In this document: positions 1 through 64,000 of the stretch, piece after piece | How the letters are laid out: every line of letters begins with the position of its first letter | Numbering within the stretch: position 1 is the first letter of the stretch | Source: Ahaetulla prasina | Lineage: Eukaryota > Chordata > Lepidosauria > Squamata > Colubridae | Assembly: GCF_028640845.1 (NCBI RefSeq) | Contig: NC_080546.1 | Span: 17,643,020-17,707,019 of the forward strand | Direction of reading: 5' to 3' | Length of the DNA stretch: 64,000 nt | The notes under the pieces: generated by a model | Seen by the model: the letters and a program-made list of their open reading frames with translations, nothing else | Database searches by the model: none | What the model was told of the DNA's origin: nothing | Made by a program: the position numbers and the translations under genes

Positions 1-1269
1 GGGGCCTGCAGAGTAAGCCACAGACCAGGAATGCTTTCCATTCCAACAAATCTTCATCACTCTCTCTTTCTCTCAATCCCCATGCTAAAAACTGCTGAGG
101 AGACGATCTATATTGTGCGCTCAAAGAAAGAAATGAAAGCATTTTGCACCGTGCCCACTCACCAGATACCCGATATGTCCTGTGTGTCTGGACATTAAAC
201 TCTTTGCCCTCTTGTTCCTGGCTTTGTAAACTTCTCCTGTCTGACTTTATGTTTTGGACATCAAGAGCATGCGATTTTCATTGGCAAAATGCAGAGAAAT
301 TTAATGCAAAGGGACTATCAGAGGAACGTGCCTGATGTAGGCATACATATAAGATCTTTACTGGTAACTTGGGGAGAAAAGAGACAGGGACGGAAAAATG
401 GCAAGAGAGACTTAGAGACCCCCACCCCACCACCTGAAATACGATTAGAAAGGGCAGAAACACTAGGGGAAGAGTTAAAAGCAAGTTAACAGACACTATT
501 GTAAAAACATGAACAGCTCACAAAGGTACCAGCCGATTTTTAACTCTGATTTCTTTCTTTAGAACAGTCAGAATCTATTCGTATATCTGAAACTCTGTGC
601 AACTCCCTGCAGTTCTTTTTTTCCAGAATCTGCAGTGGGAACTGTTAAAATTAATCCGCTCTGGAATTTGCCAATATGCTGAATTAAAAGGATGGTGGGA
701 AATAAACTGCACTTTGCTCTGTGGATTGTAATGCAAATAATCAGCCCTGCTTTCAGATGGTTGCCTGGAAGTTCAAAAGCAAACGAAAACCAACAAATCT
801 TGAGTAGCACAATTCTCTCTATATATATTTATTCAGCCGTTTTATGCTCCCTAGCCTATATATTTAGAAATGCAGGCTAAGTATAAAATGTTGTCCACCC
901 ATAGGGTTAGGGGTAAGGTTTCAGGATGCTGAAATAAAATCTAGATTTCACATTAGACCCATAAAACTACACAAGTTTAAGAAGGTTGCCAGAGCAGTCC
1001 AGCCTCCAGGAAAGTGACATACAATCAAACCGCAGAAATTCTAGAAATCTAAGGAATAATATATTTGTACGGCAGGCTTCATTCTGCCAAGCCAGCTCCA
1101 AGAAAAGAAATGAGAGAACAGATTCCACCCAGTATCCAAAATAGTCCCATTTTCTTTAGGGAAAACATATTCCAATCTCTAATTTCAAAGTCAACATCCT
1201 CACAAACAGCATAGCATTTCTTCCGTCTACACTTCTTCTGATAGGCACACATTGCACCATTAACCACGA
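1..1269. other. Intronic sequence, no feature recognised
   Basis: AT-rich intron of FAM13A. I see no conserved exon, no tRNA-like box and no clear terminal-inverted-repeat element. Short open frames on both strands show no family resemblance. Confidence 0.6.
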
Positions 1270-1740
1270 TTTATTTACGGGACCGTCTACTGCCAACGTC
1301 TATCCCCCAACGACCGGTGCGCTCTCACAGAGAGGGGCTCCTCAGGGTGCTGTCAGCCAAGCAATGTCGGCTGGCGGCCCCCAGGGGGAGGGCCTTCTCT
1401 GTGGGGGCTCCTACCCTATGGAACAAGCTTCCCTCTGGACTCCGACAAATACCTGACTTTAGGACCTTCTGCCGCGAACTTAAAACCTACTTATTTCGTC
1501 TTGCTGGACTCGCTTAAATTTTATATTATTAAATTGATTTATGGGTTTTAAATTTTTTAGTAAATTTTAGAGGGAATATTTTTATCTATAAGTAGCCAAA
1601 TTAAATAGGTTTTTTAAGGGTTGTTTTTAGTTTTGTATTGTTGTTTTCTTTTTGTATTTTATTTGTGGCTGAGTCTTTTGGGAGAAGGGCGGTCTATAAA
1701 TAAAAATAAAAATATTATTATTATTATTATTATTATTCAA
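1270..1740 (+). mobile_element. L2-like LINE 3' end with (ATT)n tail
   Basis: The reading frame at 1317-1517 carries the C-terminal signature of L2/CR1-group reverse transcriptases: GRAFSVGAPTLWNKLPSGLR, then a final LKTYLFRLAG. It ends in a stop followed by an AT-rich 3' UTR, the GGGCGGTCTATAAATA end motif and an (ATT)n run at 1709-1736. The copy is 5' truncated and holds only the last ~65 codons. Confidence 0.75.
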
Positions 1741-4259
1741 TGACCACAGTTGACTGAATTCTTACGATACAATAAACAAAACCTTAAGAACAAAATCTCC
1801 TGCTTTGTTAGAAGAAGCCAATTACCCACCTGGTCCAATAGAAGCCCAGAAACATAAACAGGATGTCCTCTTTCCATACGGCTCACTAGAAGCTTATGTT
1901 TAAAGAATGTTGCCTATAACCCCAGATGGAGTATTCAGTTATCAATAATCAGCCCATTCAAACTGTTAATTATCACCACCTCTGATAACATATAATGTTG
2001 AGTTTTGCAAAACCCAAAACCCAAAAAAGCCACACTATCTTATAGGATTCTCACCATAATTGAGTAAGCACCATCCAGGGAAAGCTATCACCTCTAGAAA
2101 GAAAATAAAAGAACAGAAACAGGGAAGGCAATATTTTTATTGTGCAACCAACTTTCACCATTCACAGAATATTACAGGGAACTAAAAGAAGATGTTGTGT
2201 TCCAAAAAAACTAAAAAAAATGCAGGAGAAACAGAGAATTCAACTTCTAGGACATTATTTGAAGGGACTAACGATCAAGTTTGCTAGAAATAAAAGGAAG
2301 GAATATAAAATTGGTTTACTTGACCAAGATTAAAATACTTATGTTAACCTTTAATGGACTTTTCATCACATCAGGACTGAAATGACAACGCTTTATGATC
2401 CAATTGTCATTCTCATCCTCTACGCAGTATCCCATTTCGGGCTCCTGGACTGCCCCATTTTCTGCTGCCTGCTTCAAGCAAGTCTTGTTTAATGATCAGT
2501 TGACTTTGGTCCATTTTCTAAGTTTATTTGATGTGTTTGATGAATATATGTAGGATCCACGGGGATTTGGCAGAGGAGATTGTACTGAAATTGGTGTCTG
2601 CTTTGATTGTTTCATGCCTAAATATAATCTCATGGCAGGTGTTTCTGAGTCTTCTCTCCATCCCCTGAACTTAGTGAGGAATAGTGTCATCTGGGCTCTC
2701 CTGGACCTTCCATATCATTTTCAACTTTCAATACCATAGCAAGCTCTTCACTAGCTCCCTTTTGAGCCAGAACCCAATTTAAACTATTCTTGCTTGTACT
2801 AAGTGACAAACTCCCCAGTATCTGCTTGCCCTCATTTCTACCTATGGTTCGCTAATTCTTTATGTTCCTTTCTCTAGGACATTCTTGGTTCCTTATTCCA
2901 GAGTCATTGTCTCCCAATACCAGGCTTTCAGAGATCTGGCCATCTTTGTGATACTATATAAAAGGAGGTTTAAAAGATCTTTATATTTAATTAGTGGCTA
3001 ATGTAATCAGCGTGTTCCACTCTATCTGATAGTTCCAGGATAACACTTTCTTTAAATTATTATGGATACATATATAGTCAGTGCTAGCCCAGGATGCTAT
3101 TTTAAGTGTGTTGCTTTCATGCTGGATGTTTTAATGTTAATTTTTGTTTATTGGATTCCGAGTTAATTTTATTGGATTGATCTACAATTCATTATTATGT
3201 TATTGTTGTACCTTGGTAAAGGACAAAATAAATAAACAATAACATTATTGCTAGCTTACTTCCTCTCAAGCTGAAACACTTGGCCTTTTAACTGTTATAA
3301 ACCCACCTGATTGCACAACTTTTGATTTCCTTTTTTCTCAACTTAACACACACACACACACATATATATATACAGCATTTGCTACTCTACGAAATCAAGC
3401 GTAAAATAGATAAACGCGTTGCAACTTTTTTAAAAAAAAATATCAGTCATTCTTCTTGAGTGCCATACCTTTATCCAAATCATATAAAGCTAAGCAAACA
3501 CAGCAATTCAAAACTAAATTTCAGAGTCCACTACAACATGTCCTGTTCCCTCTCGTCCTACTCTGCTGTGAAGGAAGAACACGACAGCTAAAGGAACATT
3601 TGAAGAACACGTTTTGTCATAGGGTATAAATGAACTTCCCTATCCTTTTCTCAAGACACACTGTACCAGGCCATTAATCTCCACTATGCTGTCAGCGCTG
3701 TAATTTAAAACTACCAAGGATTTTTCAAAGCCAGGCGATAAAATCAGATCAAGAGTGGTCTAGCTAACTCCTAGACACTAGGATCTGCCATTAATAAAAA
3801 CTTGGATAGATCAATTGGGAACGTACATTCAGAACATTTTCTTCAGTAAAAAAAATCAAATATTTCTAAGGCAACATCCAAACGCTGTAATGAACACTCA
3901 ATCAATCTTATGAGCACTGATCAATATTAAATCCAACTGGGATCTACCTCAGATTTATATACAAAACCGTGTTATTCCCTAGTAAATCTTGGTGCATTTT
4001 TGTTTCTGATGTCATTTAGCAAGGATTTTTGTTGTTGTTGTTGAATCCCTGTTTTTTTTTTCTTTTTTATCCTACAGGGCTGGTTATGGAGGATTATTTT
4101 TCATTCCTGCATCTTGCAATACAATGAATAATCCGTAAGACTTGCTGAAGATTCAGGATTTCTGCTTAGATTCAAAGAAGCTGCATTCCAAACACATATG
4201 GATGGTTCTCTGAACAAATGTATTTTTATTTTTTGCTTCTGATGCCACAATTCAAGCAT
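1741..4259. repeat. Intron, AT-rich; possible LINE tail near 3130-3245 and (CA)n(TA)n at 3340-3372
   Basis: Mostly featureless intron. The stretch ending AAATAAATAAACAATAAC at about 3245 resembles a LINE 3' tail, which is a weak call. A short mixed CA/TA dinucleotide run lies at 3342-3372 and a short GTT run near 4030. Confidence 0.4.
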
Positions 4260-4776
4260 GATGACATGCCTATCTGTGGTATCACCCTTCTCTATGCTTG
4301 TAAGAACAGAGAACAGAGTGGGAAGCTTATAGGAAGGCCAAGAATCTCTAGCGCTGAGAAATGATCTGGTCCTGCCAACAAATAAGGGGACATAGCTATT
4401 CTATTGGCATCCTTCAGTCTCAAAATACTATGATATCGTGCTCTGTAAACAGCATCTAGTGTGGCTAAAAAGGCCAATTCAAGAATGGCAATCCCTTCCA
4501 CACTGAGGGCAGATACATTCTGTCCCCTGCCCAGCCCTCAGATTTTGCTGCTTCCGGGACTGCCTCTTTGCCTCAGCCTGCTGAACAAATGTCTCTTCGA
4601 ACTGGAGAAGGCCATGCTGCGTCTTTAGCCTCCAAGCTGAACGATCGGAGGTCAAGGTTTCCCAGTTGTTAATGTCCATTCCCAGGGCCTTTAGGTCCCT
4701 CTTGCAGATATCCTTATATCGCAGCTGTGGTCTCCCTCTGAGGCGCTTTCCCTGCATTAATTCTCCATACATTCCA

Positions 4777-5335
4777 TTGAGGACCTGTATACTGCACGAA
4801 TCAAGAAGAGGGCCGTGAAAATATCTGCAGATCCCTCGCATCCTGGACATAAACTGTTTCAACTCCTACCCTCAAAACGACGCTATAGAGCACTGCACAC
4901 CAGAACAACTAGACACAAGAACAGTTTTTCCCCGAAGGCCATCACTCTGCTAAACAAATAATTCCCTCAACAATGTCAAACTATTTACTAAATCTGCACT
5001 ACTATTAATCTTCTCATCATTCCCATCACCAATCTCTTTCCATTTATGACTGTAACTTTGTTGCTGATAATCCTTATGATTTATATTGATATATTGACCA
5101 TCGTTTGTGTTATAAATTTTGTACCTTGATGAACGTATCTTTTCTTTTATGTACACTGAGAGCATATGCACCAAGACAAATTCCTTGTGTGTCCAATCAC
5201 ACTTGGCCAATAAAAAATTCTATTCTATTCTATTCTATTCTATTCTATTCTATTCTATTCTATTCTATTCTATTCTATTCTATTCTATTCTATTCTATTC
5301 TATTCTATTCTATTCTATTCTATTCTATTCTACAG
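4777..5335 (+). mobile_element. CR1-L3 (Snake1-type) LINE 3' end with AATAG-family microsatellite
   Basis: The left part translates as DLYTARIKKRAVKI and on to HTRTTRHKNSFFPKAITLLN, the C-terminal end of an L3/CR1 ORF2. Then comes an AT-rich 3' UTR ending TTGGCCAATAAAAAATTCTA and a pure (ATTCT)n array at about 5216-5332. Three other copies of this 3' end are in the window (49.7, 52.4 and 60.5 kb). Snake genomes are known for AATAG repeats seeded by this family. It is inserted antisense into the LINE at 4260-6856. Confidence 0.82.
5216..5332 (+). repeat. (ATTCT)n microsatellite
   Basis: About 23 uninterrupted TATTC/ATTCT units directly after the AATAAAAAATTC end of the CR1-L3. It generates spurious SILFY-repeat reading frames. 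Confidence 0.97.
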
Positions 5336-5339
5336 GAGA

Positions 5340-6854
5340 TCTTTCAGAATCTGACCATCAGCCATTCTCACGACATGCCCAAGCCAGTGTAGACGTCACT
5401 GTTTCAGTACATGCTAGAAATTCCAGCACGTTCCAAGACTGCTATTTGGAACTTTGTCCTGCCAGGTGATGCCAAAAATACGTCGGAGACAGCGCATATG
5501 AAAGGTGTTCAACTTTTTCTCCTGCCGTGCGTAAAGTGTCCAAGGCTCACTGCAGTACAAGAGTGTGCTCAGGACGCAGGCTCTATAGACCTGGATGTTT
5601 GTATGTTCCGTCAGCTTCTTATTAAGCCATACTCTCTTTGTAAGTCTGGAAAATGTGGTGGCCGCTTTACCAGTACGTTTATTCAGCTCAATATTTAAAC
5701 AGAGAGTATCAGAGATAGTTGAGCCGAGGTACACAAAGTCATGGACGACCTCTAGTTCTTGTGCAGAGATTGTAATACGGGGAGGTGAATCCACGTCCTG
5801 ACCCATGACTTGCGTTTTTTTCAGGCTGATTGTTAGTCCAAAGTCTTGGCAGGCCTTGCTAAAACTGTCCATAAGTTGTTGAAGGTCTTCAGCAGAGTGA
5901 GCAGTGACAGCAGCATCGTCAGCGAAGAGGAAATCCCGTAAACATTTCAGATGGACTTTAGACTTTGCTCTCAATCTAGAGAGATTAAAGAGTTTTCCGT
6001 CTGATCTGATCTGGAGATAAATACCCTCTGCTGCAGTTCCAAAAGCATGTTCCAGCATGACGGCAAAAAAAGATCCCAAATAAAGTTGGCGCGAGGACAC
6101 AGCCCTGCTTTACTCCACTTCGAATATCAAAGGAATCTGATGTTAAGCCATCAAAAACTACAGTGCCCTTCATTTCCTCATGAAAGGACCTGATGATGTT
6201 GAGGAGCTGAGGTGGACATCCAATCTTGGGTAGAATTTTATAAAGGTCGTCCCTGCTAACCAAGTCGAAAACCTTCGTAAGATCTATGAAGGCTACGAAA
6301 AGTGGCTGTCTTTGTTCCCTGCATTTCTCCTGCAATTGTCTAAGGGAAAATACCATGTCAGTAGTGGACCTGTTGGCTCGAAAGCCACACTGTGATTCTG
6401 GGTAAACTCTCTCTGCAAGCACCTGGAGCCTCTTCAGTACGACATGGGTAAGCAGCTTCCCTACAACACTAAGAAGAGAGATGTCTCGGTAGTTGTTACA
6501 GTTACCCCTGTCACCTTTGTTCTTGTACAGTGTGACGATATTTGCATCCTTCATGTCTTGTGGTACTCCACCTTCCCTCCAACAAAGACAGAAGATTTCA
6601 TGCAGTTCAGTGGGGATGTTCTCTTTGCAGCACTTCAGATCTTCGGCAGGGATGTTATCTTTCCTGGGTGCCTTGCCAGAAGCAAGGGAGTCCAGGGCCA
6701 TGTTTACTGTTGGTTCACTGTCAAGCTCCTCCAAGACAGGCAGGTATTCGATATTATTTAATGCATCTTCAGTTACCACACTTTCTCTGGAATATAACTC
6801 AGAATAGTGCTGCGCCCAGCGTGCCATCTGCTGTGCTCGGTCCTGGATAACCAT
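5340..6854 (-). pseudogene. Broken LINE reverse transcriptase
   Basis: Two overlapping frames together carry the RT domain. The first (6854-5985) has YKNKGDRGNCNNYRDISLLS, GFRANRSTTDMVF, FIDLTKVFD and GVKQGCVLAPTLF. The second (6100-5414) resumes with FADDAAV, then LKKTQVMG, VYLGSTIS and CLRRIFGITW, and continues as WLGHVVRMADGQILKDLL to 5340. The frame switch near 6030-6060 and later interruption make it non-functional. The cysteine-plus-histidine tail that belongs to it lies at 4479-4770 beyond the nested insertion. Confidence 0.85.
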
Positions 6855-6856
6855 GG

Positions 6857-7190
6857 TTGTCCCAAAGATGCTTTTTCTCTAAAAAGGCAACTGGACTTTT
6901 TTTTGTTTTTCCACTGAAAACGTCCCAAAGGTGCTTTTCAGGAGGCAACTGGGCTTTCTTGTTTTTCTTTTGAAGACGTTTTGCCTCTTATCCAAGAAGC
7001 TTCTTCAGCTCTGACAGGATAGTGGGGAATGGAAGGATATCCCCACTATCCCATCACGGCTGAAGAAGCTTCTTGGATGAGAAGCAAAACGTCTTCAAAA
7101 GAAAAACAAAAAAGCCCAGTTGCCTCCCGAAAAAGCACCTTTGGGACAACCATGACATGGATGACTAAGAAACTCTACAGACTTCCACTG
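6857..7190. repeat. Head-to-head inverted pair of the GAAGCTTCTTGGATGAGAAG repeat
   Basis: A left arm in minus orientation (about 6890-7014) and a right arm in plus orientation (about 7061-7180) share the AAGCTTCTTGGATGAGAAGC motif, AAACGTCTTC and the phrase GCACCTTTGGGACAACCATG. A third partial arm abuts the LINE at 6857. Related copies are at 34.0, 41.0 and 44.9 kb. The family is widespread in reptiles and fish; association with Penelope-like elements is my inference. Confidence 0.6.
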
Positions 7191-7362
7191 AAAACATTTT
7201 ACTTCACATCCAAGATTAACTGAGGAAGCTTCTTGGATGAGAAGTGAAATCTGAAAGCATACTAGTGTGTTCACAGAAATAAAGCTTATCTTATCATTAA
7301 TTTTCTCCAGGTACTTCTATAACTAGTCAGCCAGTATCCTTTCCATTAACTTGCTGAAAAAG

Positions 7363-7659
7363 CAGGGGTGAAATCCAGCAGGTTCTGAAGAACTGGTAGT
7401 GGAAATTTTGAGCAGTTCGGTGAACTGGTAGCGGAAATTTTGAGTAGTTCGGAGAACCGGTAGCGGAAGTTTTGAGTAGTTCGGAAAACCGGCAAATACC
7501 ACCTCTGGTTGGCCTCAGAGTGGGATGGGAATGGGGATTTTGCAGTATCTTTCCCCTGGAGTGGGGACGGAATCAAGATTTTGCAGAATCCTTCCCCTGC
7601 CATGCTCACCAAGCCACACCCACAGAACTGGTAGTAAAAAAATTTGGATTTCACCACTG
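7363..7659. mobile_element. hAT-type MITE (CAGGGGTGAAATCC ends)
   Basis: Ends CAGGGGTGAAATCC and GGATTTCACCACTG are inverted repeats, flanked by 8-bp duplications TGAAAAAG / CGAAAAAG. Internal ACTGGTAGCGGAA units are repeated three times. The family recurs at 19.7, 28.3, 30.7 and 46.5 kb. Confidence 0.82.
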
Positions 7660-8447
7660 CGAAAAAGCAATATTTACAACTGTCTGTAACTATCAATATC
7701 TTTAATTTTATATGTTTTCTAAGAAATCACCTCACTGCCTCTTTCAAGTTGTAATTCTTTTTAGAAGAAGACATCAATGGGTCTCCAAACCGGTCACGGT
7801 TTTCCTACTAGATCTTCTAGTCATACTTACACCCAAATTCCCTACTTACTGGCAAATGTCTTTCCGGCACTATACTATTCTTTTTAAGACTGTTAAAAGT
7901 TAAAGGTATGAGTATAAAGTAGCTTATTGATCAATATTAAAATTAGCCATTTATCTGCAATGTTCTGAAAATTCTTTATAAACTTTTTGCTGACGCCAAG
8001 ATTGAAAAGTTTGTTTTATGGATTTGCTTATAACTAAGGGATGACAAATGGAATGAAATCTGTTTGTAACCCTATGGGATGAAGAGTTATAAAATTGTCC
8101 ATATTTGTAACAATGATTAGAATTCATTTCTTTATTTCTTTTCTTTTTCTTTAACATATTCTTTCTTTTCTTTTTTCTTGTACTTTTTATTATTTCTTAC
8201 TATTCTTTTTGCTTTAAGTTTCATTTGTATTAGTTGTTACTCTGAAATAAAAATCCTTAACAAAATAAGTAAAACTATCTGGATAGAATCTTAACATTTC
8301 TTGATTATGTATTACCCAAAACATGTAATTTTAGGGTTAATGTTATTGGGCAAAGCAACCAAAAGAGGTGCATTAAAACATGTGGGGAGACAAATAAAAT
8401 ACCTCTCTTTGAATCATTAAAGCACTCGTGACTTTTGCCAAGCACAG
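7660..8447. other. Intron; pyrimidine-rich LINE-like tail near 8110-8265
   Basis: AT-rich intron. The T/C-rich stretch from 8125 followed by TGAAATAAAAATCC near 8250 resembles an L1 3' end, at low confidence. Nothing else recognised. Confidence 0.35.
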
Positions 8448-8757
8448 AGCAGTGATTGCTAACGTTTCTGGACTCAGTGCCCAAAATGTGTGCGTGAATG
8501 CGTGTGTGTGCCAGAACTCCCCAAATACAATGCGTGCGCAGCCTCCATGCAAGCACTGTGGCCCCCGCATGCGTCCCACCACCCCGCACATCCACACAGG
8601 CCCCCCGCACATGTGCGGTAAAGACCTGAAGACCAGATGGCCGGCAGGAGGCACCCGTGCATGCGTGAGAGAGATGAACTGGGGCAACGGCTCGCGTGCC
8701 CACAGAGAAAGTGCTGCGTTCCACCTCTGGCACCCGTGCCATAGGTTCGCCATCATG
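8448..8757. mobile_element. hAT-type MITE (GATGGCGAACCTATGGCA family)
   Basis: The right end, CATAGGTTCGCCATCA, and the left end, TGATTGCTAACGTTT, are degenerate inverted repeats; the interior is GC-rich with GCATGCG motifs. Other copies are at 15.9, 30.9 and 51.6 kb. Reading frames inside it on both strands are spurious. Confidence 0.65.
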
Positions 8758-9607
8758 GCACTAGAGGCTCTGCATCTTTTTAGAATGCTTTGGACATTCC
8801 AGATTGTTTATCTTTCCTGGCAATGAAAACTTGCAAGAAAATACAAAGATTAGACATAGCAATCAATGATCCAAGAAACCTTTCCAGTAAAAGCATTTAT
8901 TGAATGTCTCTAGCATTCTGCAATCATGAAAGGCAAGAGAATCCCTAGAAACCATATTTATTTATGCCTATGTAAACACTCAGTCAACCTTGGCTGATTT
9001 CAAAAAGCAAGGCTGTACAGCTTAGTGAAAAATTGCCAAGAAATCCAAGGACTGCAGACTAGACTGGGAAGTCAGAAAAGCATTCCAGAAGAAACAATTT
9101 ACTGTTGCCTAGAAATCTACATGGGGTGTTCATGAATTTATCACAGATAAACTCAACTCAAAGGGGACAAGACTATATTTAACGATGGATTTGGCGATGG
9201 AATTAAAAAAATTAGGTAGAGCTATATTCTTGCTAAATATACAGTATCTTGACATAACCCTCCAATTGTAGCTATTCAACAGGGACCCATTTACATGGCT
9301 GCCCTGTGGAGAGGACATTTTTGGAAGGGGAAGAATACAAACACTCAGATCACAAACGTCTTTCTCCTATTGTATAATATAGACCCTCCCTGGCATACTG
9401 CAATCTCATTGGATCAAAACATCGGTTCCAATTTAACCCTGCCTAGTTATGCTTGTTTTACAAGCTATTATAAGCATGCCATAATTCTATATAACCAACA
9501 GCAACAGAATGTGAACTTAGCCACAGACTTCAGCTTTCCAAGATTTTTTTAAAAAAAAACTTTGCTAAAATATGTATTTTCATGATATGCTTTAAGACGT
9601 GTGTGTG
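8758..9607. other. Intronic sequence, no feature recognised
   Basis: AT-rich intron with no repeat family or exon that I recognise. Confidence 0.5.
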
Positions 9608-9775
9608 TGTCCCCAACAGTCCACAGCGTGCCAGAAACTGGACCATGCAAACAAGCAAAGTCCCATCCATGGGATGCAGGTAGTACATGAAACCATGCCC
9701 CCTCTAGTCCATGGAAAAAATCTTTCTCCACAGAACCAGTCCCTGGTTCCCCAAAGGTTGGGAGCCATTGCTTTA
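9608..9775 (-). mobile_element. hAT-type repeat (CCCCAACCTTTGG family)
   Basis: The right end reads CCAAAGGTTGGGAGCCATTG and the left end GTCCCCAACAGTCCACAG; inside is the phrase CCATGGAAAAAATC typical of this widely scattered hAT family. Degenerate copy. Confidence 0.55.
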
Positions 9776-10437
9776 AGAGGCAAAGACAAAATCTCCTAAA
9801 TTCAGAGAAGATGTTTAAAAAGATTTTTGACATCCATAAGGCAAAATAAGATTCCTGTCCCCACTCTCAAGGTTTGTGGCTGTAAAATGAATTATGCAAA
9901 ATAAAATCATCCAATGCAAATTAGCAAGATAAATACAGAGTCTTTATGTTTGCATGGCCAGCCAATTTGTTATTTCCTATCTGCTGTTTCATCTGTCTTA
10001 GAGCAGCTTCTTTGAAGAATAGATAACAACATCCTGAAGGATCTCTATCTGCTTCTGAGAAAATAATACACAAAAGATAATTTCTCTAAAGAAAGGAATG
10101 ATCATGATAGAAAAGGAAAACAGAATTGTCAGGGAACTGTCACTCTACATATGGGTCTGCCCTCTCTTAACCTCTCATTCCCAAAGGGAAGGAATAAATT
10201 TCAGTTCACAAGCTAAACTATTGAGGGAAGAGAAATATATCCATCAAGATTACAGAAAAATGTATTGAAAAGGTAAAAAATTAGTGAACAGTACTAACAG
10301 TAATATTTCTGTGCTTCCGACACAGAAGCATTACTATTACTACTGTTCACTAATTTGCCGGTGACATCACCGTTGCCCAGGTAAGGGCTCTTTCCACACT
10401 CTTGTGAAGTTGCCCATCAAAGTAGCACCCACTAAAT
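9776..10437. other. Intronic sequence, no feature recognised
   Basis: Nothing identifiable except a small inverted repeat around 10284-10355 built on GTGAACAGTA / TACTGTTCAC. Confidence 0.5.
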
Positions 10438-10677
10438 CCATCGATCCCCAACCTTTCTGGCTTGGTGGGGAGGGGGAGGGGAGAGAAGGGATAGCTCTGT
10501 GTGAGTGGTAGGCACGCATGCGCGAACATGCTCATACGAAGCTTTGCGCATCAACGTGAGTGCCCGCTGCTTGTGCAAGTAGAGCTGTGCTTGCTTGCCC
10601 ACTACTCGCATGGCCCAGTTCCAAATGGGCTGCAGCCCATTAGTGGGCCATGGACCGAGCATTGGGGACCACCACTG
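10438..10677. mobile_element. hAT-type repeat (ATCCCCAACCTTTCTGG ... CATTGGGGACCACCACTG)
   Basis: Terminal sequences are inverted relative to each other (CCCCAACC and ATTGGGGACC). The interior holds a short G-rich tract and CCATGGACC. It is followed at 10690-10830 by a possible tRNA-SINE remnant (GAGTTCGAACATGAGAC). Confidence 0.55.
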
Positions 10678-11435
10678 CATTAATCTACTTGCGGTCACCT
10701 GCTCTCAAACTGTTGGATTGGTGGAAGCTGGAGCGTGGAATGGGAACTCACTCTGTCCTGTAGCAGCAACGAGTTCGAACATGAGACTACCAATCATCAG
10801 ATTTAATCTCTCTCTGCCAAGAACTAAGTAAGGGACTCTGAGCAATCTTATTTTAAACTTTACCGCCCCACCCCTCTAATTTCCAGCAAGATTTTAACTG
10901 TATAGTTTTACTTCTACGGCTGGGGTAGAAATACGACGAAAAGTAAAGGGGACTCCAGGAGTGGACTCCAGGAGACTTGGCCAAGGTCTTAGATTCCCTT
11001 CCAAAAATCTGTTCTCCAATTTCCAAGTACAATCAGCTAAACTGGTTCATGACCATATCTAGATCAATGGTCTTCTTAAATGCTACTTACAGTATTTTCC
11101 AAGGAAGCTTCTTATATATAGTAATACTGTACTAAATACAATAATACTGTACTAAAATAAATTCACATTTTTAATACGTAAAAAGTATTCAAATATTTAA
11201 TTTTGATGAATTAAAATTCATTTAAATCATGTCTGCACATCATTAAATGATTTTAATTACTATCAAAATTAAAATTCAGAATCATCTGTGTTTGGAAATC
11301 TATAAACTCAATAAATAAGTATGTTAATAATAAAAAATCTGGTATCTAAAAACCAAAGCCTACGATGTCCGAATGTTTCTAACAAAGGTACCTCTAATTA
11401 GGTTTCACATTCTGATTACTTTAACTTCATCTGAG
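10678..11435. other. Intron with one possible SINE remnant
   Basis: 10690-10830 resembles a decayed minus-oriented tRNA SINE. 11080-11345 is an AT-rich stretch with ATTTTAATT-type motifs and no identity. Confidence 0.35.
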
Positions 11436-11722
11436 TGTTTCCCCGAAAATAAGATCCTGTCTTATATTTTTTTGAATCCAAAAATAAGCGCTTGGCTCTT
11501 TTTTCGGGGAGGTCTTATTATTTTGGGGCGCGTAGAGCAAGATGGGGCTCCTCTTGCCGTCTTACCTGATTTCCAGCTCTATCTCCCTAACCAGAGGAAA
11601 TGGCGGGGACCGGCTGCGCATGCGTTTAAATATTTTCGGTGAGGGCTTATTTAAGCACATGCACTCAAAAGCCTGATTGGGTTTTACTATCTGCGGAGAT
11701 CTTATTTTTGGGAAACATAGTA
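11436..11722. mobile_element. MITE with TTTCCCCGAAAATAAGA ends
   Basis: Inverted ends TTTCCCCGAAAATAAGA and TCTTATTTTTGGGAAA bound a ~290-bp element containing AATAAGCGCTTGG and CGGGGAGGTCTTATTATTTT. A second copy is at 57105-57420 with the same internal order, which confirms the family and its limits. Confidence 0.75.
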
Positions 11723-12651
11723 TTAATGTTATAAAGTAATAACGAAAGCACAAGTAACATCATTAATAATGGTGAAAGTAGTATGTTATTATTTTGCAAA
11801 TGGTACAAATGGACACAAACCTGATTGTGCATTAACAAACCATCCTCATTTCTGCCGTCTTTGCTACAAAAAAGAAGAAGGGAATATTAAGGAACATGTC
11901 ATAAAGGAAGCAACAAACCATTTTTTTAATAATCATAAAACCACATTTTTTTAAAAAAGCGGATGAAAATAAAAGTTAAAATTTCAAATCACACTTATAA
12001 TTCCTTCTTTGAGACTTGCATAGAAAAGCCAAGAGATCAATCTACTATTAACAGGTGTGAAATACAGTATGAATACATAAAATAAAGCGTTCATTTTAAC
12101 GTTGAAAGATTATAATGTTAGAACATCTTTTCCTGAAAAATAGCAGCATTTTCAAAGTAGGACATATGCAGGCATAGGAAATCTAGTTAGCTCTCCACCC
12201 CTATGTAAAGAAACTAGTTTCAAAGTATAATTGGATTCTCTAGTATAAACTGACATTTAAATTTTTTTAATTTTAAGACAGAATAAATTCTAAGCAAGTC
12301 ATTCTGGTTGGATTCTCTAGTATAGACCTTAACTGACATTTAAAAATATTTAATTTTAAGACAGAGTAAATTCTAACCAAGTCACCTTTCTTCAGAAAAC
12401 ACCTCCATTTCATCTGGTCCTCTTCCATCTTCGTGTCTCAAGGAACCAAAAGTTTCCATTGCCTGTCAAACATTAAGACAATTGCTAAGAATGATCATTT
12501 TAAACATCTCTCAAAACCTCCAAACGTAATTTCAACTGTCAGTGCACCGGAAGGACACAGGTGTGTTCCATCCATATTGAGAAATGCTATTTATTATACA
12601 GACAGTGAAATAGAAAGGGACTACGAAAGATATAGTAGCAAGTGGTCTACT
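11723..12651. other. Intronic sequence with a short internal duplication
   Basis: AT-rich intron. 12229-12300 and 12308-12380 are a direct duplication of about 70 bp sharing TTGGATTCTCTAGTATA and TTTAATTTTAAGACAGA. No exon recognised. Confidence 0.55.
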
Positions 12652-13559
12652 CAGGGGTGGGCTGCTGGGGGTTTGCAGGAGTTTGGGAGAACCTCTAGCT
12701 AAGATTCCGTGCAGTTCAGAGAACCCCCAAATCCCACTCCTGGGTGGCTCCGCCCATCCTGCCCCGCCCCTTCCAGGAGTCCCCATGCAGCCTGTTTTAG
12801 ATGCAGGTAAATGCAAGGCATGTGCAGAAGCTCGGGGAGTGTCGTGTCCCACTCCTCCTCTGACGGCCGGGTCAGGGAAGTCCATCTCAAGCGTGCCTCT
12901 GCAGCTCTGCCAAAGTCCTATCAGAGTCCTCAGAGCAGGCAGGAATCCAAGGTGTGACTTCAGCAATCCAGATTAGACTTTGCCTGACTCAGAGAATGCC
13001 AGAAAGCAGATCCTTTATATAGCCCATGAGGTGTGGCTCCATGACTCAGCACTTATCCAGGCCTGCCCCTCCCTTCCTTTTGCTGACGTCGCCTCTCCAC
13101 TCTCCGGAAGCGTGGATCTATCCATTGTATCGTTTCGTCTCCAGCTGTTGGTAATCCCAGCTCGTGGCTGGCTTCAGGCGCACATGCTATTGGAGGGAGG
13201 TTTGTTTGTTCGGTTTGTCCAGGCATGGTGCCAGGGCTGGGGGCTGGAGGCATGCCAGGACATTCTTCTGTACTATCAGCGTCCGGCAGGAGATAAGAAG
13301 GGCCCGGCTGCGGCGGGGGGAGCGAGCGAGGCACAACAGGGAGGGTGAAAAACAGGTCTACCGGAAGACGCCCTCCGGAGCCTGGGGAGGCCGTTTTCAC
13401 CCTCCCGGAAGCTCGAAGAAAGCCTCCGGAACCCAGGGAGGGCAAAAATGCCCCCCCTGCTGTGGTGCAGGAGGCTGGCTAAGCTACACCCACCATGGCC
13501 ACACCCACCCAGCAACTGGGCAGAGAACCCCTTGTTAAAAATTTTGAAGCCCATCCCTG
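12652..13559. mobile_element. hAT-type MITE with perfect 8-bp target duplication, hosting a solo LTR
   Basis: Ends CAGGGGTGGGCTGC and GCCCATCCCTG are inverted repeats, flanked by GGTCTACT at 12644-12651 and 13560-13567. Without the internal 499-bp LTR insertion the element would be about 400 bp. A relative with the same left end is at 51.4 kb. Confidence 0.85.
12840..13338 (+). mobile_element. Solo LTR (Gypsy/ERV-like) with 5-bp target duplication
   Basis: The 499-bp unit begins TGTCGTGTCCC and ends GCACAACA, the TG...CA rule, and is flanked by GGGAG on both sides (12835-12839 and 13339-13343). A TATA-like CTTTATATAGCC lies near 13012. No internal coding part is present, so it is a recombined solo LTR. 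Superfamily assignment is open; a search of squamate LTR libraries would settle it. Confidence 0.72.
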
Positions 13560-13747
13560 GGTCTACTGATTCAGAAATGGTGAACTGTCACACTGCTGTG
13601 CAATGGGTGATCATGAATTACAGTTTACTACTCCCACGGAAGGGAATTCTGGGGAATTAGAATTAGTGGGAATCCATAGAAAGGTTGAATTCCAAATGTG
13701 CAATATTATAAGCCTCCTCTGAAATACCTCTGCTATCTCAAGTGTTT

Positions 13748-14428
13748 CTCAAGGTTGTTCTTGACTTATGACCACAATTAAGCCCAAAATTTCTGTTGCT
13801 AAGTGAGACAGTTCTTAAATAAATCACTGCAGTTGTTAAGTTAGTAACATAGTTAAGTAAATCTAGCTTTCCTTGCCAAAAAGTCAAAAAAGGTGACCAC
13901 ATGACCCCAGGACATGCAACTGTCATAAATATGAGTTAGTTGCCAAGCAGCTATATTTTGATCACGTGACCATGGAGATGTGCACGCTTGTAAGTGTGAA
14001 AAATGGGCGTAAGTCACTTTTTCACTGCCAATGTAACTTCGGTCACTAAATAGGTAAAGGTTCCCCTTGCATATATGGGCTAGTCATTCTCGACTCTAGG
14101 GGGCGGTGTTCATCTCTGTTTCAAAGCCGAAGAGAGTGCTGTCCGAAGATGTCTCTGTAGTCATGTGGCCGGCATGACTAAACACCAAAGGCACATGGAA
14201 CGCTGTTACCTTCCCACAAAGGTGGTCCCTATTTTTCTACTTGCATTTTTGACGTATTTTTGACTGCTAGAAGCTGGACAAGTAATGGGAACTCACCCCG
14301 TTACACGGCACTAAGGATTCGAACTGCTGAACTGCCGACCTTTCGATCGACAAGCTCAACATCTTAGCCACTGAGCCACCACATCCTGGCATCACTAAAT
14401 AGACTGTTGTAGGTTGAAGACTACCTGT
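13748..14428. mobile_element. pogo/Tigger-like MITE (CAGGTAGTCCTCGACTTA family), interrupted by a SINE
   Basis: One of about twelve copies. The left end is GGTTGTTCTTGACTTATGAC and the right end GAAGACTACCTG followed by TA. Internal markers AATTAAGCCCAAAATTTC and GTGACCATGGAGATG recur in the other copies. A Sauria SINE splits it at TCACTAAATAG. Confidence 0.78.
14054..14391 (-). mobile_element. Sauria-type tRNA SINE
   Basis: In minus orientation the head has a pol III B-box-like GTTCGAATCC and the tail carries the BovB-like AGAGTCG motif and ACCTTTACCT end. It is flanked by an 11-bp duplication TCACTAAATAG (14043-14053 and 14392-14402) and lies inside the MITE at 13748-14428. Five other near-complete copies occur in the window. 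Confidence 0.85.
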
Positions 14429-14837
14429 ATACATTGGCAGCTTTGGTTTCCTATGAAAATGGTTGGTTTGATACTTGATCTGTTGAGCAAAGTCACAAGT
14501 CTAGTTCATGTACAGTGCACACCCATAATCTATTTGTTAGAATATTCTTCCTTCTGGGAGAAGAAACACTTCTACCTTCCTGGCCTTCAAAACTATTCGT
14601 TCCAAAGGGCATCTGAGTGCTCCGATAAAATAATTTCCTTCAAACAGATTCACTTGGTTGGATTATTACTTTATTGCCTTTAAAGATTGGAAACAAGCTT
14701 TGTGGGAAAATGGATAGCCTATATATAATTGTATGCATACATGCACGAACGTATCTGTAAATAAATAAAACTATGACATAAAACCAAAACAGCTGGTTTC
14801 ACACAGTGTTAAGCTGAAAGCAAACAATGACATGTGC

Positions 14838-15560
14838 ACAGGTAGTCCTCAATTTACGACCACAATTGAGCCCAACATTTCTATTATTAAGCAAGACATT
14901 TGTTAAGTGAATTTTGCCCCATTTTACAATCTTTCTTGCCACAGTTGTTAAGTGAATCACTGCAGCTGATATGTTAGTAACCTGGTTGTTAAGTGAATCT
15001 GGCTTCCCCCATTGACTTTACTTGTCAGAAAGTCGCAAAAGAGGATCAAATGATCTTGGGATGCAGCAACAATCATAAATATAAGCCAGTTGCCAAGCAT
15101 CTGAATTTTGATCGCATGATCATGGGGATGCTGGAAATGTCATAACTGTGAAAAGCGGTCATAAGTCACTGTTTTCAATGCTGTGGTAACTTTGAACGGT
15201 CACTAAGCGAATTGTAGTAAGTCTAGGACCACTTATACTGACATTCTTCTCACTGGTTGTTCATTACAGTACATGTAGTCCTCAATTTATAACTGATCAT
15301 CCAATTGTTGAAAGTTACCACGGACTTTTAAAAAGCTACTAATCACCTGTCCTCAAAGTTACAACAGCCTTCCCCCCTCCGTGGTCAGGTGACGGTATTT
15401 CAGGTGCTTGCCAATCCGGCTCACATTTACGACCGGTTGCAGTGTGCCGTAATGAATTGACAGTGATTCTTGCTATGGTTAGCATCTGGCCCACTTTTAA
15501 GTGCTACTTGTCACCTACAAAGCCTTATAATGGGTGGCACCAGGGTGTATTGGGGACCGC
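14838..15560. mobile_element. Two tandem-adjacent Tigger-like MITE copies
   Basis: 14838-15240 is a near-full copy starting CAGGTAGTCCTCAATTTACG and closing AAGTCTAGGACCACTTA. 15268-15560 begins TGTAGTCCTCAATTTATAAC but has a different interior and a decayed right end, so it may be a subfamily. Confidence 0.72.
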
Positions 15561-15877
15561 TTTTCCAAGTTGCATTCTACCCATCTATTGTAAATATTGA
15601 GAGTCCTAGTCCAATATAAGATTTAGAGTCTGTGAGGTAGGTGGCACACTCTGTAATAGAATCACCTTTTGAAAATTTCTGTCCACAGAAATATATTTAC
15701 CCCTATCCATGCTTTTGTTTTGGACCTGAAGATCTTAATTCAGTGGATCTTTGCCTACAGTAAGATCACAGGTGACCACTGGTTTTACTATTATGATTAT
15801 AGTTATTAAACCAAAAGTCTAGGGGTTGTATATTTTTCATGGTTTTCCTTTTTTTCTCCTGTTATATGGCTCTAGAG

Positions 15878-16130
15878 CTGTGATGACAAACCTATGGTAT
15901 GCGTTCCAGAGGTGGCACGCAGCACCCTCTCTGTGGGCACACAAGCTGTGGCCCAGCTCAGCTTTGCCGTGCATGCCTCCAGCTGATCGTTATACCTCTG
16001 CCGCGCATGCGCCGGGTGCATGCGGAGGGCGCACATGCATAATATTTGGGGGTTCAGGTGTACACGTGTGCATTCAGGGGGGTGCAGACCCACTTTGGGC
16101 ACTTAGTCCGGAAAAGTTTAGCCATCACTA
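15878..16130. mobile_element. hAT-type MITE (GATGACAAACCTATGG)
   Basis: The left end is CTGTGATGACAAACCTATGG and the right end GTTTAGCCATCACTA, flanked by CTCTAGAG / TTCTAGAG. The GC-rich interior creates a spurious 119-codon frame. Confidence 0.75.
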
Positions 16131-16534
16131 TTCTAGAGTCTTCCAAATGAGGCAGAATACAAATATCCCAAAAATAAATACATAAATATGTTTCATTGTA
16201 GAGACTTCTCTTTTGCTCGGAAGGAATGGTTGATGATTTTCCTGATTTTTGACAGCCAATTCTGGATTACTGAGTAATACGATGGGCATTTAAACTTACT
16301 CCTGAATGCAGGAGTACTGCATTTCCACTGAATGCAGCTGTTACTTGCAAACTTCAGACTTGGGGGCCATTTTTAATGCTACACTCAAATGGCTTTCAGA
16401 ACCATTCAGCAAGAATAATCATCAAGACCACTTGAAATTCAGATGACGCCATGAGTTGGGCATCCATGGATAATACAGGGTCACCCAAGTCACAATGTGA
16501 CATTTGAAAGCTTGGCTTTCATAATTTTGCTTAC

Positions 16535-16733
16535 CAAAGAACTCTCTTGGTTGTCGTTAAACTCAGTTAGTTTGGTGCTGGATTTCTGACGCTTTGGTTT
16601 ACTTCTTTCGCCAATGTAACCAGAATTGTTCTCATGGCATTTTTCCTGTATATTAAATGCTTCCTGAGCATTTAATATACACTCCTCAATGCTACTGAAT
16701 CCAGAAGGAATATTCTCTTTATTGATGACCTCC
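16535..16733 (-). CDS. FAM13A: FAM13A internal exon (INKEN...ERSKPKRQKSSTKL)
   Basis: This 199-nt exon begins after a long pyrimidine tract and TATATAG (AG 16735-16734) and ends at TTTG|GTAAGC (donor 16534-16533). The first base completes an Arg codon, then 66 codons read EVINKENIPSGFSSIEECIL and on to NDNQESSL. Mammalian FAM13A has LINKENTPSGF and GERSKPKRQKSSTKL at matching places. The basic KPKRQK cluster is another possible nuclear localisation signal. It is the only exon here that changes phase (2 in, 0 out), so skipping it would shift the frame. The next exon should start in phase 0, and I could not find it in the remaining 16.5 kb. Confidence 0.94.
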
Positions 16734-17082
16734 CTATATAGGAAGAGGAAGAAAAAAAAGATGGCAGATTTCCAGATCATTTCTAGTGACTCATAAACAC
16801 AACCCAAGCAATTATTTTAACTTTGCAAGTTCTAGAAAGATATTTACACTCTACAGTTCCTCAGTTATGTTATAGCCTTACAACTCCTGGCATTTTCTTC
16901 AAAGAATCTGTAGAGTCTATCTCTAGGGCGTTACAAGGGGTCCAAGCGACAGATCTGGAATTTTGAAAATCTACTATAAACCTTCACAAAATCCCTATCA
17001 TGGCTGAAAAGTGCTTGTTCACAAATACGAAACTGTCGAGACTCTTCTCTGCCAAGTCTTCTAGTTCACCTAATAATGGGCA

Positions 17083-17197
17083 TATGGCAATGTTTTTCAA
17101 CTTCACAGCTTTAAGATTGGGCCTTGGTAGCTAGGGAATTCTGGGAGTTGAAGTCCGCCCATCTTAAAACTGCCAAGGCTGAAAAATACTGGCATAT
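17083..17197. mobile_element. Degenerate hAT palindrome MITE
   Basis: The arms CTTTAAGATTGGGCC and CATCTTAAAACTGCC around GGGAATTCTGGGAGTTGAAG mark the palindromic family seen in better form at 41.2, 45.0, 47.0, 50.3 and 62.1 kb. Confidence 0.6.
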
Positions 17198-17605
17198 ACT
17201 GAAAGTAAATATGAGGTTAGAGCCTGGCACTTTATTATATGATGTGTACGCTTTTTATTTATTGGTTAAAAAAAGTTTAAACATTAAAGGTCACTGGGAT
17301 TGGTACAAAGAGGAGTATCATAGAAGCTTATTTACCTATCCCATATCTAGCATAAAGGCAAATGCTGCAGCAATGTAATTGAAGTGAAGCAGACTGAACA
17401 ATGCTGGATGGGATACTACCTGGAATTCCATAGGTAAAGGTTGACATATAAATGAGAGTGAAGAGTATGACTTCCAAGAGGAAATGTAGTATTGGGAATA
17501 CATGGCAGGATGCAGGATTTCCCATAGAGTCCTAGTGTCAAGTACTTAAAAGAAAATCAGTCTAATGAAAGGCATTCTAAGCAACATTCATTTCTGATTA
17601 TGTAG

Positions 17606-17908
17606 ATCTGGCCTGCAGGACTGCCCTGGGAACAGCAAAGAACACACCTGCATTGTCTGTCAGTGAAAACAGCCATTGCGAGCTCAGTTTTCAGCTGCGA
17701 CAGCCTCATGCAACCTTCTGCCGGCGAAAACGGAGCTCAGGATGGTCCTCCAGAGCTGCATTTTTGCTTGGGCCACCAGAGGCGCCCCCAACACGAGTGA
17801 CGTCGAGCTGACCCTGCCCACCCCGGCTATGCCCCCCCCAAGCCCCCCCAGGTCAAACACAACCTTGATGTGGCCCTCAATGAAATCGAGTTTGACACCC
17901 CTCGTCTA
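17606..17908. mobile_element. hAT-type MITE (GTCAAACTC / GAGTTTGACACCCC family)
   Basis: The right end ATCGAGTTTGACACCCCTCG is intact; the left is decayed. Interior phrases CCACCAGAGGCGCCC and GAGTGACGTCGAGC recur in copies at 22.2, 44.4, 48.5, 53.1 and 56.4 kb. Confidence 0.7.
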
Positions 17909-18609
17909 GACGAATCTGACAGGGAAATCAGAATATTTGGGAAAATTTCCATCAAACAGATATATATATATAAGCTCTAAGATTTATATTTCTTCTTTTC
18001 GGTCAACGATGCAGCAGAAATAGAGGAACAGCTTCACAGGAAATTCTCTCACAAGCTTTTCTAATTTATACAGATTACCATTCAAACACATAAAACGTTT
18101 ATGGAATCAGACATCATGTATGCCTAGATCTAATTCAATAAAAACTTAGCCACAAACCCTCTCGGTTGTAAACTTGTAATTGTTTATTTAAAAAAAAACA
18201 CCTGCTACTCAAGTAGTCAGTTAAAGTTTGAGTAACTTTTAAAATTATGAGTTATTTCACAAGATAAAAAGTTTCAAGTGTATACAGAAGTTTATTCCTT
18301 TAGACTGAAAAACTGACATAAAACATTGTCTGCAAAATGTTTACTTTCTGTCAAATCTTTTCAATAAAAATTTAAAAAGTGAGGAGAAAGAACTGTGATG
18401 ATTCCAACATCTTTCCATAATTATCTAGGAACAGGAAGGCAAGGGAGATAATAATTTGAATATGTAGAATATTAACTCTGGAATGCAACAGGCTTCTTGG
18501 CAACCTAAGGGAGTGGGGGACCATTTTTTTGCAATTATCTAACAATTGCTATCAGACAATTCTAAAACTGTCTCATAGGAGAAGAAGAAAAGAGAAGAAA
18601 AAAGCATAC
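17909..18609. other. Intron 3' of the 18.6-kb exon, no feature
   Basis: AT-rich sequence with a (TA)n run near 17962-17973 and a poly-A stretch at 18190. No repeat family identified. Confidence 0.5.
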
Positions 18610-18789
18610 CTATCTCTGGTTTTTCGGCCTTCATCTTGTTCTTTATGATGTCGCCTGCGCTGCCCAGTAGATACACCAGAAGATGTTAATGATGTTCCAG
18701 ATTCAGATTCTTCAGAACTTTGACCACTAGAGCCATGAACATCAAAAAGATGTTGTTCAACAGCTGTCCGGATAGTCTTTTCTAAGAAT
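18610..18789 (-). CDS. FAM13A: FAM13A internal exon (Ser-rich and basic linker)
   Basis: This 180-nt exon lies between GATAG (AG 18791-18790) and donor GTATGC at 18609. It encodes FLEKTIRTAVEQHLFDVHGS and continues through a Ser/Glu-rich run to GQRRRHHKEQDEGRKTRD plus AG. The first part is nearly the mammalian LERTIRSAVEQHLFDV helix. The end is a strongly basic, probably disordered stretch that could act as a nuclear localisation signal (inference). It is in phase 2 at both ends, so skipping it would keep frame. Confidence 0.94.
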
Positions 18790-19688
18790 CTATCAAAACA
18801 AGATAAGTTGTACGCACATACATATACACAGGTATTACTATATTTTTTAAAAAAGTAATAATGAATTCCCAATGTGAACCATTCAATATTTTTAAACATT
18901 TATAAGTGCATGCCTCAAAAATGATTTGCAAGAAGTGTTTCAAATATGGCTTAAGTTCTATTGTTAAGTTCTACTTATTTATTAAAAGAGACCAACTTTT
19001 TTTCAGACTTCTGCATAAAAACAGAAAGGAAGGGATTTCTGCTTTAAGAGTTGTCCTAGTCTGAATGAAAGGATTCCATAAAACAGTAGCATTTGTTTTT
19101 TCCTGGTGAATTTATTATTTTGCTTGGTTAGATTCATTAATTCATTTGTTCCATAAAAACGTTTTTGTATTTTTGTATCTCTTAATGTTAAGAGATTAAG
19201 AAGGTTATTTATCCAATTTGCTAGCACTTCCTATCCAGTTTGATTAAAATACAGGTAGGATAAATATGTTTGATTAAAAATTAATTAGATGAAGAAAAGA
19301 GGACAGGAAAAAACCCCATGATGAATAAAAACATAAAGGAGAAATTTCTTTTAGAAATATGAGATCTGTTCCATAGAGCTATGTCCCAATTCAAAATTGG
19401 ATGCTGCTTATAATGTCTTTCATTTTGCTGTGTCCTTGACAAAACAATTTACACAATAAAGTATGTTTTTCAGACACTGAGATACTACCTTCCCCTCACC
19501 ATTTTTTTTATTAGATCTGTACACTTTCTCTTCCTTTAAGTAAACAGCTGTGGTTTGTATCTGTATGAAGAGTGCACAGACTTGATTAATAAACATATTT
19601 GTAGTCATTTTTTTCCGTGAGGCACAGGGCAGGGCTCCCTTTCAGAGTCCCATGTTTATTTGTGTTGTTGGAAAAAGGGACACTGCCT
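18790..19688. other. Intron 5' of the 18.6-kb exon, no feature
   Basis: AT-rich, no recognised repeat. Confidence 0.5.
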
Positions 19689-19922
19689 CAGTGGTGAAAT
19701 CCAATTTTTTTTACTACCAGTTCTGTGGGCATGGCTTGATGGACATGGCAGGAGAAGGACACTGCAAAATCCCCATTCCCTCCCCACTCCTAGGGGAAGG
19801 ATATTGCAAAATCTCAATTCCCACCCTACTCTGGGGCCAGTCAGAGGTGGTATTTACTGGTTCTCTGAACTACTCAAAATTTCTGCTACCAGTTCTCCAG
19901 AACCTGCTGGATTTCACCCTTG
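19689..19922. mobile_element. hAT-type MITE with perfect 8-bp duplication
   Basis: CAGTGGTGAAATCC opens and GGATTTCACCCTTG closes it; CACTGCCT flanks both sides (19681-19688, 19923-19930). Same family as 7363-7659 in opposite orientation. Confidence 0.88.
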
Positions 19923-20526
19923 CACTGCCTCAAGTTCATCCAGAAAAATGTATGGCTAAGTGGAGAGCAAAACCTAGTTCTTTTGAATCCACTCTTCAGG
20001 GAGTCAAGCAGTCCAATCTTCTGACTTTCAGTGCTTATATAGGAAATTTCTGTGGCCCACTTATTTTATTAACGCTATATTGATAATTGCTACTGTAAAC
20101 ATACAATTCTCTGCCTCCATCAAAATAATCTACCTTTTTCTTCTTTACCTACTGTGTGTTTTTAATATATAGCTCCCTCTAGTGACAAAAAAAATCTTGT
20201 AGCATTTGCTTTAAACAAAAATATTCTGGCAGACCAACAAGTGGAAGAGAGTAAAGGTCTTTTATTGAGTGAGTTTTGGGGGGTAGGGACAGTGTCTCTC
20301 TTTTTATTTCTAGGGGTAAAAGGGGTTCCTTGAGTTTTTGAGTATTTAAAGAGGGGAAAAAAGTCCGGGGGGGGGGAATATTTTTTTCGTATTTTGTTTC
20401 TTTTGAGAGATGCAGTTGAAAGGAGTCTGAAGACTGACATGCAACCTTTCTGAACCTAAGCAACCTGAGACTGGGCCTTACCTGTGTGAAAGAAATCTTG
20501 AGTGTACAATAAATATGAAACAAGAT
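19923..20526. other. Intron with a G-run
   Basis: Includes a run of nine G at 20368-20376 and T-rich flanks. Nothing else identified. Confidence 0.45.
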
Positions 20527-20811
20527 CACTAAGGGGCCGTGGTGGCTCAAGGCTATAAGAAGCCTGTTATTAAAACCAGCTGCCTGCAATTACTGCAGGT
20601 TCAAGCCCCACCAGGTCCAAGGTTGACTCAGCCTTCCATCCTTTATAAGGTAGGTAAAATGAGGACCCAGATTGTTGGGGGGGCAATAAGTTGACTTTGT
20701 AAAAATATACAAATAGAATGAGACTATTGCCTTATACACTGTAAGCCGCCCTGAGTCTTCGGAGAAGGGCGGGATATAAATGTAAACAAAAAAAAAAAAA
20801 CTTAATTGGCT
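20527..20811 (+). mobile_element. tRNA-derived SINE, LINE-type AAATGTAAAC(A)n tail
   Basis: The head GGGCCGTGGTGGCTCAAGGC resembles a tRNA 5' half with an A box, followed by GCAGGTTCAAGCCCCAC as B box. The tail has GCCGCCCTGAGTCTTCGGAG and GGGCGGGATATAAAT, then poly-A. A direct duplication TGAAACAAGATC / TGAAACAAGACC flanks it. Different family from the Sauria SINEs. Confidence 0.78.
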
Positions 20812-20876
20812 TGAAACAAGACCAGGTCAAATTGGCTCGAAGTCATCTTAAAATATACTCTTCCTTTAAGAAACTG

Positions 20877-21323
20877 CACCTGCGATGGTTTTGATACCCT
20901 GCATTTTGTTCTGGGAAGTCGGGGTGGGGGTGGGGGTAAGGGGAGGGAATTGGGGGTTTGGTAGAGATGGAGTGATGGTTAATGTACAGGGATTATTGAA
21001 GATGTATAAATATAATTAATGCAGGGTCGGGTCTCCCCAGTTACCATTTTAGAACGGTGGGGAGGAGAAAAGAGAGTAGGAGGTAGGAAAGAGGAGAAGA
21101 GGAAGGAAGAGGGGTAGAGGGAGAAGGAAGGTGTAGGGTGGAGGGAGGAGAGGATGTAGATAAGAGAAGGAGAGGAAGGTCTGGAAAGTAGAAGAAGGTA
21201 GAAGAGGGAAGAGTGTTAAAAAGGGGGGTGGTGACTGGGCAAGCCCGACTAATTGTATATAACTGTACATTGGATGAATTATTTGATATGATTGTAAAAA
21301 TAAAACTTTTTATAAAAAAAAAA
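20877..21323 (+). mobile_element. L1 3' end (G-rich purine tract, poly-A)
   Basis: 5'-truncated insertion flanked by AAGAAACTG (20868-20876 and 21324-21332). It has a G-rich polypurine 3' UTR at 21056-21230, then TGTATATAACTGTACATTGG and a poly-A tail, the usual L1 3' organisation. The minus-strand Ser/Pro/Leu-rich frames here come from the purine tract and are not genes. Confidence 0.75.
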
Positions 21324-21343
21324 AAGAAACTGTCAAACTGGCT

Positions 21344-22137
21344 ACAGGTAGGCCTCAACTTACGACCACAACTGAGCCCAAAATTTCCTAAGCAAGACAG
21401 TTGTCATGTGAGTTCTGCCTCACTTTATGACCTTTTTTACCACAATTATTAAGTGAAACACTGCTGCTGTTAAGTTAGTAATGTAGTTGTCAAGTGAATT
21501 TTGCTTCCAAATTGACTCTACTTGTCAAATGGACCCAAAAGGCGATCATATGATCCTGGGACCCTGCAACTGTCGTATATACATGCCAGTTGCCAAGTGT
21601 CCAAATTCCGATCACATGACCACGTGGATGTTGCAATTGTTGTAAGTATGAAAAATGATTACCGTATATACTCGAATATAAGCCGATCCGAGTATAAGCC
21701 GAGGTCCCCAATTTTACCCCAAAAACTGGGGTAAACTGGGGACTCGAGTATAAGCCGAGGGTGGGAAATGAGGCATCTACCGGTTGGGGAAACCCTCCCT
21801 CCCTCAGCTGAGAAGGCTGGCGGCTCCCCCGCCCCGCCCTCTCACTGCACCGGCAGGGCTTCCCCGCGCCGTCCGGTAAAATGTGAAAAAAAGAAAAAAA
21901 AACAACTCGAGTATAAGCCGTATATACTCGAGTATAAGCCGAGGGGCTTAAAAAAAAAAAACTCGAGTATAAGCCGTATAGACCCGAGTATAAGCCGAGG
22001 GGACGTTTTTCAGCACAAAAAACGTGCTGAAAAACTCGGCTTATACTCGAGTATATACGGTATAATGTAAGTCACTTTTATCAGTGCTGTTGTAACTTTA
22101 AATTGTCACTAATTGAATGGTTAGAAGTCGAGCACTA
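21344..22137. mobile_element. Tigger-like MITE interrupted by a TATACTCGAGTATAAGCCG element
   Basis: Outer ends are CAGGTAGGCCTCAACTTACG and GAGCACTACCTG, each flanked by TA. The interior is the usual family until about 21658, where another element is inserted; the family resumes at about 22065 with AATGTAAGTCAC. Confidence 0.78.
21660..22062. mobile_element. Self-complementary MITE built on ACTCGAGTATAAGCCGAGG units
   Basis: The ends ACCGTATATACTCGA and TCGAGTATATACGGT are perfect inverted repeats flanked by TA-rich sites. The GAGTATAAGCCG unit occurs at least eight times, mostly in direct orientation, with a GC-rich core at 21770-21890 and an AAAACGTGCTGAAAAAC hairpin arm near the right end. 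Confidence 0.8.
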
Positions 22138-22183
22138 CCTGTACATATTATCCCTACAGGGAGGTTATTACATTCAATTAGAA

Positions 22184-22506
22184 CAGAGGTGTCAAACTCA
22201 AGGCCCCGGGTGCCAGATCTGGCTTGCGGAGTGTTTAGATCTGGCCCGCGGGGCTGCCGTGAAAACAGTGAAGGACTGGCCCGCAGTGCCTCTGCCAGCG
22301 AAAACGGAGATCAGGAGAGCTGTGTACAGGAGACCATCGCAGGTGAAACTGAACTCGGGAGCCTGTTTTCGCTGACAGAGTGCTCAGGCTATCACAAGCA
22401 CTCCCAACATGAGTGACGTCGAGCTCGCCACGCCCACCCCGGCCCCTCACGCTCAAACACAATACTGATGGGGCGGCCCTCAATGAAATTGAGCTTGACA
22501 CCCCTG
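22184..22506. mobile_element. hAT-type MITE with 8-bp duplication
   Basis: CAGAGGTGTCAAACTC to GAGCTTGACACCCCTG, flanked by AATTAGAA / AATTAGGA. The interior repeats TGCCAGCGAAAACGGAG-type phrases. Confidence 0.85.
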
Positions 22507-22818
22507 AATTAGGAACATCCACATCATCTAGCATTTTTTTAGAAAGATCATTGCAGCACCCTGTTTAGGAATCATCCTGTTTAGGAATCATTAACAGACA
22601 CCCAAGATACATTTTTTCCCATTAGGTGGCTGTACACAAAAAGGTTTCAACTGAAACCATTCAAACTACACAATCACAATCTTATCTTCTATTATGTCTA
22701 CCACTAGTGCTATCAAGGATGTTTTACGTTTGCCACACGTACACACAAATCACAAGATACTTAATGAGGAAAAACAAGAACTAAAGAACAGAGTGACAAA
22801 AGAGAAAACATTACTTAC

Positions 22819-22860
22819 TCTCCAGTAGCAGGGATGCTGTTGACTTGTGACACGTGAGCA
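22819..22860 (-). CDS. FAM13A: FAM13A internal exon (AHVSQVNSIPATG)
   Basis: A 42-nt exon lies between acceptor TATACAG (AG 22862-22861) and a consensus donor GTAAGT starting at 22818. It completes the Ser codon left by the previous exon and encodes AHVSQVNSIPATG plus GA, which becomes Glu with the first base of the next exon. Mammalian FAM13A has AHVPQVSNVSATGE at this place. Phase is 2 in and 2 out. It is too short to appear as a long open reading frame and was found by following the phase and the family sequence. Confidence 0.92.
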
Positions 22861-23925
22861 CTGTATAAAAAGACGTTAAAAATTGGGTGTTATTTCTGAA
22901 GAATATTAAGAAAAAATGGTTCAAAAGTTCATTTAAGTGCTAAGTGACAGATTTAAAGACACAGATTTACTGAAAATTAAGCAATTGGTTCCAAACAATA
23001 GCGCATATGCACTGAAATGTGTTTAGATGTTCAAACCTATCATTCAACTCTTTAAGATGAGTAACAGAATCTTTTTTTTAAAAAAATTACAGATCTGTAT
23101 TGAAACAACCATGATGACAGAACATATATGAGAATTATGACTTTCTGGGAATAATGATTTCCCCATTGTTTCCAGCAAAGCAATTGGCAACAATCCCAAA
23201 CCTCTGAGACAGATGTAAGTATATATACAGCAAATGAAGAAATGCTGGCCAGTCTCATATATTTTGCACAAAATTTAAACACATACTTTAAAAACCTATC
23301 AGTAATATGTGAAGTAATTGATTTAAAAGAAAGGAACATAAATCAAACTCAATGTAGCCGAGTCCATCATATTTGATCAGCAAGAGTTTTTCCCCCATAG
23401 CTAATGAAAGCCAAATAGGAAAAACCATGATGTAAAAAATATATTTGGAGCTGTTTTCAATTCTTCTGCCTCACACAGACTCATTAGTTATTGTCAAGCC
23501 CCTGAAATGTTACTACAAATAGTCAGGGCAACATGTCATAATTTCTCCCTGATTTAATGATGGAAGCAGATGTGCTAGGAAGCCTTGAGGATTCATGGCC
23601 AAAGATTATGTCTTTAAACCATAAGGCAAGATTATATTTGAGACTGGGACAATCCCCTTTCCTGGCCAGCCTTTGATGACTCAGCTTTGCAGATAAGAGA
23701 GTCATATGATATGTTTCTGAGGGCAATATTTAATAAATGATGTTTCTGTGAAGCATAAAAAACAGTTTATTATCTTTATTTTATTAGTTACGATAGCTGG
23801 CTAACTTACCTGCCTACAAATCAAGGCAACATCACTAAAGGAAGGACTAAGTGAATGCTATTCTGTGAAATGTGTAACCCATACCATGCCAAGAGAACAA
23901 GAAATTACCAGTCACAATTCTGTTA
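22861..23925. other. Intron, no feature recognised
   Basis: AT-rich intron upstream of the 22.8-kb exon; no repeat or exon identified. Confidence 0.5.
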
Positions 23926-24350
23926 CAGGTAGTCCTTGACTTACAACTTGTTAAGGAACAAGTTACATAATTTTTTTAATTACCTATTATGTAATATGAT
24001 ACAATTACATAATAAAAGTATTTTACAAATTTACTGTAAATTTGTAAGTAAGACCAGAATGCAATGAGAGTGAAGTAGGTATAATAGCCATAATTTTATA
24101 TTTAAGTCAAAAAGATGAAAGGTTTTGTAGCAATGATTACGAGATGTCAGAGGTCTATTAAATGCAGGTAGTCCTCAACTTACAACAGTTCATTTAATGA
24201 CTGTTCAAAATTACAATGGCAATGAAAAAAGTGACTTATTACTGTTTTTCACAGTTACAACCTTTGCAACATCCCCACAATCACCGTGATCAAAATTCGG
24301 ATGCTTGGCAACTGATTCATATTTCTTTACAGCTGTTGTAAGTACAATTG
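23926..24350. mobile_element. Composite repeat: unknown ~220-bp segment plus Tigger-like MITE
   Basis: Begins with a MITE terminus (CAGGTAGTCCTTGACTTACA), then 23947-24165 is an AT-rich segment containing GACCAGAATGCAATGAGAG and AAGGTTTTGTAGCAATGATT, then a second MITE terminus CAGGTAGTCCTCAACTTACA opens a truncated copy. The same order with the same junction recurs at 59356-59938. Confidence 0.75.
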
Positions 24351-24989
24351 TAGATTTAGCTCCTTCTTTAAAGTTACCTCACTACTCTCTTCTTTTTATA
24401 ATCTATCCTATCTAATATATAATTTATCCTATCTCCATTGCTCTTAAGTTCATTTTTTCCCCTTTCGTGCAAAAAGTTCATAACGGGAGACATCTGTTTC
24501 CAAGATGGAATTTACAGGTAAAGAAACTGATGGAGTACAGATTTCAAGTAAAGGGCAAGGAGGGAAAAACTTAAGTGTAGATTTGCCCTATCTTCAGGGT
24601 GGATTTGCCCTATCTTTAGGCAGAGTGAGGCGGTCAACTTAGGCTACGTATGTTGGGAGGCCTTAGGTGGCCTCCCTTCCTTGGAATCAGTGCAACTTTT
24701 GGGTCATTGCCAAGTTCTCAGAAGATTCAATGGTCAGTCCAGTTGTCTTTTGTTATGTAATGTTTTATAAATGGGCATGGGGGGTAGCTTCATGCAACAA
24801 GATGTCTCAGGTTAGTACTGTTTTTTCTCTTATACTATTTTTCCAGTCTAAAATGCATCCTTCTGAAAGAGGTTTTATCAGGGAATTGTGCAGCTGGTGT
24901 CCAAATTAAGTCAAGAGACACAAACTTGTAGTTTTATATAAATATATTTTACATCTAAATATACACCAAACAAAATTTTCAGGCAAACA
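24351..24989. other. Intron, no feature recognised
   Basis: 24581-24622 has a small direct repeat of GATTTGCCCTATCTT. Otherwise nothing. Confidence 0.45.
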
Positions 24990-25118
24990 GCAGCAGCATC
25001 AGGTAAAACCCGCGGCGTCACGTTGCTGTCACGTGATGGTTCACATTTTTTTCCCTTTGAGAGCTGGGGTGGGCGTGGCGTGTGACACATCCGGCCCACC
25101 AGTTTGACACCCCCTGAG
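24990..25118. mobile_element. Short hAT-type MITE end (AGTTTGACACCCC)
   Basis: Right end AGTTTGACACCCC and GGGGTGGGCGTGGCGTGTGA match, inverted, the element at 27183-27303. Confidence 0.6.
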
Positions 25119-26383
25119 GTAAATCACAGAGCATACAGTACACACAGAAGAAAAAAGGCAGAAAAGAAAGGGAAACTCCCCTCTACACCCACAGGAACCA
25201 ATCACAGCGCAGATTGCCTCACGCAGGAGCCAGTAGTCAACCAATCAACCATAACTATGTGTTCTGGCTCACTGCACAACCCCACTGCTCCAACTACTAA
25301 ATTTAAATATCTTAACAAGCTTCATTTCAAAATAGCCTGTTTGTTTCCAGCAAGAAATAAACCTAGGGCTCATATTAGTATCGTCTTATGTAATTGACAC
25401 ACTATCTTTCTGATGTAGTCCCAAGGTGGACTACTTTTAAAACAGTAAATATACAAAAAGCAAAATAAGAAACAAGATTCAACCTTTTTCACAACATCTG
25501 AAACAGAGTAGTAACTGCTATGTATTGAGAGACCAGCAACAGATCATCATTTTTCACCACTTATTTTTTCTGTTTTGGAACCTTCTACTTACTCATGGTA
25601 AAAATATTGGAAGGAGACATTTCCACATAGTCCTGGCTAGAGTTGAAGGGTGCGGTTTAAATTGCATAACAAGTAAATAAACATTTCAGTGTAGCCTCAG
25701 AGAAATATATCTGATATCTGCTATCAAATATATTACCATAGTGATAGCCTTCTACCTGGTGGACTTTCTGGCACAATTCAACAAATTCATGGAGAATAAG
25801 AACACCAATGGCTACTATTCAATATTACTGTACTATCTTATCAATTACCTCTGGATAGGAGACAGCGTGTGTCTGGATAACACCACTTGCAAAGGAACAT
25901 GTGGTGAAGAATGTTACTTAAATCTTGTCCAGCTTGTGAATTTTTAGTTGGACACTTAGCTGGGATCTAGCCAGCATTTTTCTTCATAAACAAGAAAAGG
26001 TTGCATCAAAGGACTCACCTCTATGTTATTTAAACAATTCCTTTGGCATTGGATGATTTAATAAAAATTAACCTATTGCCAAATTCTATCTGTTCCCTCT
26101 CCACAAAGCATCTGTATGAAGAGCAACACTGAATGCAACTTTTCTTCAGTCCCAACGTTTTATCGGGGCAAGCAAAACATTTTTCCCTGGGCTCCGCCTG
26201 GTTAAATGCATAATCTATTGACACTCGATGTTCATATTGTTTTGAAATATGCCCTGTTTACCTAATCAATGTGGTGCCAGCAGTATTCACCTGATCACGT
26301 GAAAGGCAAGGCACAGAACATTTTTCATATGTAGATAGTGAAGGTGCTTCTGGTAGACAGTGCCAAGTGCAAATAAATCACCC
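25119..26383. other. Intron, no feature recognised
   Basis: AT-rich; no repeat family or exon identified. Confidence 0.45.
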
Positions 26384-26397
26384 TTCTTCCACTGTTA

Positions 26398-26751
26398 AAA
26401 GGTAAAGGTTCCTGTCACACATATGTGATAGTCATTCCCGACTCTAGGGGGCGGTACTCATCTCCGTTTCAAAGCCAAAGAGCCAGCGCTGTCTGAAGAC
26501 ATCTCTGTGGTCATGTGGCCGACATGACTAAATGCCAAAGGCGCACAGAATGCTGTTACCTTCCCACCAAAGGTGATCCCTATTTTTCTACTTGCATTTT
26601 TTACCTGCTTTCGAACTGCTAGGTTGACAGAAGCTGGGACAAGTAACAGGAGTTCACCCCATTACGCAGCACTAGGGATTCGAACCATTGAACTGCCGAC
26701 CTTTCGATCGACAAGCTCAGCGTCTTAGCCAGTGAGCTACCGCATCCCTTT
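26398..26751 (-). mobile_element. Sauria-type tRNA SINE with 14-bp target duplication
   Basis: Full-length minus-oriented copy: tail AAAGGTAAAGGTTCC, body phrases GGGGGCGGTACTCATCTCCG and CAAAGGCGCACAGAA, head GGATTCGAACCATTG. Flanked by TTCTTCCACTGTTA (26384-26397, 26752-26765). Confidence 0.9.
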
Positions 26752-26819
26752 TTCTTCCACTGTTAGCCAAGTAGAATGATAACTCGTGCCAGCAGAGAGG
26801 GACTGCTTTGGATTTTGTT

Positions 26820-27350
26820 GTTCAAAGAATTCTGACAATTGGGATACAGAAGAAGAGCCTTCTCTGCTGCAGCACCTGGCCTTTTGAACATCTTACCCTC
26901 CAAGGTAAGATTTGACCTCACCCTCATTTCCTGCCACAAGAGCCTGAAAGCCTGACTTTGCTGGTTGGCACGGGAATCCAATGTTGGAGTATCACACTGG
27001 AGGTGACTGCTGGATTGATGGCAGACTCCACCTGCCTTCTGGACTCACTGCTCTTCACCTGTCCATCTTTTTGTTATCATACTGATGTATTGTGTTCTTT
27101 TTCATGTTTTATTGCTCTATTATTTTACTTTTTGTTCAGTTTACACTCTTTTCATTTCTTCCTTTTTATTGTTGTACGCCAGGGTTGTCAAATTGGTAGC
27201 CTGTGGGCCGGATGTGTCACGTGCAGGCCATGCCCACCCCAGCTCCGTGAAGGGGAAAAAAGTCACGAAACGGCAACATGACGCGGTGAGTTTGACACCT
27301 GTGTTATAGGCTGCCTAGAGCAGCCGTAGAGATAGGCAAATAAATTTAAA
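26820..27350 (+). mobile_element. LINE 3' end (L2-like), interrupted by a short hAT MITE
   Basis: The reverse-transcriptase-like end, with CTGCAGCACCTGGCC and CATCTTACCCTCCAAGG, is followed by a T-rich 3' UTR. A hAT element at 27183-27303 (CAGGGTTGTCAAATTGG to GAGTTTGACACCTG) splits it from the GGCTGCCTAGAG end and the AAATAAATTT tail. Confidence 0.55.
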
Positions 27351-28274
27351 TTTAACAAATAAACTTTAAATGTTATAACTTTCCATGTGACATTGCAGTT
27401 TGCTGTGTCCATTTCCCACTGTCTTCTGACTGTACCAGAATCCTTAATATTATTCTTCAGTCTTTAAGATGTAAAACAACTACAACTAAGTGGACATTAA
27501 TAAGATTGTTTGCAGTGGTCTCATTTCTTCTGTCATGTATTTTATTTTTTAATCATTCTTATTAGGTAAAAGTAGTACACTTCCCCAAATGTGGTATCTA
27601 ACAGGATTAATAATGGAAACATAATCAGTGTTTTATATCACTGCAATGGTTCTGATGAGGGTTTCCTGTCACTGTTTTTCCATGGTGATTAGTGATACTC
27701 AATTTTTTTTCTTCAAAGTTACCATGACAGGTATACAGAACTATATAAGCTATATGATATCAATTTATCCAAGCTGAAAAAGCATGTATTTTGGTACTTC
27801 ACGTAAGTGTCCAGAAAAATGTTTAAAGCATTTTAAAGGGATGCTTAACATGAACATCTGGTGCTATCATACTGCCCACTGAAAACGCTCTTATATGTGC
27901 TTTTCTGTAATTGTCTCACTTATCCTATTCAGCATGCCCATTATAAAATATCTCTGCAAAGATTGAATTTTGCAATTTTGGGATGGACTGTTATGATCTT
28001 CTCAAAAAGCATTTCCAAGCAATGCAGGGGATACCTAGACAGATTAATCTTTAGGACTAATCTAACCCAGATATCATCTTGTCACAGAAGGCTTTGCTGA
28101 GGATGTGCTTGCTCTTTGACTTAGTGACTTTCTTATTTTCAGCTTGTTGTTGGGCAAACTTTTCTCATAAAGGGACAAACTAACCTAGGAGCTGGAAAAG
28201 GAGCTGGAACATCTGGAATGGTTTTGCTGGGGAAGACTGCAAGAGGCCAACCAAAGAGTTGGCTAAGAAGGTGG
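27351..28274. other. Intron, no feature recognised
   Basis: AT-rich intron with no identified family. Confidence 0.45.
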
Positions 28275-28282
28275 CTTCAATC

Positions 28283-28733
28283 CAGGGGTGAAATGCTCCC
28301 GGTTCGGACCTGATCGGCCGATCCAGTAGCGATGGCGGCGAGTGGTTCGGAGAACTGGTAGCAAAAATCCCTGCCCCTCCGTCCATGCCCACCCAATCGC
28401 CTGGTCACCCGCTTGCCACTTCTTTTAAAGAATGCTTTTAAAAGGTAAAAAAAGGGCTCTGACGATCACAGCTGAGCCGCGCAATCGTCAGAGCCTTTTT
28501 TTTACTTTTAAAAGCATTTTTTTACAACCTATACAACCTATTAAATGCTTTTAAAAGTAAAAAAAAAAGATTGCACACCACAGCTGATCACCCCCCCCCG
28601 TGCTGTTCTATCTACCCATGCCTCCTTTTGGTATGCACTGTGCGCACACCTCGCATTTGGTGCATGGTGCGCACTGTGCATGCACATGTGCAGTGAGCGA
28701 ATTGGTAGTAAACCGGTTCAGATTTCCCCACTG
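28283..28733. mobile_element. hAT-type MITE, 451 bp, perfect 8-bp duplication, internal hairpin
   Basis: CAGGGGTGAAATGCTCC to CAGATTTCCCCACTG, flanked by CTTCAATC (28275-28282, 28734-28741). Inside, GGGCTCTGACGAT and ATCGTCAGAGCC with AAAAGTAAA flanks form a long inverted repeat (28435-28520). Confidence 0.87.
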
Positions 28734-28741
28734 CTTCAATC

Positions 28742-30082
28742 AGGTTAAATTCCATAAACAATCAGGTATGGCAAAGATGAGCACTTGACAGGAAGATGAA
28801 GACATGAAACTAGGAGAGAAAATCTGCAAATTTGTGTAAAGTATGGCTTAAATTTGCCTCGATAATTTAAATTAGCCAAAAAGTTCCTGTCTGGCAAGAT
28901 CCATACCATCTCAACAGGGATAGAGAAAAAACTACAAGCAAAACTAAATGTAATTCCAAATGAGGCAAATTTGCAGCCGTACTGTTCTTAATACGATGCA
29001 CGTTGTTTACTCAGTCTGTTTGGGTGGGGAACAAGGGAATACAACAGGAACACTTTCAAGCCCCTGTGCTCCTCAAAGACTCTGCAACATTTGCAGCACA
29101 GATTTTAAAAGGAGAGAGGGAAAATATATACACAATGTTCCCGCTAATTGGCAAGCCTAAGGCATTGTGAGGTCCTTGGAATCCGGACAAGTCTCTACTG
29201 CATCCACCCAGTATGTTACATAACTGTCTGCTCTCAATCACTGTACTTTGTGTACTGCATAAGTTGCAGCCCACATCCTTCATATGTTTACATTTGTTGC
29301 TCTGTTGTTATATCACACAAATAAGTCTACAGTGAGTTGAATTTGGGCGTCAGGAAATTCACAAAACAGTAAGGGGAACAAAGGAAAATAAACAGCTGAC
29401 TGGCACTGTGGTTATCTGGGCTGCAAAGATCTACAAGACCACCAGGTGACAAGGAAAGCAACTTGCTTTTTGCTGCCATCTATCGCCCAGCTGGTTTTTT
29501 GCGAGCCAGAACAGCAGCTCTAAACAAAACAGATGCTGGCATCAAAAATACCCAAGCCATTCCTCTTTAATTTTTGTAATGAGGTTGCAAAGGCAAAGGC
29601 TGGAAATCACTTAAATATGAACATCCACTTGTCATCACAAGAGCATAAAAGGGATGAAGTATCAACCACTGGCCAGCCTTCATTGTCTCTTCCTGCCAAA
29701 CTTATTTCTCCTAGCAATCTAGCCCAAAAGCCACATATTTCTATTCTTAAACACTAAAATGGGAGTGAAGTCCAATTAAACTAAGATATCCTTACACAGT
29801 CCTACAAGTTAGCAATAACAACAACCAGCATCAACCTTTCCCACTGTGGTCCAATCAATAAACCATTATGAAGAAACCATGGCTTACTGCAGGGCAAATG
29901 CAGTTTGCATGTTGTGGGTGGATATCTATCTGTTGTAGATCTATAGATTCTCTTAAATCATTGTCTAAGAAGAAAATATTTTTGGGAAAAACCTTTGCAA
30001 CTGGCTAGTAACAGTCCTCTGCAGCTTTTTCTTATGAATCAAGCGTCCAAACAGAATATAAATAAAAAATATATATAAATAC
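28742..30082. other. Intron downstream of the 30.1-kb exon, no feature
   Basis: No recognised repeat apart from low-complexity AT runs near the exon. Confidence 0.45.
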
Positions 30083-30124
30083 CTCAGATAGAATGGTGAT
30101 AAAGGCCTTTCATCCTCTTGGGAA
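30083..30124 (-). CDS. FAM13A: FAM13A internal exon (first exon shared by both isoforms)
   Basis: A 42-nt exon follows a T-rich tract ending TTTTTAG (AG 30126-30125). It reads T|TCC CAA GAG... and encodes SQEDERPLSPFYL plus AG, then donor GTATTT at 30082-30081. It enters and leaves in phase 2, so length is a multiple of three. SQEDERPLSPFYL is identical to the mammalian FAM13A segment as I remember it, which makes it the strongest single identity marker in the window. Both the exon at 63731 and the alternative first exon at 41425 feed into it in the same phase. The donor is weaker than its neighbours (GTATTT). Confidence 0.93.
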
Positions 30125-30670
30125 CTAAAAACAAAATAAAATATCTTTGTCATTAGCATGTTCATTTCTATTTCTTTTTTTGCAAGCTAATTAGTATAAC
30201 AGCAACCAGATCAGAAGAAAGGAAGAGAGCCCAAAGACCGTATGCTGATTTGTGATATTAAAGCCAACAGCTTGTTAAGAGAGAGGAGCAAATTAAATAT
30301 TAAATTGTGTTCTTTAAGGTGGAACCACAAATACCTGCAATGGAAGAATGGAGGCTGAAATTAATGGAGCTGGCACAGATAGAAAAAGCAACTGGCCTTG
30401 ATTAAAAAAAGAATATTTTTGTCTAACTTTATTTCTACTTAGAAACCGCTTTTGAATTTTTAGCTTGAAACCGAAAGAAATGAAACTTTAAACCCTGGGA
30501 TTTTATGATTAGATTTGTTTATGATTACATAAATACTGCGTATTATGGTTTATTCCAGTTCAGGGTCACTGTATATTATACTAGATGGTTAACTTTCCTC
30601 CATCAATTTATCTCTTAAAAATTGCAATTCCATTGCAAGGAAAATTATAAATGCCACCACATGAAGAAAC

Positions 30671-30801
30671 TGGGGTGGGTTTCAAAACCTGTTGCTACCG
30701 ATTGTGCTTCTGCGTATGCACAGAAGTGTCCAGGCATGTGGGCGGAGCCTCCTGCCCCCGGTTCGCCCGATCTGGGGTGAACCAGTAGCAACCCACGACT
30801 G
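30671..30801. mobile_element. Short hAT-type MITE with 8-bp duplication
   Basis: GAAGAAAC flanks both sides (30663-30670, 30802-30809). Ends TGGGGTGGGTTTC and GCAACCCACGACTG; interior GCCCGATCTGGGGTGAACC. Confidence 0.8.
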
Positions 30802-30924
30802 GAAGAAACTCACTGAGATTAAAATGCTATTATTTAGCTGCTGACTGTGTTCAGGTATGCTCCAGTAACTAAAATCACTTCTAAAGTGAGATGCTCTGTT
30901 TCATTTTTCCATCTCTATCTCCTA

Positions 30925-31290
30925 TATCCGTGATGGCGAACCTATGGCATGTGTGCCACAGGTGGCACATGAGCCGTATTAGTGGGCACCCGAGCTCAGC
31001 TCTGCCAGCTGATTTTTGGGCCTTCTGGGCCTATCAGAAGTTGGCAAACCGGCTGTTTCCGGCCTCTGGGGGTTGGAGAAGGCCGTTTTTGCCCTCCCCA
31101 GGCTCCAAGAAAGCCTCTGGAGCCTGGGAAGGGCAAAAAACAGGCCTACCAGGTGCCATCGTGTGCCAAAAGCGGGGGGAGTGCGGGGGGTTGCACACAC
31201 ATGTGCGGGGCACACTGAATTATGGGTGTGGACACACATGCATGTGACACACACACCCGCGCTCCCTCCACTTTTGGCACGTGATGGTAA
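30925..31290. mobile_element. hAT-type MITE (GTGATGGCGAACCTATGGCA)
   Basis: The left end is intact; the right end TTTTGGCACGTGATGG is shorter. The GC-rich interior has two GCCTCTGGAGCCTGGGAAGG-type inverted phrases that yield spurious long frames on both strands. Confidence 0.75.
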
Positions 31291-31774
31291 AAGAAATACA
31301 GACATTTTATGATGGGCTAGTTCCATTGTTGCCGATTTTTCTAGTCTTTGATGGATATGAGGTTTGCTGGTTTGTTCAACACTCAATGATTAGCCACAAG
31401 GACATCTTATTAATGCCCATGACAAAAACCTATTGTACTCAATGAGATTCCTGCTACATAAATGGCTTGTTAACAGGCTGACTGACTTTTCTGACAGAAC
31501 TGTGAAAATGATCCGAGTACCTGCTATGAAAAAGTGAGTTTTTAACTTAAAGCAGCTGTCCACAGGCCTTCCTAAAACGAGTTTCAACATATGGCCAACC
31601 ACAGAAAAAAGATAGGAGATGTTTTCAAGGAAGCCTTTTTTGAGAGCTGAAGGTGCTGAATCTGGGGGAAAATAAGCTCACATAAAGATAGGTATCAGTG
31701 AGCTAAGTGTAATCATTATCTGCTGCAAAAATCTTTTCAAGCCATTTCATGGATCAGCTTTACCATTACGGCTA

Positions 31775-32103
31775 AAGATAAAAGTAAAGGTTTCCCCTAT
31801 CTAGTCATATCCAACTATAGGGGCAGTGTTCATCTCTCTTAGCCGAGAGAGCCAGCCAATGACTTCCGTGATCATGTGGTCAGCATGATTATATGCCAAG
31901 GTGCACAGAACACTGTTACCTTCCCATTGAAATTGTACCTATTTATCTACTTGCATTTGCATGCTTTCGAACTGCTAGGTGGGCAGGAGCTGTGCCAAGT
32001 AACCAGAGCTCACCCCGTCATTAGGTGCTTGGGTATTGAACCCAAGCTGTCAGATTTCCAGCTGAGAAGCTCAGTGTGTTTAACCACGGAACCATCATAT
32101 CAC
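31775..32103 (-). mobile_element. Sauria-type SINE, diverged
   Basis: Minus-oriented, with the AAAGTAAAGGTTTCCCC tail, TGTGGTCAGCATGATTA body and a decayed tRNA head near 32070-32100. Confidence 0.78.
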
Positions 32104-33161
32104 CTGTCATTACTGCTACAAGGATCCAAATCATACTTACACTGGACTTCAAGTTAAAGAGATGCTTCTAAGCACTTGTTAAGGTTCAGAATATTTTACC
32201 TCTCAGGTTGACATTCTGTTACCCTAATGCTACAGTAAAGTAATTTCCATTCATTTCTTCCAAGAAATTCTAAGGTTGTGTGAGAGCTTCAGGAACAGTT
32301 AAATATTGACTTAACTATAAGGGTGAAAAATCCGTATAGTCTACAAAAGTCTTCTAAGGGCAGAAAGTTCAAAGCCTTCTAGCCAAGACCAAGGTTTAAA
32401 AACGGATCTGCTACCACATTCACATAGTCGTAGAGTTTCCAGAGAGTTTATGGACCATGACATCCTGATTAAATATTTGGGTACTAAAATCAATTATTTT
32501 TGGTTGCTGTGCTATATTTAATTCTTTCTACTTTGACCTTAGATTAAAATACCCCAGATAAAACTGATTTCCAGGAACACTGAGAAAAAATAAAATAAAA
32601 ACACTACTGACAAGCGGCCAAATTTCTACATGCAGAATGGGCACCTCAGCTTGCAGATGGGGAGGGGGAAACTATCATTTTTGTTATTCCCCAGTTGAAC
32701 AGAAACTTTGTGCAATCAGTTGTTTGCCAGATGTTCTGCTTCCTTATTTGCATCGATTCTTAAGACTAAACATTTAAAACTAAGTTCGCCTCCTAGCAAG
32801 CTGAAGTAGCACAGATCATTCATGCTATTGCACATGTAAGCCATTTCTAGACATCATCTGTGCCCCAAAACACACACAAACTATTTTCTTAGATCTTAAG
32901 GTGTCAGGAGCTATGATGTTTTCCCCTGTAGACTTGAACTGCATTGCCGCTTTGCACATCAGGTTAAAAGCGAGCGTGTTGATTTTAGCTTAATCTGAAG
33001 GCAAACTTTGTTTTGTTGATCTTATTTTCTCCTTATCAGTTGGATACCTTGGCAAACCTTTTTTGTAAAACCCTTTTTGCAAACAGATAATTATTATGCC
33101 TGGGCTTTTTCAGAACGACTTAAAAACACGGATCTAAAATATTTGGTATATCCTTGAGTTA
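32104..33161. other. Intron, no feature recognised
   Basis: AT-rich; nothing identified. Confidence 0.45.
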
Positions 33162-33169
33162 CAATAATG

Positions 33170-33356
33170 CAGTGCTTCTCAATTATTTTCTGTCATGGCC
33201 CCCTAGGAAGAAGAAAACATTTTTCGCGCCCCCCGCGCGACTGTAAAACACGGGGCTTAGCTTGTTATGACAGTGTTTGCCGAGGTCAAACGCGCCCCCC
33301 TTTATGGAGCCTCACGCCCCCCCTGGGGGGCGCGCCCCACTATTTGAGAAGCACTG
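33170..33356. mobile_element. hAT-type MITE (CAGTGCTTCTCAA) with perfect 8-bp duplication
   Basis: CAGTGCTTCTCAATTATTT opens and AAATAGTGGGGCGCGCCCC, complemented, closes it; CAATAATG flanks both sides (33162-33169, 33357-33364). It inserted beside the left end of the next MITE. Confidence 0.88.
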
Positions 33357-33361
33357 CAATA

Positions 33362-33755
33362 ATGCAAGTAGTCCTCAACTTACGGCTGCAATTGAGCCCA
33401 AAATTTATGTTGTTAAGTGAGACATTTGTGAGCTTTGCCCCATTTTATGATATTTCTTGTCACAGTTAAGTGAATCACTGCAGTTCATAAGTTAGTATTG
33501 TGGTTGTTAAGTGAATCTGGCTTTCCCATTGACTTGGCTTGTCTGAAGGTCTCAAAACAGGATCACATGAACCTGGGACACTACAACCACCATAAATGTG
33601 AGTCAGTAGCTAAGCATCCTAATGTTGATCACATGACCACGGGGGATGCTGCAAAGGTTATAAGTGTGAAAAACAATCATAAGTCACTTTTTTCAATGCT
33701 GTTGTAACTTTGAACGGTCACTAAATGTACTGTTGTAAGTCAAGGGCTACCTCTA
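33362..33755. mobile_element. Tigger-like MITE, near full length
   Basis: AAGTAGTCCTCAACTTACGG to AAGTCAAGGGCTACCT, with all family internal markers (TTGAGCCCAAAATTTATG, GATCACATGACCACGG). Followed by a (TC)n and poly-T run to 33795. Confidence 0.85.
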
Positions 33756-33939
33756 CCTTAGCAAGTCTCTCTCTCTCTCTTTTTTTTTTTTTTTAGATTG
33801 AAAAATGGGAGTGGGAAGAACTTATATAAACCCATAATTGAAAATTATTTTGAAAGTTAGATCAAGTCCCTGTTAGGAGAAGAACGCTTTCATTTTTGTT
33901 CAGCTAAACATCCTCTGATAGGATTCAGAAAATGTTCCC

Positions 33940-34358
33940 TTCTCAACCTTTAAGCTTTAAGATGTGTGGACTTCAACTCCCAGAATTCCCCAGTCAGCAT
34001 GCTTTATTCTAAAATCCAAGAATTCTAAGCTTCTTGGATGAGAAGCAAAACATCTTCAAAGAAAAATCAGAAAGTCCAGTTGCCTTTTGAAAAAGCACCT
34101 TTGGGACATTGTTTTGGATACTTCATTCTCCAGAGCAACTCAGAAAAGCAAGGTATATTCTAGGGTTAAGGTTAGGGTTACTCAACACACAGGCCACTCA
34201 TAGGCAATTTGCCCTGGTTATTGCACTACGATTTTAATTTTGTTTGCTGATATGTTTATAGTATGCTATATCCTTTTTCTTGATTGTCCTTAGCTGCCCA
34301 GAGTGTACATATCAGATGGTATGTAAACATACGGTTTGTAAATAAATAAATAAATAAT
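33940..34358. repeat. Fragments: hAT palindrome half, GATGAGAAGC repeat, LINE tail
   Basis: 33955-34000 is half of a hAT palindrome (GACTTCAACTCCCAGAATTC). 34025-34115 is the AAGCTTCTTGGATGAGAAGC repeat up to CACCTTTGGGACA. 34195-34358 ends CTGCCCAGAGTGTACATATC and an (AAAT)n tail like an L2-type LINE end. Confidence 0.55.
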
Positions 34359-35348
34359 GACATTGTGAGCTGAGGCTGCCTCTCATTGTCCAAGGCTTTT
34401 CAGGGAATTGGTGGACAATTGGCAAGTAACAACAGCGGAAGTCTGGACTTTATTTCTTAATATCAGAAGGACAATCAAAAATTTGCAGACAAACATCTGC
34501 CTACAAACCTTAACAACCGGTACAAAAATGCCATAACACCATGTTTACGACTTTCTCCCCAAAACTTACACTTGCACATTTACTTGTAGCTGCTAATCCT
34601 GTTCTCAAGATAATATTGGAACTAGAAGGTCACACGGTTTAACCATTAGTTACTGGATAACTAGACTGCAAGTTATCTAAAAGGTCATAAAAAGCATTCT
34701 AATTAAGATAAATGCTTTATTTACGGGAGACCTGAAATCAACTCTTTCTTTTTTTTTAATCACAAGATGATGCTCCTAATGTGTTTACGTGGTGAGAGTT
34801 GTCCAGCTTCTGTTGCTTTCCTGGAGAGATGGATCCTGCTAATCAGCTTCTACCGTTTCACTTCTTAAAGAATTACAACCCAAAGGAGAACTGTAGTAGA
34901 CAACTTGGAAAAGACACATCTGGTTATTAGCTGCCGTTTGGCAAGTCTCCCTGGATGGGTAAGACAAAAAAATGGCTCAAAGGATGGAATGACTGATGCT
35001 GTGTTTCAGCCAAGCTGCACCCTTCCTTTGAATTCAACAGTAGCATGTTAATACAGACCAAACCTTATGTTGCATAAGAGGGTATGAGTTAGGTTACCAA
35101 GCAAGCCACAGATAGTTACCACAGAACTATTTCTAAAAACATGATTGAGTGCCAACAGCCTATGGCTTTAAGTACTTCAGCAAGACAGCCAAGTTTTTTT
35201 TTTTCAAACAAAACCAAACCAAATAAAACAACCTCACTCTGCATCCTGACAATATGTATTCAAACTTGAATGCTATTTTCATCAAGACGTAAGTCTGAAC
35301 AGAACCTGATAACTATGCCTGTTGGGGTCGTGGTGGTGGTGGTTATTT
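34359..35348. other. Intron, no feature recognised
   Basis: AT-rich; nothing identified beyond poly-T/A runs. Confidence 0.45.
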
Positions 35349-35655
35349 CTTAAGGTAAAGGTTTCGTTTGACAAGTCATGTCCGACTCTTGGGGGGCAGT
35401 GCTCAACTCTGTTTCTTAGCCAAGGGAGCCGGGAGTCTGAAGATGCTTTCGTGGTTAGGTGGCCAGCATGACTATAGGCCAGGTGCACAGAATGCTGTTA
35501 GCTTCCCACTGAAGTGGTACCCATTTATCTATTTACATTTGCATGCTTTGGAGCTGTTAGGTTGGCAGGAGCTGCGGTAACGGGAACTCATCCCGTCATG
35601 CAGCGTTTGACTCTTGAACCCAGCTTCTGCAACCTCTGACCCACCATGCCCTTGG
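35349..35655 (-). mobile_element. Sauria-type SINE, diverged
   Basis: Tail TAAGGTAAAGGTTTCG, body TGTCCGACTCTTGGGGGGCA and AGCATGACTATAGGCCAGGT, decayed head near 35600-35650. A second head-only fragment with TCAGCTTTCCAGCTGACAAG lies at 35930-35998. Confidence 0.78.
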
Positions 35656-37057
35656 GTAACTTCTTAGTCACCTGGAAATAATTGTTTATTCACCCTAAGT
35701 GACCCAGTGAGCTGTTTTTAAACTAATGTAAAACAACAACAAACCAGCTCTAAAGATTTGCCATATTCTGGATGCTAGTCTCAGATTTTAAGAAATCAGA
35801 AAAAAAAAGTTGCATTGCACATAAGCGAGCAAGCCCTTTTCACACTGATTAGTATTGTCCTATGGGGAGGAAAAAGCTTTGCAAATGGTAAGTTTACTTC
35901 ATTAACACTGCTTTTTTGTCAAAAAGCACTTGAGCTTTGAACTCAGATTGTCAGCTTTCCAGCTGACAAGGTCAGTCTTTAACCATCCTGCTATATGGCA
36001 TATCTAATAAAATTATTTTTGAAATTCACATTATTTTATCTTTATCATGCCATACATTTCCTTGCCATCCAAACCTCAGATTATGAACTTCTAGCTCTAA
36101 ATGTCTCTGCTTTCTCAGAGACATCTATGGTTTCATCCAAAATAAACAGCAAGCAGTGAAATAGAATTGCAAATCCAGCTAACCCAACCCTCCTCATTCC
36201 AATATTATAGAAAGAAGAGTATTAGAATTAATAGGTTAGAATTGTAAAACGGTCAGAGTCATTTGGCTGAGATCAGTGCCTATAAAAATCAAATAAATAA
36301 TGATGTAGCTTTAGAGAGAGGGGCTAAAATATAATTGTATTTATAACTGCTGTGAAGCATATATAAGAAGCCACTGCTTTGTATCTTTTTTCTATTCCTT
36401 AACTTCTTTTTATTTTTGCTTTCTCTTTGCTTTATTTCTTTTTCTCAGTTATATTAATTTGTAGGTGTTTGTATCTTCTTTTAAAAAGGTTTCAGGAACT
36501 ATTATATAATTAAAAAAATCCAGAGAAGTGAAGTTCAAAGTATTTGTTATTGGGCTTATCTGGAAGAAACAGGTATAAATAATCAATCTGCAATCCTGGT
36601 TAAAAACAAGTGACTATAATGATACCAGAAGACCAATTTCCTGTGCCCTCTGTATATACACCACTTTTCTAAGTGAAGGGCCATTAAAGAACTGATGGGA
36701 GATTACGTATCAGTTTAATTGGTCACAAGTCAAAAAAATCAACTCCGTGACCAATCCAGTCAGTGTAAAATGGGCCTGAAGCTATTTAGATTATCTTGTG
36801 TTCCAACTTAATTATTTGCAGGTGGCCATAAAAAAACCTACTTGGTCACGTAGGCTGTTTCATAGTGTTTCTGGCTTTGCTAACAGTTGCTAGAAGAATG
36901 CTGTTAGATGCTCTGGACGACTCGGCTCCAAATGACTCCAATGAAACAAAACTTTACAAAACTTTGATGATTAGGGCCATAGGTAAACATTTTGATTTTA
37001 AGTCATTGACAAGCAATGACTTAAAATAGTTTGAGCCATTTCATGCCTGGGGAAATC
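35656..37057. other. Intron, mostly unidentified
   Basis: Apart from the SINE head fragment at 35930-35998 nothing is recognised. Confidence 0.45.
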
Positions 37058-37152
37058 TGTGTATGTGTGTGTGTGTGTGAGAGAGAGAGAGGGGTGGGGG
37101 TGGGAGGGAGAGAGAAAGAGAGAAAATGAGTGAGAATATAAGAGAGCGAGCA
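37058..37152 (+). repeat. (TG)n(GA)n compound microsatellite
   Basis: TGTGTGTG run at 37063-37078 passes directly into GAGAGAGA and degenerate purine repeats. Confidence 0.9.
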
Positions 37153-37766
37153 AGAGCATTAATGTTTTTAAAATGTGCTAAGCCAGGGCATATTCTACTA
37201 TTTTTATGTATTTTCTGCCTCAAAAAGATTTGGGAACTGTAAGGCAAATTTCAGAAATGTACTCACTCTGGCCTTCCATACACAAAAAGGAGAAAGAGAG
37301 GCCACCTCCAGCATATGTGAGAGCTTTGATCTGCTGTGGTTAGGGAGTATCAAATGGTGGGATCCAGAAGGTAGCAGCTTATAAAGCTTGCATTTATGTT
37401 TTCTATTAGCAACTCATACCAGGTCACATCTTCAATCACATCTCTATCGAATCCTACTTCTTTCCTCAATTCAGCTGACTCAGTGAGTCATCTGCCTATA
37501 CATGGATGGCAACTTCCACCAACCCTAATAGCATGGCTTATTGCATGTTGGCGAAGGATGATGGGAAGCAAGAAAAGCTCTGAAATCTTGAACAACCAAT
37601 GGAAAAGGACCTATGAATTGGCTGAAAAGACCCCACTTTGAAATCAGGGTTAACTAAATATGCCTTATGGGCATAGGTATGGAGGGGAAGATTGTAGTAT
37701 GACATAAGAGGTGAAGACCAAAACATTTGATGGAACTTCCTTCAGGAAATCCATTTTTACCCTAAG
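37153..37766. other. Intron, no feature recognised
   Basis: Nothing identifiable. Confidence 0.4.
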
Positions 37767-38105
37767 GAAAAGGTAAAGGTTCCCTTCACTAGTCATTCCT
37801 GATTCTAGGGAGCGGTGCTCATCTCCATTTCAAAGCCAAAGAGCCAGCGCTGTCCGAAGATGTCTCCGTGGTCATGTGGCTGGCATGGCTCAACGCCAAA
37901 GGCACACGGAACGCTGTTATCTTCCCACCAAAGGTAGTCCCCATTTTTCTACTTGCATTTTTAACGTGCTTTCAAAGGTTGGCAGAAGCTGGGATAAGTA
38001 ACGGGAGCTCACCCCATTACGCAGCACTAGGGATTCAAACCGCTGAACTGCCAACCTTTCAGTTGACAAGCTCAATGTCTTAGTCACTGAGCCACCGCGT
38101 CCCTA
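37767..38105 (-). mobile_element. Sauria-type tRNA SINE
   Basis: Near full-length minus copy: AAAGGTAAAGGTTCCC tail, GGAGCGGTGCTCATCTCC, AAGGCACACGGAACGCTG, head AGTCACTGAGCCACCGCGTC. Confidence 0.87.
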
Positions 38106-38153
38106 TTTTTTACCTACACAATTTTTACCCTACACAAGGAAATAATAAACTGA

Positions 38154-38400
38154 AGAGCCAATTTGGTGTGATGGTTAAGGTGCAGGCCTAGAAACAAGGA
38201 GGCAGTGAATTCTAATCTTGCTTTAAGCATCAAAGCCAGCTGGGTGACTTCGGGCCAGTTACTCTCTCAACCCATCTCACAAGGTTGTTATTGTGGAGTA
38301 AACAGAAGGACGAGGAAGGAGTGTTATGTACGTTCGCTGTCCTGAGTTACTTATAAAGTAATAAAGGCAGGATAAAAACCTAATAAATACATGATACTTC
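38154..38400 (+). mobile_element. tRNA-derived SINE (GGTTAAGGTGCAGGC family)
   Basis: Head TGTGATGGTTAAGGTGCAGG, middle GCTGGGTGACTTCGGGCCAG, 3' part CACAAGGTTGTTATTGTGG and GTACGTTCGCTGTCCTGAGT, tail AATAAAGGCAGG. A second partial copy is at 53691-53870 and an opposite one at 44040-44225. Confidence 0.75.
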
Positions 38401-40499
38401 AATTGTATTGTATAAATGAATGATTAACCATTGGACCTAACTAATAATAATGACAGCAAACATTCCCTTTCATACACAGTAATCTGTTAGCATTATAAAA
38501 GCAATTATGCTATGTTTACCATCATGAGTTTCAAAGCATGACTGATGTTATAGCCAAGCCAAGTTTGATAAGAGTAAGAATATTTTCCTCAGAAGAAAAA
38601 AAAAGAAGAAACCATATGCTGAACTCTTTCTGAGTCTGTTTTGCCATAACAACTTACTCCTTTTCTCATCAGTTCCTTAAGATAAACGATAAGCCTCTGG
38701 AGGATTTCAGGAGGGCACTATTTCAATCTGCAAACAGGGTGATTAAATTTTCTGCTATACAAAAGAATTCCCTTGCACAATGCACATAATTTTACCTACT
38801 TAAATTTATTAGCTGCTGGAATCTGCCAAGGAAAAGATTAAATCAGAAAAATCAACCCGGAATATTAGTTTACTGTGGGACAGATTTTTCATTAAGTGAA
38901 TTTTCACCTATGTTTTGAAACATTTCTGTCTTGGCGCTAGGCCAGAAGTTTCCAAACTTGGCAACTTTAAGAACCTGGACTTCAGATCCCAGAATTCCTC
39001 AGCCAGCCATGCTGAGGGAGTTGAGGTCCATGCTTCAATAGAGGAATTCTGGGAGTTGATGTCCATCGCTGCTAAATTTGGAGACCCCTGCCACTAGGTC
39101 ATAGATTCCTCCACTGCAGAGATCAAAAAGCTTCAGATATGGATGGTCTTCAAACATCTAGAACCACCAATGGGGAATGGATGGCATGACCTACAAGATC
39201 AACCTCATCTGAAAGGGGGAAGATCTATAGTTTGTGAGAATTCAGATAAATTTGGGAGAGCAATCGGTTTCTGAAATATGAAATATGAATAATTCTGCAC
39301 CATATTGTCCCTCAGCTCAAATATAGTAAATGTCAAAGTTAATAGTAGTTAATAATAAACTAAAAGTTAATTTAAGAGAGTTTTATAAGAAATATCCATT
39401 TACAAAACAAAACAGGAAGACTACTTTTTGAGCCCATGGCACTCCCACACTGACCTCTAAGCTAAACATTTCACTTCCCAAAACAAAAAACAGTAAATGA
39501 AGATTTTTCAGCACAGAAAAGCTACTAATGTATTTCATATATTTTCAGATAAGTTTTCAAATGAAGGCTGATAAACAGGCACTTTGTCTACACTGGTCAG
39601 GATTGTCAAGCAATTAAAAAGAAAGATGTTTTGCACAAAACAAAGTTATTCATTTAAAAAACCAACCAACCAACCAAATTAATACAGTCAAAATGAAAGT
39701 TTTTGGAGAATATGATTATTGCAAAGCAAAATCTGGTTTGTTGGTCAATCCCTGATTTTTTCTTACTGCTCTAAAGGAAAGGTACGCAGGCAATTTTTAA
39801 TGTATTTTTTTCTTACGGTAACATTAAAAAGCTCAAAAAATTATGTAAGAAGCAATATTAATATTACATCACTTTCTTCAGATTATAATCTTTATGTGTC
39901 ATATTTAAACAAGGCAAAGGAACATGCTCTAATAAATATGCTTGGAAATTCAGCCAGGTCAACACATTAAGCAATTATTAATGTGTTTACAAACTTGTAA
40001 AATATCTTTTAAACTATCTTTTTAAGTAGTTTATTATACTATATTCTATTTTGTACAAACTTTACTCTCAATTTCAACTACATGTAAGAGAAGAAACTAT
40101 TGTCCTGAGTTAAATAATCACAAATAACCTCAAGGCAACTTAGAGAAGAAACAGTTGGCAAGGAAGATCAACAGAGTAATATTTCATAGAGCAAACACTT
40201 GTTCCTAGCCGCCTGCTCTGCTTGCAGTATAATGTTACATCGTAATAAATTGCATTTCACTCTTGGACATGTGTACTGAACACTGCTTAATTAAAAGATA
40301 ATTTATTTCTATCTAACTGTATCTAACCCTGAAGGAGAAAAGACCTATGGGCATCTTTGTGGAAAAAGAAACAAAAAAGGAGAAAAATGTGCATTCTTTG
40401 CTCCTTGTAAAAACTGTTTTTCTTCCCCAAACATAAAACTCTGTATTTAGGTTCGTACAAACGCACACTAGTGCTATCTATAGTAATCTAGAATTAAGG
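38401..40499. other. Intron with one decayed hAT palindrome (38943-39095) and an AACC run
   Basis: 38943-39095 retains TTGGCAACTTTAAG, TTCTGGGAGTTGATGTCC and GGAGACCCCTG of the palindromic hAT family. 39661-39677 is a short (AACC)n. The remainder is unidentified AT-rich intron. Confidence 0.55.
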
Positions 40500-40690
40500 T
40501 GAATTTTCCTGACAGTGAGAACTATGGAAGGGCTTGCCTGCAGAAGCTGTGAATGCTCCATCACTGGAGGCTGTTGAGAAGAGATTTGGACAATAACTTG
40601 TCTGGAATGGCGTAGGGTCTCCTGCCTGAGCAGAGGGTTGGACTAGAAGACCTCCAAGGTCTCTTCCAACTCTGTTATTTTGTTAAATAC
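40500..40690 (+). mobile_element. CR1 LINE 3' end
   Basis: Contains the CR1 3' UTR hallmark CAGAGGGTTGGACTAGAAGA followed by CCAAGGTCTCTTCCAACTCT. No terminal 8-bp repeat run remains. Confidence 0.8.
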
Positions 40691-41017
40691 CATTTATATC
40701 TATTAATAGGAAAAGCCAATCGACTATATTTCTGCAAGTCCAGTAAAGAGGCAGGAAATAAGAAACAACCCATAACAACAGGAGAAGCAAAACATCTGTA
40801 ACAACAAGCCTCAATACAACACGACCTTGTCTAGGAGCCAATTCCATTTAGCATACAGTAATATAGGACACCGGTACACCATCAAATCAACACATATCAA
40901 AGCGACATCGAGAAAATGAACGCTTTTCCTAGAAAAACGGGACGTTCCATTTTACCGTTCGAACTCCCACCAAAGCTTTTTTTTTTTTTTTGGTCCGAAA
41001 AACTTATTTCAGAGCTG

Positions 41018-41100
41018 AAGCAGCTTCTCGCACGAGAAGCGAAACGTCTTCAAAGAAAAAACCAGAAAGTCCAGTTGCCTTAGCACCTTTGGGACTTTTT
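41018..41100 (+). repeat. GATGAGAAGC-family repeat fragment
   Basis: Has GAGAAGCGAAACGTCTTCAA and AGTCCAGTTGCC, as at 7.1 and 44.9 kb; here the hairpin CTTCTCGCACGAGAAG is perfect. Confidence 0.6.
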
Positions 41101-41205
41101 TTGTTTTGTTCCAAAAACAGAACGATTTCATTTTTTGCTAAAGATAAGAAAGTGTGTGGGGGTGGGTGGGTTTGATCGATAGCCGAGGCTTTACACAGTA
41201 TAGAG

Positions 41206-41311
41206 CAGGGGTCTCCAACCTTGGCCACTTAAAGCCTGGAGGACTTCAACTCCCAGAATTCTGGGAGCTGAAGTCCTCCAGGCTTAAAGTGGCCAAGGTT
41301 GGAGACCCCTG
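41206..41311. mobile_element. hAT palindrome MITE, near-perfect, next to the alternative exon
   Basis: 106 bp, CAGGGGTCTCCAACCTTGG to its complement, flanked by GTATAGAG (41198-41205, 41312-41319). Arms are nearly identical, so insertion is recent or gene conversion keeps them alike. It lies 112 bp into the first intron of the short FAM13A transcript. Confidence 0.9.
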
Positions 41312-41424
41312 GTATAGAGAAAATATTTTTGCAGGCAGCTTGGCGCGACAGCTTTGCACCCACACTCCCTTCAAAACAGACAACAAACCCAAGTTAAGGC
41401 TCTTTTTCCCCCCTCCTTCTTTAC

Positions 41425-41453
41425 CTTTGCAGAGAGACGATCTCCAAAGCCAT
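41425..41453 (-). CDS. FAM13A: FAM13A alternative first coding exon (short isoform start)
   Basis: On the minus strand ATG at 41453-41451 opens MALEIVSLQ followed by AG and the donor GTAAAG (GT at 41424-41423). The exon therefore leaves in phase 2, exactly as the long-isoform exon at 63731 does, and joins the exon at 30124 to give MALEIVSLQ-SSQEDERPL. The short human isoform starts with a closely similar nonapeptide before SSQEDERPL (from memory), so position, length, phase and sequence all agree. The start context is strong (G at -3, G at +4). The exon sits in a CpG-rich block that would be its promoter and 5' UTR. The same frame stays open upstream to an ATG at 41894, but that stretch has no recognisable homology and runs through a poly-Phe homopolymer, so I take 41453 as the start. 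Confidence 0.87.
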
Positions 41454-42430
41454 GCCGGAAAAAAGTGTCCCGCGAGAGCGAGCGAGCGAGCTGGTGCTTG
41501 GGAGCTTTTCGATTCCTTCCGCCTCTTGCAGCGGGACCGGGCTTCTCCTCCACCACACCCCTCTCGCACGATTGTCTTTGCCCCGCAGGCACCAGCCGCC
41601 TGTCAAGCCTCTTGACTTCCCTTGCAAAAAAAAAAAAAACCTCCCTTGGCTTCGCCTTCCTGCTCCAGTGATCGGCTTGCCAGTTTCCGGCGCGCACGGC
41701 TCGACTGGGCAGCTGTCTGTCTGTCTTGCACGCGAGCGCGGAGAAGGCGCCAGGTCCCAGCCGGCAGGAGGGCTTTCCCCCTTTTCTGGCCGCGGAGATG
41801 CCGCGCTCTCCCCCCGCCTCCCTCCCTCTTTGAACTTTTGTTCCCGAGGAACCACCAGCAGCTCCAGCCTCCTGCAGCCAATTAAGTGCCGCAACCGGGA
41901 ACAGCCGGTTCAGCCGATCCGCTCCCCGAGTAACTTGAAACTTTTTCCTTCGCCCGCTTGTCCATGCGACCAATCATGGATTGCGGGGCGCCGAAGCTGG
42001 AGAGGCAGGCGGGACGGATCCTCTCCGCCTTCCTTCAGCCTTCAACGCGCTTTTGGAGGCGTGGGGACTGCAGACGCCAGCCTCCCCCGGGCGCAGCCGA
42101 GGGTTGATTTGCAACCAGGCGCCCGCTGCGGTTTCAGTCGGTGCTTCCTTTAACCCGCGTCGCTTTAACTTGGAGAACTCAAGGCGGCGTGTGTGTGTGT
42201 GTCACACACGTGCGTGGATGGTTGCCAGGTCCATCCCTGGGCTATGAAACAGCCTGGCCCAAGGGAGGCCGATTAAGGGTGATCTAAGTCCGGCTCTCTC
42301 GTCCCCCACCGAATCATTAAGCACTCTGCCCCGCTTTCCGAAATCGTGGGTAGCTCGCTTCCTTGTGGGCAGTGGATTATGGTTACTGTAGTTCAACAAC
42401 CCCCACTCTCAGGAGGGCGCAGCCATGCCG
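41425..42430 (-). promoter_or_regulatory. FAM13A: CpG-rich internal promoter / 5' UTR of short FAM13A isoform
   Basis: The block is strongly GC- and CpG-rich against AT-rich intron on both sides, and it abuts the alternative first exon. It contains CCAAT at 41878-41882 and 41970-41974 and GC-box-like CCCCGCC runs near 41810. No TATA box is placed convincingly, which suits a CpG-island promoter with dispersed starts. The transcription start cannot be fixed from sequence. A second GC-rich patch follows at 43110-43630, beyond two SINEs. CpG promoters are often bidirectional, so an antisense transcript to the right is possible but not shown. Confidence 0.75.
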
Positions 42431-42522
42431 GGGGAAGAGGGCATTGGTCTGCACAGCAATGAGAAGCTGGGGCGCGAGGAGCATAGATTCATAAGGTTGG
42501 AAAGGCACCTTTGAGGGACATA

Positions 42523-42855
42523 AGGGACGTGGTAGCTCAATGGCTAAGACGCTGAGCTCGTAGTAGTTCAGCAGTTCGAATCCCTAATAATGGGGTGAGC
42601 TCCCGTTATTTGTCCCAGCGTCTACCCACCTAGCAGTTCAAAAGCACGTTAAAAAATGCAAGTAGAAAAATAGGGACCACCTTTGGTGGGAAGGTAACAG
42701 AGTTCCGTGCGCCTTTGGCGTTGAGTCATGCCGGCCACATGACCACGGAGACGAATTCGGACAGCACTGGCTCTTCGGCTTTGAAACGGAGATGAGCACC
42801 GCTCCCTAGAGTCGGGAATGACTAGCACAGATGTGCGAGGGGAACCTTTACCAAC
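42523..42855 (+). mobile_element. Sauria-type tRNA SINE
   Basis: The only plus-oriented copy. Head GGTAGCTCAATGGCTAAGAC and B box AGTTCGAATCC, BovB-like end CCTAGAGTCGGGAATGAC, tail GGGGAACCTTTACC. It sits upstream of the CpG promoter block relative to FAM13A transcription. Confidence 0.88.
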
Positions 42856-42982
42856 CCCCTGCTTCGAGCAGGAGACTCTTAAAACAAGGGTCTGGTTCTA
42901 CCGTTTGTTCTGTGCAAGGGGCTTTCCTCGGTATAGGGAAAAATCTTTGCTGCCCAAAAGAGCTTTTTCTGCCATGGGAAGG

Positions 42983-43112
42983 ACTAGGTGGCTCAGTCGA
43001 TCAGAAAGATCGGCGGTTCGAATCCCTAGTACGGGTCTCCTGCGTGAGCAGGGGGTTGGACTAGATAACCCCCAAGGTCCCTTCCAACTCCGTTACTGTT
43101 ACACTGTGGTTC
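42983..43112 (+). mobile_element. Chimeric SINE: tRNA-like head joined to CR1 3' tail
   Basis: The head has TAGGTGGCTCAGTCGATC and GCGGTTCGAATCCCTAGT like a tRNA/Sauria head. It passes directly into GCAGGGGGTTGGACTAGATA and CCAAGGTCCCTTCCAACTCC, the CR1 3' end, with no SINE body between. Confidence 0.7.
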
Positions 43113-44039
43113 ACACGGGGGGAGGGGGGAGAAAGACAGCCCGCTCAGCTGCGTTTGGATTGAGGGTCGCCTCGGCGCATAAGGGGCTGCGGGCAGCTGG
43201 TCTGCCTGCTGCAGGGCGACGGGAGGGGTGGGGTGGGGAAGAAATCTCCTGCCCTCCTCCTGGAAATGATTGATTCACGCTAAAGAGGGCAGAAAATGGA
43301 ACACCCCCCCCCTTCAATCCTGCCGCCTTGGGTCCAAAGCTTTTAGTTATAACCGCTTTTGGCTGGAGGAAAGCATCTCACACGCTTCCCATTCAAACAT
43401 GAGGCTTTCCGCGCCGCGGGACTTTGCCACAAGGCAATTGACATCACGTCAAGCACGTTGCTCTCATTCACTGGCGGGGAGGAGGGAGGGAGGGAGAGAG
43501 GCCGGAGGAAACAGACGTGACCAGGACACGCATCACACATACAGCCTGTCCCTTCGCCTTCTGCCAAGCCGCGCCTTTGCGCTTTAGGTAGCAAGCGGTG
43601 CTTTGCGACGCTCCTGCTTAAAAAAAGCCACATTTTAAACTTTCCAACTTTCCTTCCCTAGCAACCAAAACTAGCTGGATAAAGACAATTTAAAAAAAAA
43701 TCTAATTCATGATACAATCCGGCTTCGCGCCCATATTAAAATAAACCATTCAATTACCTGTTGGTTTTACGCATTTTTGATTACTATTTCCCCTTTTATA
43801 TCCTTTGTCGTTAATTTTCTATGGAAATATTGTGATTTTTTCTGGGTTTTGCAGAGGACTGCAAACAGAATAAGTAAACCCAAGATAAAAAAAATCTAAT
43901 TATAGATATTTTATAAACCTAAATAAAATTTGAGCATTCAAAATTGTAGATTTTTTGAACACGCGCATATACTCCAAAACAAGCACTGTTAACAGGCCAA
44001 ATAAATTTTATTTTATGTATTAATTTTCATGCCACTTTT
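43113..44039. other. Second GC-rich patch (to about 43630) then AT-rich intron
   Basis: 43110-43630 is GC-rich with several CpGs and a GGGAGGGAGGGA run, possibly an extension of the promoter region. 43640-44040 is AT-rich with nothing identified. Confidence 0.45.
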
Positions 44040-44225
44040 AATACTTCGTAAGTAACTCAAGGCTTAACGCTCTACTCTTTCCTCCTATTTTCCTCACAAC
44101 AACAATCTTGTGAGGTGGGTTGGGCTGAGAGAGTGACTGGCCCAAAGTCACCCAGTCTGCTGAAGGGGAACTAAAATTCAGTCTCCTAGTTTCTAGCCAG
44201 CACCTTAACTACTACAGCAAAGTCA
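44040..44225 (-). mobile_element. tRNA-derived SINE, minus copy of the 38.2-kb family
   Basis: AACAACAATCTTGTGAGGTG, then GAGTGACTGGCCCAAAGTCA and TAGCCAGCACCTTAACTACT are the complement of the family at 38154. Confidence 0.72.
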
Positions 44226-44382
44226 CTCTATTGCCCTTTGTGAAATGATTTCACTATCTGAGCATTGGGCAAGACATATCTAGTGCAGGTTTAGATTCTG
44301 TGTTTGCCAACAGGAGAAAAACTTCAACCTTGTACAGGTAGTCCTTGGTTGAAGCACCTGGAGGTTCAAAGACGCTCTTAAA

Positions 44383-44811
44383 CAGGGCTGCCAAACTCAA
44401 GGCTCACGGGCCAGATGTGGCCCACGCAGCCACCCTGGAAACAGCGAAGGACTGGCCCGCGGTGCGTCTGCCAATGAAACAGAGCTAGGGAGAGCTGTGT
44501 ACGGTCCTCTCAGGCTTTGTTTTCGGCTGTGGCGGCCTCCTGCAGCCCTCTGCCAACGTGTGTGGTCCCACCCTCGGCTCCATTTTTGCTGGCAGAGGGC
44601 TCAGGAAGCCTTCATGACTGAAAATGGAGCTTGGGAACCCATTTTCATTGGCAGAGTGCTCAGGCCGCCAGGGGCCGCCAACACGAGTGATGTCAAGCTG
44701 GCCCCACCCACCCTAGCCACACCCACTCTGCCCCCGTCCCTGCTAACCACAACCCTGATGCTAACCACAACCCTGATGCAGCCCTCAATAAAATCGAGTT
44801 TGACACCCCTG
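44383..44811. mobile_element. hAT-type MITE (CAGGGCTGCCAAACTC)
   Basis: Right end CGAGTTTGACACCCCTG intact; flanks CTCTTAAA / CTCTAAAA nearly match. Preceded at 44335-44375 by a stub of the Tigger-like MITE terminus. Confidence 0.78.
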
Positions 44812-44872
44812 CTCTAAAAGGATGCAAATGGCCAGCTGTCTGAAAGCAATATAAATTCTTCCATTCCCCACT

Positions 44873-45150
44873 ATCCAGACTGAGCTGAAGAATCTCTTGG
44901 ATGAGAAGCAAAATGTCTTCAAAGGAAAAACAAGAAAGTCCAGTTGCCTCCTGAAAAAGCACCTTTGGGACAACCATGATCTGGATCAGGGGTCTCCAAG
45001 CTTGGTCACTTTAAGACTTGTGGACTACAACTCCCAGAGTTCCTCAGCCAGCTTTGCTGGCTGAGGAACTCTGGGAGTTGAAGTCCACAAGTGTTAAAGT
45101 GACCAAGCTTGGAAACCCCTGACCTGGATGACTAAGAATCTCTACAGACT
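44873..45150 (+). mobile_element. GATGAGAAGC-family repeat split by a hAT palindrome
   Basis: The repeat runs from GACTGAGCTGAAG to GGGACAACCATG, is cut by a hAT palindrome at 44987-45121 (CAGGGGTCTCCAAGCTTGG ends, 8-bp flanks ATCTGGAT / ACCTGGAT), and resumes as GACTAAGAATCTCTACAGAC. Confidence 0.82.
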
Positions 45151-45510
45151 TTTAGTTCATTTAGTGACCATTCAAAGTTACAATGGCATTGAAAAAAGTG
45201 ACTTATGACTGTTTTTCACACCAAACAACCGTTGCAGCACCATGGTCATGTGATCAAAATTCAGATGCTTGGCAACTGACTCGTATTTATGACAGTTGAA
45301 GTGCCCCATGGTCACCTTTTGCGACCTCCTGACAAGCAAAGCCAATGAGGAAGCCAGATTCACTTAATAACCGTGTTAATAACTTAACAACTGCAGAGAT
45401 TGGCTTAACTGTGGCAAGGAAGGTCGTAAAAGATGGCAAACGTCTTGCTTAGCAACAGAAATTTTGGGCTCAGTTGAAGGCCATAAGTCAAGGACTCCTT
45501 GACTTTGCCA
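45151..45510. mobile_element. Tigger-like MITE
   Basis: Starts inside the element at TTCATTTAGTGACC and ends ATAAGTCAAGGACTCC. Opposite orientation to the 33.4-kb copy. Confidence 0.8.
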
Positions 45511-46063
45511 TTTGATATGGGATAAATATGGGAAATGTGCAAAGGCTTGCTTTTAGCTATCCCTTTCAGTAAATTATTTCCTCCTTAAGTCTAAGTTCGT
45601 GTTTTATGTTTAGCAACGGTTTGTTCAACAATAGCTTAATAAATAATTCCTGACAATGGGAGTCACATACACCACTAAACAAAATATTCCTGCCACAAGA
45701 CACACATCCTGGTACACAATAAATCAGTCAACTGATCTCCAACCATACTATGGCTCAGAGGACTGGGAAAATCCAGTGAGTCAACTATTATTTTTGTACG
45801 TGTGTAGAATCTTAGCAGTTGCTACATTTGCTTGCAGGCATCCTCAGTTTAAAATCTGCTTGTTAGATTTTATAGGTCTACATGCATTCTTAGAAAAATT
45901 AAGATCCCCATATTTTGAAGGAGGAAAAGAAAGTGGAATTGCTCCACTAGGACCAACAGCCCAGATGGCAGATGCAGTCACATTAACAGGGGCCTCTCCC
46001 TTGAGTTTGAGAGTTCTATGAAACTTATAAAGAATTCATATTTTCATATTATTTAACTTCCTA
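45511..46063. other. Intron, unidentified
   Basis: Contains a 121-codon plus-strand open frame (45656-46021) with no family resemblance, no splice context and no start context of note; I do not call it a gene. Confidence 0.4.
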
Positions 46064-46695
46064 AAATATAGTAGTCCTTGATTTACAACCATAATTGATA
46101 CCTAAATTATGACTGTAAGTCATGGTGGTAATTAAGCAGGTTACCATGTGGCCATGACTGATTTTATGACATTTTTGCGGCAGTTATTAAGCAAATATTG
46201 CAGTCATTATGCAAACATTGCGGTCATTAAATAAACCCATTATATTACATGGGCTTTTTTTTTTGCTGGAAATCAAAAGTAAACACAAGTTTCCAGCAAA
46301 AAATTGCAGCCATGCAATTGTGAGAGCCACAAAAACAGATCAGTTATCAAGTACTCAAAATGAAATCATGTGATGGCAAACCTGTCAGAACTTCCAACTG
46401 GGTCATAAGTAGTTCTGCAGAGATCCATCGTAATTTCGAATAATCACTAAGTAACCAGTTATAAATTGAGAACTACCAGGGGTGGTATTCACTTACCTTC
46501 GCTACCGGTTCGCAAATGTAAGCATGCACGCTTCTTCCATGCATGCGCAGAGCCCTGTGCGCATGCACAGAGAGTCAAAAACAGAACACGATGACGTCCA
46601 GGCGGGTGGGTGGAGCCTCCATCCGCTGGCGTTACCGGACCACGCGATCCGGATAGAGCCGGCTGAATTTCATCACTGAGAACTACTGGTATGTT
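46064..46695. mobile_element. Variant Tigger-like MITE carrying a hAT MITE insertion
   Basis: Begins TAGTAGTCCTTGATTTACAA and approaches its other end as ATTGAGAACTACC, where a hAT MITE (46477-46678, CAGGGGTGGTATTC to TTTCATCACTG) with perfect AGAACTAC duplication is inserted. The interior, including a TTGCTGGAAATC / GTTTCCAGCAAA hairpin, differs from the main family. Confidence 0.78.
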
Positions 46696-46777
46696 TTTAT
46701 GCAATATTTATGCTTGTTAATGGCCTATAGATATGAGAACATGCTGGAAATTAATTTTAAAAGAGGTAAGGATAAAG

Positions 46778-47158
46778 CAGGGGTGGGGAACGATGCTGAC
46801 TCAGGAATTCTGGGAGTTGAAGTTCATAAGTCTTAAAGGAGCCATCGTTCCTGACTCCTGGGATGAAGGTTCCTGGTGAACAGATAGACATGTTTGTTAT
46901 TGGCAACAATACAAAGGTTATCTGCCACAGGCTTCTTTGCAGTTGTTCATTTTAGAGGACAACCCTGATATTTCCTAATGGCCTCTCATTTGAATTATAG
47001 TCCTACCTAATGATCATTTAGAGCAGGGGTCTCCAACTTTGGCAACTTTAAGCCTGGAGGACTTCAACTCCCAGAATTCCCCAGCCAGCTTTGCTGGCTG
47101 GGGGATTCTGGGAGTTGAAGTCCGCCAGGCTTAGGGTTACCAAGGTTGGAGACCCCTG
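46778..47158. mobile_element. Two hAT palindrome MITEs
   Basis: 46778-46860 has flanks GGATAAAG / GGATGAAG. 47024-47158 has perfect ATTTAGAG duplications (47016-47023, 47159-47166), ends CAGGGGTCTCCAACTTTGG and arms GACTTCAACTCCCAGAATTC meeting at CAGCCAGC/TTTGCTGGCTG. Confidence 0.87.
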
Positions 47159-48543
47159 ATTTAGAGAGAATGTGAGAACATGTCACATTTAGGATCTTAA
47201 AGTTGCATTGCTGGAAACCATACTTATAGCCATTGATACCCAGATATTTACAGTCATACTTTAACCTCAAAAATGTGCCCAATGAGCAAGCAATCATTAA
47301 TCTAACTAATATATAGCTATCACTTATTGAATATATCTGTAGTCATATGGCTGTGCGTGTATCTGTGAATATGTTTTTCTTTCTTACTAGTTTTCTTTTT
47401 TACGACGTGTATTTTTAACTGAATGTAACTGAGCACATTTTTATTTATACTGATTTGTATACTGCTGGTGACAAGGAAGGCCCTGCTAATGATTTATATT
47501 TTCACTACATATCAATAAAGACTGGTTTATAAAATGATTGTGTGGCCCTGAAAAATAGGCCTTCCTACCCATCTGCAACCGCTGAAGTTATCACTCAAAA
47601 TTATATCAATCCAGATTAAGACTGGAGACGAAAGGTCACTTTATTAAACTAACAAGTATCATCTTCTACAATAATAAGGAATCAGATAGGCAAGTTTGCT
47701 TTCTTGTCTCCCCCCCCCCCCATATCCATTAAAGCATATTAAGTTCTTAAAAATGTAAGCACCTTTATTGCCAAATTTGTTATATTAAGCAAACCTTTTA
47801 TCTCTCCAATCTTGGAATTTGCTCTACGTGGCAATATTTTAAGACAGAACTTGAACGTTTACTTTTCTTTATTGCACAAGCCTCAGTGTACCCAGAACGA
47901 GCCAGTCATCAGGTTTTATCAACAAAAAAAAAGAATGAAAGGAGGGAATTTTCCATCTAATCAAAAACAGATCAAACACTGAAAGCTTATCTGCAGCTTT
48001 TGTCGCCGAGTCATCTATCCATTATAAAAAGCCGTGAGATCTAAAAATGACAGGGTATTAAATATCACAGAAATCTTTAAAGGAAACTCGTCTTCTTATT
48101 TTTCTAGTTTATTCTTTCACACAAATGCTAAGATTTGGATTCTTTTTATGGAATCCCAGAAATCAGGTTCCAATTGTGCGGAATCGAGAGCACTGGGTCA
48201 AAAGACCAAGGAACAACCTGGTTTGTTTGCTCTGGGTTTAATGTAATGCTTGGATCCACCCATTATGGTTTGGTATTACGGGTGAATCGGGCTAATTTTT
48301 CACTCTGATTTATATCACCCATTTCTTTTTTCTGTCTATAATATCTGACAAGAAGGAAAACGTGATTTATTGAAATCCGTTATAGGTTAACCAGGAGTTT
48401 CTGCAGGAGATGATCAACAAGTCAAAAAGATGATCACAATTTTATAAATGAAATTCCTCACCTCCATTGGTATGCATGTTATGACACAGGTAAAAAGGTC
48501 CAGAAAAAGAATCTTTTCTGCCCTGGCTTCTACCCTCCGGAGC
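47159..48543. other. Intron, no feature recognised
   Basis: AT-rich with a C-run at 47711-47720; nothing identified. Confidence 0.45.
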
Positions 48544-48893
48544 AAGGGTGTCAAATTGGATTTGTCTGAGAGCTGGATCAGCGTAATAGTTCTCCTCCGC
48601 GGGCTGGCTGGGAGGGGGAAGAGGGACGGATGCCTCCAGCACCCTGCCAGCCAAAATGGGGAGCAGAGGGGCCATGCACATCCTCTCGCACCCCATTTTG
48701 GCCAGCAAAGTGCTGCAGGAGACCATCCAGGCTAAAAACAGGCCATGTGCAAACCCCCCCCCCCCGCATCCCATTTTGGCTGCCAGAGGCATCGTGGGCC
48801 GGTGCTTTGCTATTTCCAGGCCGGCCCCATGGGCCAGATTTAAGCATCCAGAGGGCCGGAGCTGGCCTTGGAGCCTTGAGTTTGACACCCCTG
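48544..48893. mobile_element. hAT-type MITE (GTCAAATTGG ... GAGTTTGACACCCCTG)
   Basis: The right end is intact and the interior has CCCATTTTGGC and CAAAATGGGG inverted phrases that give overlapping spurious frames of about 90-150 codons on both strands. Confidence 0.78.
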
Positions 48894-49099
48894 CTCTGAA
48901 ACATCGTGCTTCCCTCTCATGACATCTGCACCCACATATTTGTACTGAAGTGTATAACTAGTATGACACCCCAATGGGAGAACGTCATTCTGGAGGTAGT
49001 TGGTTAACAGAGTAATAAAAGGCCCTCACCTGCTAGAACTGTGTATCTGGCTGCCTTCCTTCCCATCTTTGTCAATTTTAAATCAATAATAATGGTTCT
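48894..49099. other. Intron, unidentified
   Basis: Nothing recognised. Confidence 0.4.
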
Positions 49100-49189
49100 A
49101 TTTATTGTTTTAATTTTGAATGTTTCATGCTGGTTTTTTAATGAGTGTAAGCTGCCTAGAGTCGCCTCCAGGCTAGATGGCTGGTATTT

Positions 49190-49266
<77 letters not shown>

Positions 49267-49275
49267 GGATAGATG
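49100..49275 (+). repeat. LINE-type 3' end followed by (GATA)n microsatellite
   Basis: GTAAGCTGCCTAGAGTCGCC is an L2/CR1-like 3' end; it passes into about 19 AGAT units (49193-49270) and then GATG variants. GATA/Bkm-type arrays are well known in snakes. Confidence 0.85.
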
Positions 49276-49689
49276 ATGGATGGATGGATGAATGGGGTTT
49301 CGATTGTGAGGCTGTCACTTCTATTTTTTTAAACGGTCCTGTTAAAACTGAAGATTGGAAATAATAATCTGATCTTGATATTTGCCTAACTAGACGGAAA
49401 TCAAATTTTTTACCATATAGTAAAGTTTCACATTTCCTATGTCTACAGAAGAATGAAGAGAGAAATTGCATAATTTTCCATTATGTCTGAACTACAAGTG
49501 GAAGCTCAGGTTTCTAAAGCTCAAATTAATAACTGTAATAAGAGGAATAGCCTATTTCAGAAACTTTGCAGCATGCTTTCATTTATGTACTTATCTAAAT
49601 ACCTTTGCCAATTCCATTATATTTGATTAAGAAGTGAATTAATTAATAGCTCATAACTGTAACCTGGTATATATACCACTATGTAATAT

Positions 49690-49950
49690 TACAAATAGAA
49701 TTCTTAATTGGCCAAGTGTGATTGGACACACAAGGAATTTGTCTTTGGTGCGTAAGTTCTCAGTGTACATAAGGAGAATAAAATACATTCATCAAAAATA
49801 AAAAGATACAACACTTAGTGATAGTCAAGGTTACTAATAAGCTATCAAATCATACTAGGAAACAAATAAAAACAATATAAATTAAAAGATACAAGCAACA
49901 TGGTTATAGTCATAAGGGGGAAGAGATAGATACTAGAAAGGAAGAGAAGA
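49690..49950 (-). mobile_element. CR1-L3 (Snake1-type) 3' end, minus strand
   Basis: TAGAATTCTTAATTGGCCAA, then GATTGGACACACAAGGAATT match the copy at 4777-5335 in reverse. The AATAG array is absent apart from one unit. 49951-50262 is unidentified. Confidence 0.8.
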
Positions 49951-50262
49951 AAGTAAGAAAGAAAGTTACTATTTGTTGGTTTGCAACTCAGGAACAATTG
50001 TATTTTCCTATCTAAATCTCTGAGAGAGATGATGGCAAATGACATTTTGGTTTTTACAAAGTATGAATCTTACAGTACAAATGTAAGAAACACAATCTCA
50101 AATTTGTATTAAAAATGTCTTTTAAAATATGGGGGGGGGGAAGAGGAGGAAATGTATTGTCTCAATTAAGAAATTATTTTGGTACGGAAATGCTTGAGAA
50201 AACTCTTGTAAGGATATGTGGATAGGGCCACTATATAATTTAATGGATAGAGAACACTAGAT

Positions 50263-50368
50263 CAGGGCTCTCCAAGCTTGGCCATTTTAAGACTTGTGGA
50301 TTTTAACTCCCAGAACTCTGAGAGTTGAAGTCCACAAATCTTAAAGTGGCCAAGCTTGGAGACCCCTG
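50263..50368. mobile_element. hAT palindrome MITE
   Basis: CAGGGCTCTCCAAGCTTGGC to its complement, flanks CACTAGAT / GACTAGAT. Confidence 0.86.
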
Positions 50369-51383
50369 GACTAGATTTAATTGAATCAGAAAGTCAACAA
50401 TTCCCTAATGAAGCCAACACTGTAGCTTCCCAGCTATTGCCTCTTCTAAACTTCCTGTGATAATTTATAAATGATTTATGATGATTTATAAATCTGAAAA
50501 TTAAAAAAAACACAATTCAACTTGATTGATTATTAAACGCCAATTTGAGGTTTATTAATGTAAAATTTTTAGTAGAGAAATCTGTAGGATCCAATCTGGA
50601 TCTATCATTTAAACTTCTGAGGTTCAGAGATTTAATCTTCTCAGCTTTCAGACTTGTGCTGGAATCCATCCTCAGGGAAAATACTACGCACAAAATAGCC
50701 CAGAGCACACACATAGAGAAGATGGGCTCCAGCAAGAATCCGAAAGCTCGGAACACTAAACCTCTGATTCCAGTGACCGACCCAGATTGGATCCTGCAAC
50801 ATAATCCTGGGAAACGTATATTTGCCTTTATTCGCGGTATAAATTTATGCTTCTAAACTAGCTTTGATTCAAAACCATACATCCTGCAGGGCCTTTTACA
50901 CCAACCACCCACCCTCCCACTGTCTATATTTCATGACTAGAAAATCACAAGGTTGCAACCTTCCAAATCAATGGAAAAAAAAGGACTGTAAATGTTGACA
51001 GATGCCAGCCTCCCTTATGAATTTATCCAAAGAAAATTATTAGTCATCTGCATATAAGTAGGTCAGGAGTTCAGTTGAACTAAATCACTAAAAAAAGTAG
51101 GATGACAATTAAATCAGAACACCTAGAACAGATTTTCTTTTGAATAATGTTCTTTAAGTTCAAATGCAATAATTGTTAACATTTTTAGAGTCTGGAGTAT
51201 CATCCTTATTTCAAAAAGAATGTCTATATCTCCACTGATTTCAACCAGCAATTGCAATAGTTAGATTTTACTTTTATTTATACAAGAATTTACGACTGCT
51301 GTGTTGTACCTTAAACTACATTTGATGACTTTTATTTAGTCATTCCTTACATTCTCTGTTTTTCTGCACTGATTTATAACAGC
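50369..51383. other. Intron, unidentified
   Basis: No repeat family or exon identified. The 50545-50856 open frame has no recognisable homology. Confidence 0.4.
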
Positions 51384-51772
51384 ATGGTCAGGGGTGGGCT
51401 GCTGGGGGTTCGCGAGAACCTCTAGCTAAGATTCTGTGCATTTTGGAGAACCCCAAATCCCTCTTCTGGCTGACCCACCCCACCCTGTCCCTCCCAGGAC
51501 TCCCCACGTGGCCCGTTTTGATTGCAGGTAAGTGCAGGGCGTGCGTGGAGGCTCGGAGAAGGCAAAAAATGGGCCTACTGGAAGTTTGGGAAGGCCAGAA
51601 GCGGGCCCATTGCTGGCCTCCAGAGCCTGGGGAGGCCGTTTTTGTGCATGCGCATGCACGGGGGGCAGGGTACATGCATGGCGGGTGGGATGCATGTGTG
51701 GAGGCTGTGCACATTGCATTTTGGGGGTTCGTATGTGCTTTGGGCATTTGGTCTGGAAAAGATTAGCCATCA
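51384..51772. mobile_element. hAT-type MITE with left end of one family and right end of another
   Basis: Left end TCAGGGGTGGGCTGCTGG matches 12652; right end AAAAGATTAGCCATCATTG matches the GATGGCGAACC family (8.4, 15.9 kb). No clear target duplication. Confidence 0.65.
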
Positions 51773-52345
51773 TTGTCCTAGGAAGTGGACTAACAAACTC
51801 GATTTTTCTAGGCTTTTGTGGAAACACATTTAAACATTCAAAACTATGCCATTGAGAAAAAAAATATAGAATATAGTTCTTTCTTCTCCTGTGGTATCTC
51901 AACACAGGTATTTATATTAGAAATAAAATGCACACATTTTCATTTTCAGAGTCTGTAACCTGAAGTTAAAGTAACCTCAATAATTTATTGATAGGCAGTG
52001 CAACATCCAAGGATCCCAGAACGCTGTCAGAACTGAAGAGATTCCCCTAACGCCTCACCTTTTTAAATAAAAAGGCCACATGATCACAAAATCTTGGCTG
52101 AGAATATTTGACTCTCAAGAGGATGAAGCGTAAATCTGCCAAAATGTCACGAACCTTTAGCAGCCTCATATAAGTGCGTATGAAAATCTTTCGAGATTTG
52201 AGCTAGCTTTTCGAGGGGGACAGAGGCTCAAAACTTTGGTTCAAAGGTGGTAATTTTTTTGTGTGCTTTTGGGTCAATCCTAGGTATCTCACACAATATA
52301 TTACACCTGCACTGTTAACTAAATATACCAATGATTTGGCTCAGA
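51773..52345. other. Intron, unidentified
   Basis: Nothing recognised. Confidence 0.4.
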
Positions 52346-52700
52346 TTTCCCAGCAATAGGATAGGATAGGACAGGACAGGACAGGACAGGACAGGACAGG
52401 ACAGGACAGGACAGGACAGGACAGGACAAGACAGAATAGAATAGAATTCTTTATTAGCCAAGTATGATTGGACATACAAGGAACTTGTCTTTGGTGCATA
52501 TGTTCTCAGTGTACATAAAAAGACAAGATACACTTGTCAAGAATCACAAGGACCCAACACCCAGTGACATTCATACGTTACAATAAGCAATCAAATCATA
52601 CTAGGAAACAATATCAATATAAATCGCAAGAATATAAGCAACAAGTTACAGTCATGCAGTCACAAGTGGCAACAAGATGCACAACCAGGGTTTAAACCAA
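52346..52700 (-). mobile_element. CR1-L3 (Snake1-type) 3' end with (AGGAC)n array
   Basis: The 3' UTR (TATTAGCCAAGTATGATTGG and beyond) reads on the minus strand. Its tail at 52357-52445 starts as AGAATAGAAT next to the element and turns into about 15 AGGAC units, then AGGAT. Confidence 0.87.
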
Positions 52701-53106
52701 TAACATTTCAGATACAAGGTACCTGTTTTATTAGTGAGGTACAGCCCCATCCATGTTATTCAGAAATTAAACTGTATCTTTGTGTAGAAGTACAGAGAAC
52801 AGAGAACGTCTGTCAGTTAAGCATTAAGGTTCCCATCTTTTCCTTACATTGTAAAATTATGAAAAATCACATGCATATGTCTTTCCCTACTTTGACCTGG
52901 TAACTAGGGGTGACGAACAGGAACACAGGATATGACAGTGTGACACATCATGTCCTGTTGACAAGTGAGGGAGAAAGAGCAGAGTTGCTGGGTCTGATGG
53001 CAGCTGATAATATAGGCTGTTAAGTATAGGACTTGTCCTTTGTACAGGTACAAATAAGACAAAACACGTCCAGGTATCATGTTGGATCAGAGTCATCTTT
53101 TAAAGC
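52701..53106. other. Intron, unidentified
   Basis: Nothing recognised. Confidence 0.4.
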
Positions 53107-53645
53107 AGGGGTCTCCAACTCGATTTCATTGAGAGCCGCATCAGGGTTGTATTTGACCTTGGGAGGGGGGGAGGGGCATGGGTGGGGTGGGTGGGCACGG
53201 TCAGCTCGACGTCACTTGTGTCTTGGGGGGGGGGCGCCTGTGGTGGCCAAGTGCTAAAACAGGACTTCCCTCAGACCCTCCCTCTCATTATAATCTTCCT
53301 TCCTTCCTTCCTTCCTTCCTTCCTTCCTTCCTTCCTTCCTTCCTTCCTTCCTTCCTTCCTTCCTTCCTTCCTTCCTTCCTCTTCTTCTTTTTCCTTTCTT
53401 CTTCATTCTCCTTCCTTCCCCCTTCCCTTTTTTTTCCTTCCTTGCTCTTTTCCCATTTTTCCATTCAAATGCAAAAGGGGAAATATTTTTCCTTTTGTTT
53501 TGTTTTTAGTTTGTTTTGCTAGCCCTCTGCCAGTGAAAACAGAGCGGGGTGGGTGGGTGGGGTGGGGGGCATGCGCAGCTCCCCTAAGCCCCATTTTTTG
53601 CCCATGATGGCCTCCTGCAGCCCTCTGCCAGCAAAAATGGAGTGA
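53107..53645. mobile_element. hAT-type MITE swollen by a (CCTT)n microsatellite
   Basis: Left end TCCAACTCGATTTCATTGAG and interior CAGCTCGACGTCAC, CCCTCTGCCAGTGAAAACAG identify the family of 22.2 and 56.4 kb. A (CCTT)n run of about 23 units occupies 53288-53380, followed by degenerate pyrimidines to 53460. Confidence 0.75.
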
Positions 53646-53690
<45 letters not shown>

Positions 53691-53870
53691 CGCGCGCCTT
53701 AGGCATAAAAGCCTGCTGGGTCACTTTGGGCCAGCTCTTTCATCCCAAATTACCTCACACAGGTGTTGTTGTGAGACAAATGGAAGGAGTATTAGGTATG
53801 TCCGTGGCTTTGAGTTACTTAGAAATAAAGGTGAAATAAAATCCGAATAAATAAATGAATAAAAATAAGG
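53646..53870 (+). repeat. (TG)n microsatellite then SINE 3' part
   Basis: 53646-53687 is an uninterrupted TG run. 53695-53870 has GCCTGCTGGGTCACTTTGGG and AGGTATGTCCGTGGCTTTGA, the 3' two thirds of the SINE seen at 38154, ending in an (AAAT)n tail. Confidence 0.82.
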
Positions 53871-55244
53871 AAGACTTAGCTGTTTTTAAGTTAGTGTTCT
53901 GGCCACATGGAGTTACATGTGTTCTAGAGTAAGGCAGGGCCACAATTGAGAAGGGACTCTTCCATCAGTCAGGAAATTGACTAGAAAAATGTATAATCAT
54001 TGTCTCCAGAATGAACAGGTGGAAGTTACCCACTTTAGAGTTGTCTGTCTGTGTTATAGAAAACAGGATAACCAGTGACAGACTCTTCTTTTAAAGAGAG
54101 TAACTACTCAGGATAAAGTGGGGGCAGGGCCGGGACAGGGGTGGGGAGAAGGGAAAAAGAGACATGAAACTTTCTCCAAAGTTTGCTGCTTTATGATATC
54201 GTTGGAGACCCGGCAGCTTTTATTCCTTGCAAAGTTATGCAAGTTTCAAAAATCAAGAACTGTATTTTACTGAATATTAATTCAATTATCTTTGGTACAG
54301 TGTAGTAAGATGCTTCACACACACCATTAATACAGAGTTAACTGCTTTTTTGTCTTCTCTTTGTTAGCAACTCTTTCATCTTCTCAATTTGGAAAATAAC
54401 CCTTAATAACTTTTTCATTGTTTGGAGCATGTGATAAAAGAATTCAATTACAGGTTGTTGACTGAACATGTTAAAACTGCTTTAAAAACATCAAACCAAT
54501 GTAATTCTGTAGTGCAACCACACCAGAGATGCTACACAAATTCTGCATCCAATTTACACAAAGGATGGCGGGTGTGTGTGTGTTGGGAGGAAATTGGCAA
54601 TGAGGACTGATAATGAATTCAAACCGGGGAAAAGTTGTAGTGGCAAGATTAAATTTTAATGATACAGAAGCTAAGGATCAGAAGAACATGCACCTTTCTT
54701 TATAAATTTATAGTTTGTCTTGCCCACTTGAGAAACTACCCTCCTTGCCAGTTAATAAGTAATCATCTCATGACCCAAAACAATTTAATTGAAGTGTTCT
54801 TTCTATTCATGCTTTAGGCTGTCATTGCGTTAGTTTTTCCAAGCTGACTCACTTTAAATTTTGAGTACATTTAGCTCCACCCTCCCATGCAATCAATCCC
54901 ATTCTTTATTCCATCGTGGGACACTGGCACCATGAATAATGTTACATAACTTGAGTTTTTGAAAAAAATACATATTTTTCAAAATCCTCAGACAACAAAG
55001 TCTCCTGTGATACATATTTGAGGGATTGGCTCCAGTCCAACATTTTTTTTTAATGATTAAGAAAAAAGACTTAAACGTTTGGTGTTGTTTTTCTTCCTCT
55101 TTGATGCAGTTTTTTTTAGCAGCACAAAATCTGAGCATTACCAATTTAAAAAAAGTTCAACTTTCATGCACCAACTTGCAAAGTCAGGATTATGGGAGAA
55201 AAAAAATATCAGAATCATGTACTAATATTGCTTAGGGCTCAGTA
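53871..55244. other. Intron, unidentified
   Basis: No repeat family or exon recognised. Confidence 0.4.
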
Positions 55245-55685
55245 AACAATTGCAATGTATGGCTGTGAAAGTTGGACCATAAGAAAGGCTTAGTGCCAAA
55301 GGATTGAGGCCTTTGAACTCTGGTGCTGGAGAAGACTCCTGCGAGTCCCTTGGACTGCAAGGCGAACAAACCAGTCAGTCCTAGAGGAGATCAACCCTGA
55401 CTGCTCTTTAGAAGGCCAGATCCTGAAGATGAAACTCAAATACTTTGGCCACCTAATGAGAAGGAAGGACTCACTGGAGAAGAGCCTAATGCTGGGATCG
55501 ACTGAGGGTAAACAAAGAAGGGGACAATGGAGAACGAGGTGGCTGGATGGAGTCACTGAAGCAGTAAGTTTGAGCTTAAATGGACTCCAGAGGATGGTAG
55601 AGAATAGGAAGGCCTGGAGGAACGTTGTCCATGGGGTTGCGATGGGTTGGACACGACTTCGCAACTAACAACAACAACAACAATA
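55245..55685 (+). mobile_element. BovB (RTE) LINE 3' end
   Basis: Translation over two frames gives YGCESWT-like MAVKVGP, then FELWCWRRLLRVPWTARRTN and MKLKYFGHLMRRKDSLEKSL, ending GWTRLRN. This is the C-terminal end of BovB ORF2 with the TTGGACACGACTTCGCAACT end and an (ACA)n tail. 5' truncated, flanked by AGTAAACAAT / AATAAACAAT. BovB is spread horizontally among squamates and other animals and probably supplied the machinery for Sauria SINEs. Confidence 0.9.
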
Positions 55686-55699
55686 AACAATGCATTTGG

Positions 55700-55800
55700 A
55701 ATAAAATATAATTGGTGGTTTATATCTACTGTTGTGCATTGCCTTGAGTCACCTTTGGTAAGCTGGGTGGCTGTATAAATTTGATTAATAAATATCTGTA
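55700..55800 (+). mobile_element. LINE 3' tail (L2-like)
   Basis: ATTGCCTTGAGTCACCTTTG and TGGCTGTATAAATTTGATTA followed by AATAAAT resemble the ends at 34.3 and 49.1 kb. Confidence 0.5.
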
Positions 55801-55810
55801 ACTATTCCTC

Positions 55811-56195
55811 AGATAGTCCTTGACTTACAACTGATTATTTAGTGAGCGTTCGAAGTTACAACGGTACTGGAAAAAAGTGACTTATGACTGTTTTTCACAA
55901 TTACAAATGTTGCAACTTCACCAAGGTTACGTGATCAAAATTTAGATGTTTTGGAGCTGACTCATATTTATGACGGTTGCAGCATCCTAGGGTTATGTGA
56001 TCTCCTTTTGCGGTCTTGTCAATGAGAAAGCCAGATTCACTGAACAACATGTTATTAAAAACTGCAATGATTCCCTTAACAAACGTGGCAAGAAAGGTCG
56101 TAAAATGGGGCAAAATTCACTTAACAATTGTTTCGCTTAGTAACAGTTATTTTGAGCTGAATTGTAGTCATAAATTAATAATTACCTGTATACCA
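55811..56195. mobile_element. Tigger-like MITE
   Basis: Starts CAGATAGTCCTTGACTTACA, interior GTTACGTGATCAAAATTTAG and GGTCGTAAAATGGGGC, right end AATTACCTGTA. Confidence 0.83.
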
Positions 56196-56386
56196 ATCCC
56201 TTCGATTCTGAGTCACACTCTCTTCACTTCCTATGAACAAGTCTGAGGAAGATAAGTCCTGCCAAATGTTTATAAATAAGGTACAACAATATATATACAT
56301 CTCCACTCTGCTTACGACAGTCCTATAGAAACATGTGACTAAATTCTTCCCTCTTAGAATATGAAGTAATACATGTTATACTAGGA

Positions 56387-56744
56387 CAGGGGTGTCAAAC
56401 TTGAGGACCGAGGGCCGGATGTGGCCTGTGGGGTGCTTAGATTCGGCCCGTGGGGCTACCCTGGAAACAGCGAAGGACCGGCCTGCGGTGCCTCTGCCAG
56501 CCAAAATGGAGATTGCGAGGGCCATGTGAGGCCCTCCCGAGCTCCGTTTTTGCTGGCAGAGGGATGCAGGATGTTGTCCCGGCTGAAAACGGAGCTCTGG
56601 AGGCCCATTTTTCCTGCCAGAGCACTTGGGCTGCCACAGGCGCCCCGACACGAGTGACATCATGCTGGCCATGACCACCCTGGCCCGCCAAGGTCAAACA
56701 CAACCCTGATGCTGCCCTCAATGAAATCGAGTTTGACACTCCTG
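56387..56744. mobile_element. hAT-type MITE with perfect 8-bp duplication
   Basis: CAGGGGTGTCAAACTTGAGG to CGAGTTTGACACTCCTG, flanked by TACTAGGA (56379-56386, 56745-56752). The interior yields spurious frames on both strands. Confidence 0.9.
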
Positions 56745-57104
56745 TACTAGGAAATGTAATGTGGGCACCAAGTCTTACTTGGGACATGTTCAGGCATACC
56801 CTAAAGGTGACACAACATGCTTTCCTTGGCAGATGCCATAGGTGTATGTACAGCCAAGTAATCACGAATCAGCATATTAACATCTCTGGCAGAATACACT
56901 GAGAGTACGTAAGAACTTGCTTATTTTATCAGTCTTAAACCATGAACTCTGCGTTAGCCAACTCTAGACAGAGCAGGCAGGCGACAACAATTTTGAGGTC
57001 ACAACAAACTGTGCACTGAAGGCTAATTTGTGTATCACGCACACATTCGACAGAAAGGGCTGGATCCTGATTTAATTCCATTTGATATCAATGTGGATAC
57101 TACA

Positions 57105-57420
57105 TTTCCCCCAAAATAAGACCCTGTCTTATATTTTTTGAATCCCGAAATAAGCGCTCGGCCTTATTTTCGGGGAGGTCTTATTATTTTGAGGCCTGTG
57201 GAGCAAGACGGGGCTCCTCTTGCCGTCTTACCTGTTTTCCAGCTCTGTCTCCTTAATCCTAACCAGAGGAAATGGCAGGGACCGGTTGTGCATGCACTTA
57301 AATATTTTTGGGAAGGGCTTATTTTCGGGTGGTGGTGGTGGTGGTGTTATTTTAGCGCATCCGCTCAAAAGCCCAATTGGGTTTATTATCAGGGGATGTC
57401 TTATTTTTGGGGAAACGGGT
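57105..57420. mobile_element. MITE with CCCCAAAATAAGACCC ends (second copy)
   Basis: Collinear with 11436-11722; adds a (GGT)n run at 57329-57346. Confidence 0.78.
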
Positions 57421-57845
57421 AGTCATTACTGATCAGAACTAAACATTCAAAAGGATAGTGACTTTTTAGTAGAAGTCTTTCTTAATTTAGTAAGCTATTA
57501 TTCGTCTATAATGGGGTACACTGATTTGGCAATTTTTTGGATCCAATTGATTTATGTTTTTTTTTTAACTTTTAGAAGTACTGTAAAGAAAGCAGGCACT
57601 ATGCCTTTGTATTTTTTTATTATTATTATGAAATGGTTAATGCTAAATGTATGAACAACGTTCAGGATATCACTGAGCACTGAGAATAATGAGATTTGAT
57701 CAAAAATATCTTTAAACACACAAGCATAGGGATGGAGTGAAATTGAACCCAACTCTTGTCACAACTGAAGCCATGCACTGTGCAGAATTAAAAAACTAAA
57801 ACATCCAATACCACAAACGCTGAACTACTAATTTGCTGAGAAAAC
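57421..57845. other. Intron, unidentified
   Basis: Nothing recognised. Confidence 0.4.
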
Positions 57846-58237
57846 CAGTCCTCGACTTATAACAGTTCATTTAGTGACCATTTGAAGTTACAACGGCACT
57901 GAAAAAAGTGACTTACCACCGTTTTTCACACAACTGTTGCAGCACCCCCGTGGTCCCGTAATCAAAATTCAGACACTTGGCATCCAACTCATATTTATGA
58001 CTGTTACAGTGTCTTGGGATCATATGATCTCTTTTTGCGACCTTCTAACAAGCAAAATCAAAGAGGAAAGCCAGATTCACTTAACAGCTTTGTTACCAAC
58101 TTAACAACTGTAGTGATTCACTTAACAACGGTGGCAAGAGAGGTTTTAAAATGGGCCAAAATTCACTTAACAAATGTTTCGCCCTAGCAACTGAAACTTT
58201 GAACTCAATTGTGGTAGTAAGTCGAGGACTACCTGTG
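57846..58237. mobile_element. Tigger-like MITE, full length
   Basis: ACCAGTCCTCGACTTATAAC to AAGTCGAGGACTACCTG; all family markers present in the orientation opposite to 33.4 kb. Confidence 0.87.
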
Positions 58238-58587
58238 TTTTTAATTTCTGATCTAATCCTGTCCCCAGAAAGGATGGCTAAGAAAACCTTGTTAAGAAAA
58301 TTATAGCAATGAGAACAATTTTTAAAAAGCCAGCTATCAATCAATTAATCAGAAATCAGTGTAGGCTGTTCTTAAGAGTTCAATTTAATATATTTTAAGT
58401 GACAAGTCCTATTTTAATGTATGGAGCAAAAAGTGCAAGATTCATCCTTTCAGGATCCTTTGGCTTAAATGTCACAGGATCTGATAGATTTCCATTAGGG
58501 TTACCTTATAAACAGCTGTATTACTTTGAATCCCAAACTTAACCCATAAAGCAGCCCTGGAAGATATTATAGTAAATGATACTGAAG

Positions 58588-59072
58588 GCTGCACAGTGGT
58601 TCTCAACCTGTGGGTTGGGACCCCGTTGGGGGTCGAATGACAATTTGCCAGGGGTCGCCCAACACCATCGGAAATATGGGAAGTATACTTGCGAGTCGAA
58701 GAATCGCGCTCCAATGGTTGACTCCACAAGCCAGCTGCAGGCTCTTCAAATCGCTAGCCGAATTCGGCTTCAGGCGTGATGAATTAAAAAAGAGAGAAAT
58801 CTTTGCTCTGATGTCTCCCTCTCAAGCCAGCTGCAATCACTCCCGATCGCTAGCCTAATCTGGCTTCATGCGCGATAAATTTAATAGGGGAGGAGTCTCT
58901 GCTTTAACGCCTCTGTCCTCAAGGCAATCGCAAGCAGTTCAGATCGCTAGCCAATACGGCTTCAAGCGCGATAAATTCAAAACAAAAATAATTTTATGGT
59001 TGGGGTCACCACATCGTGGGGAATTGTATTAAAGGGGTCGCAGCACTATAAAGGTTGAGAACCACTGTTAAG
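58588..59072. mobile_element. hAT-type element (CAGTGGTTCTCAACCTGTGG)
   Basis: CAGTGGTTCTCAACCTG and its complement AGGTTGAGAACCACTG bound 485 bp with GGGGTCGCAGCACTATAAAG at the right. The interior has a TTCGGCTTCAGGCGTGAT / TCTGGCTTCATGCGCGATAA / ACGGCTTCAAGCGCGATAAA unit repeated three times, each preceded by GATCGCTAGCC-like sequence. No clean target duplication. Confidence 0.8.
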
Positions 59073-59355
59073 GGATTGGAGAGACTCAGTGAATTTCTTT
59101 GTCTCTTTCTCAACAGATCTATCACAAGAACCAAAGCAGCTTCAATGTCAAATGCCAGCTTCCTGGAAATAAATGGGCCAAAAGATTTTGTCTAACAGCT
59201 TCTGAACTTGAATTCCATCACTGCATACTTAAATAGACAAAACTGGCATAGCAATATTCTAACCATCCACCGACTTTCTGCGCTGTAGGTTACCCGATCA
59301 TCATAAATGATAGATGTCTTACTGCAGATCAACCTGACATTTAGAGACATTGCTA
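59073..59355. other. Intron, unidentified
   Basis: Nothing recognised. Confidence 0.4.
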
Positions 59356-59938
59356 CTTAAGGAACAAGTTACATAAAAAATGTTTATTAGATATTATGTA
59401 ATATGTTATAATTACATAATAAAAGTATTTAGGTTACGAATTTACTGTATATTTGTAAGACCAGAATGCAATGAGACTGAAGCAGGTATAAGAGCCATAA
59501 TTTTATATTTAAGTCAAAAATATGAAAGGTTTTGTAGCAATGATTACGAGAAGTCAGGTCTATCAAGTGCAGGTAGTCCTCAACTTACAACAGTTCATTT
59601 AGTGACCGTTCAAAGTTACAGCGGCACTGAAAATAGGTGACTTATGACCATTTTTCACACTTACAACCTTTGTAGCATCCCCACGATCATGTGATCAAAA
59701 TTCAAACGCTTGGCAACTGGTTCATACTTATGACTGTTGCTGTGTCCCATGTGATCACTTGCTGCAACCTTTGGATAAGCAAAATCCATGGAAAAGCCAG
59801 ATTCACTTAACAACCGTGTTACTAATTTATCAACTGAGAGATTCACTTAACAACTGTGGCAAGAAAGGTCGTAAAATGGGGCAAGACTCACTTAACAACA
59901 TATTTTTTGTGGTCGTTAGTCGAGGACTACCTGTATAG
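59356..59938. mobile_element. Composite repeat, second copy
   Basis: 59356-59571 matches 23947-24165 (TTAAGGAACAAGTTACATAA, GACCAGAATGCAATGAGAC, AAGGTTTTGTAGCAATGATT) and joins at the same base to a complete Tigger-like MITE that ends AGTCGAGGACTACCTG at 59933. Confidence 0.8.
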
Positions 59939-60393
59939 CATAACAATGCAAACTTCTAGTGTATACAGAGAAAGGGAAAAGTCACTTCGAATGGGTCTGG
60001 AAATGATTCCTGCAGGGACAGCAGAAAATACGGTGTTTTAGATATTTTAGAGTACAATTTTTAAAATTGCCAGTGGCTATGCTGGCTAGGATTCCTGGCA
60101 GCCCTGCAGCACTCACGTCCAGAAAAGAGAGAAAGCTAGCTTGCAAAACCACCAATTAATAAGTGATTCTAATTCTTCAGTAAATGACCAAATTGAACAA
60201 ATTATATACACGTGTGTGTGTGTATGTACGTATGTATGATTGGCATTGTGTTCTATTGGCATTTACCACCATTATTTGTACAATTATAAAACAGATCACA
60301 ATAGTGCATACACATCTATGATTTGCAGTGGCAGCAGCAACAACTACAACGAGATGCTACGTGATACAGATACCCACGCTTTAGGAGAAGAAA
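59939..60393. other. Intron with short TG/TA-rich run
   Basis: 60209-60238 has a mixed TGTG/TATG run. Nothing else recognised. Confidence 0.45.
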
Positions 60394-61045
60394 CAGATTA
60401 ACAGAGTTGGAAGGGACCTTGTAGGTCATCTAGTCCAACCCCCTCCCGCCCCCGTCCAAGCAGGAGACCCTACTTATGATTTATATTGATATATTGATCA
60501 TCAATTGTGTTGTAAATGTTGTACCTTGATGAACGTATCTTTTCTTTTATGTACACTGAGAGCATATGCACCAAGACAAATTCCTTGTGTGTCCAATCAC
60601 ACTTGGCCAATAAAAAATTCTATTCTATTCTATTCTATTCTATTCTATTCTATTCTATTCTATTCTATTCTATTCTATTCTATTCTATTCTATTCTAAAC
60701 CATTTCTGACAAATGGCAGTCCAATCTCTTCTTGAAAGCCTCCAGTGATGAAGTTCCCACAACCTCCGAAGGCAAGCTGTTCAATGGGTTGATTGTTCTG
60801 ACTGTCAGAAAATTTCTCCTTATTTCTAGGTTGAATCTCTCCTTAATCAATTTTAACCCATTATTCCTTGTCTGACCTTTGGGTGCCTTGGAAAATAGCT
60901 TGACCTCTTCCTCTCTGTGGCAGCCCCTCAAATATTGGAAGACTGCTATCATGTCTTCCCTGGTCCTTCTCTTCACTAGACTAGCCCTGCCCAGTTCCTG
61001 TAACCGTTCATTGTATGTTTTAGTCTCCAGTCCTCTAATCATCTA
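60394..61045 (-). mobile_element. CR1 LINE C-terminal end, split by a CR1-L3
   Basis: The minus-strand frame 61042-60695 reads LGRASLVKRRTREDMIAVFQ, then RRNFLTVRTINPLNSLP and LEAFKKRLDCHL, the CR1 ORF2 C terminus. Its 3' UTR (complement of GGGGTTGGACTAGATGACCT) is at 60400-60470. A CR1-L3 3' end with an (ATTCT)n tail (60476-60698, plus strand) is inserted between them. Confidence 0.88.
60476..60698 (+). mobile_element. CR1-L3 (Snake1-type) 3' end with (ATTCT)n
   Basis: Almost identical over its last ~130 bp to the 4777-5335 copy, including AATTCCTTGTGTGTCCAATC. About 16 ATTCT units at 60618-60697. Confidence 0.92.
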
Positions 61046-61383
61046 CCATCATAAGACTTGGCGTTCCAAGGTTATTCACTACAGTGGAATAAATGCTAAG
61101 TAAGGTACATGCCACATTCAATCTGATATTAGCTGTGTTGGCTGGGAAGATAGGCACGGCAGTCATAACAAAACTAAAGCGGACAGAGCTGGGAAAGGTC
61201 ACATTAAGGGGAAAAAGGAATCATCATGTAGACTACCCAGCTTATGGTGCTTTAGTTTTGTAGGCAATTATGGTATCCTTAAATCATAAAAAATAGAATG
61301 ACAAATAGAAATAATAATTCTGGATAACTTGCCTATACGTAGGATCTAACTTGTTTCCAAACTACAGATTTTCTAAGGGGTCC
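61046..61383. other. Intron, unidentified
   Basis: Nothing recognised. Confidence 0.4.
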
Positions 61384-61538
61384 TTGGTGCTCTCTGAGCT
61401 TGCTCATTTTCTTGTAGACATTTCATTACCCCAACTAGGTAACATCATCAGTTCTAATCTAATACTGATGATGTTACTAGTTAGGGTAATGAAACATCTG
61501 CAAGAAAACAAGCAACCTCAGAGAGCATCAAGGACCCT
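61384..61538. repeat. Inverted repeat of two hammerhead-ribozyme-like motifs (possible Penelope-like element remnant)
   Basis: Plus arm: CTGATGA at 61465-61471, a TTAC...GTAA stem, then GAAAC at 61491-61495 and ATC. Minus arm: CTGATGA at 61451-61445, stem GTTACC...GGGTAA, then GAAA at 61424-61421 and TGTC. The arms extend outward as CAAGAAAACAAGC...CTCAGAGAGCA and its complement. The order CTGATGA, short stem, GAAA, NUH is that of a hammerhead core. The ~65-bp arms meet head to head across a 13-bp spacer. Confidence 0.6.
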
Positions 61539-61997
61539 CATTTCAACCCTCAGCTACAAATATTCTTCTTTCTTTCTAGATTTACAGATACCAAAAAAGC
61601 TGAGAAAGCAGTTTCTTCTTTCATCAGTTCTATTCCTAGCAAATCTTAAGAACAATAGCAATAGGAAAATTTGTCTTGACTACCATGGAGACAAAAATAA
61701 CATGTTCCTGGAAACAAAGAATACTACTTTACAAGGAGGAAGCCAAGATATTTTGTGTTTTGTTTAAAATTTATTCCTAAAACAAACGCAGTGCAGTATC
61801 TTTTCCAAAAATATATTTCATATAAGTAAAGAAGCAAAAACAGTCCTGGGAAGCATAAAATTTGGTTCTGATTTATGTTTTTGTTCTTTAATTCAATAGA
61901 TTTGATTTCTGAATATACTCCTCTTCCGTTTTTAGGCTCAAAGGGGATTTGAGTTTGCTGGTGGTCTTTGTGATAAGTAACTCATGGCTACAGAAAT
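61539..61997. other. Intron, unidentified
   Basis: No feature; the 138-codon frame 61351-61767 overlaps the inverted repeat and is not a gene. Confidence 0.4.
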
Positions 61998-62530
61998 ACA
62001 GATAGTCCTCAAGGTACAATAGTTAACCAAGTGATTGTCCAAAGTTACAACAGCACTGAAAAAGTAACTTATGACCATATAGAACAGGGGTGTCCAAACT
62101 TGGTCCCTTTAAGACTTTTGGACTTCAACTCCCAGAGTCCCTCAGCCAGCAAAGCTGGCTGAGGAACTCTGGGAGTTGAAGTCCAAAAGTCTTAAAGGGA
62201 CCAAGTTTGGACACCCCTGATATAGAACCTTTACAGCATCCCCATGGTCACGTGATCAAAAATTCAGACCTTGGCAACTGACTCATATTTATGACTATTT
62301 GCAGTATCCTGGGATCGCGTGATTACCTTTTGCAATCTTCCAACAAGCAAAATCAATGTGGAAGCCAGATTCTCTTAACAACCGTTTTAATAACTTAACA
62401 GCTGCAGTGATCCACTTAACAACGGTGGCAAGAAAGGTCGTAAAATGGGGCAAAAATGACTGAACACGTCTTGCTCAGCAGGAGAAAGTTTGGGCTCAAA
62501 TGCGGTCGGAAGTCTAAGGTTACCTATTTA
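61998..62530. mobile_element. Tigger-like MITE carrying a hAT palindrome
   Basis: Starts CAGATAGTCCTCAAGGTACA; a palindromic hAT MITE (62085-62219, CAGGGGTGTCCAAACTTGG ends) is inserted with perfect 8-bp ATATAGAA duplications (62077-62084, 62220-62227); the MITE resumes and ends near GGTTACCTA. Confidence 0.86.
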
Positions 62531-63730
62531 CTTTTTCTGGCATGCACTTCACACGGGAAGTATTGGTGGTACACCATGGCTGATATACCACGATTTAGGC
62601 TTAGACTTGTGTGAAATTGAGAAGGGCACCTTGCTTTGATCAGGTTTCTCCAGGTAATCCTTCAAGGTAGCCCTAAGTGCTGCCTGGAACCAACACGCAA
62701 CACGCAACTCCACACTAGCCACTTCAGTGAACATGGAGAGAACATTTCCCCCGCAGCCAGATACCGACTTCAGCACTTTTCATCTGCTGCCTCAGCACTT
62801 TTGATCAGACAGTGTGTCTTCTATGACACGGCACTACCTCAAAACTTCTCCAGCACCTGGAATCAGGGCTACCGTACTCTACAAAGCGCCCCCTCCACTT
62901 TTCATTCTACTTTGCTACAATACAAATCTTTTCTGGTTCGTTCAGGATCTTTGGTTTCAATGACATTCTAATTTAGTCTAGCTTGCCTTTTTGCCGGCAT
63001 CTTCATTTACCTCTTTTGGGGACATCGACCAATTTTTTTTAAAATTACGGGCTTCAAGTGGGAAAAGCTCTACATTTTTGCTTCCTTGGCAGACTTTTAA
63101 GATTTATCTGCTTATTTTCTGGCAGATAAAGCAGGTCATAGGGAGGAATTGTTAATGTTAAGGTTTTTTTCTCCTCCCCCCACCCCCCGCATCTCACATT
63201 ACAAGTGCTGAAACAGAGCCAAGATAAAAGCACGTTCCAGTATCATCTTGTTTAATTAAGAACGCATCTAACGATCGGAAGCATTCCTTTAATTTACTCA
63301 AGTCTTACTAACGCTAATGCCGAAAAGAATTATTATCTATTTCACGAAATCTAATTGGTCACAGACATAGCTGCGGTGCGTTATCAACTGCTCTAATTTT
63401 TCCTGAAGATCCTTAACTTGGATCACAACCCCCAAAAAATCACACACATCTGCTGGCATGATTTCTAATAGTCCTGTTAGCACTGCAGAGTTGCTGGCAT
63501 GCCCGTAAGCAAAAGCAGCGTTTTGCTATTAATAATAAACAAAACGAGTGTCTAATTGAAGGTAGCCATGACTGGCTGCTCAGCATTTAAGATTTCTTAC
63601 AGCACTTGGCATTCTACTGCAGTGCTCTTAAGCTGCGGCTTTGTGTACCCACAAACACAATAACGCTCCCACGAAGATGATCTGGAAACTAAGCTTGCCT
63701 CTGATGCAGAAAGAAGAGACAGACACTAAC
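62531..63730. other. Intron next to the long-isoform exon, no feature
   Basis: No repeat family recognised; a C-run at 63177-63187. Short frames lack family resemblance. Confidence 0.45.
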
Positions 63731-63900
63731 CTGGTGAAGAACGCACCACTGCTTAGGAAGGAGATTTCATCCGCTAACTCCATCTCCTTGGGACGCAAAC
63801 TATCCGTTAAATGGATGCTAACCCGTGGAATTCCATCTGACAGTCTCGGCTGCAGCATTAAAGGCGTCAGAGATCGTCTTTCTGGTTTGGACTTTACGAT
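63731..63900 (-). CDS. FAM13A: FAM13A internal exon, last exon unique to the long (RhoGAP) isoform
   Basis: This 170-nt exon enters in phase 0 after a pyrimidine-rich tract and TCTAG at 63905-63901, and leaves in phase 2 at AG|GTTAGT (donor 63730-63729). It encodes 56 residues starting IVKSKPERRSLTPL, then MLQPRLSDGIPRVS, and ending GAFFT plus AG. The LQPxLSDGIP block matches the FAM13A segment that follows the RhoGAP domain; the second half (SLRPKEMELADEIS and after) is diverged from mammals. The KPERRS stretch is a basic, serine-containing motif that could be phosphorylated, which is inference only. The two leftover bases AG join T of the exon at 30124 to give Ser-Ser-Gln-Glu. An ATG-initiated reading frame here (63858) is an internal Met, not a start. 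Confidence 0.9.
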
Positions 63901-64000
63901 CTAGAAAAAAAGCAAATCAAAGAAAACGCGCCACTGTTAAGGGACAGAGGAATTTTTCCCAGCTCATTTTTGAGCACAGGTAGGGTGGATTTTTATTTTT

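Follow-up and report, generated by a model that had tools for sequence, protein, structure and literature searches.

A putative internal promoter and start exon for the short FAM13A isoform in the snake Ahaetulla prasina

Introduction

FAM13A, a gene linked to lung disease and fat distribution, has two differing products, of which mice possess the short one only; its paralogue FAM13C is RhoGAP-free. A CpG-rich stretch inside a long FAM13A intron of the snake Ahaetulla prasina raised the question of whether this snake possesses its own internal start for the short product, and how far back among the amniotes such a start can be followed.

The background given here was taken from the available passages of each cited source: (i) in human, the long and short forms have distinct promoters (PMC11376246), the proximal start giving the short form and the distal start lying 235 kb upstream (PMC8836216); (ii) the short forms from the proximal start lack RhoGAP, the frog has the long form, and the long form acts on RhoA (PMC11376246, PMC13336431, PMC8836216, PMC13245938, and PMC6947481, cited as a set); (iii) the short form binds PP2A (PMC13336431); (iv) mouse and rat have the short form only (PMC11376246); and (v) for the cow, a gene model of 18 exons encodes 697 aa, and its core promoter was mapped by luciferase to -241/+54; from the length of 697 aa, this was taken here as the short-form promoter (PMC6947481). 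A lizard genome paper contains the word FAM13A (PMC9942394). Within the literature searched, which included few subscription papers and was available in part, no account was found of the short start exon among reptiles or birds, or of its age.

Materials and methods

The window, i.e., the whole stretch of DNA analysed, comprised 64,000 nt of A. prasina contig NC_080546.1 (positions 17,643,020 to 17,707,019). The protein search used the 189-residue N-terminus predicted from the window plus a length filler, with scoring limited to those 189 residues; it gave 398 matches, of which the best 120 were listed. The query length was chosen to favour short forms and set the length filter at 288-917 aa, and rows were clustered at 90% identity. 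Clades were set by hand from the printed names, and any row not otherwise listed was counted as mammal. Splice donors were scored with a weight matrix of base frequencies. Nine reference start peptides were taken from relatives and fixed before the scan of ATGs, and the Markov copies used as controls were first-order.

Results

Anatomy of the start exon and of the exons that it could join

FAM13A lay on the minus strand of the window, and its intron between 63731 and 30124 (33,606 nt) housed both the CpG block and the start exon, the latter being located between the last upstream long-form exon and the first shared exon on the same strand (Table 1). The ATG (41453-41451) had the context GGC-ATG-G, with G at -3 and +4, and opened nine codons, MALEIVSLQ, followed by AG and then by the donor GTAAAG, so that 41425 was the last exon base. 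The acceptor TTTTTAG preceded 30124, and AG plus T restored the frame to give MALEIVSLQ-SSQEDERPLSPFYL; the coding exon M-A-C-E-(I/V)-x-x-L-Q with a phase-2 junction to SSQEDERP, which marks a short-isoform first exon, was found as MALEIVSLQ plus AG|T, with the exception of Cys3. A first-pass annotation had listed the nonapeptide, the GTAAAG donor, the strong ATG context, and the phase needed to join SSQEDERPL, and all of these were read directly on the minus strand. It had also proposed a check for transcription starts between 41454 and 42430; as a small correction, 41454 is the base just before the ATG.

Table 1. Coordinates of FAM13A features in the window
Feature	Position	Strand	Details
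Last upstream long (RhoGAP)-form exon, IVKSKPERR...SSGAFF(T)	63731..63900	(-)	phase-2 end, donor GTTAGT
CpG-rich block, presumed TATA-less promoter and 5' leader	41454..42430	(-)	ATTGG boxes at 41974 and 41882
Alternative first exon, coding part	41425..41453	(-)	MALEIVSLQ plus two bases (AG); aligns with MACEI[MIL]xLQ / MACEVMPLQ starts
Splice donor GTAAAG	41419..41424	(-)	read from sequence
Shared exon SSQEDERPLSPFYL	30083..30124	(-)	42 nt, phase 2 to phase 2, in-frame cassette
Shared exon (S)AHVSQVNSIPATG	22819..22860	(-)	42 nt
Shared exon (E)FLEKTIRTAVEQHLFDVH...	18610..18789	(-)	sequence
Shared exon EVINKENIPSGF...	16535..16733	(-)	4-residue insertion relative to P0206, P0210, and P0240
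Shared exon AMETFGSLRHEDGRGPDEMEVFSEE	12386..12462	(-)	sequence

The start-exon donor, which had A at +5, was the third best among the seven FAM13A donors scored by weight matrix, with 40 of 3,429 minus-strand GTs (itself counted) scoring equal or higher. The long-form exon was 89% identical to P0246, the long isoform of the garter snake, over 55 residues. It ended in phase 2 (FFT|SSQ), the same phase as the start exon, so that either start can be spliced to one common set of downstream exons, and these shared exons had GT-AG borders.

The 14-residue exon SSQEDERPLSPFYL was skipped in crocodile P0179 and contig P0236 from the short start and in garter snake P0246 from the long form, and its donor GTATTT was the weakest of the seven scored (229 of 3,429 equal or higher). 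Since this exon is an in-frame cassette, 41425-30124 need not be the sole junction, with 22860 as the other possible partner. A start exon that is used but mainly spliced to 22860, leaving 41425-30124 as a minor junction, would be compatible with a working promoter and would fit the in-frame 42-nt length, the three skipping records, and the weak cassette donor; it is nevertheless an unlikely, if still plausible, arrangement, because only P0179 among the 88 start-exon rows (best 120 of 398 matches) showed, with the pattern applied, the start followed directly by SAHV.

Several further observations were made along the gene: (i) the exon at 16535-16733 read AQEAFNIQEKC, with four extra residues, versus AQEV----EKC in the elapid and viper records compared; (ii) at 16496-16534, the Pseudonaja model P0206 ran past the donor after SSL into the intron (VSKIMKAKLSNVT), and the intron of the window read identically, a hint of either a retained intron or an artefact of annotation; (iii) a minus-strand open frame of 115 codons was located at 60695-61042 and is presumably similar to the terminal part of an open frame from a non-LTR element; and (iv) a near-perfect palindrome (41201-41316; 58-nt arms, 93% complementary, no loop) lay near the beginning of the intron, some 110 nt past the start exon, and is perhaps a foldback mobile element.

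The CpG-rich block

The segment 41425-42430 was the densest CpG block of the 64-kb window, at 77 per kb. It contained 77 CpGs, compared with a median of 15 for 1-kb stretches, which bore out the CpG-rich block claimed for the 33.6-kb intron; the best 1-kb stretch starting beyond 42600 or ending before 40800 had 54 and adjoined it at 42611. CpG islands are recognized by GC >0.55, CpG observed/expected >0.6, and a length of >=500 bp, and this segment had corresponding values of 0.607, 0.84, and 1,006 nt. CpGs are prone to loss where they are methylated in the germline, so their retention here suggests a live promoter.

No TATA box, GC box, or CRE half-site was detected in the block by motif scan; CACG-type words, two CCGGAA/TTCCGG words, and one TCTCGCGGGA were present and were too short to weigh. 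The 511-nt ATG-free leader was rejected as evidence, because its lack of ATGs was not significant for its composition [P(0)=0.13]. Structured RNA or tRNA was also rejected: ARAGORN gave no tRNA in 41000-44500, and no Rfam match at gathering scores was obtained in the whole window.

Repeat copies were found on either side of the block (40615-40677 / 43033-43095) and near its upstream end (42565-42589 / 43007-43031). A tRNA-like piece, GTTCGAATCCC, bounded the upstream side of the block near 42600 and was repeated at 43007-43031, with no tRNA called there by ARAGORN. Because these repeats and the tRNA-like piece bound the block upstream, CpGs beyond about 42500 may belong to repeats.

The start exon in other amniotes

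An orthologous exon (MACEI/VxxLQ) started 88 of the best 120 of 398 matches: 12/16 lizard, 1/1 tuatara, 2/2 crocodile, 3/5 turtle, 32/47 bird, 36/42 mammal, and 2/5 remaining rows, together with 0/2 snake rows (P0206 and P0210, neither with a MALEIVSLQ start). The alignment across amniotes that had been proposed as a check was thus obtained, reptiles and birds included. Across the 88 rows of these best 120, the start peptides matched MALEIVSLQ at 4 to 7 of nine positions. Among the matches listed, the closest peptide was MACEIMSLQ of Rhineura and Sphenodon (7/9), and the commonest was MACEIMPLQ (43 rows, 6/9), which was unchanged in one lizard, three turtle, one bird, and 36 mammal rows of the best 120 of 398. 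Cys occupied position 3 in all 88 rows of these best 120, by a pattern that itself requires Cys, with the N-termini also read by eye, while the window had Leu; in the by-eye reading of the listed N-termini, no different peptide was noticed that had Met nine residues ahead of the junction. As for the 32 rows without the pattern (best 120 of 398), P0109, P0209, and P0225 began with MPLQ, the tail of the exon, and the others were long-form, partial, or differently started models.

In a second search, restricted to about 157-499 aa, 22 proteins matched, of which P0215 and P0236 carried the full start and P0237 began MPLR at that place. P0215 (396 aa, longest contig 1,508 nt) and P0236 (311 aa, 1,113 nt) both began with the start exon and looked spliced, because their contigs were too short for introns of the size seen in the window; their probable origin is spliced RNA or a processed copy, and they are not known to be snake RNA, the chicken record P0147 coming from the same contig source.

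All named rows among the matches listed were amniote, with no named amphibian or fish in this length-filtered best 120 of 398 or among the 22 matches of the second search. Because the start exon is shared by lizards, tuatara, crocodile, turtles, birds, and mammals, it dates at least to the amniote ancestor. The claim that the two-product design predates the mammal-reptile split was therefore largely supported through the shared ancestry of the annotated starts, but not as something new, the start being already annotated in reptiles. A wider reading holds that the promoter is pre-amniote and belonged to an early-vertebrate long/short pair, with FAM13C perhaps derived from the short promoter, and that snakes alone rewrote a near-frozen peptide; this is doubtful. 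Short FAM13A transcripts of the bichir from long reads (10-11 exons versus a 25-exon reference) were set aside for dating, because they were incomplete matches and the start peptide was absent from the available passages of the source (PMC12581780).

Snake records and the long form

The residues predicted from the window were 90% identical to Naja P0210 over 110 residues, 86% to Pseudonaja P0206 over 133, 87% to Protobothrops P0240 over 95, and 89% to Thamnophis P0246 over 36, versus 76-79% over 188-189 residues to five lizards and tuatara. The window was most like snakes, a rough placement in which the compared stretches differ.

The garter snake record P0246 carried RhoGAP (Pfam PF00620, E 1.3e-43); its stretch up to SSGAFFT matched 63733-63897 and then continued to SAHVSQ without the 42-nt exon. 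A RhoGAP-bearing long form was thereby found in the same lineage, the RhoGAP exons of the gene in the window lying upstream, outside it. Pfam detected no RhoGAP in the short form of the lizard Elgaria (P0121); neither P0121 nor the 189-residue peptide of the window gave any Pfam family at E 0.001, and the protein database lists PF26116 for P0121. Because P0246 keeps the RhoGAP form and the Elgaria short form lacks the domain, both products are possible in snakes.

The start exon was also missing from all three snake matches (P0210, P0240, and P0246) among the 22 of the second search. This bears on the chief rival to a working promoter, namely that the start exon is orthologous but its promoter has been weakened or silenced in snakes that rely on the long form. 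Absence of the exon from all four snake records would agree with such a relic, as would a nonapeptide that has changed faster in the window than in the listed amniotes, with loss of the shared Cys3. However, the models of P0210 and P0240 open only past the exon, P0206 starts differently, and P0246 represents the long form; because the four records are fragmentary or started elsewhere, absence from them says little. The window moreover retains an intact frame, ATG context, donor, phase, and CpG content, and a relic is improbable.

Chance controls

Among 2,229 ATGs on both strands of the window, one scored 7/9 against the amniote start peptides, none 6/9, and five 5/9, and eleven units consisted of an ATG plus nine codons followed by AGGT, of which the other ten scored <=3. 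When the AGGT donor was required, 100 Markov copies of the intron gave a best score of 5/9, in a single copy; when it was not, a score of 6/9 was seen in 6 of the 100 and 7/9 in none. For 41391-42430, 300 Markov copies with the donor not required gave one 6/9 and one 5/9. A chance match of the nonapeptide was ruled out by the ATG scan and these controls. That the CpG block is instead an enhancer, an orphan CpG island, or partly made of repeat-derived CpGs, beside a fortuitous nonapeptide, has a negligible likelihood: repeats do flank the block and a CpG-rich kilobase begins at 42611, but the one ATG above 5/9 also has the right donor and phase, and the same start peptide is annotated at the same junction in relatives.

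Discussion

The start exon of the window is orthologous to those of other amniotes, and it retains the anatomy, phase, and CpG content described above. Judged from these features, 41425-42430 very probably is a working internal promoter of the short FAM13A isoform in this snake; counted against a working promoter were the lack of a snake record with MALEIVSLQ, Leu in place of Cys3, and A at +5 of the donor. We infer that the start exon is transcribed and spliced in the snake and that the short protein acts as it does in mammals.

Under a working promoter, RNA polymerase II would start without a TATA box inside the CpG-rich block, and the first exon would provide a short 5' leader, the strong-context ATG, and nine residues before a phase-2 splice onto the shared exons, either at 30124 or, with the cassette skipped, at 22860. 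The product would keep the coiled-coil part of FAM13A without the RhoGAP domain encoded upstream of the window, and transcripts from the distal promoter would still yield the RhoGAP form. The short protein may then be a GAP-free partner as in mammals, e.g., in Wnt signalling through PP2A.

Comparison with known systems placed the snake start as follows: (i) the human/cow short isoform (isoform b, 697 aa), as far as described in the available passages of its sources, likewise has an internal start downstream of the RhoGAP exons and lacks RhoGAP, and gibbon P0102 likewise has a nine-residue start ending in LQ and joined to the SSQEDERP residues, while the snake peptide differs from MACEIMPLQ at three of nine positions, its promoter is putative, and the distal promoter lies outside the window; (ii) the annotated short isoforms of lizards, tuatara, crocodile, turtles, and birds share the start peptide and junction with the snake, from which they differ in having Cys3 instead of Leu and, in most listed birds, three additional residues (MASMACEVMPLQ); and (iii) mouse and rat Fam13a use the short form and lack the long one, while a long-form exon is retained in the window and a RhoGAP form in the garter snake. 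The proposal that the snake block mirrors the mammalian short isoform therefore stands for the exon, which aligns with annotated short-isoform starts apart from the change of Cys3 to Leu, and presumptively for activity in the snake.

The arrangement is real and old, and it is already annotated in lizards, turtles, crocodile, tuatara, and birds, to which the snake is an added member; this is a modest comparative point and ordinary biology. From the annotated records, the short product looks amniote-wide, and the two-product design is not a mammalian feature. Because mice have the short form only, reptiles or birds are candidate two-isoform models, and if snakes use the exon, their altered peptide would show which residues of the short form can change.
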